Of a stretch of 64,000 nt of DNA, positions 1-64,000 are shown in pieces. The notes below the pieces were generated by a model. It worked only from the letters and a program-made list of their open reading frames with translations. It did no database searches and was not told the DNA's origin. Source of the DNA: Motilibacter aurantiacus (GTDB lineage: Bacteria; Actinomycetota; Actinomycetes; Motilibacterales; Motilibacteraceae); contig NZ_JAANNO010000002.1 in the NCBI RefSeq assembly GCF_011250645.1, positions 90,179-154,178 of the forward strand. The letters are read 5' to 3'. The first letter of the stretch is position 1, and each line of letters starts with the position of its first letter. Both the position numbers and the translations under genes were made by a program.

Positions 1-906
1 CTGCGCCCCACCGTCGCCGAGGCGGGGCTGTCCACCGCCGACTCCCCCCGCCGCCGCCGGCCCTCCCGCGGGACGGGCATCCACCGGCGGCCCAACCCGT
101 GGCTCATGCTGCTGGGCGCGGTCGTCGTCGTGACGGTCTTCGTCCTGCCCTACGCGATCATGTTCATCGGCTCGTTGAAGAGCCAGGCCGACATCACCCG
201 CATCCCGCCGCCCTACATCGGCGACGCCGTGCACTTCGACAACTACCGGACCATGTGGTCGTCGAGCGTGCACCCGGGAGACGGCCTCACCGCGACCGTC
301 GTCATCTCGGTCGTCGCGACGGCGGTCGTCCTGCTCGTCGCGACGCCCGCGGCGTGGTTCACCGCCCGCTACACGTTCCCCGGGCGCACCGTCTTCCTCG
401 CGCTCGTCCTCGTCGTGCAGATGCTCCAGCCGACCGTGCTCGCCGTGGGCCTGTTCCGCGAGTTCCTGCAGCTCGGGCTGAACGACACCTGGATCGCGAT
501 GATCCTGGTGAACTCGGCCTTCAACCTGACCTTCGCCGTCTGGATCATGCAGGCGTTCTTCGCCTCGATCCCGCGTGAGGTCGACGAGGCCGCCGCGCTC
601 GACGGGGCGAGCAAGCTGCAGATCCTCACGCGGGTCTCGCTGCCGCTGGTCTGGCCGGGCATCGTGACCGCGCTGATCTACGTGTTCGTGGCCGCGTGGA
701 ACGAGTACGCCGCCGCCTCGATCATCATGACGTCCAACGACCTGCAGCCGCTGACCGTCGCGCTGCCCCGGTTCTTCGGGCTCTACGCCGCTCAGTGGCA
801 CTACATCTTCGGGGTGTCGCTCGTGGCGATCGTCCCCGTCGTCGTCCTGTTCGCGCTCATCGAGAAGAGGCTGGCCGGCGGGCTCACCGCCGGCTCGGTC
901 AAGTAG
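1..906 (+). CDS. Carbohydrate ABC transporter permease (MalG-type), 5' end outside window
   Basis: Inner-membrane permease of a binding-protein-dependent sugar importer. The frame is open from base 1, and an Arg/Pro-rich cytoplasmic leader precedes the first membrane helix, so the gene probably starts upstream; 301 residues are visible. Several hydrophobic helices are present, and the permease signature (EVDEAAALDGASKLQI followed by LPL) sits in the last third, where it docks on the ATPase. The C-terminus (EKRLAGGLTAGSVK) is typical of MalG/DasC-like permeases. The next gene, on the same strand, is a secreted hexosaminidase, so uptake of chito-oligosaccharides or N-acetylglucosamine is a reasonable inference, but the substrate cannot be read from this subunit. 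Partner permease, binding protein and ATPase would lie upstream or elsewhere. Confidence 0.9.
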   Translation: MRPTVAEAGLSTADSPRRRRPSRGTGIHRRPNPWLMLLGAVVVVTVFVLPYAIMFIGSLKSQADITRIPPPYIGDAVHFDNYRTMWSSSVHPGDGLTATVVISVVATAVVLLVATPAAWFTARYTFPGRTVFLALVLVVQMLQPTVLAVGLFREFLQLGLNDTWIAMILVNSAFNLTFAVWIMQAFFASIPREVDEAAALDGASKLQILTRVSLPLVWPGIVTALIYVFVAAWNEYAAASIIMTSNDLQPLTVALPRFFGLYAAQWHYIFGVSLVAIVPVVVLFALIEKRLAGGLTAGSVK

Positions 907-1016
907 GTCCGGCACACTTTCCGACCGGGGGCGCTCCGCCCCCGGCCCAGGTCCGGCGTGGCACCCCGTCGGCGCGCCCGCGGCGACGGCCCGTTCTGCG
1001 ATCCTGGAGGTCTCTC

Positions 1017-3329
1017 GTGAGAATGCCGTTGGTCCCGCACACAATGCCGCAGCGCAGATCCCGGATGCTGACTGCCGTCGTCGCCGCATCGCTCGGGGCC
1101 GCCTCGCTGTCCGCCGCCGGCGTCACCGCGGTCGGCACGCCGGCGCGGGCAGCCGTGGCGCCCGTGACCGCCCCGCAGGTCATCCCGCTGCCGCAGTCGC
1201 TCTCCCTGCGCGAGGGGAGCTTCACCCTCACCGCCGGCACGCGCATCGTCTCCGCGAGCGGAGCGCTCCCGGTGGCCCAACAGCTGGCGGACGTGCTCCG
1301 CCCGTCGACCGGGTACGCCCTGCCGGTGTCGACCGGCGCCCCCGCCGCCGGCACGCTCGCGCTCGCCCTCGACGGCCCGGCGTCACTCGGCGACGAGGGC
1401 TACACGCTCGACGCCGGCGCCGGCGGGGTCGTCATCCGCGCGCACACCGCCCACGGCGCGTTCAACGGCGTGCAGACCCTGCGCCAGCTGCTGCCGGCGT
1501 GGGTCGAGAGCCCGACCGTGCAGCCGGGCCCGTGGACGGTGCCGGGGGTGGCGATCAGCGACACGCCGCGCTTCGGCTACCGCGGCGCGATGCTCGACAT
1601 CGCCCGGCACTTCCAGACCGTCGACACGGTGAAGCAAATCATCGACGACATCGCGGCGTACAAGATCAACACGCTCCATCTGCACCTGGCCGACGACCAG
1701 GGCTGGCGCATCGCGATCGAGGGCCGCCCCGAGCTCACCACCATCGGCGCGCAGTTCGGGATCGACAACTCCCCCGGCGGCTACTGGACGCAGGCGCAGT
1801 ACGTCGAGGTCGTGCAGTACGCCGCGAGCCGCTTCGTCACCATCGTGCCGGAGATCGACACCCCGGGGCACACGAACGCGGCGATCATGTCGTACGCCGA
1901 CATCCACCCGGACATCAACTGCAGCGCGAACAAGCCGCCGAAGTGGAACCTCACCGGCGACGTCGGCTACAGCGCGCTCTGCCCGGACAGCCCGAACACC
2001 TGGGCGCTGCTCACCGACGTCATCAACCAGCTCAGCGCGCTGACGCCCGGGCCGTACTACCACATCGGCGGCGACGAGGTCCCGACGACGATCCTCACCC
2101 AGCAGCAGTACGCCGACTTCATCAACCGGGAGGCGCCGATCGTCGGCGCGGCCGGCAAGATCGTCATGGGCTGGAACGAGATCTCCGAAGGCGACTTCGG
2201 GCGACCGGGGATGCCGCAGGGCGTCGTGCAGTTCTGGGGCACCGGCGGCACGGGCTCGGGCGGCGACTCCGCGCGGCGTGCCGTGCAGAAGGGGATGAAG
2301 GTCGTGATGTCCCCGGCCGACCGCGCCTACGTCGACCAGAAGTACGTGACGACGCGGACGACCAACCCGAACGGGCCGGTCACGCCCATCGGGCTCAACT
2401 GGGCCTGCCCGCGCGGCTGCGACGTCGACACGGCCTACAACTGGGACCCCGCGACGCTCGTCCCGGCGCGCACGACGTCGACCGGGGAGCAGCTGCCGGC
2501 CGTCACCGAGTCCGACGTGATCGGCGTCGAGGGCGCGCTGTGGTCCGAGACCGTCAAGAACCTCTCGGACGCCGAGTACCTCTACTTCCCGCGGCTGCCC
2601 GCCATCGCCGAGCTGGGCTGGTCCCCGGCGAGCGGGCCGGGGCGTACCTTCGACGAGTTCAAGGTCCGCCTCGCCGCGCAGGGCGCACGCTGGACCGCGG
2701 CGGGCGTCAACTTCTACCCCTCCCCGCTGGTCCCGTGGCGGGCCGACCTCGCCGCGGCGGACGTCAACGTCACGAACACCTACCCGTACTCGGTCTCCGG
2801 AGCCCTGGCGACGATCGCGCTGCCGCTGCTGACCGGCACGGCGACGGCGACGGTCGACTGGGGAGACGGCACCACGTCCGCCGCGACCCTGACCGGGACT
2901 CCCGGCGTCTACGCCGACACGACCGCACCGCGCGTGAACTCGCTCTGGACCGCGTCCGGCAGCCACACCTACGCCGGGCCCGGCCACTACACCGTGACGG
3001 TGACCGTGACCTCGGGCGCGACGACGCAGTCGGTGAGCTTCGAGGTGACCGCGGCGAGCATCGCGGAGGTACGCGGCGAGCTCGCGTCGCTGCGGGCGTC
3101 CGGCGACGTCGTGGCCAGCACCTACCGCGACCTGCTCGACGTGGTCGCGATGGCGCAGGCCGCCGAGAGCGCCGCCGACTCCGCGTCGGTGAGCACGTAC
3201 GTCGGACAGCTGCGCAGCGCGATCCTGGCCCTACGCCCGGCCAAGGTCAGCGCCGAGGGGAAGGCGTCCCTGCTCGACCTGCTCGCGCAGTGGCCTCCGG
3301 CCGCGGGGGCCGCCCGCCCGGCGGCCTGA
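1017..3329 (+). CDS. Secreted beta-N-acetylhexosaminidase, GH20, with PKD domain
   Basis: Exported glycosidase releasing terminal GlcNAc/GalNAc from chitin oligomers or glycans. The GTG at 1017 is chosen because GGAGG lies six bases upstream; ATG 1023 is an alternative. The 770-residue product has an Arg-rich signal peptide ending near ARAA, a GH20 N-terminal domain (about 50-180), then the catalytic barrel with the Asp-Glu pair D353-E354 in HIGGDEVPT, which supports the substrate-assisted mechanism. A PKD-like beta domain (VDWGDGTT ... GHYTVTVTV) follows near 610-690, then a short helical tail. The PKD domain and tail are additions to the usual enzyme and may aid attachment to polysaccharide. 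It lies 110 bp after the permease gene and ends at a strong hairpin. Confidence 0.95.
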   Translation: MRMPLVPHTMPQRRSRMLTAVVAASLGAASLSAAGVTAVGTPARAAVAPVTAPQVIPLPQSLSLREGSFTLTAGTRIVSASGALPVAQQLADVLRPSTGYALPVSTGAPAAGTLALALDGPASLGDEGYTLDAGAGGVVIRAHTAHGAFNGVQTLRQLLPAWVESPTVQPGPWTVPGVAISDTPRFGYRGAMLDIARHFQTVDTVKQIIDDIAAYKINTLHLHLADDQGWRIAIEGRPELTTIGAQFGIDNSPGGYWTQAQYVEVVQYAASRFVTIVPEIDTPGHTNAAIMSYADIHPDINCSANKPPKWNLTGDVGYSALCPDSPNTWALLTDVINQLSALTPGPYYHIGGDEVPTTILTQQQYADFINREAPIVGAAGKIVMGWNEISEGDFGRPGMPQGVVQFWGTGGTGSGGDSARRAVQKGMKVVMSPADRAYVDQKYVTTRTTNPNGPVTPIGLNWACPRGCDVDTAYNWDPATLVPARTTSTGEQLPAVTESDVIGVEGALWSETVKNLSDAEYLYFPRLPAIAELGWSPASGPGRTFDEFKVRLAAQGARWTAAGVNFYPSPLVPWRADLAAADVNVTNTYPYSVSGALATIALPLLTGTATATVDWGDGTTSAATLTGTPGVYADTTAPRVNSLWTASGSHTYAGPGHYTVTVTVTSGATTQSVSFEVTAASIAEVRGELASLRASGDVVASTYRDLLDVVAMAQAAESAADSASVSTYVGQLRSAILALRPAKVSAEGKASLLDLLAQWPPAAGAARPAA

Positions 3330-3346
3330 GCCGCGCTGCCCGCCCC

Positions 3347-3376
3347 GCCCCGCCACCGGTCCGCCGGTGGCGGGGC
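3347..3376. terminator. Bidirectional terminator between convergent genes
   Basis: A perfect 13-bp inverted repeat (GCCCCGCCACCGG / CCGGTGGCGGGGC) with a 4-base loop fills the gap between the hexosaminidase gene and the convergent hypothetical gene. Outer GCGCTGC/GCAGCGC arms extend the stem to the next stop codon. There is no T-tract, as is common for terminators in high-GC actinobacteria. Confidence 0.7.
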
Positions 3377-3382
3377 GCAGCG

Positions 3383-4750
3383 CTACGACGCGGGCAGCGA
3401 GTTGTGCTTGAACAACGCCTTCCGGGCCGCCTTCGCGACCGACTTGTCCTCGAGGAGGACCCCCAGCCCCTCGAGGACGGGCGCCGTCTCCGGGTGACGG
3501 ACGCGCCACAGCCGCTCGATGACCTCCTCGACGGGCAGCGGCGCGCAGAGCGCGTCGAGCAGCCCGCGCAGCCCGTCGAACGGCTCCATCAACATCGCGG
3601 CGTGCAGCCGCTCGACGAGCTCGCCCTCCTCCCCCGCGGCCCAGGGGCGCGGCGGGTCGAGCCGCTCGCGGAGCCGCCACACCTGCACGAAGGGGCGCAG
3701 CTCGGGCTGCCCGGCGAGGGTGCCGACGGCCTCGACCGTGTCCGCGCTCGAGGCGTCGAGGACGCCGAGCACGAGGGACGCCGCCACCTGCCTCGCCACC
3801 GGGTCCATCACGGTGACGGCCTCGACGAGCTGGGCGGCGGCGTCCTCGCCGTTGCCCTCGACCCAGACCCGGAGCTCGTGGCGGGCGAAGTCGAAGGGAA
3901 CGTCGAGCAGTGTGGCGAGCACGTCCGGCGCGCCGGCCGCGACGAGCGCGGCGGCGGCGCCGGCGTCCACCCGGTCGATGCCCGACGCACCGAGCGGGCT
4001 GAGGGAGACCCGGCCGTGCACGGGCAGCCGCTCCCCGACGCGGTCGACGTCCCGGTCGATCTGCTGCGACTGCTGCAGCGTCTGCCGGGCGTCCTCGTCC
4101 GGCTGCAGGGCCCCCAGCTCGACCAGGCGCCGGACGCCGCGGACGACGTCCTGGCGCGCCGACTCCTTCTCGTCCGGCAGGGTGGCCGGGTCCATGGCGT
4201 CGAGGTCCTCCGCGGAGTACAGCTCCTCCCAGGCCCGCTCGGCGGCCTCGTCCAGGTCGACGGGGCCGTGCGCGGCCAGGTCGAGCACGAGGGCGGCCAG
4301 CGAGGCGTCGGCGACCTTCGCGTACGCCCGGACGCCCTCGCTGTTGAGGCGGTAGTGGTGACCGGTCGGGCCGACGGTGAACAGCATGGCGACGAGCAGG
4401 TCGAGCCAGGCCACCTTCGGTGACCGATACGCCGGCGCGGCCCGGGCCAGCGAGCCGTCCACGACCTCGATTAGCCCGGCCGCGAGCGCGAGCCGGTACG
4501 TGAGGTCGACCTCGTCGAGCTCGTAGCTCTCCTTCGCCTCGACGCTCCCGTCCTCGTACGTCTCCTCGAGCGGCTCGCCCGTCTCCAGGAGCTCGTTGAG
4601 GGCGCGCGCGTCGTCCAGGCTCAGGCCGCCGTCCGCGGTCAGCGGCCGGCCGCCCCCGACGTAGTCGAGGAAGGCCGTGACCCGCCGCAGCCAGAGCGAG
4701 GACAGGGCTGCCGCCTCGAGCGGATCGTCGACGGGAGGAGTGCTGGTCAT
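3383..4750 (-). CDS. Conserved hypothetical protein, helical, cytosolic
   Basis: A 455-residue protein whose function I do not recognise. It has no signal peptide or membrane segment and is rich in Asp, Glu, Leu and Ala. The N-terminus (WLRRVTAFLDYVGGGRPLTADGGLSLDDARAL) resembles the helical part found in actinobacterial proteins annotated as related to plasmid pRiA4b ORF-3, but this is a weak resemblance. The segment around residues 110-135 (RLNSEGVRAYAK) could be a winged-helix fragment. ATG 4750 is the first good start. It is transcribed divergently from the HTH/Clp-N pair and shares their 95-bp intergenic region, which contains two palindromic operators, so its expression may be linked to them. 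Confidence 0.75.
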   Translation of the reverse strand: MTSTPPVDDPLEAAALSSLWLRRVTAFLDYVGGGRPLTADGGLSLDDARALNELLETGEPLEETYEDGSVEAKESYELDEVDLTYRLALAAGLIEVVDGSLARAAPAYRSPKVAWLDLLVAMLFTVGPTGHHYRLNSEGVRAYAKVADASLAALVLDLAAHGPVDLDEAAERAWEELYSAEDLDAMDPATLPDEKESARQDVVRGVRRLVELGALQPDEDARQTLQQSQQIDRDVDRVGERLPVHGRVSLSPLGASGIDRVDAGAAAALVAAGAPDVLATLLDVPFDFARHELRVWVEGNGEDAAAQLVEAVTVMDPVARQVAASLVLGVLDASSADTVEAVGTLAGQPELRPFVQVWRLRERLDPPRPWAAGEEGELVERLHAAMLMEPFDGLRGLLDALCAPLPVEEVIERLWRVRHPETAPVLEGLGVLLEDKSVAKAARKALFKHNSLPAS

Positions 4751-4797
4751 GGCGGTGACGGTAGCCGCCGCCGCGGGAAGCCCGCCCCGGGGCCGCT

Positions 4798-4845
4798 ATC
4801 AACCGGGGTTGACAGCTTGGGACGCATCAACCTAGGTTGATAGCC
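4798..4845 (+). promoter_or_regulatory. Promoter with two palindromic operators over -35 and -10
   Basis: A consensus -35 TTGACA (4809-4814) is followed after 18 bp by TAGGTT (4833-4838), a good actinobacterial -10. The ATG at 4846 comes 7 bases later, so the transcript is probably leaderless. Palindrome one, TCAACCGGGGTTGA (4799-4812), overlaps the -35. Palindrome two, ATCAACCTAGGTTGAT (4826-4841), is a perfect 16-mer covering the -10. Their centres are 28 bp apart. The layout fits a dimeric repressor blocking RNA polymerase at both elements; the adjacent HTH protein is the obvious candidate. Confidence 0.75.
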
Positions 4846-5109
4846 ATGGCTGAGGCGATCCAGGTCCCACCGGTCGAGGACACCGAAGCGGCCCTCGCCG
4901 CCGTGGTCGCGCTGCGCCGGCTGGCCAACCAGCTCGAGTCCGCCGCCGTGGCCCACGCCATCGGCGCGGGCTGGACCTGGGCCGAGGTGGGCCAGGCGCT
5001 CGGCATCAGCCCACAGGCCGCCCACAAGAAGCTCGCCCCACTGCTGCCGGAGCCCTCACCCCGCTCCCGCACCCGATCCCGCACCCGATCCCGCAAGGAG
5101 AAGCAATGA
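4846..5109 (+). CDS. Small helix-turn-helix protein
   Basis: An 87-residue protein with a helix-turn-helix near residues 42-62 (GWTWAEVGQALGISPQAAHKK), of the type found next to Clp-N domain proteins in actinobacteria. The tail is basic and repetitive (RSRTRSRTRSRKEKQ) and could contact DNA non-specifically. ATG 4846 is preferred over an upstream TTG because it lies just after the -10 box. The stop overlaps the next start by 4 bases (ATGA), so the two are translationally coupled. It probably binds the promoter palindromes just upstream and controls its own operon; this is inference from position. Confidence 0.8.
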   Translation: MAEAIQVPPVEDTEAALAAVVALRRLANQLESAAVAHAIGAGWTWAEVGQALGISPQAAHKKLAPLLPEPSPRSRTRSRTRSRKEKQ

Positions 5110-5597
5110 GCATTCGCGACAAGGTCGCCGACGCCACCACGATCTCCGCCCTGCTCACGGGCGCCGAGCAGGAGGCACTGGCCGTTGGGGACGAGCTTCC
5201 CGGCGTCGAGCACCTGGTGCTGGCGGCGCTCGGCCTGCCGGACGGGACGGCCGCCACGGCGTTCGGCCGCCTGGGCGTCTCCCCCGACGCCTTCCGCACG
5301 GCCGTGGCACAGGTGCACGCCGAGGCCCTCGCCACAGTGGGCGTAGCCGCGCCGGATGCCGGCCCGTCGGTACGCCGCGTGGGGCCGCGGTCGTTCCGGG
5401 CCAGCGCCACGGCGGACGAGACGTTCCGGAACGCCACTGCCCTGAAGCAGGATTCCGGAGCTGGGCGACTGCTCGGGGCCCACGTGGTCGCGGCTGCCTG
5501 CGAGCAGGAGCGCGGCACGTTCCCCCGCGCGCTTCAGGCGCTGAATGTGGGCCGGGCCGAGCTGCGGGCGGCGGCTGTGACCGAGGCGCGGCGGTAG
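5106..5597 (+). CDS. Clp N-terminal (Clp R) domain protein, stand-alone
   Basis: A 163-residue protein made of the Clp N repeat that normally sits at the N-terminus of ClpA/ClpC/ClpB and binds substrates or adaptors. One repeat is clear at about 10-60 (AEQEALAVGDELPGVEHLVLAAL), and a second, more diverged, at about 95-150 (TFRNATALKQDSGAGRLLGAHVVAAA). No AAA+ ATPase module follows, so it is not an unfoldase. In actinobacteria such proteins commonly follow a small HTH protein, as here with a 4-base overlap. Plausible roles are substrate binding for ClpC or sensing for the HTH partner; neither is shown. Confidence 0.85.
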   Translation: MSIRDKVADATTISALLTGAEQEALAVGDELPGVEHLVLAALGLPDGTAATAFGRLGVSPDAFRTAVAQVHAEALATVGVAAPDAGPSVRRVGPRSFRASATADETFRNATALKQDSGAGRLLGAHVVAAACEQERGTFPRALQALNVGRAELRAAAVTEARR

Positions 5598-5645
5598 CAC
5601 CGCGGGCCGCGCGCGGGTTTGCGGCCGGGCACCGCCGGACACCAA

Positions 5646-5681
5646 CCGGAGAGCATGCTCCACCTGGAGCACGTTCTCCGG
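5646..5681. promoter_or_regulatory. Probable TetR operator (36-bp dyad) upstream of tetR
   Basis: A dyad of two half-blocks: outer arms CCGGAGA (5646-5652) and TCTCCGG (5675-5681), inner arms GCTCC (5657-5661) and GGAGC (5666-5670). It ends 12 bases before the GTG of the TetR gene. The same CGGAGAG/CTCTCCG half-sites recur as a perfect palindrome upstream of the next gene (6385-6402), so TetR probably represses both. Confidence 0.65.
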
Positions 5682-5692
5682 AAGGAGGGGCC

Positions 5693-6340
5693 GTGGCCAC
5701 CGCAGACCGACCGCTGCGGCGGGACGCCGAGCGCAACCGGGAGCGCATCCTGGGTGAGGCGCGGCGGCTCGTCGCGCACTCCGGGCTCGGCGTCAGCCAC
5801 GACGAGATCGCGCGGGCGGCGGAGGTCGGCGTGGGAACGGTCTACCGCCGGTTCCCGCGCAAGGAGGTGCTGCTCGAGGAGCTCTTCGCCGCGCAGCTCG
5901 ACACCGTCGCCGAGCTGGCCGAGGGGGCGGCCGCGCACGACTCGGCGTGGGACGGGCTCTGCGAGTTCCTGGAGCACGTGCTGCGCATGCAGGCGGCCGA
6001 CCGTGGCTTGCGCGAGCTGCTGAACGGGTCTGCGCACGCGCCGGCCCTGGCCCGCCGGGCCCGGGAGCGGATCGCGCCGCTCGTGGGCGCAGTGCTCCGC
6101 CGCGCCCAGGACGAGGGGGACGTCAGGGCGGACGTCGAGGTCACGGACGTCGCCCTGATCCCGCTGATGACCTCGGCCGTGGTCGCGCCCGGCGGGCTCG
6201 ACGCCGGCCGGCGCGCGCTCGCCCTGCTGCTGGCGGGCCTGCGCCGCGTACCGGATGACCAACCTCCGCTTCCCGCGTCTGCGCTGTCGCCCGCCCGGCT
6301 CGACGCCGTCCTCGGCGGCGAGCCCACTCTCCCTTCCTGA
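5693..6340 (+). CDS. TetR family transcriptional regulator
   Basis: A 215-residue regulator with an N-terminal TetR HTH (about 14-62; SHDEIARAAEVGVGTVYRRFPRKEVLLEELF) and a helical ligand-binding domain (about 80-200). GTG 5693 is chosen for the AAGGAGG eight bases upstream. It sits immediately behind a 36-bp dyad and is followed 78 bp later by an NmrA-like oxidoreductase gene that carries the same half-sites in its leader. Local repression of itself and that enzyme is therefore the likely role. The inducer is unknown; many such pairs respond to small electrophiles or xenobiotics. Confidence 0.9.
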   Translation: MATADRPLRRDAERNRERILGEARRLVAHSGLGVSHDEIARAAEVGVGTVYRRFPRKEVLLEELFAAQLDTVAELAEGAAAHDSAWDGLCEFLEHVLRMQAADRGLRELLNGSAHAPALARRARERIAPLVGAVLRRAQDEGDVRADVEVTDVALIPLMTSAVVAPGGLDAGRRALALLLAGLRRVPDDQPPLPASALSPARLDAVLGGEPTLPS

Positions 6341-6384
6341 CTCCCCCTGGAGCTCGACCGTCCCGGCCGAGCCCTGCCCGCCAA

Positions 6385-6402
6385 GCGGAGAGCCCTCTCC
6401 GC
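6385..6402. promoter_or_regulatory. Probable second TetR operator upstream of NmrA-like gene
   Basis: GCGGAGAGCCCTCTCCGC is a palindrome with 8-bp arms and a 2-bp centre, ending 16 bases before the ATG at 6419. It shares CGGAGAG half-sites with the dyad upstream of the TetR gene. Confidence 0.65.
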
Positions 6403-6418
6403 AATGAAGGAGCACGTC

Positions 6419-7339
6419 ATGTCCGACACCCAGACCGTGCTGCTGGCCGGTGCGACCGGAATGCTCGGCGGCCGCATCGCCCATCACCTGCTGGCCAACG
6501 GGGACGCCGGGCTTCGCCTGCTCGTACGCCCCGGCGCCGCCGCGGACCCCCGCAAGCGCCAGGCGCTCGACCCGCTCGCGGCCGCCGGCGCGACGATCAC
6601 CGAAGCGGACCTCACCGACGCCGGCTCGCTGGCCCGCGCCTGCGCCGGCATCGACGTCGTCGTGTCAGCGGTGCAGGGCGGCCGCGGCGTCGTCGTCGAC
6701 GGCCAGGCCGCGCTGGCCCGGGCCGCCGCGGCTGCCCGAGCGCGCCGCATGCTGCCGTCCGACTTCGCGCTGGACCTCTTCGCGGTGCCGGCGGGCGAGG
6801 TCGCGTCCTACGACGTGCGGCGGGAGGCGGACGAGCTCATCGCACAGACCGGCCTCGAGACCGTCCACGTGCTCAACGGCGCGTTCCTCGACATGTTCGT
6901 CGAGCCGCGTGGCGCGCTGGAGCTCGACGATCGGGCGGGGACGGCGACGTTCTGGGGCACGGGCGAGGAGCAGTTCGAGGCGACGACCGTGGACGACACC
7001 GCGGCCTACGCGGCGCTCGCGGCCCTGGACCGTGACCTGCCACCTGGCAAGCTCGCGGTCGCCGGCGACCGGCCGAGCGCGCTGTCGATGCTCGCGGCGC
7101 AGGAGCGGGCGACCGGCCGGACGTACCGGCGGGTTAGCCGCGGCAGCGTCGAACAGCTGCAGGAGCAGGCCGCCCAGGCCCGCAGCCGCGACCCGTGGTC
7201 GATGGAGGCGGTCGTCGGCGGCTACCTCGTCTGCATGCTCACCGGGCAGGCCGCGCTGACCGACCTGCAGAACGCGCGCTACCCGCAGGTGCGGCCGCGG
7301 ACGTACGACGAGCTGCTCGGCCTTCCGGGCGCGGCCTGA
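6419..7339 (+). CDS. NmrA/isoflavone reductase-like NAD(P)-binding protein
   Basis: A 306-residue atypical short-chain dehydrogenase. The Rossmann loop is GATGMLGG at residues 10-17, and RRMLPSDFALD (about 104-114) matches the P-S-(D/E)-F motif of the NmrA/isoflavone-reductase group. No Tyr-x-x-x-Lys catalytic pair is evident, so it may be a redox sensor or a reductase of that atypical type. ATG 6419 is chosen because AAGGAG (6407-6412) sits at correct spacing; the in-frame ATG at 6404 would place this site inside the gene. It probably forms a TetR-controlled unit with the preceding regulator. Confidence 0.85.
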   Translation: MSDTQTVLLAGATGMLGGRIAHHLLANGDAGLRLLVRPGAAADPRKRQALDPLAAAGATITEADLTDAGSLARACAGIDVVVSAVQGGRGVVVDGQAALARAAAAARARRMLPSDFALDLFAVPAGEVASYDVRREADELIAQTGLETVHVLNGAFLDMFVEPRGALELDDRAGTATFWGTGEEQFEATTVDDTAAYAALAALDRDLPPGKLAVAGDRPSALSMLAAQERATGRTYRRVSRGSVEQLQEQAAQARSRDPWSMEAVVGGYLVCMLTGQAALTDLQNARYPQVRPRTYDELLGLPGAA

Positions 7340-7403
7340 CATCGGTGCGGCCCGTTCCGCCGTTCGGCCGCGCGGAGCGCCGCTGCCTTGCTTCGCTGGG
7401 GGC

Positions 7404-8054
7404 ATGACGAGGTTCCTGCATACCCGGAGCGCGGCCGTCGGGGCCGCCGTCGCCCTGGTCGCGGCCGGCGCAGTGGGCGGTGGGCTGGCCACGGCCGCCA
7501 CCAAGACGCCCCGCGTCACGACCGTGTGCGTGAACGCGAAGACCCAGGAGCTCACCAAGCCCAGGAGCGGGCGGTGCGCGCGCGGCACGACGCTGAACGC
7601 CGTCGGCGCCGCCGCCGTCCCGGGGCCGCGCGGGGCGACCGGGCCGGCAGGCCCGCCGGGGGCTCCGGGCGCGGCAGGGGCCACCGGGGCGCCCGGTGCG
7701 GTCGGGCCTGCAGGACCGGCGGGGCCGCCTGGGCCACGCGGGGCGGCCGACGCGTACTTCGTGAACTGGCAGCCGGGCGTCGGGGTGGTCGGGAAGTCCG
7801 ACGGCGTGAGCCTCGTGGGGCAGTCCAGCTCCACCTTCGCCGGCTTCACGACGGCGGACGTCTTCCTCACCTTCCCGGTGCGTGACGTCCGGGCGTGCGG
7901 TGCGGCCGTGTCCGTGCAGGGACTCGAGGCCACGTACGCCCGACTCCCCGTGGCGCAGACCGCGTACACGAGCACGCCCAACCAGCTGCAGGTCGCCACC
8001 ACCTGGGACGGGGGCGGCGCGCCGGGGTTCTCGCTGACCGTCACCTGCCCCTGA
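7404..8054 (+). CDS. Secreted protein with collagen-like Gly-X-Y segment
   Basis: A 216-residue exported protein: signal peptide (about 1-32, ending ATAA), a short globular part with two Cys, then about 14 consecutive Gly-X-Y triplets (about 72-113), many with Pro or Ala. A C-terminal domain of about 100 residues with two further Cys follows (ACGAAVSVQ ... TVTCP). The repeat should form a collagen-like triple helix and trimerise the terminal domain. No LPXTG or C-terminal membrane anchor is seen, so it is probably released or weakly wall-bound. Function is unknown. It converges on a serine hydrolase gene across a hairpin. Confidence 0.85.
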   Translation: MTRFLHTRSAAVGAAVALVAAGAVGGGLATAATKTPRVTTVCVNAKTQELTKPRSGRCARGTTLNAVGAAAVPGPRGATGPAGPPGAPGAAGATGAPGAVGPAGPAGPPGPRGAADAYFVNWQPGVGVVGKSDGVSLVGQSSSTFAGFTTADVFLTFPVRDVRACGAAVSVQGLEATYARLPVAQTAYTSTPNQLQVATTWDGGGAPGFSLTVTCP

Positions 8055-8089
8055 CAGGGCGGGGGCACGTCCAACGGCGTGCGCGGCGA

Positions 8090-8135
8090 GCCGTGGAGTG
8101 CCAGCAGCGCTCTGGCGCGGCTGACGCTCCACGGC
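8090..8135. terminator. Terminator between convergent genes
   Basis: A 16-bp imperfect inverted repeat (arms 8090-8105 and 8120-8135, 14 of 16 pairs, core GCCGTGGAG/CTCCACGGC) lies in the 110-bp gap between the collagen-like gene and the convergent serine hydrolase gene. Confidence 0.6.
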
Positions 8136-8164
8136 CTGCCGTTCGGGGCTCGGCTCGGGCGGGC

Positions 8165-9328
8165 CTACGCCTCGCACACCGCCTTGTCGACGGCCGTGTT
8201 GAGGTGGCTCAGCGACTCGATCTTCACGGGCAGGGCGGTGACGGCGAGGACCGCGCCGCGCCCGCCCTCGGTCACGAGGCCACGGCTCTCGTACCCGACG
8301 AAGTCGCCGCCGTGGCCCCACGCGTCTGCGCCGCAGGAGAGCTTCTTCTTCGCGATGCCGAGGCCGTACGACCAGCCGCTCTCCGGCTCGAACCCGGGCG
8401 CCTTGACCGCCTTCAGCATCTCCTTCTGCTGGGCGGGCTCGAGCAGCTTGCCGTCGATCACCGCCCGGTAGAACGTCAGGACGTCGCTCGGGGTGGCGAT
8501 CAGCGCGCCGGCCGCCCACCCGCCGGACGGCTCGAACGCGGTCATGTCGCGGTACGGCGCGTCGGCGGAGTCCCGGTGGTAGCCCTTGGGGTGCGGCTGC
8601 TTGAGAGTGAGCGTGCCGAGGCCGGGCCAGTAGGTCTCCTTGAGGCCCAGCGGCTTGATAATCCGGTGGGTGATCTGCTCGCCGATCGGGCGGCCGGTGA
8701 CCTTCTCGACGACGAGGCCGGCGAGGACGTAGTTGGTGTTGCTGTACTCCCACTTCGTGCCGGGCGTGAAGTGCGACGTGTGGGCGAGCGCGATGTCGAC
8801 GAGTGAGCGCGGGTCCCGGTAGGTGCGCTGCGCCTGGTCGAACGGCAGGAAGATGTCCTCGTCGTAGTCCGGCAGACCCGACGTCTGTTGCAGGAGCTGG
8901 CGGACCGTGATCTTGCGCCCGTCGTTGCCGTTCTTCCGCACCAGCCCGGGCAGGTAGGTGTCGACCTTCTCGTCGAGCGCGATCTTCCCCTCGCCGACGA
9001 GCTGGAGGACCACCACCGCGGTGTAGGTCTTGGTGTTGCTGGCGATGCGGATGTAGCCGTCGGCCGGGACCTTCGCGCCGGTCTTCAGGTCGCCGACGCC
9101 CGCGGTGTAATTCCGGATCTTGCCTTCGCGATTGCTGACCGCGCCGAGCGCGCCGGGGGCGCCGTCCTCGGTAACGAGGGCGTTCATGCGCTGCTGCGTC
9201 CCGTCCACCCGCGCCGTGCCCGCGGCATCGGCCGGAACCGTGCCGACGAGCGCGGTGGTGGCGACGGCCGCGAGGGCGACGCCGCTCAGCGTGCGGCGGC
9301 GGGAGGTGTGGCCTGAGGTGAGGCGCAT
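8165..9328 (-). CDS. Secreted serine hydrolase, beta-lactamase/class C PBP family
   Basis: A 387-residue exported enzyme of the serine beta-lactamase-like family (D-alanyl-D-alanine carboxypeptidase, esterase or class C type). It has a twin-Arg-containing signal peptide (RRR near 10-12, cleavage near ADAA). The three active-site motifs are present: S-N-T-K at 97-100 (nucleophile Ser, general base Lys), Y-S-N at 195-197, and H-G-G in WGHGGDFVGY near 345. These class C-like proteins act on D-amino peptides or esters outside the cell; the substrate is not predictable. It is divergent from the Pro-rich membrane protein gene, and a 37-bp palindrome lies between the two. Confidence 0.93.
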   Translation of the reverse strand: MRLTSGHTSRRRTLSGVALAAVATTALVGTVPADAAGTARVDGTQQRMNALVTEDGAPGALGAVSNREGKIRNYTAGVGDLKTGAKVPADGYIRIASNTKTYTAVVVLQLVGEGKIALDEKVDTYLPGLVRKNGNDGRKITVRQLLQQTSGLPDYDEDIFLPFDQAQRTYRDPRSLVDIALAHTSHFTPGTKWEYSNTNYVLAGLVVEKVTGRPIGEQITHRIIKPLGLKETYWPGLGTLTLKQPHPKGYHRDSADAPYRDMTAFEPSGGWAAGALIATPSDVLTFYRAVIDGKLLEPAQQKEMLKAVKAPGFEPESGWSYGLGIAKKKLSCGADAWGHGGDFVGYESRGLVTEGGRGAVLAVTALPVKIESLSHLNTAVDKAVCEA

Positions 9329-9448
9329 GGTCGCTCCTTCGTCGGGCTTCGTGCTGACGAGGTCAACACTCGTCCGTCGGAGCGGCGGTCACGATCCCCT
9401 GGGCTGGCGTCTCGTCGGTAACGCCTGCACTACCGGCGGGCGTCCTCA

Positions 9449-9485
9449 GCTATCCGGATACGCCCGTCGGGCGTATCCGGATAGC
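9449..9485. promoter_or_regulatory. 37-bp near-perfect palindrome in a divergent promoter region
   Basis: Two 18-base arms (9449-9466 and 9468-9485) are exact reverse complements with one T between them. Each arm contains its own 10-bp palindrome TATCCGGATA (9451-9460 and 9474-9483), centres 23 bp apart. It lies 121 bp upstream of the serine hydrolase start and 128 bp upstream of the Pro-rich protein start, between divergent genes, so a terminator role is unlikely and a double operator or cruciform site is more plausible. Confidence 0.6.
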
Positions 9486-9612
9486 TTGCCTCAAGAGGCG
9501 GTGACCGTTCGGAGCGGCGATGCACACTCGGGCATCGTTTCCGCGTTCTCGACGCACGATCAAGGACTACTCGGTACGGTCGTCCTGCTTGCACAATCGT
9601 TCGGGGGAACAT

Positions 9613-10488
9613 ATGTCGAACAACATGCCGCCATCCGGTGGCGAAGGTCCGCAGTACCCACCACCAGGGCAGTCCGGCGTTCCGCACTATCCGCCGCCTC
9701 CTGGCGGCTACCCAGCCTCCGGATACCCGCCGCCGGGTGGTCAGTACCAGGGTCCGCCGCCTGGGTTCCAAGGCGGCTATCCGCCGGTGGTACCGCCTGA
9801 GCCGACGAGGAAGAAGCCGCTCTTCAAGCGGGTCTGGGTTTGGGTAGCAGGCGTGTTCCTGGTTCTGCTCGTGACAGGCATTGCCACCAGCGGCGGGTCC
9901 GGCGGCAGTTCGAACAACCAGGCCGGGAACGCGCCAGCTGCAGCGAAGAAGCCTGCCGCTCCGCCCGCAGCGAGCGCGAGCGCGCCGGCTGTAGAGCCCA
10001 CGGAGGCGGCGCCGGCTACAACTCAAGCTGCGCCTGCAACGACCGAGGCAGCCCCGCCGCCTCCACCGCCACCGGTCGAGATCACCTACCCGGGCAAGAA
10101 GGACGGTGACACTGCGGTGAAGGCCGGCGAGTCGGTCAAGCTCTCGGGCTGGACGGCAACGACAACCCCCCTGAAGCAGGTCAGCGTCGACTTCCTCGGC
10201 GAACACCTGTGCACCAACGTTACGTTGGTCAACCGGGACGACGACCAGCAGGAATGGAACACCTTGTCCTGGAAGATGCAGACGCCGAACGGTGCAGTGC
10301 TGGACATGGCGTTCACGGCTGACGACAAGGACCTCGACGTCGCGGGCGGCGGGCTGGCGCCCGGCGGGAAGATCACTGGTCGCGTCTGTTTCGAGGACAA
10401 GGACGCCGGAAAGGGCGACTATGTCGTCTTCTGGCAGCCTGACATCTTCTCCAGTGAAGACCGCGGTGCCTGGGTGAACAAGCGCTGA
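9613..10488 (+). CDS. Membrane-anchored protein with Pro/Gly/Tyr-rich N-terminus
   Basis: A 291-residue protein of unknown function. Residues 1-75 form a low-complexity cytoplasmic leader rich in Pro, Gly, Tyr and Gln (YPPPPGGYPASGYPPPGG), followed by a basic patch (TRKKPLFKR). A single membrane helix (about 76-98; VWVWVAGVFLVLLV) comes next, then an Ala/Pro/Thr-rich linker, and an extracellular beta-rich domain (about 160-291) with two Cys. This architecture is common in actinobacterial proteins with a C-terminal DUF4352-like or immunoglobulin-like domain; I cannot assign one with confidence. ATG 9613 follows GGGGGA at good spacing. Confidence 0.8.
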   Translation: MSNNMPPSGGEGPQYPPPGQSGVPHYPPPPGGYPASGYPPPGGQYQGPPPGFQGGYPPVVPPEPTRKKPLFKRVWVWVAGVFLVLLVTGIATSGGSGGSSNNQAGNAPAAAKKPAAPPAASASAPAVEPTEAAPATTQAAPATTEAAPPPPPPPVEITYPGKKDGDTAVKAGESVKLSGWTATTTPLKQVSVDFLGEHLCTNVTLVNRDDDQQEWNTLSWKMQTPNGAVLDMAFTADDKDLDVAGGGLAPGGKITGRVCFEDKDAGKGDYVVFWQPDIFSSEDRGAWVNKR

Positions 10489-10503
10489 CCACCCACTGCT
10501 CGC

Positions 10504-10544
10504 GCCAGCGCCGCCGCGCCACATGGGGCCGCGGCGGCGCTGGC
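10504..10544. terminator. Terminator between convergent genes
   Basis: A perfect 14-bp stem (GCCAGCGCCGCCGC / GCGGCGGCGCTGGC) with a 13-base loop, followed by CTTACT. It separates the membrane protein gene from the convergent response regulator. Confidence 0.75.
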
Positions 10545-10583
10545 CTTACTGGCTGCCTGTCCGCCCGGGCTGCTCCCGCTGAG

Positions 10584-11237
10584 TCATCGCCTCACGTCCT
10601 CTAGGTACCGCAGGACGGCGACCACCCGCCGGTCGGTCTGCTCGGTCGGCGGCAGGTCGAGCTTGGAGAAGATGCTGCGGATGTGCTTGTGCACCGCGCC
10701 GTCGGTGACGACGAGCCGCTCGGCGATAGCGGCGTTGCCGAGCCCCTGCGCCATGAGGTCGAGCACCTCGCGCTCGCGCGACGTCAACCGCTCCAGGCCC
10801 GCGTCCGCACGCCCGCGCGTCATGAGCTGCGCGACGACGTCGGGGTCGATCGACGTGCCGCCTGCGGCGACCCGGTGCAACGCCTCGAGGAACGACTCCA
10901 CGCGCCCGACGCGCTCCTTGAGCAGGTAGCCGAGCCCCGCGGCCCCGCTGGCCAGCAGGTCGGTCGCGAAGGCCTGCTCGACGTACGCCGACAGCACCAG
11001 CACCGCCAGCTCCGGCTGCCGACGGCGGGCCTCGACGGCGGCGACGATGCCCTCGTCGGTATGGGTCGGCGGCATACGTACGTCGACGATGGCGACGTCG
11101 GGCCTGTGCTCGTCGACGGCGGCGAGGAACGGCTCGGGACCGTCCGTGGCGGAGACGACGTCGAGGCCCTCGGCCTTGAGCAGCAGCGCGACGCCCTCGC
11201 GGAGCAGGGCGTCGTCCTCGGCGATCACGATCCGCAC
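10584..11237 (-). CDS. NarL/LuxR-type response regulator
   Basis: A 217-residue regulator: receiver domain (1-120) with acidic pocket E7-D8-D9, phospho-acceptor D52 (IVDVRMPP) and conserved Lys in GYLLKERV; C-terminal LuxR HTH (about 150-210; LTSREREVLDLMAQGLGNAAIAERLVV). GTG 11237 is chosen: it aligns exactly with the canonical receiver start and overlaps the kinase stop by 13 bases. It receives phosphate from the kinase encoded just upstream. Target genes are not evident nearby. Confidence 0.92.
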   Translation of the reverse strand: MRIVIAEDDALLREGVALLLKAEGLDVVSATDGPEPFLAAVDEHRPDVAIVDVRMPPTHTDEGIVAAVEARRRQPELAVLVLSAYVEQAFATDLLASGAAGLGYLLKERVGRVESFLEALHRVAAGGTSIDPDVVAQLMTRGRADAGLERLTSREREVLDLMAQGLGNAAIAERLVVTDGAVHKHIRSIFSKLDLPPTEQTDRRVVAVLRYLEDVRR

Positions 11238-12628
11238 GGCAGCTGTACCTCCAGAGTTGTGGGCCCGCCGACCGGGCTCGTCATCGTCAGCGTGCCGTCG
11301 AGCGCCTCGACGCGTCGCCGGATGCCGAGCAGGCCGCTCCCCCGTGACTCGTCCGCCCCGCCCTTGCCGTCGTCGGTGACCCGGAGGTGCAGGTCGTCGC
11401 CTCTTCGCTGCACCTCCACGTCGATCGACGTCGCACCGCTGTGCCGCGAGCCGTTGGTCAGCGCTTCGGCGACGGCGAAGTACGCGGTGGCCTCCACCGC
11501 GGCTGCGCATCGGCCGGGCACGTCCACCCGCAGGTCGCACCTGATCGGGCTGGTCGCTGCGAGCCCGCGCAGCGCACCCGTGAGGCCGCGATCAGCGAGC
11601 ACCGGCGGGAGGATGCTGCGGACGACGCTGCGCAGCTCGGCAAGCGCCTCCTCGGCCGCCAGTTGCGCGCGCTCGAGGATCTCGGGCGCTGCCGCAGGAT
11701 TGCGCTCGGCGGCGCGGCGTGCGGCACCGAGCAGGACGGTGACCGCGACAAGGCGGTTCTGCGTGCCGTCGTGGAGCGCCCGCTCGATCCGGCGCAGCTC
11801 GGTCGCGTGTGCGTCGAGCGCCGCGGCCCGGGTCGCGGACAGCTGAGCCACCCTCAGCGTCAGGTCGCTGCTCGGGTCGATCGGCAGCAGCCGCAGCCCC
11901 CGGCGTACGAGCCAGCGGGCCATCCTCGGGGTCAGCCAAGCGCCGAGGGCGATCCAGCCGACGCCGAGCAGGAGGGCGGCGAACGCGCTCCCCCAGCTGC
12001 CGACCACCCACAGGCTCAGCGTCGGCGTCACCTCGCCCTTCGGGAAGACACGCCACCAGAGCGGGACGCTGATGTCGCGCAGGCCGGAGATCGGCAGCAG
12101 CAGGCCGAGGGCCGCGAGCAGCAGGCCGCCGGTGGCGTGGCCGACGAGCCAGCGCAGCTCACGGCGTACGTCCGGGTCGTGGCGCGCCTCGCGGAGGTCG
12201 CGGGGCGGGTCGCCCGGGCCGAGGAAGGACCTGCCGCTACGACGCAGCCTCACACGCTCCCGGTCCGCGACAGCGTGGACGGTGCGTAACGCGCGCGGGG
12301 CCAGCAGCAGGCCGACGCCGACGAGCGACAGGGCCAGGACGACGCCCAGCCAGCAGAACACGGCGAAGGCGAGCAGGGCTGTGACGAAAGCACCGGCCAC
12401 CTCCTCCAGCGAGGGAAGCACGTCGCCCGCGGCGCGAGGCAGCCGGCCGCGCATGCCCTGCTGGGCTTCGTCCTGCGGCGCCTGGCGCGGCACGTCGAGC
12501 TCCGTCCGTCGCGGCGGGCATGGCCTCTGAAGCGTAGGCAGCTTCACGACGGTTGTCGGTAGTGCCTGCTGCACCGTCCGCTCCGGTGTCCCGTCCGGGA
12601 GGCTGGGCGGCTGGCGAGCTGCCTGCAT
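11225..12628 (-). CDS. Membrane sensor histidine kinase, HisKA_3 (NarX/DesK-like)
   Basis: A 467-residue kinase partnered with the following response regulator. It has a long polar N-terminus (1-75), hydrophobic segments at about 78-110, 162-182 and 205-232, then the dimerisation/phosphoacceptor motif with H286 in RRIERALHDGTQNRL, and a HATPase domain (about 375-465; N-box ALTNGSRHSG, G-boxes DDGKGG and GSGLLGIRRR). Hydrophobic segments rather than a large external domain suggest sensing within or near the membrane, as in the PspC-like or DesK-type sensors. ATG 12628 follows GGGGAAGG; Met 59 is a possible later start. Confidence 0.9.
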   Translation of the reverse strand: MQAARQPPSLPDGTPERTVQQALPTTVVKLPTLQRPCPPRRTELDVPRQAPQDEAQQGMRGRLPRAAGDVLPSLEEVAGAFVTALLAFAVFCWLGVVLALSLVGVGLLLAPRALRTVHAVADRERVRLRRSGRSFLGPGDPPRDLREARHDPDVRRELRWLVGHATGGLLLAALGLLLPISGLRDISVPLWWRVFPKGEVTPTLSLWVVGSWGSAFAALLLGVGWIALGAWLTPRMARWLVRRGLRLLPIDPSSDLTLRVAQLSATRAAALDAHATELRRIERALHDGTQNRLVAVTVLLGAARRAAERNPAAAPEILERAQLAAEEALAELRSVVRSILPPVLADRGLTGALRGLAATSPIRCDLRVDVPGRCAAAVEATAYFAVAEALTNGSRHSGATSIDVEVQRRGDDLHLRVTDDGKGGADESRGSGLLGIRRRVEALDGTLTMTSPVGGPTTLEVQLPCGS

Positions 12629-12670
12629 GCCTTCCCCTCGGGTAGCGAGCGTCCGGACGCACCACGTCGG

Positions 12671-13190
12671 CTACGAGTGCCCGCCCCGCAGCCGCTGCAT
12701 CACGGCGGGGCCGCCGATGCGCTCGATCTCATGCGGGTCACCGCACACCACCAGCAGATCGCGGGCTCGGGACAGCCCGACGTACAGCTTCTCCCGAGCC
12801 CGCTCGTCGGTCCCGAACCGGTTCACGGCCAGGACCGCGACCGGCCGCTCGAGGCCCTTGAAGCCGAGGACGTGCTTGCTCGGCGTCCCAGAAAGTCTCC
12901 CAGTACTCCCGCTGCCCCCGGTCCTGACGCGCGACCTGCTCGGGGTGTCGCCGTCCGGTCGTCAGGAGGGCGAGGTGCTCCGGCGCCCACCCCTCGTCCA
13001 GCAGCAGATCGACCTGGTCGTCTGCCGTGGCCAGAGCGTCCTCTGCGGCGCAGGGCACGAAGCGGACCGGCGGGCCGTCCTCGCCGCGGGTGCGGGTCTG
13101 GAACGTGGCAAGGGGCCGAAGGCGCGGGCGATCTGCTTGGTGTTGCGCAGGCACCGGCGGGACCGACGACGGCGCCGGGGCGCGGGCGGC
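12671..13190 (-). pseudogene. Degraded UvrD/Rep-like helicase remnant
   Basis: The minus strand encodes pieces of a superfamily I helicase C-terminal half in different frames. Upstream is CLRNTKQIARAFGPL (near 13130-13180). Next comes VRFVPCAAEDALATADDQVDLLLDEGWAPEHLALL in a second frame (about 12940-13075). After a break near 12880 follow HVLGFKGLERPVAVLAVN and KLYVGLSRARDLLVVCGD in another frame, ending at the TAG at 12671. The KGLE and GLSRAR segments are the conserved motifs of the UvrD_C_2 domain. At least two frameshifts and the absence of motor domain 1 indicate a decayed gene. An assembly error cannot explain the missing N-terminal half. Confidence 0.75.
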
Positions 13191-13489
13191 TGTCGTAGCG
13201 AGCGGCGCACAGCAGGCCGCATCCCGATCGCGAGCCAGGAGGCCGCGTGAACTTTATGAGGTCCCGCGGGCAACGGGGTTCTTGATCGCCGCGGAGCTCG
13301 ACCTCACGGGCATCGGAGGACGCCGCCCCGGGGGCTGCAGGTCGAGCCTGAGCACCCGGGGCGGTCGCGTCACCAAGATGCAACCAGCAGTGTCAGTCGG
13401 TACAGATCTCTAGGGCCGGCAGCCGACGCGACGCTGAAACCGCCGTTAGGAAGTCCCCGCAACTCGCCGCGACGTCGCCGTGAGCCGCC

Positions 13490-16342
13490 TCAGCTGCACC
13501 CGCTCGTGCTCCCGCACCCCTCGCACACGTAGCAGCTACCGGCAGGCCGCATCTTCGTCCCGCAGCTCATGCACAGCGGCGCGTCAGCGGTCCGCCCGAA
13601 CTGCGCCTCCATCAGCTCCGCCGACGAGTGCACCTCCGCAGGAGCGGACTGCACCGCCTTGGGAGCCGGCGTGACCGGCGCCGACTGGGCGTAAGTCTCG
13701 AGCTCCTCCTCCACGTCGTCGTCGGCCGACTGCACGGCCTCGTAGGAGCCGGTGTCGAGCTGGCGTGCCCGCTCCTCGGCGGAGTAGATGCCCAGCTCGG
13801 CCCGCGTCTCGAAGGGCAGGTAGTCCAGCGCCAGGCGTCGGAAGATGTAGTCCATCATCGACTGGGCCATGCGGACGTCGGGGTCGTCGGTGAGGCCCGC
13901 CGGCTCGAAGCGCAGGTTGGTGAACTTCTCGACGAACGTCTCGAGCGGCACGCCGTACTGCAGGCCGATCGACACCGCGATGGAGAAGGCGTCCATGACT
14001 CCGGCGAGGGTCGAGCCCTGCTTGCCGAGCTTGAGGAAGACCTCGCCGAGGCCGTCGTCGGGGTAGGAGCCGGCCGTCATGTACCCCTCGGCGCCGCCGA
14101 CGCGGAACGAGGTCGTCATCGACGGACGGGACTTCGGAAGGCGCTTGCGGGTCGGGCGGTACTCGATGACCGGCGCGGGCGCGGCCTCGGCGACAGGGGC
14201 CTCAGCCGAAGCGGTCTTGGCCTTCGCGTCGGACAGCGGCTGGCCGACCTTGCAGTTGTCGCGGTAGATCGCGAGCGCCTTGAGGCCCATCTTCCAACCC
14301 TGGAAGTAGACGTCCTCGATCTCCTCCACCGTCGCCGTCTCCGGCATGTTGACGGTCTTGGAGATGGCGCCGGACAGGAACGGCTGCACCGCGGCCATCA
14401 TGCGCACGTGCCCCATGGGGGCGATCGCGCGCTCACCGATGGCGCAGTCGAAGACCTCGTAGTGCTCCGGGCGCAGGCCGGGGGCGTCGACGACATGGCC
14501 GTGCTCGGCGATGTACTCGACAATCGCCTCGATGGTCTCCTGCGGGTAGCCGAACTGGCGCAGGGCCCGCGGCACCGTCTGGTTGACGATCTGCATAGAG
14601 CCGCCACCGACGAGCTTCTTGAACTTCACCAGCGAGAAGTCCGGCTCGATGCCCGTGGTGTCGCAGTCCATCATGAAGCCGATGGTTCCGGTCGGGGCGA
14701 GCAGTGAGGCCTGCGCGTTGCGCCAGCCGTTGCGCTCACCGATCGACAGGCACTCCTCCCACGCCTTGGTGGCGAGGGTGTGGAGGTCGCGGTCCATGGC
14801 ACCGATGGTGCGTAGCGAGTCGTTCGCGGCGGCGTGCTTGCGCATGACCCGCTTGTGCGCGGTCGCGTTGCGGGCGTAGCCGTCGTACGCGCCGACGATG
14901 CCGGCGAGCTCGGCGGACCGGCGGTAGGCGACACCCGTCATGAGCGAGGTGATCGCGGCCGCGATGGACTGGCCGCCGGGCGAGTCGTAGCCGTGGCCGG
15001 TCGCCATGAGCAGCGAGCCCAGGTTGGCGTACCCGATGCCGAGCTGGCGGTAGGCGCGCGTCGTCTCGCCGATGGCCTCGGTCGGGAAGTCGGCGAAGCA
15101 GATGGAGATGTCCATCGCGGTGATGACGAGCTCGACGACCTTGGCGAAGGCCTGCGCGTCGAACGTGTCGTCGTCGCGGAGGAACTTCATGAGGTTGAGC
15201 GACGCGAGGTTGCACGAGGAGTTGTCCAGCGACATGTACTCCGAGCAGGGGTTGGACGCGGTGATGCGGCCGGTCTCGGGGTTGGTGTGCCAGTCGTTGA
15301 TCGTGCCGTCGTACTGGATGCCGGGGTCGGCGCACTCCCACGCGGCCTGGGCGATCTTGCGCCACAGCTCGCGGGCGTCGACGGTCTCGATGACCGTGCC
15401 GTCCTTGCGGGCACGAAGCCCGAACTCCCCGCCCTTCTCGACCGCCTGCATGAACTCGTCGTTGACGCGGACCGAGTTGTTGGCGTTCTGGTACTGCACG
15501 GACGTGATGTCCGCGCCGCCCAGGTCCATGTCGAAGCCAGCGTCGCGGAGGGCGCGGATCTTGTTCTCCTCGCGCGCCTTGGTCTCGACGAACTCCTCGA
15601 TGTCGGGGTGGTCGACGTCGAGCACGACCATCTTCGCCGCGCGCCGGGTGGCACCGCCTGACTTGATGGTCCCCGCGCTGGCGTCGGCGCCGCGCATGAA
15701 GCTGACCGGGCCGCTCGCGGTGCCGCCGGAGGACAGCAGCTCCTTGCTCGAACGGATGCGCGAGAGGTTGAGGCCGGCGCCGGAGCCGCCCTTGAAGATG
15801 AGCCCCTCCTCGCGGTACCAGTTGAGGATCGACTCCATCGAGTCGTCGACCGAGAGGATGAAGCAGGCCGAGACCTGCTGCGGCTCGGCGGTGCCGACGT
15901 TGAACCACACCGGGGAGTTGAACGCGAAGACCTGGTGCAGCAGCGCGTAGGTCATCTCGTGCTCGAAGACCTCGGCGTCGGCCTCGGACGCGAAGTAGCC
16001 GTTGTCCTTGCCGGCCTTGGTGTAGGTGAGCACGACGCGGTCGATGAGCTGCTTGAGGCTCCACTCGCGCTGCGGGGTGCCGACGGCGCCACGGAAGTAC
16101 TTCGTGGTGACGATCGTGGAGGCGTTCACCGACCAGAAGTCCGGGAACTCGACCCCGTGCTGCTCGAAGATCGTCTCGCCGGTCTTCCAGTTCTGCTGGA
16201 CGACGTCGCGCCGCTCCCAGGTCACCTCGTCGTACGGGTGAACCCCGGGAGTCGTGTAGATGCGCTCGACCTTCAGCCCCGCCGGCACGCTTCCGCGCTG
16301 GCGACGCACCGTCGGCTTGCGCTCGCTCGACGTCTCCGTCAC
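13490..16342 (-). CDS. nrdJ: Adenosylcobalamin-dependent (class II) ribonucleotide reductase
   Basis: Makes deoxyribonucleotides from ribonucleotides using a 5'-deoxyadenosyl radical from coenzyme B12, without an oxygen-dependent small subunit. The 950-residue product has the conserved core: FNSPVWFNVG, ACFILSVDDSM with one redox Cys, KGGSGAGLNLS, NPCSEYMSLDNSSCNLASLNL holding the NPCSE active-site Cys and Glu, and GTIGFMMDCDTTGIEPDFSL. A Cys-rich C-terminus (CMSCGTKM ... CYVCEGCGSTSGCS) relays electrons and may bind metal. The GTG at 16342 is chosen because GAGGAGG lies 8 bases upstream. It follows nrdR by 105 bp on the same strand, so both are probably one NrdR-controlled unit. Confidence 0.97.
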   Translation of the reverse strand: MTETSSERKPTVRRQRGSVPAGLKVERIYTTPGVHPYDEVTWERRDVVQQNWKTGETIFEQHGVEFPDFWSVNASTIVTTKYFRGAVGTPQREWSLKQLIDRVVLTYTKAGKDNGYFASEADAEVFEHEMTYALLHQVFAFNSPVWFNVGTAEPQQVSACFILSVDDSMESILNWYREEGLIFKGGSGAGLNLSRIRSSKELLSSGGTASGPVSFMRGADASAGTIKSGGATRRAAKMVVLDVDHPDIEEFVETKAREENKIRALRDAGFDMDLGGADITSVQYQNANNSVRVNDEFMQAVEKGGEFGLRARKDGTVIETVDARELWRKIAQAAWECADPGIQYDGTINDWHTNPETGRITASNPCSEYMSLDNSSCNLASLNLMKFLRDDDTFDAQAFAKVVELVITAMDISICFADFPTEAIGETTRAYRQLGIGYANLGSLLMATGHGYDSPGGQSIAAAITSLMTGVAYRRSAELAGIVGAYDGYARNATAHKRVMRKHAAANDSLRTIGAMDRDLHTLATKAWEECLSIGERNGWRNAQASLLAPTGTIGFMMDCDTTGIEPDFSLVKFKKLVGGGSMQIVNQTVPRALRQFGYPQETIEAIVEYIAEHGHVVDAPGLRPEHYEVFDCAIGERAIAPMGHVRMMAAVQPFLSGAISKTVNMPETATVEEIEDVYFQGWKMGLKALAIYRDNCKVGQPLSDAKAKTASAEAPVAEAAPAPVIEYRPTRKRLPKSRPSMTTSFRVGGAEGYMTAGSYPDDGLGEVFLKLGKQGSTLAGVMDAFSIAVSIGLQYGVPLETFVEKFTNLRFEPAGLTDDPDVRMAQSMMDYIFRRLALDYLPFETRAELGIYSAEERARQLDTGSYEAVQSADDDVEEELETYAQSAPVTPAPKAVQSAPAEVHSSAELMEAQFGRTADAPLCMSCGTKMRPAGSCYVCEGCGSTSGCS

Positions 16343-16447
16343 GACCCGGTCCTCCTCATAGATGTAAAACAAGCTGGGCATCTCAGGCCATTCCGGCAGC
16401 TGAGACTCGTTCGCGTCCGATCCGGCCACCGTCGGCCTCGTACGCGG

Positions 16448-16936
16448 TCAGCCGCTCGCCGAGCCTGCGGCGGGCTCGAGGCCCACCGCTTCCCGCTCGG
16501 CGCGCAGCAGGGTGATGGCGGCTTCGAAGTCCTCGAGGGAGTCGAAGCCCTGGTAGACGCTGGCGAAGCGCAGGTAGGCGACCTCGTCGAGCTCGCGGAG
16601 CGGCTCGAGGACAGCCAGCCCCACCTCGTGGGCCTCGACCTCGGCGCAGCCGGAGAGGCGGATGGCCTCCTCGACGCGCTGGGCGAGCAGGGCGAGCTGG
16701 TCCTCGGTGACCGGGCGGCCCTGGCAGGCCTTCCGGACACCGACGAGGACCTTCGCGCGGCTGAACGGCTCGGTGGCGCCGCTGCGCTTGATGACGGCGA
16801 GGCTCGCGGTCTCGACCGTCGTGAAGCGGCGCGTGCACTCGGGGCACTGCCGGCGGCGCCGGATGCTGGCGCCGTCGTCGCTCACTCGGCTGTCGACCAC
16901 GCGGGAGTCGGTGTGGCGGCAGAACGGGCAGTGCAC
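16448..16936 (-). CDS. nrdR: Transcriptional repressor of ribonucleotide reductase genes
   Basis: A 162-residue Zn-ribbon/ATP-cone repressor that senses ATP/dATP and binds NrdR boxes. The Zn ribbon is C3-P-F-C6 and C31-P-E-C34, and the ATP-cone occupies about 47-137 ([24 protein letters not shown]). Start is GTG 16936, with GAGGAGG five bases upstream. Upstream, a run of palindromes (17008-17052) includes a CACTACATCTTGT-like sequence resembling NrdR boxes. It precedes nrdJ on the same strand. Confidence 0.97.
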
Positions 16937-17704
16937 CGCTGCCTCCTCAGGCCCTGGGTGGCCCGGCTGTGCACGAAGTTGGGGACAACCTCGGGAGAAG
17001 CTGGGGACCACATGTGGATGACTTACACGGGTGTAAGTACAAGATGTAGTGGACCTTACGGGGGCCGGGCACTAGACCGCAACCTCGGGCCAGGGGTCGA
17101 TCGCGTCGTCCCAGGTCGCGCGGCGAAAAGCGGTTCCGGAGCCGTGGGCGTGTCGGGCGTGTCGCCGGACAGGACGGCCGAGAAGGCCTTGGGGCGAGCG
17201 TCGTGTGGAAGCAGGTTGCGCGCGGCGCGGGTGTCCGGACGGCGCATTGCCCGCAGCGACATGTGGACGGTGACGGCCGGCGCTGGCCGCGAAGGCGGTG
17301 TAGCACCAGGTGGTGTGAGCTCGCTCAGGCGACGCCGCTCGTACAGGGGGCCGGCCGGTTGTAAAGGAGGGGCGCGCGGCGCACGGGCGCGGACACACCG
17401 CTGAACTGGGACTCGCACACAGCCCGCGTCCTCGTAGGAGTGCACGCGGCGGCGATACGAGCACTGGTGCTCGCAGACAGGCGGTTGCAGGTCGACGTCA
17501 ACGCCACTCACGAGGTGGCGCGCACGACTCGCACTTGGTGGGACTCGACGGGCGGGGAGCCTGGGCCGGAGCGTGAGGCGAGAGGATCACCTAACGCGGT
17601 GGAGGGCGACACCCCTCAACAGCGCAGGGGCCGGCTCAGCCGAAACCGGCGACCGCCTAAGTGCATGCGGTTCGAACGAGCCGCGCGGCGTTCTGCGGTC
17701 GCCC
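16937..17704. other. 768-bp intergenic stretch between the LysM gene and nrdR
   Basis: No convincing gene. The possible reading frames lack a ribosome site, show irregular third-position composition and match nothing I recognise. The nrdR-proximal 130 bases hold palindromes listed separately. I looked for a cobalamin riboswitch on the minus strand, given the B12-dependent enzyme downstream, and found no recognisable B12 box, though a diverged one could be missed by eye. Confidence 0.5.
17008..17052 (-). promoter_or_regulatory. Palindrome cluster upstream of nrdR, probable NrdR/promoter region
   Basis: Three adjacent elements: CCACATGTGG (17008-17017), ACTTACACGGGTGTAAGT (17021-17038, 8-bp arms) and, read toward nrdR, CCACTACATCTTGTA (17038-17052), which resembles actinobacterial NrdR boxes. 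They lie 72-116 bases upstream of the nrdR start and are AT-rich compared with the surroundings. The assignment of the third element is by resemblance only. Confidence 0.5.
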
Positions 17705-18052
17705 TCAGGAGGCCGGCACGATGAGCCGCTGACCCGGCTGCAGCTGAGTCGTCGTCATGGCGTTCAGGTCGAGGATACGGTCGACGGTGTCGCGGGGGTC
17801 GTCCCCAGGCGCGGCTCTCAGGGCTATGGCCCAGAGGGTGTCGCCCGGCTCGACACTGACGTAGGCGGTCGCGGGTCCCGCCGAAATCGACGACGCCTGC
17901 ACACCGCCGCCGCGCCCCCAGCTGAGCGCCAGCAGGGCGACGAGCGCCAACGCCAGGACGATGACGGCCTTGCCGCGGGTCGTGAGCCGCAGGTGCGCGC
18001 GTGTGTGCTGCTGACGGGGCAGCGTGCGCGGTGCGATGGTCAGAGCAGTCAT
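17705..18052 (-). CDS. LysM membrane protein, probable SOS-induced division inhibitor
   Basis: A 115-residue protein with a cytoplasmic N-terminus, one membrane helix (about 29-46; AVIVLALALVALLALSW) and a C-terminal LysM domain (about 66-114; YVSVEPGDTLWAIALRAAPG ... QLQPGQRLIVP) facing the cell wall. Position and architecture match Rv2719c (ChiZ) of Mycobacterium, DivS of Corynebacterium and YneA of Bacillus, which are divergent from lexA and halt division during the SOS response. ATG 18052 is preceded by GGAGG. Two SOS boxes occupy the intergenic region, so LexA repression is expected. The family is variable in sequence; the division role is inferred from context. Confidence 0.85.
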   Translation of the reverse strand: MTALTIAPRTLPRQQHTRAHLRLTTRGKAVIVLALALVALLALSWGRGGGVQASSISAGPATAYVSVEPGDTLWAIALRAAPGDDPRDTVDRILDLNAMTTTQLQPGQRLIVPAS

Positions 18053-18083
18053 CGGTAGCCTCCAGTCTCGTACAGGCGTTCGA

Positions 18084-18099
18084 TCGAACACCTGTACGT
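18084..18099. promoter_or_regulatory. Imperfect SOS box near the LysM gene
   Basis: TCGAAC-ACCT-GTACGT, a full left half-site of the actinobacterial SOS box (TCGAAC-N4-GTTCGA) and a right half with two mismatches, 32 bases upstream of the LysM gene start. It sits inside a larger near-perfect 26-bp palindrome (18071-18096). Confidence 0.55.
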
Positions 18100-18135
18100 G
18101 TTGTACCACCTGGGACTGACAGGCAACACGCCGAA

Positions 18136-18151
18136 TCGAACACTTGTTTGA
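18136..18151. promoter_or_regulatory. SOS box (LexA operator)
   Basis: TCGAAC-ACTT-GTTTGA differs from the actinobacterial consensus TCGAAC-N4-GTTCGA at one position. It lies 91 bases upstream of the lexA start and 84 bases upstream of the divergent LysM gene, in the expected place for joint LexA control of both. Confidence 0.85.
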
Positions 18152-18241
18152 ACGGACGGGTGATCATCGCTAGCGTCTGGACGCGAGATCGCGGCCGCTG
18201 ACTGGCGGCGCGAGGGGCTGCAGCACTACTTGGAGGAGCGC

Positions 18242-18913
18242 GTGAGCGTCCGCGAGATCCCCGACGGCCCTGCCGACGCGTCCGGGCTGACGCCTCGTCA
18301 GCGCAAGGTGCTCGAGGTGATCCGCGACAACGTGGAGCGCCGGGGCTATCCGCCCAGCATGCGCGAGATCGGTGAGTCCGTTGGGCTCACCAGTCCGAGC
18401 AGCGTCGCTCACCAGCTACGGGTGCTCGAGCGCAAGGGCTACCTGCGCCGTGACCCCAACCGGCCGCGAGCGATCGAGGTCGTCACGCCGGAGCTGGACG
18501 CGGTGCCGGACGAGACGGGCGAGCTCGACGAGCGCCCCGCCCCGAGCTACGTGCCCCTGGTCGGTCGGATCGCGGCCGGCGGCCCGATCCTGGCCGAGCA
18601 GGCTGTCGAGGACGTCTTTCCTCTCCCGCGGCGCCTGGTCGGCGACGGGCAACTGTTCCTGCTCGAGGTGCGCGGCGACTCCATGATCGACGCGGCGATC
18701 TGCGACGGCGACTGGGTCGTCGTCCGGCAGCAGCCCGTAGCGGACAACGGGGAGATCATCGCGGCCATGATCGACGGCGAGGCAACGGTGAAGACCTACC
18801 GCCGGCGCGACGGCCACATCTGGCTGCTGCCACACAACAGCGCCTACGAGCCCATTCCCGGTGACGACGCAACTGTGCTCGGGCGCGTTGTCGCGGTGCT
18901 ACGAAAGGTCTAG
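18242..18913 (+). CDS. lexA: LexA SOS repressor, self-cleaving
   Basis: A 223-residue repressor. The N-terminal winged HTH (about 14-75; [33 protein letters not shown]) binds SOS boxes. The C-terminal peptidase domain has the scissile Ala112-Gly113 (RIAAGGPI), catalytic S147 (GDSM) and K184 (TVKTY). RecA filaments stimulate cleavage. GTG 18242 is preferred because GGAGGAG is at 18232-18238; an in-frame TTG at 18230 overlaps that site. An SOS box upstream indicates autoregulation. The gene ends before a strong hairpin. Confidence 0.98.
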
Positions 18914-19038
18914 CCGGCCATCTCGACAGCTTTCCTTCACTGGACGGTTACGAAGTCGTAACCGTCGCAGTATTGACCTGCCGAGAGGTGCGTGCATTCC
19001 CGGGAAGCGGGTGGGGCCGCGACCCGCAGTACCCACAA

Positions 19039-19079
19039 CGACGAAGCCCCGCCGACCATCAGTCGGCGGGGCTTCGTCG
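19039..19079. terminator. Strong bidirectional terminator between lexA and cold-shock gene
   Basis: A perfect 18-bp stem (19039-19056 and 19062-19079) with a 5-base loop, core GAAGCCCCGCCGAC/GTCGGCGGGGCTTC, lies between the convergent lexA and cold-shock genes. Confidence 0.85.
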
Positions 19080-19093
19080 AAGTCTAGGGTGTT

Positions 19094-19294
19094 TCAGACG
19101 ACGCGGACGTTGACCGCCTGCGGCCCCTTCTGACCCTGCTCGGTGTCGAACTCCACGCGCTGCCCCTCGGCAAGGGTCTTGAACCCGTTGCCCTGGATGG
19201 CACGGAAGTGCACGAACAGGTCGGGGCCACCGTCCTGCTCGATGAACCCGTAGCCCTTGTCGTCACGGAACCACTTAACGGTGCCCTGAGCCAT
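19094..19294 (-). CDS. Cold-shock protein, CspA family
   Basis: A 66-residue single cold-shock domain that binds single-stranded RNA/DNA and melts RNA structure. RNP1 is KGYGFIEQ and RNP2 is DLFVHFRAI; the start MAQGTVKWF is canonical. ATG 19294 has AAGG upstream; an in-frame start further upstream at 19324 adds ten residues not typical of the family. About 200 bp upstream of the start hold no gene and may be the long leader often found in this family. Confidence 0.96.
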
Positions 19295-19495
19295 AACCTT
19301 GAACCTTCCTGGCTCGGCCGCCACGGGGGCCCCACCTCTGCATGGGACCTACACGCCCGCGTGATCGATCCACTGCGAGCGACACGCAACCTACGCACAC
19401 ACGCACGAACCTCTTGCGACCGAGGTGGAGCGTAGCAGTCAGGCCACTCTCGGCAAAGGGCTAGCGGGCACCTTTCTGGATGTTCCGGACGCGCC

Positions 19496-20380
19496 CTACT
19501 GCTCCCCGCTGACCAGCTCGGATGCCGCCGAGGCAACCTCGAGGGTGACACTCGGGCCGTCCGCTTCCACCCGCTCCGGAACCTCGTGCCAGGTGGTCTC
19601 GTCATGGTGGCGGTACTTGCCTGCCCAAACGACTGTCACTGATGGCGAGACGCGTGCGCCGGACTGCTTGTACTGGTGCGTGATGGTCTGGTTCGGGTAG
19701 GGCTTGCCCGGGTCCGTGGTGGTGAGCTCGGTGCCGTCACCGAAGTGCCAGATGTAGCGCTCGGGGGTCGCGGTGAAGTCGATCTGCTCCACCGCGACGA
19801 GGACATCAGTCCAGGTTTGAGCACCGACTCGCGTGTAGAAGATCGTATCCAATCCCACCAGCGACCTGCCGGAGGGTTGGATTTGTGGTCTTGCGACTGG
19901 CACAGTTAATGCCTTGAAGGCTGCGACAATCTGCGGAAGAGTAGCTCGCGGGTCTTCTTCCGTCGGATCCCTCGGCGAGCGACATACCATGCCACCCTGT
20001 TGCCAATCGCTGCGAGTTCCCGCCACCGGGTCAACGGTGCGCCGCCACACCCAGAAGTTGAGCTGTCCCACCCCGCAGCCAGTTGTTGCTCGCGTGCAAC
20101 CGGAGTCGACGACCTCCTCCGGCTTGTTGCCGTCGCAGGCCGGGGTGTAGGCCTTCTCGATGTAGGGTTTCTGTGCACCGGGAGCGGCAGCGCCTCCGGA
20201 GGACCCGCCATCCTTGGCGGAGCCCGGTGTAGTCGCCTCCTCCCCAACGACCCAGCCGTCCCCCTCGCAACTCTTGGGACCGCAAATCTCGATATCTGCA
20301 GCCTCCGCTGGCACCACCTGCAACAGCCACGACAGGACTAGCAGCATCAGGACGGAGGCAGGTCTACACCACCTCGTCAT
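19496..20380 (-). CDS. Secreted PKD-domain protein
   Basis: A 294-residue exported protein with a signal peptide (1-28, ending AEA). A Cys-containing N-terminal half follows (ICGPKSCEG, ACDG, SGCTRATTGCGVG), then a PKD-like beta sandwich at about 195-285 (YIWHFGDGTEL ... ITHQYKQSGARVSPSVTVVW), which suits protein-protein or glycan contacts. No catalytic motif or wall anchor is seen. It overlaps the preceding lipoprotein gene by 4 bases (ATGA), so the two are co-translated and may form a cell-surface complex. The base composition is slightly less GC-rich than neighbouring core genes. Confidence 0.8.
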   Translation of the reverse strand: MTRWCRPASVLMLLVLSWLLQVVPAEAADIEICGPKSCEGDGWVVGEEATTPGSAKDGGSSGGAAAPGAQKPYIEKAYTPACDGNKPEEVVDSGCTRATTGCGVGQLNFWVWRRTVDPVAGTRSDWQQGGMVCRSPRDPTEEDPRATLPQIVAAFKALTVPVARPQIQPSGRSLVGLDTIFYTRVGAQTWTDVLVAVEQIDFTATPERYIWHFGDGTELTTTDPGKPYPNQTITHQYKQSGARVSPSVTVVWAGKYRHHDETTWHEVPERVEADGPSVTLEVASAASELVSGEQ

Positions 20381-20967
20381 AGCGAACCGTCCGCATCGAT
20401 GACTTCCGCAACTTGCCAGCCCGCATCCAGACGCACCAGGCGGAAGATGGAACTGCTGCCCACGACCGGCTGGTCCACAACCCGTTCGTTTCCTCCGGGC
20501 AATCGGTAGGCCAGAGCAGCATGGTCAGCTACTACTGATATGTCCTGGAACCCGGTCGGCGCTCCTCCCGGCGCGGCAACGTCTTTCAGCACCATCGCAA
20601 AGCTGGTGAAGTGACCACCGGCTTCATGTACTCGCTCGACGGAGTCCACGTACCTCGAGCATGTCTGGCAGTCACCGCTGCTCAGTGCTAGTAACGGGGC
20701 GACGTCGCCCGTACCATAAGCACGATTCAGGAGTGCTACATAGTGGCGAACGAAGGCCTTGGCGCCTTCGAAATCATGTGCGGTCACGTCGGCAGTCGGC
20801 GTAGGGACAACGGACGTAACCGTCGCACTCGCGCTCGCACCCACACTCACCGCCACCGTCGGTATCACCACCGCCGGCGCAGCAGCGCCCCCACCCCCGC
20901 CGCACCCAGCCAGCACGACTCCAGCCACCCCGCCGGCGGCCACCCTGCCCAAGGACCAGTAGCGCAT
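20377..20967 (-). CDS. DUF6318-like lipoprotein
   Basis: A 196-residue lipoprotein. The signal ends in a lipobox (VVLAGC at about 17-22) and is followed by a Gly/Ala/Val/Thr-rich linker. The C-terminal domain (about 62-196) contains AKAFVRHYVALLNRAYGTGDVAPLLALSS and the CQTC pair, typical of the actinobacterial DUF6318 family of unknown function, related in fold style to NTF2-like domains. It is the first gene of a two-gene unit with the PKD protein. Confidence 0.82.
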   Translation of the reverse strand: MRYWSLGRVAAGGVAGVVLAGCGGGGGAAAPAVVIPTVAVSVGASASATVTSVVPTPTADVTAHDFEGAKAFVRHYVALLNRAYGTGDVAPLLALSSGDCQTCSRYVDSVERVHEAGGHFTSFAMVLKDVAAPGGAPTGFQDISVVADHAALAYRLPGGNERVVDQPVVGSSSIFRLVRLDAGWQVAEVIDADGSL

Positions 20968-21161
20968 GACCGGGGACGCTAGCTAGTGCAGACGCACCCC
21001 GCGCGGGTTATCCACAGACGGGTGAGGCTGGCCTCACCCGGAGGGCCGACCCGTCAACAGCTCAAGCCAGGGGCCGCCACTGCCAGCAGACCCCCCGGAC
21101 TCCCGCGAGCACCAACCACGAAGAGGCGGCCACAGCAGCGACCGCCTCCCGTGAAGCCAGC

Positions 21162-21440
21162 TCAGGCGCCGAACAGCTCCAGGAACCCGCCGACGCGCAC
21201 CTTCTTCTCCTGCGGGTGGCGCAGCCGGCCCCCGCGGAGGACGCGGTACGTGTTGCGGCGCCCCTCACGCGTGCGGCGCACGTACCCGGTCGACTCGAGG
21301 TCGTTCAGGATCGCCTGCACGGCCCTGTCGGTGATGCCGACTCGCTCGGCGATGTCCACGACCCGTGCCTCGGGGTCCTGGGCGATGGCCACGAGCACGT
21401 GCCCGTGGTTGCTGAGGAAGGTCCACTCTCGATCGGCCAC
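21162..21440 (-). CDS. Small winged-helix regulator (MarR-like)
   Basis: A 92-residue DNA-binding protein. A winged helix covers about 8-70 (ARVVDIAERVGITDRAVQAILNDLESTGYVRRTREGRRNTYRV) and is followed by a basic tail. It lacks the terminal dimerisation helices of full MarR proteins. It starts with GTG at 21440, 10 bp after the ligase gene, and is the last gene of the dinG-ligD-like operon, so it could regulate that unit or be a rider. Confidence 0.85.
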   Translation of the reverse strand: MADREWTFLSNHGHVLVAIAQDPEARVVDIAERVGITDRAVQAILNDLESTGYVRRTREGRRNTYRVLRGGRLRHPQEKKVRVGGFLELFGA

Positions 21441-21450
21441 GAGGGGCAGC

Positions 21451-22929
21451 CTAGCCCTTTCCCTGCGGCTCTACACGTACCTCCTCCGGCCGTTTGTCCG
21501 GCCGCAGGCCCCGCCACGAAGGGTGACGCAGTCTTCCGTCTCGGGTCCAGTTACCGAACTCAACCTCACCAACCAGGGTTGGTGAGATCCAATGCACGTC
21601 CTTGGCGTGTGTCTTCGGGACCTCGACGTCGAAGGGGCTCTGGGCCTGTTCGAGCGGCGCGAGCGTCCGCTCCAGGTCGGCCAGCGCGGCCGACGTGAAC
21701 CCGGTCCCCACGTTCCCCACGTACGTCAGCCCCTCGTCGCCGTACACCCCCAGCACCAGCGACCCGATGCCCCCGCGGCGCCGCCCCTCCCCCGGCTTCC
21801 AGCCCGCCAGCACGACCTCCTGGGTGAGGAAGTGCTTGACCTTCACCCAGCACCCCGAGCGCCGCCCCGGGTCGTACGTCGAGTCGCGCTTCTTGGCCAC
21901 CACGCCCTCGAGCCCCTGGGCCTTGGACACCGCCATCGCGTCCGCGCCGCCGCCCACGAACACCGGCGGCGTCGCCCAGCGTGCCCCCGCCAGCCCGAGG
22001 CCCTCGAGCAGCGCCCGCCGCTCGTCGTACGGCAGCCCCAGCGTGGGCTCCCCGTCCAGGTGCAGCACGTCGAAGACCAGGTACGTCACCGGCACCGAGC
22101 GGGCCAGCGCGCGCACCTGGGAGCCGCGTACGTGCATCCGCTGCTGCAGCGCCCCGAACGACACCCGCCCGTCCGGGCCGAACGCCACCAGCTCCCCGTC
22201 CAGCACCACCTGCCGCGAGCCGAGCGCCTCGCCCAGCGCCCGCAGCTCCGGGTAGCCGCCCGTCACGTCCAGGTCGTTGCGCGACACCGCCCGCGCCCGG
22301 CCGCCCTCCACGTAGACGACCGCCCGGATGCCGTCCCACTTCATCTCGTAGGCCCACTGGTCGTCGTCCCGAGCGGGCGGCAGCGGCCCCGCCGTGGCCA
22401 GCATCGGCTTGATCAGCTCGGGCAACGGCGCCCAGGCGCCTCCCGAGACCGCGGCGGGGGCAGGGCTCATCCGGTGCACCATCCAGTTCTTGCCGCCGGT
22501 CGCGAACAGCACGAACTTCGCGCCGTCGATCTCGGCCGGCCCGCCGTGCAGCACGACCTGGACCTCGCGGTCGGTCCACTTCACCGTCTCGTACGTCCCG
22601 CGCGCCCACTGGTGGACCTGCCCGCCGCCGTACTCGCCGTGCGGGATCTCCCCGGCGAACGACGCGTACTCCAGCGGGTGGTCCTCGGTGTGGACCGCCA
22701 GGTGGTTCCGCTTCGGGTCGGTCGGCAGCCCCTTGGGCACCGCCCACGACACCAGCACCCCGTCCCGCTCGAGCCGGAAGTCCCAGTGCAGCGCCGTCGC
22801 GTGGTGCTCCTGGATGACGAACGTGTCGTCATTGCCCTCCGGCAGCGGCCCCTCGGCGGGCACCGGCTCCGGCGTGCGATCGGCCGACCGCATCGAGCGG
22901 TACGTCGACAGCTTGTCCTTGCCGGCCAC
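21451..22929 (-). CDS. LigD-like ATP-dependent DNA ligase with 3'-phosphoesterase domain
   Basis: A 492-residue protein with two of the three LigD modules. The phosphoesterase domain (about 36-160; FVIQEHHATALHWDFRLERDG, GEIPHGEYGGG) trims 3' ends. The adenylyltransferase domain (about 175-365) has nucleophile K197 in KWDG, and an OB-fold follows to the end (ARKK-like KKRDSTYDPG, VKVKHFLTQEVVLAGW). The primase/polymerase module of full LigD is absent, and no Ku gene is nearby. It therefore may join nicks or ends in an accessory pathway; full NHEJ cannot be inferred. The GTG start at 22929 lies 9 bp after dinG, implying co-transcription. Confidence 0.92.
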   Translation of the reverse strand: MAGKDKLSTYRSMRSADRTPEPVPAEGPLPEGNDDTFVIQEHHATALHWDFRLERDGVLVSWAVPKGLPTDPKRNHLAVHTEDHPLEYASFAGEIPHGEYGGGQVHQWARGTYETVKWTDREVQVVLHGGPAEIDGAKFVLFATGGKNWMVHRMSPAPAAVSGGAWAPLPELIKPMLATAGPLPPARDDDQWAYEMKWDGIRAVVYVEGGRARAVSRNDLDVTGGYPELRALGEALGSRQVVLDGELVAFGPDGRVSFGALQQRMHVRGSQVRALARSVPVTYLVFDVLHLDGEPTLGLPYDERRALLEGLGLAGARWATPPVFVGGGADAMAVSKAQGLEGVVAKKRDSTYDPGRRSGCWVKVKHFLTQEVVLAGWKPGEGRRRGGIGSLVLGVYGDEGLTYVGNVGTGFTSAALADLERTLAPLEQAQSPFDVEVPKTHAKDVHWISPTLVGEVEFGNWTRDGRLRHPSWRGLRPDKRPEEVRVEPQGKG

Positions 22930-22938
22930 GGGACGCCC

Positions 22939-24963
22939 CTACCCCGAAGCGACGGCCACCGCTCCCGCCCGCGGGGGCGGCACGCGGACCGGCACGATCG
23001 GCGGGGCGTCCTTGTCGATCCGGCGCAGCGCCTCGAGCACGGTCTCGCGGTTGGTCGTCATCCAGAACGGCGGCAGGCTCTCGCGCAGGAACCGGCCGTA
23101 GGGCTTCGTCGTCAGCCGCGGGTCCAGGATCGCCACCACGCCCCGGTCCGTCACCGCCCGCAGCAGCCGGCCCGCGCCCTGCGCCATCCGCAGCGCCGCG
23201 TGCGCCGTGTAGACCGTCTGGAACCCGGCCGGCCCCGCCGCGTCCTTGCGCGCCGCCATCAGCGGGTCGTCCGGCCGCGGGAACGGGATCCGGTCCATCA
23301 CCACCAGCTGCAGCGCCGACCCCGGCACGTCCACGCCCTGCCAGAGCGACATCGTCCCGAACAGGCACGACGACGCGGTCGAGGCGAACTGGCGGACCAG
23401 CTCGGCCGTCGTGTCCTCGCCCTGCAGCATGATCGGCACGTCGAGCCGCTGGCGCATCGCGTACGCCGCCTCCTGCGCCGCCCGCATGGAGGAGAACAGC
23501 CCCAGCGTCCGCCCGCCGGCCGCCTCCACCAGCGCCGCCAGCTCGTCCAGCACCTGCGGGGCCATCGCCTCCCGCCCGGGCTGCGGCAGCCGCGACGCGA
23601 CGTAGAGGATCCCCTGCCGCGCCGCGTCGAACGGCGTCCCCACGTCCAGCGACGAGTACGCCGACCCCGCCACGTCCTCGCCGTCGATCGTGATCACGCC
23701 CAGCCCGAGCGAGCGCGCCACCAGGTCGAACGACCCGCCGAGCTCCAGCGTCGCGGACGTGCAGACCACGGTCCGCTCGCCGAACAGCCGGTCGCGCAGC
23801 AGCCCGGCCACCGACAGCGGCGCCACGTGCAGGCTGCGCGCCACGGCCGGCCCGCGCTCGCTCACCGTCACCCACGCCACGTCCCACTGCGAGCCCGTGA
23901 GCAGCCGGTCGGCCACCTCGTACGCCGCGTCCACCGCCGCCCGCGCGGCCTTCTTGTCGCCCTCATCGGCGTCCTTGACCCGCCCGAGCGCCGACTGCGT
24001 CGCCCGCGCGGCGTCCATCATCGTGATCAGCGCGTCGGTCAGCGCGGCCGGCAGCGGCGAGGGCAGCCGGCCCGGCGGCAGGTCGTCCAGCGCCCGGGCC
24101 AGCTCGGTCGCCGACTCCTGCAGGTCGGCCGCCTCGTCGTCGACCAGCTTGAGCGCGCGCGACCCGGCCCGCTCCACCATCGACGCCGTCAGCTCCGCCG
24201 TCGCCACCCCAGTCACCCGGTCCACCAGCTCGTGCGCCTCGTCGACCACGACCACGTCGTGCTCGGGCAGCACCTGGAACGACTCGAGCGCGTCGATCGC
24301 CAGCAGCGCGTGGTTGGTGACCACGATGTCGGCCTCGGCCGCCCGCGCGCGGGCCAGCTCGGCGAAGCACTCCTGGCCGAACGCGCACTTCTGCGCGCCG
24401 ACGCACTCGCGGGAGGTGACGCTGACCTGCCGCCACGCCCGCTGCGACACGCCGGGCACCAGCTCGTCACGGTCCCCGCTGTCGGTCTCGCCCGCCCACT
24501 CGCGGGCCCGCTGCACGTCCTTGCCGAGCGGGGTCGACGGCGTGCTGAACAGGGCCGACGCGTCGTCGTCGGGGACCGCGCCGGAGAGCTTGGCCTTGCA
24601 GACGTAGTTCGACCGGCCCTTGAGGATCGCGAAGGTCGGCTTGCGCCCGAGCAGCGGCGACACCGCGTGGGCCAGCCGCGGCAGGTCCCGGTCGACGATC
24701 TGGGCCTGCAGCGCCAGCGTCGCCGTGGCCACCACCACCGGGCCGTCCCCCCGGGCCGCGTGCAGCAGCGCCGGCACCAGGTAGGCCAGCGACTTGCCGG
24801 TGCCGGTGCCCGCCTGGACCAGCAGGTGCTCGCCGGCCTCCATCGCGTCGGCGACCGCCTCCGCCATCGTCACCTGGCCCACGCGCTCGGCGCCCCCGAG
24901 CGCGGCGACGGCGGCGCTGAGGGTCTCCCCCACGCCCGGGATCTTGCGCACGCCGCTCGCCAT
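22939..24963 (-). CDS. DinG/XPD-like ATP-dependent DNA helicase
   Basis: A 674-residue superfamily 2 helicase. Walker A is AGTGTGKS with K57 and Walker B is VVDEAHELVD. Four Cys that fit the iron-sulfur cluster of the DinG/XPD group lie in SNYVCKAKL and SRECVGAQKCAFGQECF. Motif VI is QGAGRLLR. The Fe-S helicases unwind forked or R-loop DNA 5'-3' and aid repair. ATG 24963 gives the family N-terminus; an upstream in-frame start at 25029 would add 22 Pro-rich residues. In related genomes dinG neighbours lexA and hflX; here it heads an operon with the LigD-like ligase and a winged-helix protein. Confidence 0.93.
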   Translation of the reverse strand: MASGVRKIPGVGETLSAAVAALGGAERVGQVTMAEAVADAMEAGEHLLVQAGTGTGKSLAYLVPALLHAARGDGPVVVATATLALQAQIVDRDLPRLAHAVSPLLGRKPTFAILKGRSNYVCKAKLSGAVPDDDASALFSTPSTPLGKDVQRAREWAGETDSGDRDELVPGVSQRAWRQVSVTSRECVGAQKCAFGQECFAELARARAAEADIVVTNHALLAIDALESFQVLPEHDVVVVDEAHELVDRVTGVATAELTASMVERAGSRALKLVDDEAADLQESATELARALDDLPPGRLPSPLPAALTDALITMMDAARATQSALGRVKDADEGDKKAARAAVDAAYEVADRLLTGSQWDVAWVTVSERGPAVARSLHVAPLSVAGLLRDRLFGERTVVCTSATLELGGSFDLVARSLGLGVITIDGEDVAGSAYSSLDVGTPFDAARQGILYVASRLPQPGREAMAPQVLDELAALVEAAGGRTLGLFSSMRAAQEAAYAMRQRLDVPIMLQGEDTTAELVRQFASTASSCLFGTMSLWQGVDVPGSALQLVVMDRIPFPRPDDPLMAARKDAAGPAGFQTVYTAHAALRMAQGAGRLLRAVTDRGVVAILDPRLTTKPYGRFLRESLPPFWMTTNRETVLEALRRIDKDAPPIVPVRVPPPRAGAVAVASG

Positions 24964-25063
24964 GACGTACGAGGTTAAGCGCCCGGGCGCCGTCTGCGGG
25001 GGAGGCTGGGGACGACCGCGCGGCGCCACGCCCGCGACGGCCCGCGCCTGTGGACGACCCGGG

Positions 25064-26059
25064 TCAGGAGCCGGCCGCCTGCCGCCGCCACTCCCCCGGG
25101 CTGACCCCGTACGCCTGCCGGAACCGCCGCCCGAAGTGCGTCGCGTCGCCGAACCCCCACCCGGACGCGACCGCCGCGACCGTACGCCCGCGCCCCGCCG
25201 GCGAGGCCAGCTCGGCCCGCGCCCCCGCCAGCCGCTCGCGCAGGATGTACTGCGCGAGCGTCGGCTCGCCGCTGCGCGCCCAGACGTTGTAGAGCTGGCG
25301 CAGCGAGACCGCGTGCGCCGCGGCGATGCGCGCCGGGGTCAGCCCGGGGTCGCGCAGGTTGCGCGTGATGTGCAGCCGGAGCCGGGGCAGCAGCGTCTCG
25401 GCCAGCGCGTACGCCCGCGGCGCCCCGGCCTCGTCCGCCGCGGTCATCACCAGCGCGCGCAGCAGCTCGATGGTCGCGGCGGCCAGCGCCGCCGTGGCCG
25501 GGCCCGGCGCGACCACGCGCGCTGCCGGCACCAGCCCGGCGACGTGGTCGCGGACCAGGTCGAGCAGGGGGCTGGACTCCAGCCGGCGCACGGCGCGGCG
25601 TACGTCCTCCGCCGGCAGCCCGAGCCGCGCGTGGTCCACGAGGAGGAAGTGGGCGGAGCCCGGCCCCCGCCGCACGTAGTGCGACGTGGTGGTCAGGTCC
25701 TTGAGGAACAGCTCGCTCGACAGCGACGTGCGGGTCGTGCCCTGCGTCTCGGCCGCCCACTCCGCCCCCTGCTGCACGCTGAGCACGAGCACCTCGCGCG
25801 GCGCCCGGCGCAGCTCGCGGGCCGTCCGACGGCAGGAGATGCCCCCGCTGGACTCGGTCAGCAGCGCGACCCCGCCGAGCTGCCAGTGCTCGACCCGGGA
25901 CCGGAGCCCGTCCTGCTGGCCCTCGTGGACGACGTACCAGGGGATGTCGGCCGCCGCGCACGCGTCGTGGAACGCGTCGAGACGCGCCCGGGCGCCGGGG
26001 ATCGTGTCGGTGTCGAGCAGCAGCGCCATTTCCGCGCACCCCCGCGGCCGGTCGGGCAT
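25064..26059 (-). CDS. AraC/XylS family regulator
   Basis: A 331-residue regulator. Residues 1-200 form an AraC-binding-like domain (EVLVLSVQQGAEW ... SSELFLKDLTTTSHYV) of the AraC_binding_2 type, with two HTH motifs at the C-terminus (about 235-328; LTPARIAAAHAVSLRQLYNVWA and TVAAVASGWGFGDATHFGRRFRQAYGVSPGEWRR). It is divergent from the secreted alpha/beta hydrolase gene with 193 bp between them, so that gene is a likely target. ATG 26059 is used; ATG 26029 would remove ten residues. Confidence 0.9.
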   Translation of the reverse strand: MPDRPRGCAEMALLLDTDTIPGARARLDAFHDACAAADIPWYVVHEGQQDGLRSRVEHWQLGGVALLTESSGGISCRRTARELRRAPREVLVLSVQQGAEWAAETQGTTRTSLSSELFLKDLTTTSHYVRRGPGSAHFLLVDHARLGLPAEDVRRAVRRLESSPLLDLVRDHVAGLVPAARVVAPGPATAALAAATIELLRALVMTAADEAGAPRAYALAETLLPRLRLHITRNLRDPGLTPARIAAAHAVSLRQLYNVWARSGEPTLAQYILRERLAGARAELASPAGRGRTVAAVASGWGFGDATHFGRRFRQAYGVSPGEWRRQAAGS

Positions 26060-26252
26060 CCGTCCCGGACGCTACCGCTCCCGGGGCCGTCGGCGGAAGA
26101 TCCGCGGTGCACCCATGGTCGATTCTCCTGCACGCAGAGCCGAGACAGCCCGAATTCGACCCTCCTAGCGTGACCCGCATCCGGCCGGAAAGCGCTTCAC
26201 CGTCGCAGCGCACGAGCCGGGCCGATCCGTGTCAGCACGATCAGGAGGGCTC

Positions 26253-27080
26253 ATGCGCCTGCAACGCCGGTCATTGCGCCGCGGCGGAATGCTGTTCGCC
26301 GCCGCGGCACTGCTCGCCACGCTCAACTCCCCCGTCGCCTCCGAGGCGGCCGCGAAGGACGCGCCGAAGCCGACGGTCGTGCTCGTGCACGGCGCCTTCG
26401 CCGACTCCTCCGGCTGGAACGAGGTGATCGAGCGCCTCCAGAGGCGCGGCTACAGCGCCCTCGCGCCCGCGAACCCGCTGCGCAGCCTCACCGGGGACGC
26501 CGCGTACCTCCGGTCCGTCCTCGCCCAGATCGAGGGCCCGGTCGTCCTCGTCGGACACTCCTACGGCGGCGCGGTCGTCACGAACGCCGCAGCCGGGAAC
26601 CCGAATGTCAAATCCCTGGTCTACGTTGCGGCCTTCGCGCTCGACCAGGGCGAGAACGTCCAGACCGCCAGCACGCTGGGCGGCGGCGACACGCACCTGC
26701 TCGAGCACATCGACCTGCGCGGCTGGCCCGGGCCGGCGCCGGGGCCGGGCAGCCTGGAGGGCTACATCAAGCCGGCCGACTTCCACGAGGTCTTCGCCCA
26801 GGACCTCAGCCCGCGTGAGACGGCCGTCATGGCCGCGGCGCAGCGGCCCGCCGCCCTGGCGACCTTCGACGAGCCGTCGGGCGTGCCGGCGTGGCGGACG
26901 ATCCCGTCCTGGTACATGGTCGCCAAGCAGGACCACGTCATCCCGCCGGAGGCCGAGCGGGTGATGGCCGCCCGCGCCGGCGCCACGACGGTCGAGCTGG
27001 ACAGCTCGCACGTGCCGATGATGAGCCACCCCGCCGAGGTCGTGTCGCTCATCCGCCGGGCGGCGGGCGAGCTGGGCTGA
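26253..27080 (+). CDS. Secreted alpha/beta hydrolase
   Basis: A 275-residue exported hydrolase. The signal peptide is about 1-34 (LFAAAALLATLNSPVASEAAA). The oxyanion region is LVHGAFADSSGW, the nucleophile is S103 in GHSYGG, and the acid and His come from DHVIPPEA and SSHVPMMSHP. The short-cap form resembles the RutD/MhpC-like and salicylate-esterase-like group; the substrate is unknown. ATG 26253 is chosen for the AGGAGGG just upstream over an earlier in-frame GTG. It may be controlled by the divergent AraC protein. Confidence 0.9.
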   Translation: MRLQRRSLRRGGMLFAAAALLATLNSPVASEAAAKDAPKPTVVLVHGAFADSSGWNEVIERLQRRGYSALAPANPLRSLTGDAAYLRSVLAQIEGPVVLVGHSYGGAVVTNAAAGNPNVKSLVYVAAFALDQGENVQTASTLGGGDTHLLEHIDLRGWPGPAPGPGSLEGYIKPADFHEVFAQDLSPRETAVMAAAQRPAALATFDEPSGVPAWRTIPSWYMVAKQDHVIPPEAERVMAARAGATTVELDSSHVPMMSHPAEVVSLIRRAAGELG

Positions 27081-27083
27081 GCC

Positions 27084-27129
27084 GCATCCGGATGCCAGGG
27101 CCGTGGTCGCGGCCCTGGCACCCGGATGC
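27084..27129. terminator. Terminator between hydrolase and giant RTX gene
   Basis: A long inverted repeat, GCATCCGGATGCCAGGGCC paired with GGCCCTGGCACCCGGATGC, one interior mismatch, 8-base loop, in the 57-bp gap between two convergent genes. Confidence 0.8.
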
Positions 27130-27137
27130 CGTACGCC

Positions 27138-30100
27138 CTAGCGGTCGTCGTTGCGGATCGTGCCCACCGCCGACCTGGCCCCCAGGACGGCGCCCGCCGG
27201 CCTCGACAGCGTCACCCGCAGCGTCTCCGCCTTCTCCCTGGACCGGTCGCCGATCACGAGCACCGTGACGGTGGCCGACGTGCGGCCCTTGCGGAACGTC
27301 ACCGTCCCCGACGCCTTGACGAAGTCCTTGCCCGCGGTGGCCGTCACGCCGGCCGCCGCCCAGCGCACCGTCACCGGTCCCTTGGCCGGCGGCGACAGCG
27401 AGAGCGTGAACGTCAGCTTCGCCTTCTTCCCGGGCTTGCCCTCGGCGACCGACGCGGCCCTCACCGACACCTTCGGCGTCGCCGGCTGCGGCACCGCGGT
27501 CTGCGACGGCGCCGGCTGCGGCGCGGGCGGGGCGGGCGGGGCGGGCGGCGCCGGCTGCGGGGCGGCCGTCCCGGTCGGCGCCGGCTGCAGCGGGCCCGGC
27601 TGCGTCGGCTGCGGCACGGGCACCGTCGGGGTGGGCTGGGGCGGCGGGGGCGGCGGCACCACGCCGCCGAGCACCGAGCCCTCGACGTCGCCGCGGACGT
27701 TGTCGCCCTCGCCGGCCGCCCCGTCGTTGGGCAGCTCGTCGAGCGTGACAGCGGCCGATCCGACCACCCGTCCGGAGTAGTCGGCGGTGTCCGCACCGGG
27801 GCCACCCGTCAGGTCGTCGGCGCCGTTGGCCGAAGCGCCTTGCACGAACCGGTCGTCACCCGAACCCGACTTCTCCACGTCGTCGCCCGGGCCGCCGTCG
27901 AGCAGGTCGGCCCCCGCACCGCCGGTGAGCGCGTCGTCGCCGTCCCCGCCCAGCAGGGTCATGGCTCCGGGAGCCGTGGCCAGCACGAGCAGCGTGTCCC
28001 GGCCCGGGCCGCCCTCGAGCGTCGCCGCCGCCTGCCGCGGGTGGTCGATGCTGAGCCGGTCGTCGCCGGCCCCCCCCACGACCCGGTCGACCGAGTCCTG
28101 GACCCAGTCGCGCTGCCCGGACAGCGGGTCGGTCGCGTGCCGGTCGGACTCGTCGCCGTCGTTGGCGTTGCCGTCGAAGCCCACCACCACCGACGTGGTG
28201 CGAGCGGCGTACGTGACGGTGTCGACGCCGGTGTCCCCGACGAAGATGTCAGCGCCGGTACCGCCGTCGAGCGTGTCGTCGCCCGTCCCGCCGTCCATCG
28301 CGTCGTTGCCGGCACCGCCGCTCAGCACGTCGTTGCCGGCCCAGCCGGACATCGTGTCCCGGCCGTCGCCGCCGCGCAGGGTGTCGTCGCCGTCGAGCCC
28401 GCCGATCGTGTCCTCGCCCTCGCCGCCGTCGACGAGGTCGTTGCCCGGGCCGCCGTGCAGGTTGTCGCCACCGGCCCCGCCGTCGACGACGTCGTTGCCG
28501 CCGCCGGCCGAGTTGACCGAGTCCGCGCCCTCACCCGTGCTGATGGTGTCCACCGCGTCGCCGCCGACCACGGTGTCGACGCCGGGCCCGGTGGTGATGA
28601 CGTTCGCGCCGTCGGCCGCCGCGTTCTGCTCGCCGTAGCCGTACACCGTGTCCTCGCCCTCGAACGTCTCGATTGTGTCCGAGCCGAGCCCGCCGTAGAC
28701 CCAGTCGCCCTGAGCGCTGCCCAGGACGGTGTCGTCGCCCCGGCCGGCGTCCACCCAGCTGCCGCCGTCCTGCACCTCGATGCGGTCGTTGCCGTCGCGG
28801 CCGTGGACGGTGTCGCGCCCGTCGCCGCCGAGGACCACGTCCTGCTGCGGGGAGCCCCAGATCTCGTCGTCACCCGAGCCGCCCTCGGTCCGGTCGGCGC
28901 CGCCCTGGGCCACGAGGTAGTCCCTGCCCTCCCCCCCGCGCAGGACGTCGGCCGCGCCGTCGTCGAGGTGGTCGACGTAGTCCTTGTCGTAGACGTTGTC
29001 GTTGCCCGGGCCGGCGTCCAGGACGTCCGCCCCGCCCATGCCGAACACGTGGTCCCAGCCGTCGTGCGTCTCGATGACGTCGGCGCCGCTCCAGCCCCAG
29101 ACGTCGTCGCGCGCCCTGCCCGTGACGAGGTGCTCGAGGTCCGTGTGCACGTTGTCCAGCTGGGCCTGGCCGCCCGCGCTCCAGTCGTAGGGGTAGCTCC
29201 CGTCGCCGATCACGTCGTCCTTGGTGATCTTCAGCGACTCGGTGCGGTCGGCGTAGTCGGCGGTGTCGTAGCCGGCCCCGCCGCGCAGGTCGTCCGCCCC
29301 CGCGCCGCCGTCGACCGTGTCGTCGCCGGCCTCGCCGTCCAGCGTGTCCTGCCCCGGGTCGCCGTGCAGCGTGTCGGGGCCGTCGCCGCCGGCCAGCACG
29401 TCCCGCCCGGGGCCGCCCTCCACCAGGTCCTTGCCGCCGTTGCCGCGCAGCGTCTCGTCGGCCCTGCTGCCGCGCAGCACGTCGTCGTACGCCCCGCCGA
29501 GCACGGTATCGGCGTCGAAGACGTTGTCCGGCTGACCGCCCACGACGCCGTCGTTGGCCAGCCGGTCGAGCCGTACGACGACCGGCCCGGGCGCCGCGGA
29601 GTAGTCCGCGGTGTCCACCCCCTCCTGGCCGAAGAACGAGTCCCAGCCGGGCCCGTCCACCCACCGGTCGTCCCCCGGGCCACCGGCGACCTGGTTGCCG
29701 CCACCGCCTCCGGCGAGGGTGTCGTCGCCGCTGCCGCCCATCAGCAGGTCGGTCGCGTCGCCGCCGGTGAGGGTGTCGTCCCCCGGCCCGCCGTCGATCC
29801 GGACCGTCCGGTCGTGCGGGGCGACGATCGTGTCGTTCCCCGCGCTGCCGATGACGGTCTCCACCGCGTCGGCCGTGTCCTTCTCGCCGGCCGAGCCGCT
29901 CGGGCCGGGCAGCGTCACGGTCACGGCGGCGGTGTGGTCGCTGTAGTCGGTGGTGTCCTGGTCGCCGCCGCCCTGCACGTCGTCGTCGCCGAGGCCGCCG
30001 CGCAGGGTGTCGTTGCCCGCACCGCCCTCGAGCGTGTCGTTGCCGCCGCCCGCGTCGAAGGCGTCGTCGCCGGGGCCGCCCTCGAGCACGTCCGGGTACG

Positions 30101-33100
30101 CCCCCGACCGCAGGTCGTCCCGGCCGCCGCTTCCGGCCGAGGAGCACGGCAGCGGCTTGTCCACGCCGTCCTCCGGGATGGAGATGCCCGGGCCCGCGTC
30201 GCCGTAGAGCCCCGCCCTGCCGGTGTCGGCGTGCAACTGGTCGGCCTGCAGCCCCCCGCAGAGGACCACGTCGAGCTGGGCGGGGACCGAGGAGTGCACC
30301 TCGACCCGGTCGGCGCCGCCGCCCATGTCGCCGAAGACGCGGGTCACGCCCTCGAACCGCTCCTGCACGCCGAGCGCGCTGATCGACACCACGCCGGGCT
30401 CGACCTGGTCGATCATGAACGTGTCCGCGTTCGCCGTGGCGTTGAGCACCAGCGTGCCGTCAGCGTGGCGCCTGGCCGTCTTGGGCTCACCGGCGTCCTG
30501 CGGGGTGTTGCACCACTCGGTCAGGTCGGGCTCGTCGAGGAGGGTGGTGCTCGCGATCGGGTACTCCACGTCCCCCAGCGGGGTGTCCACGACGGCGCGG
30601 ATGAACGCGCCGACGTGCGCTGAGGCGTTGAACATGCAGACCGGGTTGCTGTTGACGGCGAACTGCCGGCCGACGTCCTCGAAGCGGACGCGGCCGTCGT
30701 CGTCGCGCAGGTTGATGTCGACGTTGCCGTGCACGCCGCCCTCGGCGCCCACCGAGACGCCGGGCACGCCCACCGATGCGCCGGCGGTGAGCTCGGCCCG
30801 GAAGCGGATCTCGGGCACGTCGTTGCCCTGCTGGTCCCGGTCGTCGAGATAGAGCCCCTGCAGCAGGCCCTTCGAGACGTCCCAGAACCCGTTGTTGCCC
30901 GGGTCGTCGTCGGAGAGCACCTGGAACGCCTTGCGGAAGCCGTAGGTGTCGTAGCCGGCGGCGAAGTGCCCGTCGATGCCGGCGGAGCCGCCGATGTAGA
31001 GCGTGAAGGGGCCGATCGGGTAGCTGAAGGAGAAGCTGCGCTCGACGCCCAGCTTGCCCGCGTCGTAGCGGACCAGCGGGACGTCCTTGCCGAGGAGCAT
31101 CCCGAACAGCAGCTTCGGGTCGTCGAAGGCCGGGAACGTGAACCCGCCCTTGGCCTGGGCGTCGGCGAGGGCGCCCTGGGTCTCGGGCCGCAGGCTCAGC
31201 CGCTCGAGGACCTTCTTCGTCCCGCCCGGGCCGGTCGCGACGCTCGCGTTCCGCACCAGGGCGTCGAGCTGGTCGGAGGGCACCGGGCCGAGTGCCGCCG
31301 CGGCGTCCAGGTCGAAGGAGCCCAGGAGCAGCTCGCCGTTCTGCCCGGCCGGCTGATCGAGCGCCTGGGCGAGGTTCTTCAGCAGCAGCATCCGGTCGAT
31401 GACCTGCAGCCCGCTCGTGCGGCCGTTCTGCGTGTTGGCCGAGTCGACGGCGCGCATGAGGTCGATCCAGCGCGGCGCCGGCCTGCCCGCCCAGCGCGCG
31501 GCCTCCGCAACCCCGGGGATGGGCTTCTCGATCGCGTCCAGCGTCGGCTCGATGGGCGAGATGAACGTCCGCAGGTCGCGGGCGACCGGGCGCAGGAAGT
31601 CGGTGACGATGCTGCCGATGTCGAAGCGGACGTTGTCGAACCTCACGGTGAACTGGGGCTCGGGCCTGCTGCCCTCGGCCCCGCTCCACGTCAGCCTGCC
31701 GCCGACCCGCAGGTCGGCCTTGATCTTCGGCAACGAGGACGTCTGCCCGGCGCGCAGGTACGTCGCCAGCCCGAGGTCGAGCTTCGCCTGCACGTCGAGC
31801 GACGGCTGCAGCGACAGGCTGCCCAGCTGCTGGAGCGTCAGGATCCCGCCGGGTGCCGAGCTCTTGAGGTCGACCCCGAGCTTGACCGTGATGTCGTCCC
31901 CCGGGTTCTCGTCCTCGACCGCGATCGGCAGGAAAGCCAGCGTCGCGTCGAGGTCGTTGCCGGTAGCCGAGTTCGGCAGTGCCGCCGACGCCGTCACCTG
32001 CAGCTCGGGCTGCTGGGTGTTGGACGGGACGTAGAAGCCGTTCGTGCGGTCCACGCCGAAGGCCAGGTCGAGCTGCCAGGCCACCTTGGCGCCGATCTCC
32101 GCGTCGCTGGCGAGGCGCAGGCCGGGGAAGCCGATGTCGAAGGCGGACTTCGCGTCGAGGACCGTCCCGCCGATCGGGAGCCTGACCTCGAAGCTCTGCA
32201 GGTCGCCGACGGGCTGGGCCGCGTCGCACGTGCCGACGCCGCTGCCCTTGCGGCACTGCAGGGTCACCGTGACGTCCTGCCCGTTGCGGGTGCTGTCCTT
32301 GTTGATGTCGACGAGGACCGGGATGGACCCGAGCAGGTCCCGCGTGCGCTGCTCGATCGCGGGAATGGAGGTAGCCTCCTGCACCTGCGCCACCAGGGAC
32401 TGGGCACGGCCCAGCACCTCCTCGTCGAGCTTCTGCAGCACGTCGGCCCCGGCGGTCGGGTCGGCCCCGATCAGCGGGAGCTTCGACCCCGGCGGCATGG
32501 CCTCCAGGGCGGCCTGCAGCTTCTGCGAGACGAGGCGCAGCCCGTCCAGGAGCAGCGAGAACTGCACGGCCGGGCTCGAGAGCGAGTTCTCGAGCGCCTC
32601 GATGTCGTAGGCCCAGGCGTCGGGCTCCAGCAGGTCCGGCGCGCTGAACGTGATGTCGCCGAGCGGGGTCGACTGCAGGGTCACCGGCAGCACGGCGCAC
32701 GCGTCGACGCCCGCCGGGGCGCCGGTGCACCTGGCCTGCAGCGCCGGGTCGGGCTCGTGGAGGTTGCCGGCGCCGGGCGCGGGCAGCAGGGACTCGAAGA
32801 AGGTCTTGAGGTTCGTCGACCGCTGCCGGGTGGGGCTTGCCTTGGCGAGGGTGAAGCGCGCCGCGACCGCCGCGTGCGCGGGCTTGGCGGGCGTGCCGAG
32901 CCTGACCGTCACGCCCCCGACGGTCGCGTCGAAGGTGCCGGACACCTTGGCGCCGAGGCCGAGGTCGAGCCGGGACGTGTCGACGACGAAGAGACGGGGC
33001 TTCGCCCCACCGGCGCCGGGCGGGGTGGACGGCGTGCTGCCGAGGGTGACCCGGGGCAGCTCGACCCCGACGTCCAGGACGGCGCGTACGTCGTAGCTGA

Positions 33101-36100
33101 CCCGCACGCTGCCCGCGGCGCCCAGCCCGGCGAGGCCGGGCGACGACGACGTCCTGCCCAGCCGCAGGTTGAGCGCGGACTCGGCGGGCGCGGACGTGAC
33201 CGTGCAGCCCGTGCGATTGCGGTCGTCGGTGCAGGCGCCGAGCTTCAGGCTCACCAGCAGGGCGGCCTGCTTGTCGGCCGTCGCCGGCTCGTAGCCCAGC
33301 GTGACCAGGTCCGCGGTCCCGCGGACGCCGAGCGCGTCGGCGAGCCCCTTCTCCAGCAGCTGCTCGGCCTGCTCGAGGGTGAGCGCGTCGTTGACCGCGA
33401 TGAGGTCGTCGAGCGCCGTGACGAGCTTCGCCAGCAGGGGGTCGAGGTCGGCCGGGCTCCGCCCGACCAGGGGCAGGTCGGCCGCGGCCGACGGGTCGTC
33501 GGCGATCGCGGTGCGCAGGCGCACCACGGCCTCGCGGGCGGCGCCGAGGACCTGGCCGACGATGGCGGTGGGGTCGTCGGGGTCGTACGAGAACGGGAGC
33601 AGCGTGTTGGTGAACGCCGCGTCGGCCGTGACCCTGAAGGCCCCGCTCCCGCTGGTGTCCGGGACCTGCGGCCAGCTGAGCGTGACCTTCCCGGTGGCGA
33701 GCGGCTGCCCTGCCAGCGACCCGACGACGGTCAGCTCCGTCGCCGGCAGCATGGCGTTGAAGGCGACGGCCACCGGCGACTGGCCGGCCGCGGCGGCGGC
33801 GCCGAGCTCGGCGAGGGTGACGACCCCGTCCCCGGACCGGTCGACGAGGTCGATCGCGACCATCGGCCTGGCCGGGTCCCGGCGCTGCAGCAGCGGGACC
33901 GGGCCGTTCGCCGTGTCCTCGACGTCCACCGCGAGGAGCGAGGCCTTGCCGGTGAGGTGGACGTCCGCGGTGACCGCGCCGTCCAGGGTGAGCTCCGGGC
34001 CGGTGCCGGCCTTGACGAAGAACCGCTGGTCCAGGGCGAGGCCGGGACGCAGGTCCGCGCCCAGGGTGAGGTCGAGCGCGTACGCCGGGTCGACCGTCGC
34101 CTTCGCGCTCCCGGTGAGCGACAGCAGCCCCGCGCTCTTGAGCGTGTCGCCGAAGTCCAGCGTCCCCGCGTTCGGCTCCGCCGCCGGGTCCGAGGCCAGC
34201 TTCACGTCGAGGAGGAGCCGGCCGCCCTCCCAGCGGACGTTGAGCGCGTCGGACGAGGGAAGCCCGAGGGCGGCAACCAGCTTCGGCACGATCTTGTCGA
34301 GAGTCGCGAAGCCCGGTTGCTTCGTCGGGTCGATTGTGATCGTCGCCATCGGGTCTGCCGGGTCGGTCAGCCCGTTGTCGACGAAGAACTTCACCAGGCG
34401 CTCGTTGAGCGACACGACCGCCGACAGGCCCTCCTTGACGAAGGGGAGGTCGAGGTCGCCGGACTGCTGAGCGGCGCTCAGCGCGGTGGTCAGCTGAGCC
34501 AGGCCGTTGACGAAGTCCGCGACGGTGACGTTCTCGAAGTCCCCGAGCTCGGCGAGCTGGAAGTCGGGGGCCTTGAACCCGTCGCAGAGGTTCTTGTCCG
34601 TGAGCGTGACCTTGCCGACCTTCCCCTCGAGGCCCTTGAGCCCCGCCTCCACGTCGAGGGCGATGTCGGCGCCGCCGGACGTGCACGAGACCGAGAACAG
34701 CCCGAGGCCGAGCTCGCTGGCGTCGATCACGCCGTCCTTGTCGGGGTCCTTGAACTTCGCGCCCACGGCGATGTCGGCCTTGACCTTGCCGGTCGCCGAG
34801 GCGCTGAGCAGCCCGACGTCCAGCTTCAGCGGCGTGCTGGCCGCATCGAGCGTCCCGTCGTGCTTGAGCTTGACCGTCCCGAAGTCCTTCTCGGCGGGGA
34901 TCGTCAGCCAGTCCTTGTCCTTGCCCTTCTTCTTCGGCCGGACCTTCGCGTCGAGGTCGGAGACCCAGTTGATCGCGCTCGTCAGCGCCTGCACGCCGTC
35001 GAGCTTCAGGCCGTCGGACTCGTAGGCGACGTCGGACTTGCCCTCCCGCGCCACGTTCAGCTTGAGCTTGACGTCGTACTCGGTCGCCGGCACGTGCGGC
35101 TGGATGTCGACGTCGACGTCGACCTTCACCCCGCCCGGCAGGCCCGGGATGTCCTCGGCGCTGTTGCCGTCGCCGTTGATGTCGTCGAGGAAGGCGTCGA
35201 GCGCGGTGATCGAGCTCTCTGCCCGTCCCGAGAACTGCTCGATCTTGTCCTGCGCCCAGGCCATCCAGGTGAACAGCTGTTGGTAGTAGGTGTTGATGGT
35301 GGCCCGGTCCGCGACCGGGATCAGCTCGGCGAGCTGCTCGAAGGCGTCGAGGCCGTCCAGCGTGCCGAGGATGCCGGCGACGCCCTCCGCCGTCGCGGCC
35401 ACGGCCGGGTCGGCGGCGAACGGGACCGGGGTGCCGCCGATGCCGAGCACCGGGGCGGTGACCTCCTCGATCCGCGAGCCGTAGCCGTAGAGGTGCCCCT
35501 CGGCGTTGGGGTGGAAGGCGCCGTTCTGGTCCCGCTGGTAGGCGAAGGACTCGAAGAGCTGGCGGATCCAGCGGTCCTTCGCGCAGTAGCCGTGCGTGGC
35601 GAACTTCGAGGCGATGCCGTCGACCAGCGCCCAGCTCGGGCCGCCGTTGTCGTCCGCCTTCTCCGCCGCGGCCTTCACCGCGGTGTTGAGGCCCGGCACC
35701 ACCGTGCTCGTGGCCCACTGGTGCTCGTCCTGGGAGAAGCCGTCGCTCACCGAGCCGTCGGGCCTCTTGTCGGCGGCCCGCTCCGCGTCCGTCAGGCCGG
35801 AGCAGACCGAGCCGTCGTCGTACTGCGCGACGTCGAAGTACTGGGACAGGAAGACCTTGTCGACCTTGCCCGCCGCGGCGAGCTGGTCGATCTTCGCGTC
35901 CAGCCGGGCGTACGCCGGGGCGAGCTTGGGCAGGCCGGTCTCGTAGATGTGCTGGGCGTTGTCGGGGACCGGCACGCTCGCGGTGTGGCAGTGGGCGAGC
36001 GCCAGGCAGGACTTCACGATGGGCGCGAAGCCGAGGTCGTTGGCCCCGATCGACATGAGCAGGCCGTCGATCGTCCGCCCTGCGGCGAGCCGCACCGCCT

Positions 36101-36866
36101 CGTCGAGCTGGGCCGGCTTGACCGGCCCCTCGGCGGGCTCGATGCCCTCGTACGGGCCCAGCAGCCCGGTCCCGATCGTCGCGCCGCTGCAGGCGAGGTG
36201 GAGGAACGTCACCGAGCTGTGCGGGTCGCGCTTCTCCAGCCGGATCGCGGCCTGCGCGGGGCCGGCCAGCGCGCTGCGGTGGCACTGCTTGTCCTGCCAC
36301 ACCGGGCCGTAGAACGGGAACGGGCCGATCGGGGCGGGGCCCAGGGTGTCCGGGTTGCCCTCGCCGGACGCGACCGAGTCGCCGACGGAGACGAGGAGGA
36401 CGTCCTTGAGCGTCACCGGCTGCGCGCTGGTGACGCCCGGCTCGCCGGCGATCGTGGCGGTCACGGCGTACGAACCGAGGCTCGGGAACTGCTGTTCGGT
36501 CCTGCACCCGGCGGTGACCGTGCGGTCGAGCGTGCCGCCCTTGACGGCCCAGACGACCCGGGTGCCGGCGCCGCGGTCCCGGACCGCCGGGGCCTGACAG
36601 GCGTCGAGCGTGGCGTTCCAGGAGCTGGGGTTCAGGTATCCGGGGCTCGTGTCGTAGTCCACCCTCCCGTCCCCGTCGGCGTCCGCGCCGATCCGCTCGG
36701 CCATGGCCCACGTGAAGGACATGTCCGCCGAGCCGGGGGCGGCACCGGCGCGTACGGCTCCGGCGACGCCGAGCGCGCCCAGCAGCGCGACGAGCAGGTA
36801 CGCCCAGGTGCGGGGCGCGAGGACGGTGCGGGGGGCGCGGTGGGCCCCGCCGAGGCGGCTGGTCAC
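27138..36866 (-). CDS. Giant exported protein: SGNH esterase, RTX array, Calx-beta
   Basis: A 3242-residue surface or secreted protein. It starts at GTG 36866 with GGAGA upstream. Order: signal/membrane helix (about 20-42); Ig-like stretch with EF-hand loop DADGDGRVDYD; SGNH hydrolase (about 155-475) with S164 (GDS), conserved Gly in ACSGAT, N276 (GAND) and H452 (HPNAEGH), a complete SEST-like esterase set; about 1,700 residues of unrecognised sequence (about 480-2200) with EF-hand loops such as DPDKDGVIDASEL and DRSGDGVVTLAEL; RTX nonapeptides GGxGxDxLx (about 2245-3065); Pro/Gln linker; Calx-beta domain (about 3130-3242, ending TIRNDDR). RTX and EF-hand loops need Ca2+ and fold outside the cell. 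The export signal is N-terminal; no type I signal or sortase motif is seen. From about residue 480 on it is a paralog of the next gene. Confidence 0.88.
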   Translation of the reverse strand: MTSRLGGAHRAPRTVLAPRTWAYLLVALLGALGVAGAVRAGAAPGSADMSFTWAMAERIGADADGDGRVDYDTSPGYLNPSSWNATLDACQAPAVRDRGAGTRVVWAVKGGTLDRTVTAGCRTEQQFPSLGSYAVTATIAGEPGVTSAQPVTLKDVLLVSVGDSVASGEGNPDTLGPAPIGPFPFYGPVWQDKQCHRSALAGPAQAAIRLEKRDPHSSVTFLHLACSGATIGTGLLGPYEGIEPAEGPVKPAQLDEAVRLAAGRTIDGLLMSIGANDLGFAPIVKSCLALAHCHTASVPVPDNAQHIYETGLPKLAPAYARLDAKIDQLAAAGKVDKVFLSQYFDVAQYDDGSVCSGLTDAERAADKRPDGSVSDGFSQDEHQWATSTVVPGLNTAVKAAAEKADDNGGPSWALVDGIASKFATHGYCAKDRWIRQLFESFAYQRDQNGAFHPNAEGHLYGYGSRIEEVTAPVLGIGGTPVPFAADPAVAATAEGVAGILGTLDGLDAFEQLAELIPVADRATINTYYQQLFTWMAWAQDKIEQFSGRAESSITALDAFLDDINGDGNSAEDIPGLPGGVKVDVDVDIQPHVPATEYDVKLKLNVAREGKSDVAYESDGLKLDGVQALTSAINWVSDLDAKVRPKKKGKDKDWLTIPAEKDFGTVKLKHDGTLDAASTPLKLDVGLLSASATGKVKADIAVGAKFKDPDKDGVIDASELGLGLFSVSCTSGGADIALDVEAGLKGLEGKVGKVTLTDKNLCDGFKAPDFQLAELGDFENVTVADFVNGLAQLTTALSAAQQSGDLDLPFVKEGLSAVVSLNERLVKFFVDNGLTDPADPMATITIDPTKQPGFATLDKIVPKLVAALGLPSSDALNVRWEGGRLLLDVKLASDPAAEPNAGTLDFGDTLKSAGLLSLTGSAKATVDPAYALDLTLGADLRPGLALDQRFFVKAGTGPELTLDGAVTADVHLTGKASLLAVDVEDTANGPVPLLQRRDPARPMVAIDLVDRSGDGVVTLAELGAAAAAGQSPVAVAFNAMLPATELTVVGSLAGQPLATGKVTLSWPQVPDTSGSGAFRVTADAAFTNTLLPFSYDPDDPTAIVGQVLGAAREAVVRLRTAIADDPSAAADLPLVGRSPADLDPLLAKLVTALDDLIAVNDALTLEQAEQLLEKGLADALGVRGTADLVTLGYEPATADKQAALLVSLKLGACTDDRNRTGCTVTSAPAESALNLRLGRTSSSPGLAGLGAAGSVRVSYDVRAVLDVGVELPRVTLGSTPSTPPGAGGAKPRLFVVDTSRLDLGLGAKVSGTFDATVGGVTVRLGTPAKPAHAAVAARFTLAKASPTRQRSTNLKTFFESLLPAPGAGNLHEPDPALQARCTGAPAGVDACAVLPVTLQSTPLGDITFSAPDLLEPDAWAYDIEALENSLSSPAVQFSLLLDGLRLVSQKLQAALEAMPPGSKLPLIGADPTAGADVLQKLDEEVLGRAQSLVAQVQEATSIPAIEQRTRDLLGSIPVLVDINKDSTRNGQDVTVTLQCRKGSGVGTCDAAQPVGDLQSFEVRLPIGGTVLDAKSAFDIGFPGLRLASDAEIGAKVAWQLDLAFGVDRTNGFYVPSNTQQPELQVTASAALPNSATGNDLDATLAFLPIAVEDENPGDDITVKLGVDLKSSAPGGILTLQQLGSLSLQPSLDVQAKLDLGLATYLRAGQTSSLPKIKADLRVGGRLTWSGAEGSRPEPQFTVRFDNVRFDIGSIVTDFLRPVARDLRTFISPIEPTLDAIEKPIPGVAEAARWAGRPAPRWIDLMRAVDSANTQNGRTSGLQVIDRMLLLKNLAQALDQPAGQNGELLLGSFDLDAAAALGPVPSDQLDALVRNASVATGPGGTKKVLERLSLRPETQGALADAQAKGGFTFPAFDDPKLLFGMLLGKDVPLVRYDAGKLGVERSFSFSYPIGPFTLYIGGSAGIDGHFAAGYDTYGFRKAFQVLSDDDPGNNGFWDVSKGLLQGLYLDDRDQQGNDVPEIRFRAELTAGASVGVPGVSVGAEGGVHGNVDINLRDDDGRVRFEDVGRQFAVNSNPVCMFNASAHVGAFIRAVVDTPLGDVEYPIASTTLLDEPDLTEWCNTPQDAGEPKTARRHADGTLVLNATANADTFMIDQVEPGVVSISALGVQERFEGVTRVFGDMGGGADRVEVHSSVPAQLDVVLCGGLQADQLHADTGRAGLYGDAGPGISIPEDGVDKPLPCSSAGSGGRDDLRSGAYPDVLEGGPGDDAFDAGGGNDTLEGGAGNDTLRGGLGDDDVQGGGDQDTTDYSDHTAAVTVTLPGPSGSAGEKDTADAVETVIGSAGNDTIVAPHDRTVRIDGGPGDDTLTGGDATDLLMGGSGDDTLAGGGGGNQVAGGPGDDRWVDGPGWDSFFGQEGVDTADYSAAPGPVVVRLDRLANDGVVGGQPDNVFDADTVLGGAYDDVLRGSRADETLRGNGGKDLVEGGPGRDVLAGGDGPDTLHGDPGQDTLDGEAGDDTVDGGAGADDLRGGAGYDTADYADRTESLKITKDDVIGDGSYPYDWSAGGQAQLDNVHTDLEHLVTGRARDDVWGWSGADVIETHDGWDHVFGMGGADVLDAGPGNDNVYDKDYVDHLDDGAADVLRGGEGRDYLVAQGGADRTEGGSGDDEIWGSPQQDVVLGGDGRDTVHGRDGNDRIEVQDGGSWVDAGRGDDTVLGSAQGDWVYGGLGSDTIETFEGEDTVYGYGEQNAAADGANVITTGPGVDTVVGGDAVDTISTGEGADSVNSAGGGNDVVDGGAGGDNLHGGPGNDLVDGGEGEDTIGGLDGDDTLRGGDGRDTMSGWAGNDVLSGGAGNDAMDGGTGDDTLDGGTGADIFVGDTGVDTVTYAARTTSVVVGFDGNANDGDESDRHATDPLSGQRDWVQDSVDRVVGGAGDDRLSIDHPRQAAATLEGGPGRDTLLVLATAPGAMTLLGGDGDDALTGGAGADLLDGGPGDDVEKSGSGDDRFVQGASANGADDLTGGPGADTADYSGRVVGSAAVTLDELPNDGAAGEGDNVRGDVEGSVLGGVVPPPPPPQPTPTVPVPQPTQPGPLQPAPTGTAAPQPAPPAPPAPPAPQPAPSQTAVPQPATPKVSVRAASVAEGKPGKKAKLTFTLSLSPPAKGPVTVRWAAAGVTATAGKDFVKASGTVTFRKGRTSATVTVLVIGDRSREKAETLRVTLSRPAGAVLGARSAVGTIRNDDR
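27670..30130 (-). repeat. RTX Ca2+-binding repeat array of the SGNH giant
   Basis: DNA encoding tens of GGxGxDxLx nonapeptides, interrupted by five longer spacers with the consensus D-T-A-D-Y-(S/A) ... V-x-(L/F)-D ... N-D-G ... D-N-V. The minus-strand codons give a purine-rich GGC-GAC-GAC pattern seen as repeated ccgtcgtcgcc on the plus strand. Confidence 0.9.
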
Positions 36867-37074
36867 AGAGGTCTCCGGGGCGGGAAGCAGGCACGGAAGG
36901 CCGGCAGCGGGATGACGCGCGGCACCAAGGGAGTACGAGCGCCGGCGTCGCGGGCTGATACGGCGGCCCGCGTCATGGCGGGGCGGGCGGCAAGGGTGCC
37001 GGCCCCCCTGCTCCCCGGCGTACGTCCGCAGCTCATGGCCGCACCGTGCCGCGCCCCGCTTGAGCCCTGCTTGC

Positions 37075-37117
37075 CCCGGGCTTGAGCCGGAGGCCGGCCC
37101 GGCTCAAGGGCCCCGGG
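37075..37117 (-). terminator. Hairpin between the two giant genes
   Basis: CTTGAGCCGG (37081-37090) pairs with CCGGCTCAAG (37099-37108), with further CCCGGG pairing outside a small bulge. It lies about 100 bases beyond the stop of the upstream giant gene and about 210 bases before the next giant start, so the two genes are probably transcribed separately. The remaining 36867-37206 bases hold no gene that I can see and presumably carry the promoter of the SGNH giant. Confidence 0.55.
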
Positions 37118-37206
37118 AACCGCGACAGCCGGGCCTGCGCCGCGGGGTGCGGCGCGGGCCCGGCTGCAGGGCCGGGGACCACCTCGGGGACGTCAGGTGA
37201 CGCGCC

Positions 37207-40200
37207 CTACCGGTCGTCGTTGCGGATGGTGCCCACCGCGGCCTTCGCGCCGAGCACGGCGCCCGCGGGCCTGGAGAGCGTGAGGCGGAGGGTCTCGTTC
37301 TTCTCCTTGGCCTTGTCCCCCAGCACCAGGACCGTCACCGCCGCTGCCCGCTGCCCCTTGCGGAAGGTGACCGTCCCTCCCGCCTTGACGAAGTCCTTCC
37401 CGGCCGTGGCGGTCAGGCCGGCCGCTGCCCAGCGCACCGTCACCGTCGACCGGGCCGGGGCCGACAGCGAGACGACGAACGTCATCCTGGCCTTCCTGCC
37501 GGGCCTGCCCTCCGCGACCGCCGCGGGCTTGACCGAGACCTTGACCGTCGCGGGCTGCGGCACCGCCGTCTGCGACGGGGTCGGCTGCGGCCCGGGCGGC
37601 GGAGGCGGCGGGGCCTGCGTCCCCGGCGGGGGCGGCGGGCCCTGCGTCGGCGGCGCGGGCGGGGGCGGCACCTGCGTCGGCTGCGGCTGCGGCTGGGTGG
37701 GTGCGGGGGTCGGGTCGACCGGCGGCGGCGGGGGCGGCGGCACGACCTGGCCGAGCCGGGAGCCCTCGACGTCGGAGCGGACGTCGTCCGACTCCCCCGC
37801 GGCGCCGTCGTCGGCGACGTCGTCCGGCGTCACCCTGACGGACCCGACCGCGCGGCCGGAGTAGTCGGCCACGTCGACGTCGGCGCCACCCGTCAGCGTG
37901 TCCGCGCCGTTCGGGGCCCCGCCCTGGACGAACCGGTCGGGCCCGGCGCCACCGGACTCGGAGTCGTCGCCCGGGCCGCCGTCGAGCACGTCGGCCAGCG
38001 GGCCGCCGGCCAGGGTGTCCCTGCCCGGCCCGCCGAGCAGCGTGAGCGTGGTCTCCACCGCGCGGTCGCCGGCCGCCAGCGTGTCGTCGCCGTCGCCGCC
38101 GTCGATCGTCATGACCGGCAGCTCGTTGTCGTTCTCGAGCCGGATCGTGTCGCCGAGCGGCGTTCCGACGACGACCTCGAAGCCGCCCCACAGCCAGTCC
38201 CGCCGGGTGCGGTCCGCGCCCGACATGGCCGCGTCCTCCTCGCTGCCGTCCCGGGCGTTTCCGTCCATGCGGACGAGCAGCGGCAAGCGGTGCTCGGCGT
38301 ACGAGACCGTGTCGACGCCGCTCCCACCGGAGTAGTCGTCGGCGTTGGCACCACCGTCCATCACGTCGTCGCCGGCGTCGCCCTCGAGCTTGTCGTCGCC
38401 CGGCCCGCCGAGCAGCACGTCGTCGCCGTCACGGCCGCGCAGGTACTCGCGCCCCGGGCCGCCCAGCAGCCGGTCGTCGCCCTCGTCGCCGGTGAGGTCG
38501 TCGTCGCCGACCCCGGCGTCGAGCAGGTCCTCGCCCTTGCCGCCGTACAGCCAGTCGTCGCCCTCCCCGGTGACGATGACGTCGTCCCCGGGGTAGCCCC
38601 AGACCGAGTCGCCACCGCCGTTGGTGGTCACCACGTCGCGGGCGTCACCGCCGTACACCACGTCCCGGCCGCTGCCGCCGGTGATCGTGTTGGGGCCGTC
38701 GCCGGTGGAGCCGGGCTGGCCGTCGTCGCCGTAGACGCTGTTGTCCCCGTCGCCGGCATCGATCGTGTCCGAGCCCTTCTCCCCCCGGATGCGGTCGACG
38801 TCGGGGCCGCCGACCACCGTGTCGTCGCCGTCCTGGGCGAAGACGCTGTTCTCGCCCGGCCCGGCGTGCACGGTGTCGTCGCCGGCGCCGGCACGGATCT
38901 CGTCGCCGCCCGCGCCGCCGCGGACCGTGTCCCGGCCGGCCCCGGTGTCGACCCTGTCGTCGCCGTCGCCGGCCTCGACGGTGTCGCTGCCTCCGTCGCC
39001 GCGGACGTAGTCGTCCCCGGGGCCGGCGAAGAAGGCGTCGTCGGCCGTGTCCGTGTCGCGCTTGTTGTGCTCCACGTCGTAGAGCTCGTCCTTGCCCTCC
39101 CCGGCCTCGAAACGGTCGGCGCCCCCGTTGCCCTGCAGGTCGTCGTCGCCCTGCTGGGTCTCGAGGAAGTCGTGGCCGCTCCAACCCCAGACGTCGTCGT
39201 TGCCGGAGCCGGTGCGGATGTGCTCGAGGTCGGTGTGGACGTTGTCCGCGGCGTACGCCCCGCCGGCCCGGGCGTCCTCGCGTGCCCCGTCGTCGGCCAC
39301 GCCGTCCTTGTCGATGTGCAGGTCGCTCGTCCGGTCCGAGTAGTCGGCCAGGTCGTAGTCGGCGCCTCCGTGCAGGTCGTCGGCGCCCTTGCCGCCCTCG
39401 ACCCGGTCGTCGCCGGCCTCGCCGTCGATCGCGTCCGCGCCGGCGTCGCCGGTGAGCACGTCGCGGCCGGGGCCGCCGAGGAGCCGGTCGTCCCCCGGCC
39501 CACCCTCGACCAGGTCGTTCCCGCCGTTGCCGCGCAGCTCCTCGTCCAGCCCGCTGCCGCGCAGCGCGTCGTCGTACGCCCCGCCGAGGACCCGCTCGGC
39601 GTCGAGCACGTTGTCGGGCGAGCCACCCTCGACGCTGTCGTTCTGCAGCCGGTCGAGCCGGACCGTCACCGGCGCGGCCGCGGCGCTGTAGTCCGCGGTG
39701 TCGTGGTCGTCCTGCCCGGAGAAGGTGTCCATGCCCTGGCCGTCGACCCAGCGGTCGTCCCCGAGGCCGCCGAACAGCGAGTTGCTCCCCTGGCCGCCGC
39801 TGAGGGTGTCGTTGCCGAGGCCGCCGAACAGCAGGTCGGTCGAGGCGCCCCCGACGATCGTGTCGTTGCCCGGCCCGCCGTCGATGCGGACCTGCCGGTC
39901 GTCCGGGGCGACGATGGTGTCGTCGCCGTTGGTGCCGATGACGGTCTCGACGGCGTCGTTGGCGTCCTCCTCGTCGTCCCGCGACGGCAGGGTGATGCGG
40001 ATGCCCTGGTCGTGGTCGCTGTAGTCGGTCACGTCCTCGGTGCCGCTGCCGCCCTTGACGCTGTCGCGCCCGAGACCGCCGCGCAGGTTGTCGTTGTCGG
40101 CGCCGCCGTCGAGGGCGTCGTCGCCGGCGCCGCCGTCGAGGGTGTCCGGCCCCGGGCCGCCGTCGAGCGTGTCGCCGAGCCCGCCCCCGCGCAGGTCGTC

Positions 40201-43200
40201 CCGGCCGCCGCTGCCGGCGGGAGCGCAGGCGGTCCTCTCCGGCTTGCCCTCGTCGTCGACGACCTCGAAGCCGGGCCCGTTGTCGCCGTGCAGCGCGGCG
40301 ACGCCGGTGGAGGCGTGCAGCCGGTCGTTGCCGCGGCCCCCGCAGAGGACGACGTCGAGCCGGTGGGTCACGTCGCTGCTCTGGACGACCTCGACCACGT
40401 CGTCACCGCCGTCGAGGCTGCCCAGCACGCGGTTGACGCCCTCGAACTCCTCCTGGACCCCCTTGCCGTTGACCCTGACCACGCCCGGCGCGGTCTGGGT
40501 GATGAAGAAGGCCTCCGACTCGGCGCCCGTCCGGAGCACCAGGGAGCCGTCGGGGTAGCGCTTCGCCGTCTTCGGCTCCTCCTGCCCCTGCGGGGTGCTG
40601 CACCAGTCGAGCAGGTCGGGCTCGTCGAGGATCACCGCATTGGCGATGGGGTACTTGATGTCACCGAACGGCGTGTCCACCACGGCTCGGATGAACGCAC
40701 TGATCTTTGCTGAAGCGTTGAACATGCATATCGGGTTCCGGTTGATCTTGAGCTGGCGCCCGATGTCCTCGAACCGCACCTTGCCGTCGTCGTCGCGCAG
40801 GTTGACGTCGACCTGCCCGCGGATGCCGCCCTCGGCCCCCACGGACAGCCCGGGCACCCCGATCGAGGCGCCGGCCGTCAGCTCGGCCCAGAAGGTGATC
40901 TCCGGGACGTCCTTGCCGGACTTGTCGAGGTCGTCGAGGTAGAGGCCCTGGAGCAGCCCCTCCGAGACGTTCCAGACGCCGTTGTTCGTGGGGTCGTCGT
41001 CGTTGAGCACCTGGTAGGCCTTGCGGATGCCGTAGGTGTCATAGCCCGCGGCGAAGTGGCCCTCGACCCCGGCGGCGCCGCCGATGTGCAGCTTGAACGG
41101 GCCGATGGGGAACGAGAACTGGAAGCCGCGCTCGATCGCGAGCCGGCCGGCGTCGAAGTGGACGAGGGTGACGTCCTTGCCGAGCAGCATCCCGAACAGC
41201 TGGGACGGCTCGTCGAAGGCCGGGAAGGTGAACCCGCCGTCGGTGCGGGCCGCGTCCAGGGCCGCCTTCTTGTCGAAGGCGAGCCGGTCGAAGACCTTCT
41301 TGCTGCCTCCGGGCCCCGACACCACGGTGGAGCCGGCGATCAGGTCGTCGGCCTGGTCGCCCGGGACGGGCTTCTGCGCCGCGGACGTGCTGACGGTGAA
41401 CGACCCCAGCGGGATCTCCCCGGCCGCTCCTGCGGTGGTGTCGAGCGCCTTCACCAGGGTGACCAGGGTCTTCACCCGCTTGACGACCTGGAGCCCGCTC
41501 ACCTCGCCGGGCCGCGTGTTGAGCTTGTCCACCGCCTCGAAGAGCTCGAGCCAGGTCGGGGCCGGCTTGCCGACCCACCGGGCCGCCTCCGCCACGCCCG
41601 GGATGGGCTTGTCCAGCGCCTCGATGGTCGGCTCGATCGGCGAGAGATACTTGCGCAGGTCGCCCGCCACGGGCTTGAGGAAGTCCCGCAGGACGCTGCC
41701 CATGTCGAAGGTGACGTCGTTGAACCTGATGGTGAAGTCGTTGTCGACGCGGGTGCCGTTCGTCGCCCAGGCGAAGGATCCCTGGATGAGCAGGTGCGCC
41801 TTGAGCTTGGGCAGCGAGGACTTGCCGGAGACGGCGGTGGCCAGCCCGAGGCTCAGCACGCCCTTGGCCTCCACGCTGGTGAGCAGCTGCGCGGCCCCGA
41901 GCTGCTGGACCGGGAAGCGGCCGCCGGCTCCCGCGCCGACCAGGTCGACGTTGACGGCGACGGAGAGGTCCTCACCGGGGTTGCGGTCCTCCAGGCTGAT
42001 CGGGAGGAAGGCGATCTCGGCGGCCAGGTCGTTGTCCGGGCCGCTCGCGTTCGGCAGCGCGCCGGACGCCTTGACCCGCAGCTCGGGCCTGGTGCTGTCG
42101 GTCGCGACGTAGAACCCGTTGGCGCGGTCCACGCCGAAGCCGAGGTCGAGCTCGAAGGACGCCTTGCCCGACACGGCGCCTGCGGTCTTCAGGCGCAGGC
42201 CGGGGAACCCGACGTCGAACGCGGGCGCCTCGCCCTGCACGGCCGTGCCGATGGGCAGCTTGACCTCGAAGCGGTGCAGCGTCGTGACGGAGTCCGTGTC
42301 CGCGCAGGCTCCGACCCCGGCGCCCTTCTGGCACTCGAGCAGGACCGTGACCTGCTCGTTCGCACGCAGGACGGGGAGCCGGCCGAGGACGGCGAGCGTC
42401 CGCTCGCGCAGCGCGCCGGCCGTGCTCTGCGACTGCAGCTGGGAGACGAGGGTCTGCACCGGCTTGACGACGTCCTCGTTGATCGCGGCGACGATGTCCG
42501 CGCCCGCGGTCACGTCCACGCCGAGCAGTGGGACCTTGGTGCCCTCCGGCATCGCCTCGAGCGCCGCGGCCAGCTTGTCGACGAGCGTGATCAGCCCGTC
42601 GAGGATGAGCTCGAACTGGACCGAGCTGCTCTTCAGCGACTCCTGCAGGGCCCTGGCGTCGAACGTCCAGCCCGTCGGGGTGAGCAGGTCGGGGGCGGTG
42701 AACGTGACGTCACCGAGGTACCTCGCGCCGGACCCGGCGTACACCGGAAGCACGGCGCATGCGTCGACGGTCCCGGTGACGCCGGGGCAGCCGGCGCGCA
42801 GCCGGGCGTCGGGCTCGTGGACGGTCGCCTGCCCCTTGCGCGGCATCAGTGACTGGAGCCAGTTGGTGAGGGCGGAGCCGACGGTGAGCTCGGCTCCGGT
42901 GGGTGCGGCCGCCTTCAGCGTGAAGCGGGCGGCGAGGGCCGCGGTGGCCGGCTTGTCCGGGCTGCCGACCTTCAGCGTCAGCGGGCCGGCGGTCGCGTCG
43001 AGGGTCGCGCCGACGGTGGCCCCGACGCCGAGGTCCAGGGAGCTGTCGTCCTTGACGAAGAGGACGGGGTCACGGCCGCCGGACGGGGCCGGCGGCGAGG
43101 TCGGGGTGCTGCCGAGGCCGACCCGCGGCAGGCGCACCCCGACGTGCAGCACGGCGCGCGCGTCGTACTCCACCGTCGCCTCGCCGGAGGTGCCCACCCC

Positions 43201-45972
43201 GGCGAGCCCGGCGCTCGACGGGTCCCCGAGCTCGAGGTTGAGCGGCAGCGCGAGCGCCTTCTCGGTCACCGTGCAGCCCGTGCGGCCGGCGGCCCGCCCC
43301 TGGGTGCAGGCGCCCAGGGTCAGCCGTGCCGTCAGCGTGGCCTGCCTGTCGGCTGTCGCGGGGGTGTAGGCCAGCTGGACGAGGTCCGGCGTGGCTCCGC
43401 CGATGCCGAGCGCGGCCGCCAGCGCCTTCTCCATCGCCTGCTCCGCCTCCGCGAGCGTCAGCGCCTCGTTGGCGGCGATGATGTCGTCGAGGGCCGTGAC
43501 CAGCCGGCCGAGCAGCGGGTCGAGGTCGGCCACGCTGCGCCCGAGCAGCGGAAGCCGGGCCTTGAGCGAGGGGTCCCGGGCGATCTCGTCGCGCAGCGCC
43601 ACGACCATCTCCCGGCCGGACGTGAGGATCTGCCCGACGATCGCGGTCGGGTTCTTCGGGTCGTACGAGAACGGCAGCAGCTGGTGCTTGTACTTGTCGT
43701 CCGCCGTGACCGTGAAGCCCGCCGGGTCGGCGAGGTCCGGCCAGGACAGCGTGACCTTGCCTCCGGCGACCTGCTGGCCGATGACCCTGCCCGACACGAG
43801 CAGGTCCGTCGTCGGCACGGTCGCGTTGACCGTCACCCGCACCGGCGACTGGGCGTCGGCGACGGCGGCCGCGAGCTCGGCGAGGGTGACGAGGCCGTCG
43901 CCGGAGCGGTCGACGAGGTCGACGGCGACCATCGGCCTGCTCGCGTCCTTGCGTCGCAGCAGCGGCACCGGGCCGTCCACCCCGTCCTTCACGGTGACGG
44001 CGATCAGGGACGCCTTGCCGGTGAGGTCGACGTCGGCGGTGACCGCGCCGTCCAGGCTGAGCTCGGGCCCGTCCCCGGCCTTGAGGAACGCCCGCTGCTC
44101 GAGCTCGAGGCCGGGCCGCAGGTCGATGCCGGCCGTGACGTTCACCGTGTACGCCGGGTCGATCGTCGCCTTCGCACCGCCCGTGAGCGACACCAGGCCG
44201 GCGCTCTGCAGGGCGTCGCCGACGTCGAGCGTGCCGGCGTCCGGCTTGGCCGCCGGGTCCGAGGCCTGCTTGACGTCGAAGAGCAGGCGCTGGGCCTCCC
44301 ACCGCAGGTTCAGCTGCGCCGGGCTGACGCCGAGGGCGGAGGTGAGCTTCGGGACCAGCTCGTCCAGGCTGTCGAGCTCGGCCTCCCGCTCCGGCGGGAC
44401 GGTGACGCTCGCCATCGGGTTGGCGGGGTCGGTCAGCCCGTTGTCGACGAAGAAGGCCACCAGCTTCTCGTTGAGCTGGGCGACGCTCGAGAGGCCCTCC
44501 TTGACGAAGGGCAGGTCGAGCTCGCCCGCCTGTTGGAGCGAGTTGAGCGCCGTCGTCAGCTGCGCGAGCGCGTTGATGACGTCGACGGGGGTGACGTTGC
44601 CGAAGTCGCCGATCTCGGCGAGCTGGAGCTCCGGCGCCTTGACCCCGTCGCAGAGGCTGCGGTCGTCGAGCGTGACCCGCCCGACCTTGGCCTCGAGCCC
44701 CTTGAGCGCCGCCCGCACGTCGAGCGCGACCTGCGCGCCGCCGGACGCGCAGCTGACGCGCACGAGCTTCGTGGGGTCGCTCAGCTCCGCGTAGTCGATG
44801 ACGCCGTCGGCATCGGGGTCCACGAACCGGGCGCCGACCGACACGTCGGCCTTCGCGCTGCCCGTGGCTGACGCCGCGAGCGGCCCGACCGTCAGGGCCA
44901 GCGGCGTCGAGCCCGGCGCGAACGTCTTGTCCACCGCGAGCCTGAAGCTGCCGACCTGCGCGTCGGCGGCCGGGATGGCGAACCGCTCGGCCTCGGGGAG
45001 CTCGGGGCGGAGCACGAAGCCCGTCCGCGAGGTGAAGGTGAGGCCTCCGGAGAGCGGCTGCCCGCCGATCGTCAGGTCGTCCGCGAGGAACTCGAGCTGC
45101 GGCGTCGCGTCGACCGTGACCTTCACCGTGAGCGTGATGTCGTACGAGGTCGCGGCGGCGTGCGGAGAGACCGTCCCGTCGATGTCGACCGTCAGGCCGG
45201 AGAGCCCGTCGATGTCGTCGGTCGTGTCGCCGTCACCGTTGAGGTCGTCGAGCCGCGTGTCCAGGCCGGCGACGGTCTGGCCCGCCTGCTGGGACACCTG
45301 CTCGATCCTCGCGTCGGCCTCGTCCAGCCAGTCGTCGACCTTGTCGTCGATGGCCCGGACCGCGGCCTCGCCGACGAGGGGCATGCCGGCGACGAGCTGC
45401 TTGGCCACGTCGACCACGCCGAGGGACGCGACGAAGCGGCGCAGCCCCTGCCCGATCGCGACGGCGACCGGGTCGGCGGTGCTCACCAGGACGGCCCGGC
45501 TCTGCTCCACGTCGCCCACCCGGACCGTCGCCGTGTAGGTGCCCGGCCGGGTGAAGGCGACATCGGCCCGACAGCCCTCGCGGTGCTGGGACGCGCCCGC
45601 GCCCGCGAACTCCCAGCGCGGCTGCTCGTCGGCCTTCCGCGCCGCCTCCGACGCGCAGGCGTCGAAGGAGACCGGCTCCCCCGGCGCCACCGCGGGGGCC
45701 TCGAACTCGTCGGTGGAGGCACGCGCGGCCGGCGGCGGCACGGCTCGGGGCCCGTCGGGCGATGCCGCCGCCGGCGGGACCGGGCTCGGTGGGATCGCGC
45801 CCGGTGGGCCGTACGAGAACGTGAGTTCCGGTGTCCGGGCCGGGCCGGAGAAGGCGCCGGCCCGCAGCGCGCCCATCGCCGCGAGAGCTGCGAGCAGCGC
45901 CACGGCGGCGAGGGCCCAGCGGAGGGCGGGATGCGGGCGAGGAGCGCGGTGGGCAGGGGCGCGGGTGGGCAA
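37207..45972 (-). CDS. Giant exported RTX protein, paralog without esterase domain
   Basis: A 2921-residue paralog of the adjacent giant. The start is TTG 45972, with AGGAGA five bases upstream; no ATG or GTG fits. A membrane helix/signal (about 18-40) is followed by a Pro-rich stretch and a PKD-like domain (about 60-150; FTRPGTYTATVRVGD). There is no SGNH domain. From about residue 185 it parallels the other giant: EF-hand loops DLNGDGDTTDD, DPDADGVIDYAEL and DRSGDGLVTLAEL, the nearly shared block FGMLLGKDV ... PIGPF ... GHFAAGYDTYG (about 1590-1650), RTX array (about 1920-2740), Pro-rich linker (PPPPPPP ... TQVPPPP) and terminal Calx-beta domain ending TIRNDDR. A Ca2+-dependent adhesin or surface-layer scaffold is plausible; no function is demonstrable from sequence. 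Confidence 0.87.
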   Translation of the reverse strand: MPTRAPAHRAPRPHPALRWALAAVALLAALAAMGALRAGAFSGPARTPELTFSYGPPGAIPPSPVPPAAASPDGPRAVPPPAARASTDEFEAPAVAPGEPVSFDACASEAARKADEQPRWEFAGAGASQHREGCRADVAFTRPGTYTATVRVGDVEQSRAVLVSTADPVAVAIGQGLRRFVASLGVVDVAKQLVAGMPLVGEAAVRAIDDKVDDWLDEADARIEQVSQQAGQTVAGLDTRLDDLNGDGDTTDDIDGLSGLTVDIDGTVSPHAAATSYDITLTVKVTVDATPQLEFLADDLTIGGQPLSGGLTFTSRTGFVLRPELPEAERFAIPAADAQVGSFRLAVDKTFAPGSTPLALTVGPLAASATGSAKADVSVGARFVDPDADGVIDYAELSDPTKLVRVSCASGGAQVALDVRAALKGLEAKVGRVTLDDRSLCDGVKAPELQLAEIGDFGNVTPVDVINALAQLTTALNSLQQAGELDLPFVKEGLSSVAQLNEKLVAFFVDNGLTDPANPMASVTVPPEREAELDSLDELVPKLTSALGVSPAQLNLRWEAQRLLFDVKQASDPAAKPDAGTLDVGDALQSAGLVSLTGGAKATIDPAYTVNVTAGIDLRPGLELEQRAFLKAGDGPELSLDGAVTADVDLTGKASLIAVTVKDGVDGPVPLLRRKDASRPMVAVDLVDRSGDGLVTLAELAAAVADAQSPVRVTVNATVPTTDLLVSGRVIGQQVAGGKVTLSWPDLADPAGFTVTADDKYKHQLLPFSYDPKNPTAIVGQILTSGREMVVALRDEIARDPSLKARLPLLGRSVADLDPLLGRLVTALDDIIAANEALTLAEAEQAMEKALAAALGIGGATPDLVQLAYTPATADRQATLTARLTLGACTQGRAAGRTGCTVTEKALALPLNLELGDPSSAGLAGVGTSGEATVEYDARAVLHVGVRLPRVGLGSTPTSPPAPSGGRDPVLFVKDDSSLDLGVGATVGATLDATAGPLTLKVGSPDKPATAALAARFTLKAAAPTGAELTVGSALTNWLQSLMPRKGQATVHEPDARLRAGCPGVTGTVDACAVLPVYAGSGARYLGDVTFTAPDLLTPTGWTFDARALQESLKSSSVQFELILDGLITLVDKLAAALEAMPEGTKVPLLGVDVTAGADIVAAINEDVVKPVQTLVSQLQSQSTAGALRERTLAVLGRLPVLRANEQVTVLLECQKGAGVGACADTDSVTTLHRFEVKLPIGTAVQGEAPAFDVGFPGLRLKTAGAVSGKASFELDLGFGVDRANGFYVATDSTRPELRVKASGALPNASGPDNDLAAEIAFLPISLEDRNPGEDLSVAVNVDLVGAGAGGRFPVQQLGAAQLLTSVEAKGVLSLGLATAVSGKSSLPKLKAHLLIQGSFAWATNGTRVDNDFTIRFNDVTFDMGSVLRDFLKPVAGDLRKYLSPIEPTIEALDKPIPGVAEAARWVGKPAPTWLELFEAVDKLNTRPGEVSGLQVVKRVKTLVTLVKALDTTAGAAGEIPLGSFTVSTSAAQKPVPGDQADDLIAGSTVVSGPGGSKKVFDRLAFDKKAALDAARTDGGFTFPAFDEPSQLFGMLLGKDVTLVHFDAGRLAIERGFQFSFPIGPFKLHIGGAAGVEGHFAAGYDTYGIRKAYQVLNDDDPTNNGVWNVSEGLLQGLYLDDLDKSGKDVPEITFWAELTAGASIGVPGLSVGAEGGIRGQVDVNLRDDDGKVRFEDIGRQLKINRNPICMFNASAKISAFIRAVVDTPFGDIKYPIANAVILDEPDLLDWCSTPQGQEEPKTAKRYPDGSLVLRTGAESEAFFITQTAPGVVRVNGKGVQEEFEGVNRVLGSLDGGDDVVEVVQSSDVTHRLDVVLCGGRGNDRLHASTGVAALHGDNGPGFEVVDDEGKPERTACAPAGSGGRDDLRGGGLGDTLDGGPGPDTLDGGAGDDALDGGADNDNLRGGLGRDSVKGGSGTEDVTDYSDHDQGIRITLPSRDDEEDANDAVETVIGTNGDDTIVAPDDRQVRIDGGPGNDTIVGGASTDLLFGGLGNDTLSGGQGSNSLFGGLGDDRWVDGQGMDTFSGQDDHDTADYSAAAAPVTVRLDRLQNDSVEGGSPDNVLDAERVLGGAYDDALRGSGLDEELRGNGGNDLVEGGPGDDRLLGGPGRDVLTGDAGADAIDGEAGDDRVEGGKGADDLHGGADYDLADYSDRTSDLHIDKDGVADDGAREDARAGGAYAADNVHTDLEHIRTGSGNDDVWGWSGHDFLETQQGDDDLQGNGGADRFEAGEGKDELYDVEHNKRDTDTADDAFFAGPGDDYVRGDGGSDTVEAGDGDDRVDTGAGRDTVRGGAGGDEIRAGAGDDTVHAGPGENSVFAQDGDDTVVGGPDVDRIRGEKGSDTIDAGDGDNSVYGDDGQPGSTGDGPNTITGGSGRDVVYGGDARDVVTTNGGGDSVWGYPGDDVIVTGEGDDWLYGGKGEDLLDAGVGDDDLTGDEGDDRLLGGPGREYLRGRDGDDVLLGGPGDDKLEGDAGDDVMDGGANADDYSGGSGVDTVSYAEHRLPLLVRMDGNARDGSEEDAAMSGADRTRRDWLWGGFEVVVGTPLGDTIRLENDNELPVMTIDGGDGDDTLAAGDRAVETTLTLLGGPGRDTLAGGPLADVLDGGPGDDSESGGAGPDRFVQGGAPNGADTLTGGADVDVADYSGRAVGSVRVTPDDVADDGAAGESDDVRSDVEGSRLGQVVPPPPPPPVDPTPAPTQPQPQPTQVPPPPAPPTQGPPPPPGTQAPPPPPPGPQPTPSQTAVPQPATVKVSVKPAAVAEGRPGRKARMTFVVSLSAPARSTVTVRWAAAGLTATAGKDFVKAGGTVTFRKGQRAAAVTVLVLGDKAKEKNETLRLTLSRPAGAVLGAKAAVGTIRNDDR
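37750..40215 (-). repeat. RTX Ca2+-binding repeat array of the second giant
   Basis: Same organisation as in the neighbouring gene: many GGxGxDxLx nonapeptides broken by five D-Y-S/S-Y-A spacers in the same order. Length (about 820 residues) is close to that of its partner. Confidence 0.9.
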
Positions 45973-46049
45973 GGCCGTCTCCTAGCGGGTGACGAGAGGG
46001 GGGAAGGGGCGGTGGCGGGCCCGCGGTGCGGCGGGCCGGGCCGGTGCCG

Positions 46050-46226
46050 TCAGCACCAGCGCCAGGCGGGGAGGTCGGCGACGGCCGGGTACGGGCGCAG
46101 GGGCCACGGGGCGGCCGGGTCGCCCGGGTCGCCGGGGGGCAGGCCGAGGCTGTCGGCCAGCGGCCCCAGCGGGTCGGCGGGTGCGGGGGACGGGAGGCCC
46201 AGCAGCGCGGACGGCAGGCGGATCAT
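46050..46226 (-). CDS. Possible small Pro-rich peptide gene
   Basis: A 58-codon frame (ATG 46226 to TGA) in the 334-bp gap between the SARP gene and a giant gene, same strand. All but one sense codon end in G or C, stronger than chance for a gap. The peptide is Pro/Leu/Ala-rich and ends in PYPAVADLPAWRWC. No ribosome site is well placed (GAAGGA is more than 20 bases away), so it may be unexpressed or start elsewhere. I recognise no family. Confidence 0.35.
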   Translation of the reverse strand: MIRLPSALLGLPSPAPADPLGPLADSLGLPPGDPGDPAAPWPLRPYPAVADLPAWRWC

Positions 46227-46306
46227 GACCGGGAAGCCTGGCCGCCCGCGGTCCTTCCCGCGGCCCGCACGAGGGGCTGCAACGTCGCTGCAACCCCGGC
46301 GCCGGC

Positions 46307-49156
46307 TCAGCCGGCGGCGGCCGCCGGGAGGACGCGCGTCGCCCGGGCCACGTCGCGCAGCAGGTCGATCGCGGCTCCGAGGGACATCCCCCGGCCGCTG
46401 TCGTACGCCGTGGCCCAGCCGCGCGGCGTCAGACCCTCCCGGACGCGGGAGACGCAGGCCGGGCCGTCCACCGGGTCCATGCGGACGGCGGAGTAGCCGT
46501 AGCGCTCGCCCAGCGCGTCGACCGCCCCGAGCAGCCGGGCGCCCTCTGCGTGGCGCTCGAGCAGGGCGAGCGCCGCGGCGGCGACGTGCAGCCCGGCGAG
46601 CGTGCTGGTGACGTCGTCGACGGAGTACGTCTCGGTCACCGCGCTGAGCAGCAGCCGCAGCGCGCTCCGCCCGTCGTTGAGGTCCAGGTGCACCTTCGCG
46701 GCCACCCACCGCGCCGAGCCCACGGCCCACACGTCACCGCAGTCGGCGCCCTCGGACGCCGCGCGGGCGAGGACGGACAGCGCCTCCGCACGGCGCCCCT
46801 GGGCGCGCAGGTACTGCCCCTGGGTCATCAGCACCTTGCTCCGCGCCCACGGCTCCGCGCGCGGGAGCAGGCGCTCGGCTTCGGCGAAGTAAGAAGGGGC
46901 GCGGTCCAGTTCACCGAAGAGCGATTCCCAATACCCGCAGTACCCGTAGGCCACGGCACCGGCGCTCGCGTCGCCCGCCTCGGCCGCCTGCTCCGCGCCG
47001 AGCTCCGCCAGGGCGTGCAGGCCCGGCGTGTCCCCGGCCATGTAGGCGAGGATCGCGGCCCCCAGCGTCGCCCGGGTCTCGACGTCGGCGGGAGCGGCCC
47101 CGGGCAGCGCCCGCGCCGCCTCCGTCCAGCGCACCCCCTCGACCGAGTTGCCGCGCCGCAGCCAGTGCCAGGCCTGCCCCGCAGCCAGCCGGAGCGCGAG
47201 CGGGCGCTGCCGGCGCCCGAGCGCCCGGGTCAGGGCGGCACGCAGGTCCGCCCGGTCCGCGTCGAGCCGGGCGTGAGCGGCGAGCAGCCCCGGCCGGCGC
47301 AGCTCCGGCTCGAGCCGGTCGACGAGCCCGGCGTACCACTCGGTGTGCGCCTCGGCCAGCCGCTCGGCCCGCTCCGGTGGCAGCTGCTCACGCGCGAAGG
47401 TGCGCAACGTGTCCAGCAGCCGGTAGCGGCGCGGGGCGTCGACGCCTCCGCTGACCTCCACCATCGACTTCGCCGCGAGGCGGGCCAGCGGGCCCAGCAC
47501 GTCGAACCCGAGCTCGGGCTCGCAGACCCCGCGCAGGGCGTCCAGCCCGAACGGGCCGGCGAAGACCCCGGTCGCCGCGAGGAGCTCACGCTCCCGGTCG
47601 TCGAGCAGGCCGTAGCTCCACTCCACCGCCGCCCGCAGCGTCCGGTGACGGGCGGGCGCCGTCCGGTCCGCGGCGGCCAGCAGGCTGAACCGGTCCGCCA
47701 GCAGCTCGGCGATGTCGGCGAGGGAGAGCACCGCCAGCCGCGCGGCCGCCAGCTCCAGCGCGAGCGGGATGCCGTCGAGGGCCGCGCAGAGCCGGCGCAC
47801 GGCGGGGAGCGTGTCGGCGTCGAGCGTGAAGCCGGGCGCGGCCAGGGCGGCCCGGTCGGCGAAGAGCGCTTCGGCCTCTCCCGGAGTGCCCGCGACGCCG
47901 AGCTGCATGGGCGGGACCTGGACGACGCGCTCGCCCGGCACGCCGAGCGCCTCGCGGCTCGTCACGAGCAGCTGCAGGCCGGGGCAGCGCGACAGGAGCG
48001 CCGCGGCGAGGCCGGCGACGGCGTCGACGAGGTGCTCGGCGTTGTCGAGCAGCAGCAGCGCGCGGCGCCCGGCGAGTGACGCGACCAGGGGCTCGAGGGC
48101 GCCCTGGCGGGTCGAGACGCCGAGCGCCTGCGCGACGGCGGCGGCGACCAGCCCGGGGTCCTGCAGCTCGGCCAGCTCGACGAGCGTGGCCGGCGCGCCG
48201 CCGGGCGCGCCACGGCGTACGCACTCCAGCCCGAGCCGGGTCTTGCCGCTTCCGCCGGGCCCGACCAGCGTCACGAGCCGGGCGTCCTCGAGCGCGGCGT
48301 GCACATGCCCGATCTCGGCCCGCCGGCCGACGAAGCGGGTCAGCGGGAGCGGGAGCGGGGGCGCGTCCGGCGCCGTCGGCCCCGGCACCGGGGCGGCCGG
48401 CGCGGGGCCGAGCACCTCGGGGTCGTGCACGAGCAGGGCCTGGCGCAGCCGGTGCACCCGTGGCGTGGGGTCGAGGCCGAGCTGCTCGGCGAGCCCGCGG
48501 CGCAGCGCGTCCAGCGTGTCGAGCGCCTCGGGGACCCGGCCGGCGCGCGCGAGCCCGGTGGCCAGCAGCACCGCCGGCCCCTCGCGCAGCGGGTGCGCGG
48601 CGACGAGCGCGGCCAGCGCCTCGACCGCGGCCTGGTGCTCGCCGGCGGCGAGCTGGAGCTCTGCCAGCCGCTCCTGGGCGGAGAGGTGGGGCTCGGTGAA
48701 GGCCGCCGCGGCCTCCCGGGCGAACGGGGCGTCCTGCACGTCGGCCAGCGGGAGCCCGCCGCAGAGCGCGAGCGCCTGCTCCAGGAGCGTCCGCTCCTCG
48801 GTGCCCCGCGCGGGGTCGGCCGCGGCCGCCCGGGAGGCGCGCAGCAGGTCCTGGGCCGTGAGCAGGTCGACCGCCGCGCGGTCGACAAGCAGCGCGTAGC
48901 CACCGCTCCGGCTCTCCAGGACGTCGCCGAGATCGCCGGCGCGCAACCGGGAGACGTACGCCCGCAGGGTGCTCAGCGCGCTCGGCGGGCGCGGCGGGCC
49001 CCAGAGCGCCGTGACGAGGGTGTCGACCGGGACGGTGGCCCCGGCCGCGAGCGCAAGCCGCGCGACGAGCGCGCGCGGGCGCGGGCCACCCAGCGCCAGG
49101 GCCTCCCCCGCCCGCAGGACGCGCACCGGCCCGAGCAGGCACACCTGCAGGTCCAC
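46307..49156 (-). CDS. AfsR/SARP-type regulator: BTAD, NB-ARC, TPR
   Basis: A 949-residue regulator. Order: OmpR-like winged helix (about 1-90; LQVCLLGPVRVL, LVTALWGPPRPPSALSTLRAYVSRLR); BTAD helical domain (about 95-240; RAGRVPEALDTLDALRRGLAEQLGLDPTP); an ATPase of NB-ARC/AfsR type with P-loop GPGGSGKTRL and LLLLDNAEHLVDA; and a C-terminal TPR-like helical half. Such proteins activate secondary-metabolite or developmental genes on binding ATP and an unknown signal. GTG 49156 is preferred (AGGAGG at good spacing, start VDLQVCLLGP); 49213 is an in-frame alternative. No biosynthetic cluster is visible; the co-directional giant genes are the nearest possible targets. Confidence 0.9.
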   Translation of the reverse strand: MDLQVCLLGPVRVLRAGEALALGGPRPRALVARLALAAGATVPVDTLVTALWGPPRPPSALSTLRAYVSRLRAGDLGDVLESRSGGYALLVDRAAVDLLTAQDLLRASRAAAADPARGTEERTLLEQALALCGGLPLADVQDAPFAREAAAAFTEPHLSAQERLAELQLAAGEHQAAVEALAALVAAHPLREGPAVLLATGLARAGRVPEALDTLDALRRGLAEQLGLDPTPRVHRLRQALLVHDPEVLGPAPAAPVPGPTAPDAPPLPLPLTRFVGRRAEIGHVHAALEDARLVTLVGPGGSGKTRLGLECVRRGAPGGAPATLVELAELQDPGLVAAAVAQALGVSTRQGALEPLVASLAGRRALLLLDNAEHLVDAVAGLAAALLSRCPGLQLLVTSREALGVPGERVVQVPPMQLGVAGTPGEAEALFADRAALAAPGFTLDADTLPAVRRLCAALDGIPLALELAAARLAVLSLADIAELLADRFSLLAAADRTAPARHRTLRAAVEWSYGLLDDRERELLAATGVFAGPFGLDALRGVCEPELGFDVLGPLARLAAKSMVEVSGGVDAPRRYRLLDTLRTFAREQLPPERAERLAEAHTEWYAGLVDRLEPELRRPGLLAAHARLDADRADLRAALTRALGRRQRPLALRLAAGQAWHWLRRGNSVEGVRWTEAARALPGAAPADVETRATLGAAILAYMAGDTPGLHALAELGAEQAAEAGDASAGAVAYGYCGYWESLFGELDRAPSYFAEAERLLPRAEPWARSKVLMTQGQYLRAQGRRAEALSVLARAASEGADCGDVWAVGSARWVAAKVHLDLNDGRSALRLLLSAVTETYSVDDVTSTLAGLHVAAAALALLERHAEGARLLGAVDALGERYGYSAVRMDPVDGPACVSRVREGLTPRGWATAYDSGRGMSLGAAIDLLRDVARATRVLPAAAAG

Positions 49157-49297
49157 CCGCTCCCCCTCCTCAGCCACCTGCGACGCCCGCGGCGAGGCTA
49201 GCGACGCGCTCACCTCGGCACTCCGCCTTTCCCGTTCGGGTGGCTGTCCTTCGACGCGGAGCCCGTGAAGGGGGTTCCGGATACCTGGCGCTCCCGC

Positions 49298-49651
49298 TCA
49301 GCTGTCGCCGAGCGCCGCCCGGACGAGCGCGAGCGCCTCGGTGCTCGGCAGGCCGAGGGCGCGGGCGCGCCGGGCGAAGGCCTCGGCCGCCTCCTGCGCG
49401 GCGCGGTGCTGCTCGTCCTGGGCCGCCACCACGGTCCCGTTGCGGCCACGCGTCTGCACCAGCCCCTCCTGCTCGAGCTCGCGGTACGCCCGCGCGACCG
49501 TGTTGGGCGCCAAACCGAGGTCGTCGGCGAGCCGGCGGACGGTCGGCAGCCGGGTGCCCGCGGCGAGCTGACCGGTGCGCACCTGGCCCGCGAGCTGCGC
49601 GCGCAGCTGCTCGAACGGGGGGACGGGTGAGCTCGGGTCGAGGGCGATCAT
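49298..49651 (-). CDS. GntR family regulator, YtrA subfamily
   Basis: A 117-residue repressor with a GntR winged helix (about 8-75; PPFEQLRAQLAGQVRTGQLAAGTRLPTVRRLADDLGLAPNTVARAYRELEQEGLV) and a short helical tail instead of a large effector domain, as in YtrA proteins that usually control ABC transporters. ATG 49651 has no good ribosome site, so a leaderless transcript is possible. A CTGGT-N3-ACCAG site lies about 145 bases upstream. It precedes the SARP gene by 141 bp on the same strand. No transporter gene lies beside it. Confidence 0.88.
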   Translation of the reverse strand: MIALDPSSPVPPFEQLRAQLAGQVRTGQLAAGTRLPTVRRLADDLGLAPNTVARAYRELEQEGLVQTRGRNGTVVAAQDEQHRAAQEAAEAFARRARALGLPSTEALALVRAALGDS

Positions 49652-49793
49652 GGAGGCGTGGCCCGGTCGGCCGGCTCGTGCCGGCACCGCGCCCCGTCCT
49701 GCGGGCAGGTCAGCACGGCGAGCCCGGCCGGGCTCGGAGGGCAGAGCAGGCGGGCACCGGGGTGAACAGCATCGCGCCTCCGCGGGACAGGCA

Positions 49794-49806
49794 CTGGTTG
49801 TACCAG
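49794..49806. promoter_or_regulatory. Small palindrome between GntR and TetR genes
   Basis: CTGGT-TGT-ACCAG lies in the 267-bp divergent region and is a candidate operator for the YtrA-type protein. Short dyads such as this occur by chance, so the call is tentative. Confidence 0.35.
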
Positions 49807-49882
49807 GCGTTGTGTCACCGTACGGCCGGGAGCGCGCGCTGTCGAGGCGGCGCAGCGGGATCGACCAGGCATGGCGAGTAAC

Positions 49883-49900
49883 TTAACGTTTGTTTGTTAA
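49883..49900. promoter_or_regulatory. AT-rich TetR operator candidate
   Basis: TTAAC-N8-GTTAA within a strikingly AT-rich patch (49879-49905), 19 bases before the GTG of the TetR gene. Position and dyad fit autoregulation; the patch may also contain the -10 element. Confidence 0.6.
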
Positions 49901-49918
49901 CTATCAGAGGGAGCAGCT

Positions 49919-50536
49919 GTGGCGCGGCCACGCACGACGAGCGACGAGCAGGTCTTCGCCGCCACGGCACGAGCGGTCCGCCGCCACGGCCCGGCCGGTA
50001 CGACGCTCGCGGCGGTCGCCCGCGAGGCGGGCATGTCGTCGGCCGGGCTCGTGCAGCGCTTCGGCTCCAAGCGGGCCCTGCTGCTGGCGTTCGCCGAGCG
50101 CGCCGCGGAAGCGACCGGCGCCTGCTTCGCCGGCAGCCGCGCGCGCAGCACGAGCGCCCTGGCGGCGGTGCACGACGCGCTCGCGACACTGACCGCCGAC
50201 ATCGAGGGCCCGGCGGACCTCGCCAACAGCCTCGGCTTCCTGCAGCTCGACGTCGCCGACCCCGAGTTCCGGGCGCACGCGGCGGTGAACGCGCGCCGGG
50301 TGGAGGCCGAGCTGGCGGCGCTGCTGGCCGAGGCCGTACGCGACGGCGAGCTGGCCGGCGGCGTGGACGTCGTGTCCCTGGCCCACGCGGCCTACGTCGC
50401 GTACAACGGCGTGCTGGTGCTCTGGCCGCTGACCGGGCAGGCGCCGCTGCGCGACGAGCTGCGCGCGGCGATCGACGCCGTGCTGCTTCCGCATCGACCC
50501 GGGGCGACGGCCCCACGGAAGGACGGACACCCATGA
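49919..50536 (+). CDS. TetR family regulator
   Basis: A 205-residue regulator with TetR HTH (about 12-56; TTLAAVAREAGMSSAGLVQRFGSKRALLLAF) and a helical effector domain. GTG 49919 follows GGGAGC. It overlaps the DHFR-like gene by 4 bases (ATGA), so the two are one operon. An AT-rich dyad just upstream is a likely operator. Confidence 0.9.
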   Translation: MARPRTTSDEQVFAATARAVRRHGPAGTTLAAVAREAGMSSAGLVQRFGSKRALLLAFAERAAEATGACFAGSRARSTSALAAVHDALATLTADIEGPADLANSLGFLQLDVADPEFRAHAAVNARRVEAELAALLAEAVRDGELAGGVDVVSLAHAAYVAYNGVLVLWPLTGQAPLRDELRAAIDAVLLPHRPGATAPRKDGHP

Positions 50537-51069
50537 CGGCGACCCGACGGTTCACCGGGGCGGTCTTCATCGCGACGAGCCTCGACGGCTACATCGCTCG
50601 GCGCGACGGTGACATCGACTGGCTGACCGGCCGGTCCGAGAGCATCGGCGAGACCGGCTACGAGGACTTCATGGCCCAGGTCGACTGCCTGGTGATGGGG
50701 CGGGGCACGTACGAGAAGGCCTTGACCTTCGACCACTGGCCCTACGCCGGACGGCCCGTGCTCGTGCTGAGCGGGCGGGCGCCCGCGGACGCGGACGAGC
50801 GGGTCCGGGTCGTGCGCACCGTCGAGGAGGCGGTGGCGGTGATCGAGGAGGCCGGTGCCCGCCGGGTCTACGTGGACGGCGGGCAGGTGATCCGCTCGTT
50901 CCTCGCCCACGGCCTGATCGACGAGCTCACCGTGACCACAGCGCCGGTCCTGCTCGGCGACGGGCTGCCGCTCTTCGGCCGGCTGGACGCCGACATCGCC
51001 CTCGAGCACCTGCGCACGGCGGTGCTCGGTGGCGGGTTCGTCCAGTCGACGTACGCCGTCCTCCACTGA
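50533..51069 (+). CDS. Dihydrofolate reductase-like (RibD C-terminal family) protein
   Basis: A 178-residue single-domain reductase of the YwjB/YyaP type. The N-terminal SLDGYIARRDGDIDWL matches the family, followed by VMGRGTYE (cofactor pocket), a Rossmann-like core and YVDGGQVIRSFLAHGLIDELTVTTAPVLLGDGLPLF. NADPH-dependent reduction is expected; the true substrate is unknown, and a role in folate synthesis is unlikely. It is coupled to the TetR gene and ends at a hairpin. Confidence 0.9.
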   Translation: MTATRRFTGAVFIATSLDGYIARRDGDIDWLTGRSESIGETGYEDFMAQVDCLVMGRGTYEKALTFDHWPYAGRPVLVLSGRAPADADERVRVVRTVEEAVAVIEEAGARRVYVDGGQVIRSFLAHGLIDELTVTTAPVLLGDGLPLFGRLDADIALEHLRTAVLGGGFVQSTYAVLH

Positions 51070-51080
51070 GGACAGCCCAA

Positions 51081-51116
51081 GGGCGCTTCCGCGAAGCAGC
51101 CATCGCCGAAGCGCCC
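51081..51116. terminator. Terminator between convergent genes
   Basis: A 9-bp perfect stem (GGGCGCTTC / GAAGCGCCC) with an 18-base loop, in the 71-bp gap between the DHFR-like gene and DUF4383. Confidence 0.6.
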
Positions 51117-51140
51117 CTCAGCTGAGACCAGGACGAGGCG

Positions 51141-51599
51141 TCAGCGCAGGTCGGCGGTGTGGTCCGCGCGGCGCGACAGCACGACGCCGAGCCCGATCAT
51201 GCCGACCCCCAGCACGAAGTGGAGCCAGTCGTCGGCGGTGTTGAGCGGCACGAAGTTGGCGTCGCTGTCCTTGTCGATCAGCAGGCCGTACAGCCACAGC
51301 ACGAGGTAGACGGCGCCGCCGCCGATGAGGAAGGCGCGCGCGCCGGACACCGTGCGGGCCAGCAGGAAGCCGACGATGCCGAAGGCGAGGTGGACGATGT
51401 TGTGCAGGATCGACACCTGGAACACCCCGAGGAGCTTCGCCTCGGAGTGGTGGCCGGCTCCGCCGAGGTCGTCGTAGTTCGTGGTGATCCCGGGGATGAA
51501 GCCGAGGATGCCGACGAGCACGAACGTCGCCGCGACGACGAGCGCCGCGGTCTGCAGCAGGGTGCGGTGGGCGGTGGGACGGGATCCGACGGTGGACAC
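51141..51599 (-). CDS. DUF4383 membrane protein
   Basis: A 152-residue protein with four membrane helices (about 14-36, 60-80, 88-108, 125-143). The family signature HNIVHLAFGIVGFLLAR is present and a second NTADDWLHFVLGVGMIGLG repeats the pattern. Function is unknown; DUF4383 proteins are often stress-related in actinobacteria. GTG 51599 follows AGGAG at six bases. A sigma-B-like promoter is found 145 bases upstream. Confidence 0.9.
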   Translation of the reverse strand: MSTVGSRPTAHRTLLQTAALVVAATFVLVGILGFIPGITTNYDDLGGAGHHSEAKLLGVFQVSILHNIVHLAFGIVGFLLARTVSGARAFLIGGGAVYLVLWLYGLLIDKDSDANFVPLNTADDWLHFVLGVGMIGLGVVLSRRADHTADLR

Positions 51600-51743
51600 G
51601 TATGGCTCCTGGCGGTGCGATGGCCGCCGCGCCGTCCGCCGGGACGGCGAACGCGCGGCGGGAGCGGTCGTTGGACGAGACGGCCCCGGCTGCTGGAGGC
51701 TGCGGCCGCGTCGGAGGACGCGGCATTGTCTCGCCAGCCGGAA

Positions 51744-51767
51744 TTACCCGTAGGAGGCCGCCCAAAC
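51744..51767 (-). promoter_or_regulatory. Sigma-B-like promoter upstream of DUF4383
   Basis: On the minus strand GTTT (51767-51764), 14 bases, then GGGTAA (51749-51744) fit the actinobacterial general-stress sigma-B consensus GNNT-N14-16-GGGTA. This predicts stress or osmotic induction of the DUF4383 gene. Confidence 0.6.
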
Positions 51768-51780
51768 CGCCCGACGAGCA

Positions 51781-51816
51781 GCAGCGCCCGCCCCGGCGTG
51801 CCGGGACGGGCGCTGC
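51781..51816 (-). terminator. Terminator downstream of hflX
   Basis: A 17-bp stem (51781-51797 with 51800-51816) with one mismatch and a 2-base loop, 28 bases after the hflX stop. Confidence 0.7.
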
Positions 51817-51843
51817 GCGCCGTGCTCGGACGGCTCGGACGGC

Positions 51844-53355
51844 TCAGACGGCCGGGGCCACCGCGTAGGCCGACAGCTCGGCCGCGAGCCCCGCGTCGAC
51901 CCGCGCGACCAGGCGCGTGCCGTCGGGCGTGTGCTCCTCGCTCAGCACCTCGCCGGTGTCGTGCACCCGCGCGACCAGCCCGCCGAGGGCGTACGGGACG
52001 ACCGCGTCGACCTCGACCTCGGGGTGCGGCAGCGCCTCCTCGACGGCCCGCCGCAGCTCGGCGATGCCCTCACCGGTCCGCGCGGAGACGACGACGCAGC
52101 CCCGCTCCGCACGGCGCAGCCGGTCGACCACGTGCGGGTCGGCCGCGTCGGACTTGTTGACGACGACCAACTCGCGCACGTCCCCCGCGCCGATCTCGGC
52201 CAGCACCTGGCGGACGGTCGACAGCTGCGACTCCGGGTGGGGGTGCGAGCCGTCGACGACGTGCACGACGAGGTCGGACTGCGCGACCTCCTCCAGCGTC
52301 GAGCGGAACGCCTCCACCAGCTGGTGCGGCAGGTGGCGGACGAACCCGACCGTGTCGGCGATCGTGTAGGGACGCCCGTCCTCCGCCTCGGCCCGGCGCA
52401 CGGTCGGGTCCAGCGTGGCGAACAGCGCGTTCTCGACGAGCACGCCCGCGCCCGTCAGCCGGTTGAGCAGGCTGGACTTGCCGGCGTTGGTGTAGCCCGC
52501 GATCGCGACCGCCGGCACGCCGCCGCGACGGCGCGCCCCGCGCTGGGTCTCGCGCGCCGTGCCCATCTCCGCGATGTCCTTGCGCAGCTTGGCCATCCGC
52601 GAGCGGATGCGACGACGGTCGGTCTCGATCTTCGTCTCACCCGGGCCGCGGGTGCCGATACCGCCACCGCCGGCCACCCGGCCACCGGCCTGACGCGACA
52701 TCGACTCACCCCAGCCACGCAGGCGCGGCAGCATGTACTGCATCTGCGCCAGCGCGACCTGCGCCTTGCCCTCGCGGCTCTTCGCGTGCTGGGCGAAGAT
52801 GTCGAGGATCAGCGCCGTGCGGTCGATGACCTTGACCTGCACGGCCTTCTCCAGCGCGATGAGCTGGCCAGGGGTCAGCTCACCGTCGCAGACGACGGTG
52901 TCGGCGCCGGTCGCCACGACCACGTCGCGCAGCTCCCGCGCCTTGCCGGAGCCGATGTACGTGCCCGCGTCCGGCTTGTCGCGGCGCTGGATCAGGGCGT
53001 CCAGCACCTCCGAGCCGGCGGTCTCCGCGAGCGCGGCCAGCTCGGCCATGCTCGTCTCGGCGTCCGCCAGCGTGCCCTCGGTCCACACACCGATGAGAAC
53101 GACCCGCTCCAGCCGGAGCTGGCGGTACTCGACCTCGGTGACGTCCGTGAGCTCGGTCGAGAGCCCCGCCACACGACGAAGTGCCTGGCGGTCGGCCAGG
53201 TCGAGCTGCTCGCCGTCGACACCCACACCGTCGATGTCGTCTGCATAGCCAGCAGCGATGGAGTCCGAGAACGTCGCCCGCTCGTCGCTCGCGAGCCCGC
53301 TCTCGTCGTACGTGATCTCGGTGGAGGCCATCAGGGCCTCGGGGGAATTCGTCAT
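51844..53355 (-). CDS. hflX: GTPase HflX
   Basis: A 503-residue ribosome-associated GTPase that splits stalled or heat-damaged 70S ribosomes. The N-terminal HflX domain (about 75-190; DAGTYIGSGKARELRD) is followed by the coiled linker (GPGETKIETDRRRIRSRMAKLRKDI) and the G domain: G1 GYTNAGKSSL, G3 DTVGF, G4 NKSD, G5 SARTG. The N-terminal 50-residue acidic extension is typical of actinobacterial HflX. ATG 53355 is used; ATG 53331 is an alternative. It follows dapF by 112 bp on the same strand. Confidence 0.97.
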   Translation of the reverse strand: MTNSPEALMASTEITYDESGLASDERATFSDSIAAGYADDIDGVGVDGEQLDLADRQALRRVAGLSTELTDVTEVEYRQLRLERVVLIGVWTEGTLADAETSMAELAALAETAGSEVLDALIQRRDKPDAGTYIGSGKARELRDVVVATGADTVVCDGELTPGQLIALEKAVQVKVIDRTALILDIFAQHAKSREGKAQVALAQMQYMLPRLRGWGESMSRQAGGRVAGGGGIGTRGPGETKIETDRRRIRSRMAKLRKDIAEMGTARETQRGARRRGGVPAVAIAGYTNAGKSSLLNRLTGAGVLVENALFATLDPTVRRAEAEDGRPYTIADTVGFVRHLPHQLVEAFRSTLEEVAQSDLVVHVVDGSHPHPESQLSTVRQVLAEIGAGDVRELVVVNKSDAADPHVVDRLRRAERGCVVVSARTGEGIAELRRAVEEALPHPEVEVDAVVPYALGGLVARVHDTGEVLSEEHTPDGTRLVARVDAGLAAELSAYAVAPAV

Positions 53356-53467
53356 ACGGTCTTCTCAACGTCTCGAGCGGGCTGCATCATCCCGACGAGG
53401 CTCCCAGATCGAGCGCGGGCCGTCACACCGGTTTCCCCCGGACGGATGCGTGAGTCGCGCCGCCGGC

Positions 53468-54313
53468 TCAGGCCAGCGCGGCGGCGAGCCAGCCCTCCCC
53501 GACCTCTGCGGTCGCCACGAGCACCGCGGGGCCGGTCAGCTCCACCTCGCCGTCGGGCAGCAGCGTGACGGCGAGCAGGCCCCCCGGCACCTCGACCGAC
53601 CAGCGGCTCGGCGCCCCCGGCCCCGCCGCCCGGGCCGCGACGACCGCGGCCGCGCAGACGCCGGTGCCGCAGGAGCGGGTCTCGCCCACGCCGCGCTCGT
53701 GGACCCGCAACGCGATGGCGCCCGGGCCTCGCCGCTCGACGAGCTCGACGTTGACCCCGTCGGGGAAGGCGGTGGCCGGCTCGACCGCGGGGACCGCCCG
53801 CAGCTCGCCGACGGCCGTCAGGTCCTCGACGAACGCGACGGCGTGCGGGTTGGGGATGTGCAGCCCGACCGCGTCCCAGCTGCCCGTCTCGGTGCCGACC
53901 CGGACCGGCTCGTCCAGCAGGGCGGGACGGCCCATGCCGACGGTGATCTGGCCGTCGGGCTCGAACCTGGCGCGGCGCACGCCGCCGCGGGTCGCGATCG
54001 GCAGCGGGTCGGCCGGGCCCACGTGGGCGAACGCCGCGAGGTAGCGGGCGAGGACGCGTACGCCGTTGCCGCACATCTCCGCGACACTGCCGTCGGCGTT
54101 GCGGTAGTCCATGAACCACTCGGCCTCGCCGGCGAGGTGCGCGACCTCCGGGGCCTTCGCGGTGCGCACGGCGCGGATCAGGCCGTCACCGCCGATGCCC
54201 GCGCGCCGGTCGCACAGCGCGGCCACGAGCCGGGGCGGGAGGTCCAGCTCGCCGTCGGGGTCGGGCACCACGACGAAGTCGTTCTCGGTCCCGTGGCCCT
54301 TGATCACCCGCAT
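53468..54313 (-). CDS. dapF: Diaminopimelate epimerase
   Basis: Converts LL- to meso-diaminopimelate for lysine and peptidoglycan. The 281-residue product has the two-fold symmetric fold with catalytic Cys81 (EMCGNGVR) and Cys215 (SCGTGVC), the proton acceptor/donor pair, plus the N-terminal GHGTENDFVV. ATG 54313 gives a normal-length protein; the open frame continues upstream but is antisense to, or in another frame of, the GGT-like gene. It starts 21 bp after that gene. Confidence 0.97.
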   Translation of the reverse strand: MRVIKGHGTENDFVVVPDPDGELDLPPRLVAALCDRRAGIGGDGLIRAVRTAKAPEVAHLAGEAEWFMDYRNADGSVAEMCGNGVRVLARYLAAFAHVGPADPLPIATRGGVRRARFEPDGQITVGMGRPALLDEPVRVGTETGSWDAVGLHIPNPHAVAFVEDLTAVGELRAVPAVEPATAFPDGVNVELVERRGPGAIALRVHERGVGETRSCGTGVCAAAVVAARAAGPGAPSRWSVEVPGGLLAVTLLPDGEVELTGPAVLVATAEVGEGWLAAALA

Positions 54314-54333
54314 GCCGACCAGTCTGCCAGCGG

Positions 54334-55725
54334 TCAGCCCTCGTCCGGGTGGACCACCGCCGCACTGCCCCCGCCGCCGCGACGGCGCTCCGCGACGGCC
54401 TGCACCCGCCCGTCGTCCTTGAGCTCGAGGGCGACCAGCGCGGCGGCCTCCGGGCCGTCGGCGCTCGCCACGAGCCGGCCGAGCCCGCGGGCCGCGTCGG
54501 CGCCCAGCCCGGCCTCCACGACCACCGCGCCCGACCCCACCCTCGCGCCGCGCGGGGCCTCCAGCGCCTCGTCCAGCGGCAGCCCGCGCTCGACCCGGCC
54601 GCACACGACCGCGGCGACCCCGGCGGTCGCGCCCTTGCCCGGGCGCCCGGTGCCCCCCGTGCCGACCGCGGCGAGGTACGCCGTCTGCCCCGTCGCCGGC
54701 AGCTCCCCGGAGGCGGCCATTGGGTCGGCCCGGTGGGTCACGATCGTCGGCGTAGCCGTGCCGCAGCCACCCGTGGTGGCGGCGCCGAGCGCGAAGCCCG
54801 CCCCCGACACGGGTGCGGCGCCGCCGCGGGCCCCGAGGGTGAGGGCGACCGCCGTCACCCCGCCCCAGCGGTCGGCCGCGACCACCCCGACCACGGCGTC
54901 GTCGTCGGGGCCCTCGGCCCCGTCCGGCGTCGCCGTCAGCACGCGGCGGACCACCGCCTCCGCGCTCGGCGAGCTGCCCGGGCCCGCGGGCAGCCGGGCC
55001 AGCGTCCCCGCCGCGCCGCCGTAGACGTCGAGGCCCGCGTAGAGCCGCGCGCCCGCAGCCCTGGGCAGCGCCGCGGCCGCCGGGGGCAGGGCGATCCCCG
55101 CGTCCGCAGCCGTGCGGCGGACGGCGCTGCCAAGCGCGCCGGAGCGCAGCGCGGCCGGCCCCTGCGCCGCCACGGCGTCCAGCGCGCCCGCCAGCTGGCC
55201 CTTGGCCAGCGCCCGGGCCGGCTCGAGCGCCGCAGCGAGCGGCACGGTCCCCCACGCGCGTGCCGCCGCCTGCCAGGCGGTGGCCGCGCCGAGCGGCTCG
55301 CAGCGCTCGATCCGCTCGACCGTGCCGCCCGCCGGGTCGTAGCGCAGCAGCACCGCTCCCCCACCGAGGCCGGCGGCGTCCGGCTCGGTCACCGCGAGCA
55401 CCGCGGCGGCCGCGAGCGCGGCGTCGGTGGCGTTGCCGCCGGAGGCGAGGGCCGCGGACCCGGCCTGCGTGGCGTCGGCGTCGGGGGACGAGACACCGCC
55501 GCCGTACCCCTCGGCGACGTTGTCCCGGCCCGGCCCCGCGAGCGTGGCCGACATCTGGGCCGGGACGACGAGGAGGCCGGTGCACAGCGCACCGAGGAGG
55601 AGGACGTGGAGCGAGAGCGCGGACCGGCGCATGGTGCGGGGGATACCCCGTCGCCGCCGTCGGCCATGCCTGCGCCGGGCGTCTCGAGTGACCTCGCCGT
55701 CACGTTCCGCTGTCAGCTCACTCAT
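54334..55725 (-). CDS. Gamma-glutamyltransferase-like protein lacking the Thr nucleophile
   Basis: A 463-residue exported or membrane-anchored protein. After a basic leader (1-35) comes a signal/membrane helix (about 38-58). The GGT N-terminal motif is clear (AGSAALASGGNATDAALAAAAVLAVTEPDAAGLGGG, about 88-123). At the autoprocessing site, where active GGT has a Thr-Thr-His start of the small subunit, this protein has DDDAVVGVVAADRWGGVTAVALTL, with no Thr or Ser at the key position. C-terminal GGT features remain (TPTIV, LDEALEAPRG). It is also about 100 residues short. It is therefore probably a pseudoenzyme or scaffold. It overlaps miaA by 8 bases. Confidence 0.8.
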   Translation of the reverse strand: MSELTAERDGEVTRDARRRHGRRRRRGIPRTMRRSALSLHVLLLGALCTGLLVVPAQMSATLAGPGRDNVAEGYGGGVSSPDADATQAGSAALASGGNATDAALAAAAVLAVTEPDAAGLGGGAVLLRYDPAGGTVERIERCEPLGAATAWQAAARAWGTVPLAAALEPARALAKGQLAGALDAVAAQGPAALRSGALGSAVRRTAADAGIALPPAAAALPRAAGARLYAGLDVYGGAAGTLARLPAGPGSSPSAEAVVRRVLTATPDGAEGPDDDAVVGVVAADRWGGVTAVALTLGARGGAAPVSGAGFALGAATTGGCGTATPTIVTHRADPMAASGELPATGQTAYLAAVGTGGTGRPGKGATAGVAAVVCGRVERGLPLDEALEAPRGARVGSGAVVVEAGLGADAARGLGRLVASADGPEAAALVALELKDDGRVQAVAERRRGGGGSAAVVHPDEG

Positions 55726-56626
55726 CGGCGACGGCGGCCAGCGCGTGTCCGAGCAGCGCGCCGGACGACTCGGCGCCCGCGTCCAGCCAGCGGACGCGGG
55801 AGTCGCGGCGGAACCACGACTCCTGGCGCCGGGCGAAGCGACGGGTGGTGCGCACGGTGTCCTCCCGGGCCCACTCCTCGTCCGCCTCGCCGTCGAGGAC
55901 GCGGAGCACCTGGGCGTAGCCGAGCGCGCGTCCCGCCGTCGGCCCCTCGCGCAGCCCTCGCCCGCAGAGCTCCCGGGCCTCGGCGACCAGCCCGCGCTCC
56001 CACATGAGGTCGACCCGCCGGGCGATGCGCTCGTCGAGCTCGGGACGCGGGACCCGCAGCCCGATCTGCACCGCGGGGACGGCGTACGTCGGGTCGGGCA
56101 GCTCGGCCACGAACCCGCGGCCGGTGATCTCGCCGACCTCGAGGGCGCGTACGACCCGGCGGCCGTTGGTGGGCAGGATCGCCGCCGCCGCGGCCGGGTC
56201 GCGCTCGGCCAGCCGCGCGTGCAGCGCCGGCGCGCCGACGACGGCGAGCTCGGCCTCGAGCCGGGCCCGCACGGCCTCGTCGGTGCCGGGGAAGGCCATG
56301 TCGTCGAGCGCCGCCCGGACGTACAGGCCGGAGCCGCCGACGAGCACGGCGGTCCTGCCGCGCGCCTGGATGCCGGCGACGGCCTGCCGGGCGAGCCGCT
56401 GGTACTCGGCCACGCTCGCCGGCTCGGTCACGTCCCAGACGTCGAGCACGTGGTGCGGGACGCCCTGCCGCTCCTCGCGAGTCGCCTTCGCGGTGCCGAT
56501 GTCCAGCCCGCGGTAGAGCTGCATCGAGTCCGCGTTGACGACCTCGCCGTCGAGGGCCTGCGCCAGCTGCACGCCGAGCCCCGTCTTCCCCGACGCCGTG
56601 GGGCCGACTACTGCAATGACCTTCAC
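55718..56626 (-). CDS. miaA: tRNA dimethylallyltransferase
   Basis: Adds the dimethylallyl group to A37 of tRNAs reading UNN codons, the substrate of MiaB encoded nearby. The 302-residue protein shows P-loop GPTASGKT (8-15), DSMQLYRGLDIGTAK, VGGSGLYVRA, NGRRVVRALEV and the C-terminal RRFARRQESWFRRD, all family hallmarks. The ATG at 56626 overlaps the dioxygenase-like gene by 4 bases, and its stop overlaps the GGT-like gene by 8, so the three are translationally coupled. Confidence 0.97.
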   Translation of the reverse strand: MKVIAVVGPTASGKTGLGVQLAQALDGEVVNADSMQLYRGLDIGTAKATREERQGVPHHVLDVWDVTEPASVAEYQRLARQAVAGIQARGRTAVLVGGSGLYVRAALDDMAFPGTDEAVRARLEAELAVVGAPALHARLAERDPAAAAAILPTNGRRVVRALEVGEITGRGFVAELPDPTYAVPAVQIGLRVPRPELDERIARRVDLMWERGLVAEARELCGRGLREGPTAGRALGYAQVLRVLDGEADEEWAREDTVRTTRRFARRQESWFRRDSRVRWLDAGAESSGALLGHALAAVADE

Positions 56627-57354
56627 GCGACGTCTGCTTCAGCGATCTGTAGTGCCCATGTGGCGACGTGGTAGCAGACTCCGTAGGGAGCGGTGCTGAG
56701 CAGGAGCTCGGCGTCGTAGGCCCGCTCCCCCGCCGCGCCAGCGAGCACCTGCCAGGCAGCGCGGCCGCCCGCCGCCAGGGCCGCCGAGTCGTCCTGGCCG
56801 ACGGCCAGCAGCGCCGACGCGTCGGCGCTGCCCAGCGCACGCGCGGTGGCGTCGTCGAACGGGACGGCGCGCGGGTCCGGTCGGCGCGGCGAGGCCGCCT
56901 CGCGCCGGGCGCTGCCGTCACCGGCGACGAGGAGGGCGACCCGGCCCTCCGCGACCGCGCGCCGGCCGAGGTCGCGACAGGCCGCCGGGGGCTCGTCCGC
57001 CGCCACGCCGAGCAGCTCGCGCCGGCCCGCCCAGCCGGCCCGGTCCAGCAGCCAGGTCGCGATCGCCGCGCCGAGCGGGAGGCGCTCCGGGCCGGGGCCA
57101 CCGCCGAGGACCAGCGGGAGGCCGTACGGCGTGAGGTCCGCGCGCGCGGTGGCGGGCAGCGTCCCCGTCCGCGGGGCGCCGGCCACGACCACGACGGTGT
57201 CGGGCCCCGCCGCGACCAGCGCCGCGACGGCCCGGTCGCACGCCGCGCGCAGCTCCGCGAGCTCGGCAGCCGCGCCCGCCGCCACCTCCGGCACGAGGGC
57301 GGGCGGGTGCGGGACGACCGCGGCGGCGACGAGCACCGGACGATTCTGCGGCAC
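56623..57354 (-). CDS. Class III extradiol dioxygenase-like protein
   Basis: A 243-residue cytosolic protein of the LigB-like fold commonly found beside miaA in actinobacteria. VVPHPPALVPEV at the N-terminus supplies the conserved His, and the central region has GPDTVVVVAG. Metal ligands beyond that His are not evident to me, so ring-cleavage activity is uncertain. The operon with miaA suggests a conserved but unknown link. Confidence 0.8.
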   Translation of the reverse strand: MPQNRPVLVAAAVVPHPPALVPEVAAGAAAELAELRAACDRAVAALVAAGPDTVVVVAGAPRTGTLPATARADLTPYGLPLVLGGGPGPERLPLGAAIATWLLDRAGWAGRRELLGVAADEPPAACRDLGRRAVAEGRVALLVAGDGSARREAASPRRPDPRAVPFDDATARALGSADASALLAVGQDDSAALAAGGRAAWQVLAGAAGERAYDAELLLSTAPYGVCYHVATWALQIAEADVA

Positions 57355-57557
57355 GCGGTCGGCGGGTGCACGGGGTCCTCCCGAACGGGGCGGTGGCCGG
57401 GGCGCCGGGCCTGCGGCGTCACCGCGAGCCGGCCTCGGGCCAGGGGCGACGGCCCGTTGGTCGTACGACCCTCGGCCACTGTCGGCGCCGACCGCCCGCC
57501 ACGCAGGGTGGGCCGTGTCGGGGCCGGTCGACGGCCCCGCTTCCCCTGGAGGACCTC

Positions 57558-58361
57558 ATGCCCCTGCGCCGCACCCTGATCGCCCTCGGCTCCGCCGGCC
57601 TCGCCGCCGCCGCGCTGACCCTGCCCACCTCGTCGGCGGGCGCTGCCACCAGCGTCGGCTGCACCGGCGGCGGCTTCCGCATCACGCTGCCCAGCGGCGC
57701 CGTGGTCAGCTCCGGCACGAAGGTCAAGCCGGCCCAGCTGCCGCCCGGCTCCACCCTGAAGGTGCGGGGCAAGCACGTCGAGTTCGACGTCAACGTCTCG
57801 ACGTTCGCGACGTACGACTACACGCTCACGGGCGCGGCGAACCCGGCCGACATGACCGGCGGTGTGCGGACCCCCGTGTTCGCGAGCAAGGTCCCCGAGC
57901 TCGGCGGCCGCACGGTCGACTCCGGCGAGCTGGAGGTCAAGCTCTCCGACAGCGACCTCGAGCTGCGCCGCCGCGGCTCCGGGGAGCTGAAGATGAAGGT
58001 CCAGGCCAAGGACTGCGCCACCGGCGGCATCTTCCAGATGGAGCCCGAGGGCGCGGGCAACGTGCTCGTCACCCACACGCTCGCGGCCGGGATGTACTAC
58101 TACGTCAACCCGTTCACCGGGAAGATCAACGTCGGCAACGGCACCGACTTCCGCGGCAAGGACAGCCCGCAGGTGGCGACCAAGCTCTCCCAGACCGACA
58201 CCGTGTCCACCTGGTCGGTCGCGTCCGGCGGCCGCATGGGCGGCGTCCTCGGCGAGGACGCGGTCGAGCTCTCGGCCGGCGCGTCCGACTGCGTCCAGGA
58301 CTGCCAGGCGCAGAACCGGGTCCGCGGCTCGCTGCCCGTCACCGACCCCGCGTTCTCCTGA
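57558..58361 (+). CDS. Secreted hypothetical protein
   Basis: A 267-residue exported protein: signal peptide (1-29, ending AGA), then a beta-rich domain with four Cys (GCTGGGF, DCATGG, DCVQDC) and Gly/Lys-rich loops. No catalytic motif, repeat or wall anchor is recognised. ATG 57558 is chosen because TGGAGG lies 6-7 bases upstream. It is followed by a strong hairpin, so it is probably monocistronic. Confidence 0.8.
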   Translation: MPLRRTLIALGSAGLAAAALTLPTSSAGAATSVGCTGGGFRITLPSGAVVSSGTKVKPAQLPPGSTLKVRGKHVEFDVNVSTFATYDYTLTGAANPADMTGGVRTPVFASKVPELGGRTVDSGELEVKLSDSDLELRRRGSGELKMKVQAKDCATGGIFQMEPEGAGNVLVTHTLAAGMYYYVNPFTGKINVGNGTDFRGKDSPQVATKLSQTDTVSTWSVASGGRMGGVLGEDAVELSAGASDCVQDCQAQNRVRGSLPVTDPAFS

Positions 58362-58373
58362 TGCCGCGCGGTA

Positions 58374-58413
58374 CGCGGGAGCCGGCCCGGCGCGCCGCCG
58401 GCCGGCTCCCGCG
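58374..58413 (+). terminator. Terminator after secreted hypothetical gene
   Basis: A perfect 14-bp stem (CGCGGGAGCCGGCC / GGCCGGCTCCCGCG) with a 12-base loop, 12 bases after the stop codon. Confidence 0.75.
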
Positions 58414-58477
58414 GCCGCGGCGCCCCGAAGAGCGCGTTCCCCGCGCGGACGGCGCGCCCGCCGCGCACAATCCCCGG

Positions 58478-59794
58478 ATGGCCGCTCTCCGTCCCGCCGC
58501 CGCGGGCAGCCCGCCGCGGGCCGTCCCACGCCGGCTGCTGCTGCGCTTCGTCGCCGCCGGGCTCGCGGCCCTGCTCCTGCTCGCGCTGGCCGCCGGCTTC
58601 GCGCTGCGGCGGGTCGCCACCCGCGAGGCGGTGAACGACGCCGCCGAGCTGTCGAGCATCGCCGCCCGCTCGGTGGCCTCGCTCGTCTCCGACGGCCTCG
58701 CGGACGGGGAGCCCGCCGAGGTGGCCCGGTTCGACGCCGCCGTCCGCGAGCGGGTGCTCGGCGCGCCGATCGTCCGGGTCAAGCTGTGGGACGAGACGGG
58801 CACGGTCGTCTACTCCGACGACTCCCGGCTCGTCGGGGACCGCTTCGGCTTCGACGGGGAGGAGCTCGAGGTGCTGCGCGAGGGCGGCGTCGAGGCCGAG
58901 GTCGGCGACCTGGACAAGCCGGAGAACCGCTTCGAGCCCAAGGACCGGCCGCTGCTCGAGGTCTACCAGCAGGTCCAGACGCCCTCGGGGCGCCCGCTGC
59001 TGCTGGAGACGTACCAGGAGTTCAGCTCGGTCGCCGCCGAGGCGACCACGACGTTCCGCGAGGTGCTGCCCGGGCTGCTGCTCGCCATGGTGCTGCTGGA
59101 GGCGCTGCAGCTGCCGCTCGCCTGGACCCTGGTCAAGCGGCTGCAGGCCGGGCAGCGCGAGCGCGAGCTGCTGCTGCAGCGTGCGCTCGACGCCTCCGAC
59201 GACGAGCGGCGGCGCATCGCGCGCGACCTGCACGACGGCGTGGTGCAGACCCTGGTCAGCGTGAGCTACGGGCTGTCGGCGGTGCAGGCGCGGGCCTACG
59301 CAGACCCTGCCGTGGGGCCGGCGGTCGCCACGGCCGCGACGGTGACCAGACAAGGGATTCAGGAACTGCGCAGCCTGCTCGTCGACATCTACCCGCCCTC
59401 GCTCGCGGCCTCGGGCCTCGGCGCGGCGCTCTCGGACCTGTCCGCTCCCCTCGCCGGGCAAGGGGTCGAGGTACGACTCGACGTGCCCGCCGACCTCGAC
59501 CTCGCCTGGGAGGTGGAGTCGCTGCTCTACCGCGTCGCCCGCGAGGCCCTGCGCAACGTGTCTGCACATGCACACGCGAGTTCGGTCGACGTGACCGTGC
59601 GCCGGGTCGCCGGACGAGTGATCGTGACGCTGGCCGACGACGGGGTCGGGCTGCCCGGCGGGCACGTCGCCGCGGAGGGCCACTTCGGGGTGCGGACGAT
59701 GAAGGACCTGGCCGTCGGGGCCAACGGCAGCTTCGCCGTCTCCGGCCGGGACGGGGGCGGGAGGGTCGTCGAGGTGGAGGTGCCGGCCGCGTGA
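58478..59794 (+). CDS. Membrane sensor histidine kinase, HisKA_3
   Basis: A 438-residue kinase with two membrane helices (about 20-43 and 197-218) bracketing a periplasmic-type sensor region of about 150 residues (VRVKLWDETGTVVYSDDSRLVG), a CHASE/dCache-like fold. Next come the phosphoacceptor H252 in RRRIARDLHDGVVQTL and a HATPase domain (REALRNVSAHAHA, DDGVGLPGG, HFGVRTMKD). ATG 58478 is used; the larger open frame upstream overlaps the secreted protein gene in a different frame. The stop overlaps the response regulator start (GTGA). Confidence 0.93.
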   Translation: MAALRPAAAGSPPRAVPRRLLLRFVAAGLAALLLLALAAGFALRRVATREAVNDAAELSSIAARSVASLVSDGLADGEPAEVARFDAAVRERVLGAPIVRVKLWDETGTVVYSDDSRLVGDRFGFDGEELEVLREGGVEAEVGDLDKPENRFEPKDRPLLEVYQQVQTPSGRPLLLETYQEFSSVAAEATTTFREVLPGLLLAMVLLEALQLPLAWTLVKRLQAGQRERELLLQRALDASDDERRRIARDLHDGVVQTLVSVSYGLSAVQARAYADPAVGPAVATAATVTRQGIQELRSLLVDIYPPSLAASGLGAALSDLSAPLAGQGVEVRLDVPADLDLAWEVESLLYRVAREALRNVSAHAHASSVDVTVRRVAGRVIVTLADDGVGLPGGHVAAEGHFGVRTMKDLAVGANGSFAVSGRDGGGRVVEVEVPAA

Positions 59795-60408
59795 TCCGGG
59801 TCCTGCTCGCCGACGACCACGCGCTCGTCCGCGCCGGGCTGCAGCAGCTGCTGGCCGCGGTGCCGGACGTCGAGGTCGTCGGGGCCGCCTCCGACGGCGA
59901 CGAGGCCGTCACGATGGCCGCCGCCCTGCAGCCCGACGTGGTGCTCATGGACCTGTCGATGCCGCGCGTCGACGGGGTGGAGGCCACCCGGCGCATCCTC
60001 GCGCAGCGGCCCGACGCGCAGGTGGTCGTGCTGACCTCGTTCGTGGAGCGCGAGCGCGTCGTCGGCGCGCTCGACGCGGGCGCGGTCGGCTACCTGCTCA
60101 AGGACGGCGACCCGCAGGACGTCGTGCGCGGCCTCGCGGCGGTCGCGCGCGGGGAGTCGCCGCTCGACCCCAAGGCCGCCCGCGCGCTGCTGACCACCCG
60201 CACCACCCGGCCCACCGTCGAGATGACCGAGCGGGAGCGGGAGGTGCTCTCGCTGCTCGCCGCGGGGCTGGCGAACAAGCAGATCGGCCGCAAGCTCGGC
60301 ATCACCGAGGCGACGGTGAAGGCGCACCTGACGCGGGTCTACGCCGCGATCGGCGTCATGGACCGGACCTCGGCCGCCGTGTGGGCGCACCGCAACGGCG
60401 TCGCCTGA
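59791..60408 (+). CDS. NarL/LuxR-type response regulator
   Basis: A 205-residue partner of the preceding kinase: receiver (1-120) with D8-D9, phospho-acceptor D54 (VLMDLSMP) and Lys in GYLLKDGD; LuxR HTH (about 140-198; MTEREREVLSLLAAGLANKQIGRKLGITEATVKAHLTRVY). The GTG at 59791 overlaps the kinase stop by 4 bases. Ends at a very long hairpin. Confidence 0.95.
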   Translation: MIRVLLADDHALVRAGLQQLLAAVPDVEVVGAASDGDEAVTMAAALQPDVVLMDLSMPRVDGVEATRRILAQRPDAQVVVLTSFVERERVVGALDAGAVGYLLKDGDPQDVVRGLAAVARGESPLDPKAARALLTTRTTRPTVEMTEREREVLSLLAAGLANKQIGRKLGITEATVKAHLTRVYAAIGVMDRTSAAVWAHRNGVA

Positions 60409-60431
60409 CCTTCCCCCACCGCGATCACGCA

Positions 60432-60483
60432 GATGTGGCGAGTTCTCCACAGGCCCACCGGCCTGTGGAGAGCTCGCCACATC
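60432..60483. terminator. Long bidirectional terminator
   Basis: Two 24-base arms (60432-60455 and 60460-60483) pair with one G-T mismatch around a 4-base loop, between the convergent response regulator and DUF2795 genes. Confidence 0.8.
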
Positions 60484-60525
60484 GGCACGTGTCAGCGACG
60501 CGCTGGGGGTGCGCGTGGTGTGCGG

Positions 60526-60720
60526 TCAGGACTTGCTGAACGCCGCGCTGACCGCGTTCGGGCCGTCGTACGTCCGGTCCTCGATGGCGCGCAGGCCCTC
60601 GAGCACGTCCTCGTCGGCGCCCTTGCCCTCGGCGTGCTTGACCAGGTCGTCCCTGGAGGCGGGGTAGTCCACCCCGCCGAGGAACTTCTGCATCTGGATC
60701 GGGTTCGGCTTGTCGCTCAT
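60526..60720 (-). CDS. DUF2795 protein
   Basis: A 64-residue acidic protein; the N-terminus MSDKPNPIQMQKFLGGVDYPASRDDLVKHAE is characteristic of actinobacterial DUF2795, small helical proteins of unknown function. GGAAGGA is 8 bases before the ATG at 60720. It lies 63 bp downstream of miaB on the same strand. Confidence 0.92.
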   Translation of the reverse strand: MSDKPNPIQMQKFLGGVDYPASRDDLVKHAEGKGADEDVLEGLRAIEDRTYDGPNAVSAAFSKS

Positions 60721-60783
60721 GCGGAGTCCTTCCGGAACGCGTCCTGCGTTGGTCGAGACCCTGCTACCCGGAGTCGGGCGCGG

Positions 60784-62280
60784 CTACCCCGCGGCGCAGC
60801 CGCCGACCGCGGCCGGAAGCGGCGCGGGCACGCCCAGGCTCGGCATGCCCAGCCCCACCGAGCGGGACCGCGGCACGCTCGCGCCGGCCTGCCGCGCCTC
60901 CCACGCGTCGCCCGCCCTCGTGCGGCGCAGCGCGCGGACCGGGGCGTCGGACACGAGGTGGTGCGGGGCGGCGTACGTCAGCTCGACGGTGACCATGTCG
61001 CCGGGGCGCGGCGTCTCGTCCCCGGGAGCGAAGTGGACGAGCCGGTTGTCAGGGGCACGGCCGGACAGCCGGCGGGTGGCCCCGTCCTTGCGCCCCTCCC
61101 CCTCGGCGACGAGCACGTCGATCGTGCGGCCGACCTGGGCCTTGTTCTCGCTCCAGGACACGTCCTCCTGCAGCGCGATGAGCCGGTCGTAGCGCTCCTG
61201 CACGACCTGCTTGGGCACCTGCCCGTCCATGTCCGCGGCGGGCGTGCCGGGCCGCTTGGAATACTGGAACGTGAACGCGCTGGAGAAGCGGGCCGCACGG
61301 ACGACGTGGAGCGTCTGCTCGAAGTCCTCGTCGGTCTCGCCGGGGAAGCCGACGATGATGTCGGTGGTGATCGCGGCATCCGGCATCGCGCTCCGCACCT
61401 TGCGCACGATGTCGAGGTAGCGCTCCTGCCGGTAGGACCGGCGCATGCGCTTCAGCACGTCGTCCGAGCCCGACTGCAGCGGCATGTGCAGGCTCGGCAT
61501 CACGTTGGGCGTCTCGGCCATCGCGGCGATCACGTCGTCGGTGAAGTCGCGCGGGTGAGGGCTGGTGAACCGTACGCGCTCGAGCCCGTCGATCTCGCCG
61601 CACGCGCGCAGCAGCTTGCCGAAGGCGTAGCGGTCACCGAACTCCGAGCCGTACGCGTTCACGTTCTGCCCCAGCAGCGTCACCTCGATGACGCCCTCGG
61701 CGACGAGCGCCTCCACCTCGGCGAGGATGTCACCCGGGCGTCGGTCCTTCTCCTTGCCGCGCAGCGCCGGGACGATGCAGAAGGTGCACGTGTTGTTGCA
61801 GCCGACGCTGACGCTGACCCAGGCGGCGTACGCGCTCTCGCGCCGGCTCGGGAGCGTCGACGGGAAGACCTCGAGGCTGTCGAGGATCTCGACCTGCGCC
61901 TCGGCGTTGTGCCGGGCGCGCTCGAGCAGGACCGGCAGCGAGCCGACGTTGTGCGTGCCGAAGACGACGTCCACCCAGGGGGCGCGGCGGACGATCTCGC
62001 CGCGGTCCTTCTGCGCCAGGCAGCCGCCGACCGCGATCTGCATGTCCGGGTCGGCCGCCTTGCGCGGCGCGAGGTGGCCGAGGTTGCCGTAGAGCTTGTT
62101 GTCGGCGTTCTCCCGGACCGCGCAGGTGTTGAGGACGACGACGTCCGCGTCCTCGCCCGCGGCGGCGCGGGCGTACCCCGCCGACTCCAGCAGGCCGGAG
62201 AGGCGCTCGCTGTCGTGCACGTTCATCTGGCACCCGTAGGTGCGGACTTCGTAGGTCCGTGGAGGTTCGACCGTGCTCAT
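60784..62280 (-). CDS. miaB: tRNA-2-methylthio-N6-dimethylallyladenosine synthase
   Basis: Radical-SAM methylthiotransferase that converts i6A37 to ms2i6A37, after MiaA. The 498-residue product has the auxiliary [4Fe-4S] Cys ([21 protein letters not shown]), the radical-SAM CxxxCxxC (GCNNTCTFC) and a C-terminal TRAM domain ([14 protein letters not shown] ... [11 protein letters not shown]). A C-terminal Pro/Ala-rich extension of about 50 residues follows. ATG 62280 is used. The first codons overlap the divergent integrase start, and foreign DNA begins immediately upstream, so native promoter and start-site context may be altered. Confidence 0.97.
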
Positions 62281-63028
62281 AGGGGACTTCGCCCTCGTCA
62301 CTCTCAGTAGCCGTTTGCTCAGACAGTCTACCTCCGAGTCCTACTTGCAGACGGTTCGCCTGCTGGGACTGTGGGAGGTCTCGATGGAGGACTTGACCTT
62401 GCAGTTGCTTCACACCCGGTTACTAGCTGTGACAAATCAGAACACTCGCCGGAAGTACACGGTGGCGCTTCGGTCCCTGTTCCGTGACCAACCGTGGATC
62501 GGGTCATTGAAGATTCCCAAGGCATCACCGAGGGTCTACGACCTTCCGGACGAAGATAGCCTGCGCTTTGCCCTCATGCTTTCTCCATTCGAGCTACAGG
62601 GGCTCTTGATGATGTACGGAGGGCTACGCGTCGGTGAGTCTTGCGCCGTACGTCCTACAGACCTTAGAGGAAACGTTCTAAAGGTGCATCGTCAGAGGTA
62701 CAGCAACGGGCAGCTTGTAACAGCTAAGACCGTTGGTGAGGTAGTCATTCCTGATTGGTTAGCCATCAGGATTGAAACCGCTCCTGACGCGATCATTACG
62801 CCTGGCAGTGTCAGGGAGTCTCTGCGCCGATATGGGAGGAAGGCAGGCATTGAGCTAAGCCCTCACATGCTTAGTCACTGGTACGCGACAATGCTCGTGA
62901 ACAGACGGATCAACCCTGAGATTGCCCGCCGACAGATGCGTCACGCGGACTTGAAGACAACTCTCGGCTACTACGCTCAGGTAAGCAAGGACGACATAGA
63001 TCGAGTTGTCACTGACCTGTTCGAGTAG
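62273..63028 (+). CDS. Tyrosine recombinase/integrase
   Basis: A 251-residue integrase. The core-binding domain is about 12-75, followed by the catalytic domain. Catalytic Arg I is R119 (YGGLRVGES), box II reads H198-M-L-S201-H, and the late His and Tyr are in [15 protein letters not shown] (H224, Y233 or Y234). The second catalytic Arg expected at HxxR is Ser201. GTG 62273 with GGAGG seven bases upstream is used, though both lie in sequence antisense to miaB; ATG 62384 with GGAGG is a later alternative that would truncate the core-binding domain. Codon use is clearly less GC-rich than the neighbouring gene, marking acquired DNA. Confidence 0.88.
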
Positions 63029-63072
63029 CGTGTTAGTCTCCATGCTCGACTACGATGATGGGAGCAATGCTG

Positions 63073-63306
63073 ATGCCGTACGTAGTGCATGGTCATAACA
63101 GCCTCAAACTTCGTGCTAAGCAACTGCTGGGACAAGCGTGGGCGGACACAACACCAGACGGAGCAACGGTGGCGCTCCTCAACGACGCCGAGAAGAACGG
63201 GCTCGAATTGGTGCACGCCGACTTTGGTAGCAACGATGAGCTCGTTCGAGCCATCTTCCGGTTCGAGTCGGCTGACGAGCCAGGCGGAGAAGTCTGGGGC
63301 TCTTAG
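63073..63306 (+). CDS. Small hypothetical protein of the mobile element
   Basis: A 77-residue soluble protein with no recognised motif. ATG 63073 is preferred because GGAG (63061-63064) sits 8 bases upstream; earlier ATGs at 63055, 63058 and 63067 precede or overlap this site. The C-terminus is acidic (HADFGSNDELVRAIFRFESADEPGGEV). It follows the integrase gene by 44 bp. Its stop codon overlaps the convergent gene by 4 bases. Confidence 0.6.
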   Translation: MPYVVHGHNSLKLRAKQLLGQAWADTTPDGATVALLNDAEKNGLELVHADFGSNDELVRAIFRFESADEPGGEVWGS

Positions 63307-63929
63307 GTGATGTCACGGGGAGGCCCGCCCTTTTCGTTGGGGCGGGCCTTCTCATCCTCTGGCAAGATCTTGCTGTTAACTTTGTCCAGCCATGACGACA
63401 GGTTCTTCTCTGGCTCATTCAGCAAACGCCATGCCAATGAGAAGATATAGTTCGGCTCTGGATAGACAGGCGCGAGTGGTGGTAAGCCCAACTTGGCCGT
63501 ACACCAGACAGATAGCTGGTTCCCATCGTGGTCAACAAGGTGACTCGTCACTTTCGGCAGCAACAGCTTCAGAACGTTACCAGCAGACACGAAGGTCAGA
63601 AGTTGTGAGTTGAGTCCAGCAATGATTTCATCTGGTACTCGTGGAACGCCTTCTTGCGTCCGTGGTTCTCGGATCGCATTGGTGACTGACTCCCTAACCT
63701 GCGCCCGTGTGGCCAGGTACTGAACGAAAGCGTCCTTCAACTCCTCCCGGCGCTTCTCTGCCAACTCCCTCTTGTGCCGTTCCTTGTCGTCCTCCACCTC
63801 CCATCTGTGTCTAACCCATTGACCCAGAAGGCCAGCTCCGAAGGTGATGCTCGCGGCGAGCAGTGTTGCTAGCCCTAGGATCAAGGGTCCGTGATCTACG
63901 TACCAGGAAGCGTCGTCAGCGGCAGCCAT
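63303..63929 (-). CDS. Hypothetical single-pass membrane protein of the mobile element
   Basis: A 208-residue protein with a short N-terminal segment, one membrane helix (about 12-37; HGPLILGLATLLAASITFGAGLLG), a charged coiled-coil-like stretch (about 45-70; EVEDDKERHKRELAEKRREELKDAF) and a soluble C-terminal part. ATG 63929 is used, giving a membrane helix close to the start; 63965 is an in-frame alternative. Role unknown; such small membrane proteins are common in prophage and integrative elements. The final codons overlap a hairpin. Confidence 0.65.
   Translation of the reverse strand: MAAADDASWYVDHGPLILGLATLLAASITFGAGLLGQWVRHRWEVEDDKERHKRELAEKRREELKDAFVQYLATRAQVRESVTNAIREPRTQEGVPRVPDEIIAGLNSQLLTFVSAGNVLKLLLPKVTSHLVDHDGNQLSVWCTAKLGLPPLAPVYPEPNYIFSLAWRLLNEPEKNLSSWLDKVNSKILPEDEKARPNEKGGPPRDIT
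63321..63350. terminator. Hairpin with T-rich flank in mobile element
   Basis: AGGCCCGCCC and GGGCGGGCCT pair around a 9-base loop, followed by TCTC on the plus side. It would terminate the integrase-side transcript but lies inside the last codons of the convergent membrane protein gene. Confidence 0.6.
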
Positions 63930-64000
63930 GCCAGCGACCCTAGGACAGTGACCTGTCAAGCACACGAGGTCCGGGAACCGGGCCTTCCGAGCTACTCAAC

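Follow-up and report, generated by a model that had tools for sequence, protein, structure and literature searches.

The intergenic region between two divergent genes in the 64,000-nucleotide stretch of Motilibacter aurantiacus DNA analysed here (the window) carries a perfect 39-bp palindrome. We read it as a U-poor terminator-type hairpin, serving as a transcriptional barrier or left as a relic, and give this reading a probability of about 0.5; this estimate and the weight given to every other reading below are matters of judgement and were not computed. The palindrome shares the form of the hairpins found behind genes in this genome, but not their position. By itself it is ordinary and of little significance. 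It matters as an example of how gene turnover may strand a gene-end hairpin as a conspicuous palindrome between divergent genes in a GC-rich actinobacterium, and as a warning against taking such hairpins for operators. The features of the region are as follows.

8165 to 9328, minus strand: serine hydrolase gene (PF00144 beta-lactamase family), reading away from the palindrome.
9352 to 9368, no strand: TGCTGACGAGGTCAACA dyad in the serine hydrolase leader, retained by M. deserti and family member G003.
9441 to 10595, no strand: segment without M. deserti counterpart, containing the palindrome and the DUF4352 gene.
9448 to 9486, no strand: 39-bp perfect palindrome, 19-bp arms and 1-nt centre, forming an RNA hairpin from either strand.
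9451 to 9460, no strand: inner decamer TATCCGGATA of the left arm.
9474 to 9483, no strand: inner decamer TATCCGGATA of the right arm, its centre 23 bp from that of the left decamer.
9488 to 9499, no strand: adjoining small inverted repeat GCCTC-AA-GAGGC, read from the sequence and the fold.
9613 to 10488, plus strand: Pro-rich membrane protein gene with DUF4352 (PF11611), GC3 0.77 (serine hydrolase gene 0.96).
10504 to 10544, no strand: 15-bp inverted repeat with an 11-nt spacer, located 15 nt downstream of the DUF4352 stop codon; at this opposite end of the segment it represents an ordinary terminator-like hairpin.
10584 to 11240, minus strand: response regulator gene with LuxR/GerE-type HTH, conserved in M. 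deserti and convergent with the DUF4352 gene.

The initial annotation had described a palindrome at 9449-9485 with 18-base arms. Its existence was confirmed, while its size has to be corrected by one base on each side: the two 19-nt arms (AGCTATCCGGATACGCCCG and CGGGCGTATCCGGATAGCT) are 100% complementary across the 1-nt centre. Its central position was also correctly described: the serine hydrolase gene starts 119 bp away (9328) and the DUF4352 gene (ATG at 9613) 126 bp away. About 1e-4 arm pairs of at least 19 bp (spacer 0-10) are expected by composition per 64 kb, and the palindrome is far beyond chance. RNA from either strand forms an 18-bp stem closed by a 3-nt loop (fold z of −5.5 for the plus strand and −7.4 for the minus strand; for each strand 0 of 200 shuffles were equally stable). 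In the minus-strand fold the GCCTC-AA-GAGGC repeat forms a second short hairpin beside the palindrome. The arms had been described as two nested palindromes, and TATCCGGATA is indeed found in both, but the two are not independent. A random 19-nt arm contains a symmetrical decamer with p = 0.025 at this GC content and, because the arms are complementary, symmetry of the decamer in one arm necessarily makes the decamer of the other symmetrical. The second decamer is thus implied by the first, the pair amounts to a single coincidence, and the nested decamers seem more special than is warranted. The nine pairs outside the decamers are perfect as well, for which composition gives 2e-5.

The hairpin class to which we assign the palindrome was defined by a survey of perfect hairpins (arms of at least 13 bp, spacer 0-10) in 864 kb, made of the window and 800 kb of other stretches and covering about 19% of the genome. 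It contains 41 such hairpins against 1.8 expected from composition, and 36 of them lie outside called genes. Thirty of these 36 are found 4-30 nt behind a called stop, a proportion to be compared with 8% for random placement in the same gaps. Genes were called with a home-made heuristic based on GC by codon position, not with Prodigal, and it missed at least four genes: a pilin-like gene, a dehydrogenase-like gene, and the DUF4352 and response-regulator genes of the window, the latter two being added by hand. The 30 fitting cases are as called, and the six exceptions were checked by hand. Two of them also follow a gene end, one lying 13 nt behind the missed pilin-like gene and the other 24 nt behind a tRNA-Ala. 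A third is inside a short-chain dehydrogenase-like frame (our own reading) and so is coding. The fourth (L095, 9681), an ambiguous case, is between genes called divergent, 50 nt past the end of an ORF that matches no Pfam family, the fifth (L110) overlaps the predicted start of a MmyB-like regulator gene by 8 bp, and the sixth is the palindrome itself. In total, 32 of the 35 non-coding perfect hairpins follow a gene end at 4-30 nt (30 called stops, the pilin-like gene and the tRNA-Ala). Two gene-end stems were compared with the related species Motilibacter deserti; one (L102) is largely conserved and the other (L106) altered.

In form the palindrome is at home in this class, whose arms reach 20 bp and which has 1-nt spacers in 4 of its 36 members, the palindrome included; a 10-bp nested palindrome occurs in one of the 35 others (L125). 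Among the 8 bases that follow the stem on either side, all 36 have at most four T and the palindrome at most two; its arm GC of 0.63 is the second lowest of the set. With so few T after the stem, the long gene-end hairpins of this genome would be missed by terminator scans based on a T-run. The terminator scan made no call at the palindrome. A similar picture emerges from a Term-seq study of Streptomyces (PMC12207403): the intrinsic terminators there are reported to have the longest and most stable hairpins and the fewest U, 4-6.6% alone of the mapped 3′ ends agree with the canonical hairpin definition, Rho or processing are proposed as alternatives, and U-rich terminators stop transcription more strongly in S. 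avermitilis. The U-poor gene-end hairpins of the present genome fit this published pattern. The palindrome resembles the U-poor terminators described there in its long, very stable stem, small loop and few U; it differs from them in having no gene end, in lying between divergent genes and in its lower GC.

A gene end near the palindrome was sought on both sides, the initial annotation having pointed to an unannotated gene ending just before it as the arrangement of an ordinary terminator. Neither flank contains the end of an ORF of at least 30 aa within 60 nt, the tRNA search of the 64-kb window was negative, and no Rfam family matches 8900-10600 at E ≤ 1. Two long mechanical ORFs cross the palindrome (9120-9800, plus strand; 9430-10524, minus strand), and both have a strongly non-coding codon composition (scores of −52 and −98, the DUF4352 gene itself scoring −17). 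The palindrome thus gives a stable RNA hairpin, with neither a U-run behind the stem nor a gene-end position, and so we do not count it among the canonical intrinsic terminators. What we claim is that it belongs in kind with the gene-end hairpins and would work likewise. The low arm GC, the lack of a U-run on either side and the lack of a gene end nearby count against the terminator-type reading, as does the position of the other clear divergent hairpin of the survey (L110), which adjoins a regulator gene. In its favour are a form matching a class that is found almost always behind genes, the perfection of the whole arms, a requirement of hairpin formation but not of two separate dimer sites, and the arrangement in a related species.

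This arrangement was seen in the same-genus comparison genome, taken as M. deserti E257. Homology covers the serine hydrolase gene and its promoter region to 9440, about 8 bp short of the palindrome (slightly beyond in a local alignment, by a few bases), and is found again from 10596, where the response-regulator gene ends. The palindrome is absent beside the conserved M. deserti serine hydrolase gene, which is the outcome of the comparison among relatives that had been suggested, and it lies at the edge of the differing segment. M. deserti has instead an interval of ~3.9 kb with a long gene, a 1241-aa open frame directed towards the serine hydrolase gene with an OmpA-like end (by our own reading, with no database match). 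Fifteen nt behind its stop there is a hairpin (−32.7 kcal/mol) with a 14-pair stem, including one G-U pair; the start of homology is 36-70 nt away. A gene-end hairpin thus occupies nearly the same place in M. deserti, and the palindrome has the shape of gene-end hairpins, so the initial annotation was too quick to exclude a terminator because of the distance to the two stops. The palindrome has no obvious sequence likeness to the M. deserti hairpin. A remnant of the M. deserti gene within the window segment was looked for by tblastn and rejected (best E 1.7). Descent of the palindrome from that terminator is consequently not supported, and the largely conserved L102 stem likewise counts against the terminator-type reading.

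Other relatives suggest how the region may have changed. The sequence upstream of the serine hydrolase gene was read as a co-directional frame terminated with a hairpin in G002 (55% identity of the serine hydrolase) and as the end of a co-directional frame in G003 (66% identity). Co-directional upstream frames in M. deserti, G002 and G003 indicate that the divergent arrangement is probably derived. Among the best 80 of 358 serine hydrolase relatives, seven have a perfect hairpin (arms of at least 12) within ~500 nt upstream, of other sequence. A DNA search with 9300-9640 in 60 genomes, this one included, gave M. deserti as the sole good outside match and matches of ~30 bases in two more genomes. 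The DUF4352 segment looks foreign in its composition (GC3 0.77). The DUF4352 gene has no match in M. deserti and three other family members; a search of 97 other genomes gave two distant matches (33-34% identity), and 11 plasmids of Rhodococcus, Dietzia and Actinomyces carry relatives.

We propose the following scheme for the action and the history of the terminator-type hairpin. The replaced state would have been that of M. deserti, with a gene directed towards the serine hydrolase gene and a hairpin at its end. The palindrome may have arrived with, or outlived, the replacement that installed the foreign-looking DUF4352 gene, and a hairpin type usual behind genes in this genome would so have become stranded between divergent genes. 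Transcripts entering from either direction would fold into the 18-bp hairpin and terminate there, or their 3′ ends would be fixed by it or trimmed back to it. The palindrome would then be a bidirectional barrier that stops transcription from one unit running backwards into the other. Alternatively, it may have been an idle relic since the segment was replaced.

The position at the segment edge also allows the palindrome to be seen as a recombination scar or recognition site, a cruciform-prone sequence at the junction of the segment replacement. The nearness of the homology boundary, the foreign look of the segment and the plasmid location of the DUF4352 relatives agree with this. We hold it to be unlikely, as the palindrome is found in a single place, the segment ends share one exact 9-mer (inverted) and nothing longer, and the DUF4352 gene is the sole gene recognised in the segment. 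Furthermore, 9440-9612 has no match in phage records and one match alone, of 30 bases (E 0.5), in plasmids. A phage origin was rejected, there being no phage match to 9440-9612 or to the DUF4352 gene and no viral contig with the decamers in their exact inner flanks. The very stable plus-strand hairpin could also belong to the 5′ leader RNA of the DUF4352 transcript, as an attenuator or stabiliser, if the promoter were to the left of the palindrome. Set against this are the lack of a promoter-like site on either side (in a scan for the sigma-70 consensus, which is weak for this organism), the lack of an Rfam family, and the 126 bp to the start codon, which would leave room for a promoter behind the palindrome. 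A leader structure is, in our judgement, slightly less probable still than a scar.

The main rival to the terminator-type hairpin is a double operator. Double operators are known between divergent genes, for instance those of a TetR- or XRE-type regulator and its target, and the palindrome resembles them in its divergent, central position, in its exact 10-bp symmetrical cores and in their spacing, which is close to two helical turns. Two regulator dimers would bind the TATCCGGATA decamers, 23 bp apart and on the same face, and control the presumed promoter of the DUF4352 gene and perhaps that of the serine hydrolase gene. The setting of the other clear divergent hairpin (L110), beside a MmyB-like HTH regulator and an aldo/keto reductase, is a classic one for an operator. 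The palindrome differs from known double operators in the lack of an adjacent regulator and of a second site, and in a complementarity that goes beyond the cores: the perfect pairing outside the decamers is unneeded for two dimers. The asymmetric 13-mer CTATCCGGATACG has no further match in its own genome at 0-1 mismatch, so that the usual autoregulatory or regulon site is missing. At two mismatches it has 24 matches, against 11 for a control string; in four other family members there are three one-mismatch sites, none of them paired and none in M. deserti.

The candidates for a cognate regulator fare no better. No regulator gene is seen in the segment. The adjoining response regulator is shared, in conserved form, with M. 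deserti, whose genome contains no copy of the 13-mer at 0-1 mismatch and no site beside its conserved serine hydrolase gene. The nearby TetR gene (5693) was considered as well and its operator rejected as an explanation, as its own promoter carries other repeats (GGAGA..TCTCC, by eye). The serine hydrolase gene has a conserved leader dyad of its own: TGTTGAC-n3-GTCAGCA (9352-9368) is common to three species, the rest of the G003 leader being different. This predicted site is probably the operator of the serine hydrolase gene and, judged from this conservation, a better candidate than the palindrome for its regulation. Four of the 11 plasmid matches to the DUF4352 gene were examined over 700 bp upstream and have nothing similar: perfect inverted repeats (arms of at least 7 bp) are lacking in three, and the fourth has one that starts 699 bp away. 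The titles and abstract openings listed for the TATCCGGATA string contain no bacterial operator with such a core. The initial suggestion of a double operator hence keeps its support from the single copy and the divergent, central position, but is weakened by the missing second site, the absence from M. deserti and the different repeats of the TetR gene. We rank it second to the hairpin reading, as a tentative possibility. A more specific version, in which the whole 39-bp dyad came with the plasmid-type DUF4352 gene and is read by a dimer of dimers of a host regulator without other genomic site, is more doubtful.

The initial annotation also entertained a mobile-element or REP-like site, and advised counting the element. 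The TATCCGGATA decamer occurs in these two places alone in the 4.59-Mb genome, and the element is single. Two decamers 4-30 bp apart are found in 1 of 393 genomes of the class, which is this genome, and thus in none of the 392 others; viral contigs have no decamers with the exact inner flanks. REP and REPIN elements are likewise nested palindromes in intergenic regions, but they are repeated, whereas the palindrome is a single copy. Beyond its shape nothing speaks for membership in a dispersed REP/REPIN-like family or for the end of a mobile element; copy number refutes such a family at the sensitivity tested, and we regard this origin as extremely improbable. A looser viral search, for two TATCCGGATA 4-30 bp apart, returned 10 contigs whose flanks are unlike those of the window. 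A viral kinship through the shared decamer was set aside as coincidence, given these differing flanks and because one viral contig, described below, has a longer-palindrome family of its own.

Other inverted repeats were seen in the window. At 4795-4844, two TCAACC-n2-GGTTGA palindromes (4799-4812 and 4827-4840) jointly form a larger inverted repeat that overlaps the start of ORF 4837-5109, whose product has no Pfam match but looks to us like a small HTH protein; a counterpart of this stretch exists near the M. deserti locus. The repeat is a better double-operator candidate than the 39-bp palindrome. GGAGA..TCTCC repeats were found by eye at 5646-5681, before the SbtR-like TetR gene (5693), and at 6385-6402, before a NmrA-like gene (6404), and are possible candidate sites of the SbtR-like TetR repressor. 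The longest imperfect inverted repeats of the window are at 27071-27142 and 60429-60486; the former begins at the end of the called gene 26229-27080 and contains CATCCGGATG, two mismatches from the decamer.

Two observations concern other stretches. The L110 hairpin is a 15-bp perfect inverted repeat (7627-7663) between the divergent genes of the MmyB-like HTH regulator and the aldo/keto reductase, and is likely to be the predicted operator of that regulator. A 14,116-base viral stretch of 66% GC (L147, from IMGVR_UViG_3300037070_003657) has eight exact copies of TATCCGGATA, all flanked as TTTATCCGGATAAA, at 1875, 5536, 7853, 10513, 12005, 13012, 13669 and 13694, and a one-mismatch copy at 3484. 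At least one copy, at 10513, lies ~20 nt upstream of the start of a minus-strand ORF (10109-10492), and the element is repeated and possibly regulatory in that virus.
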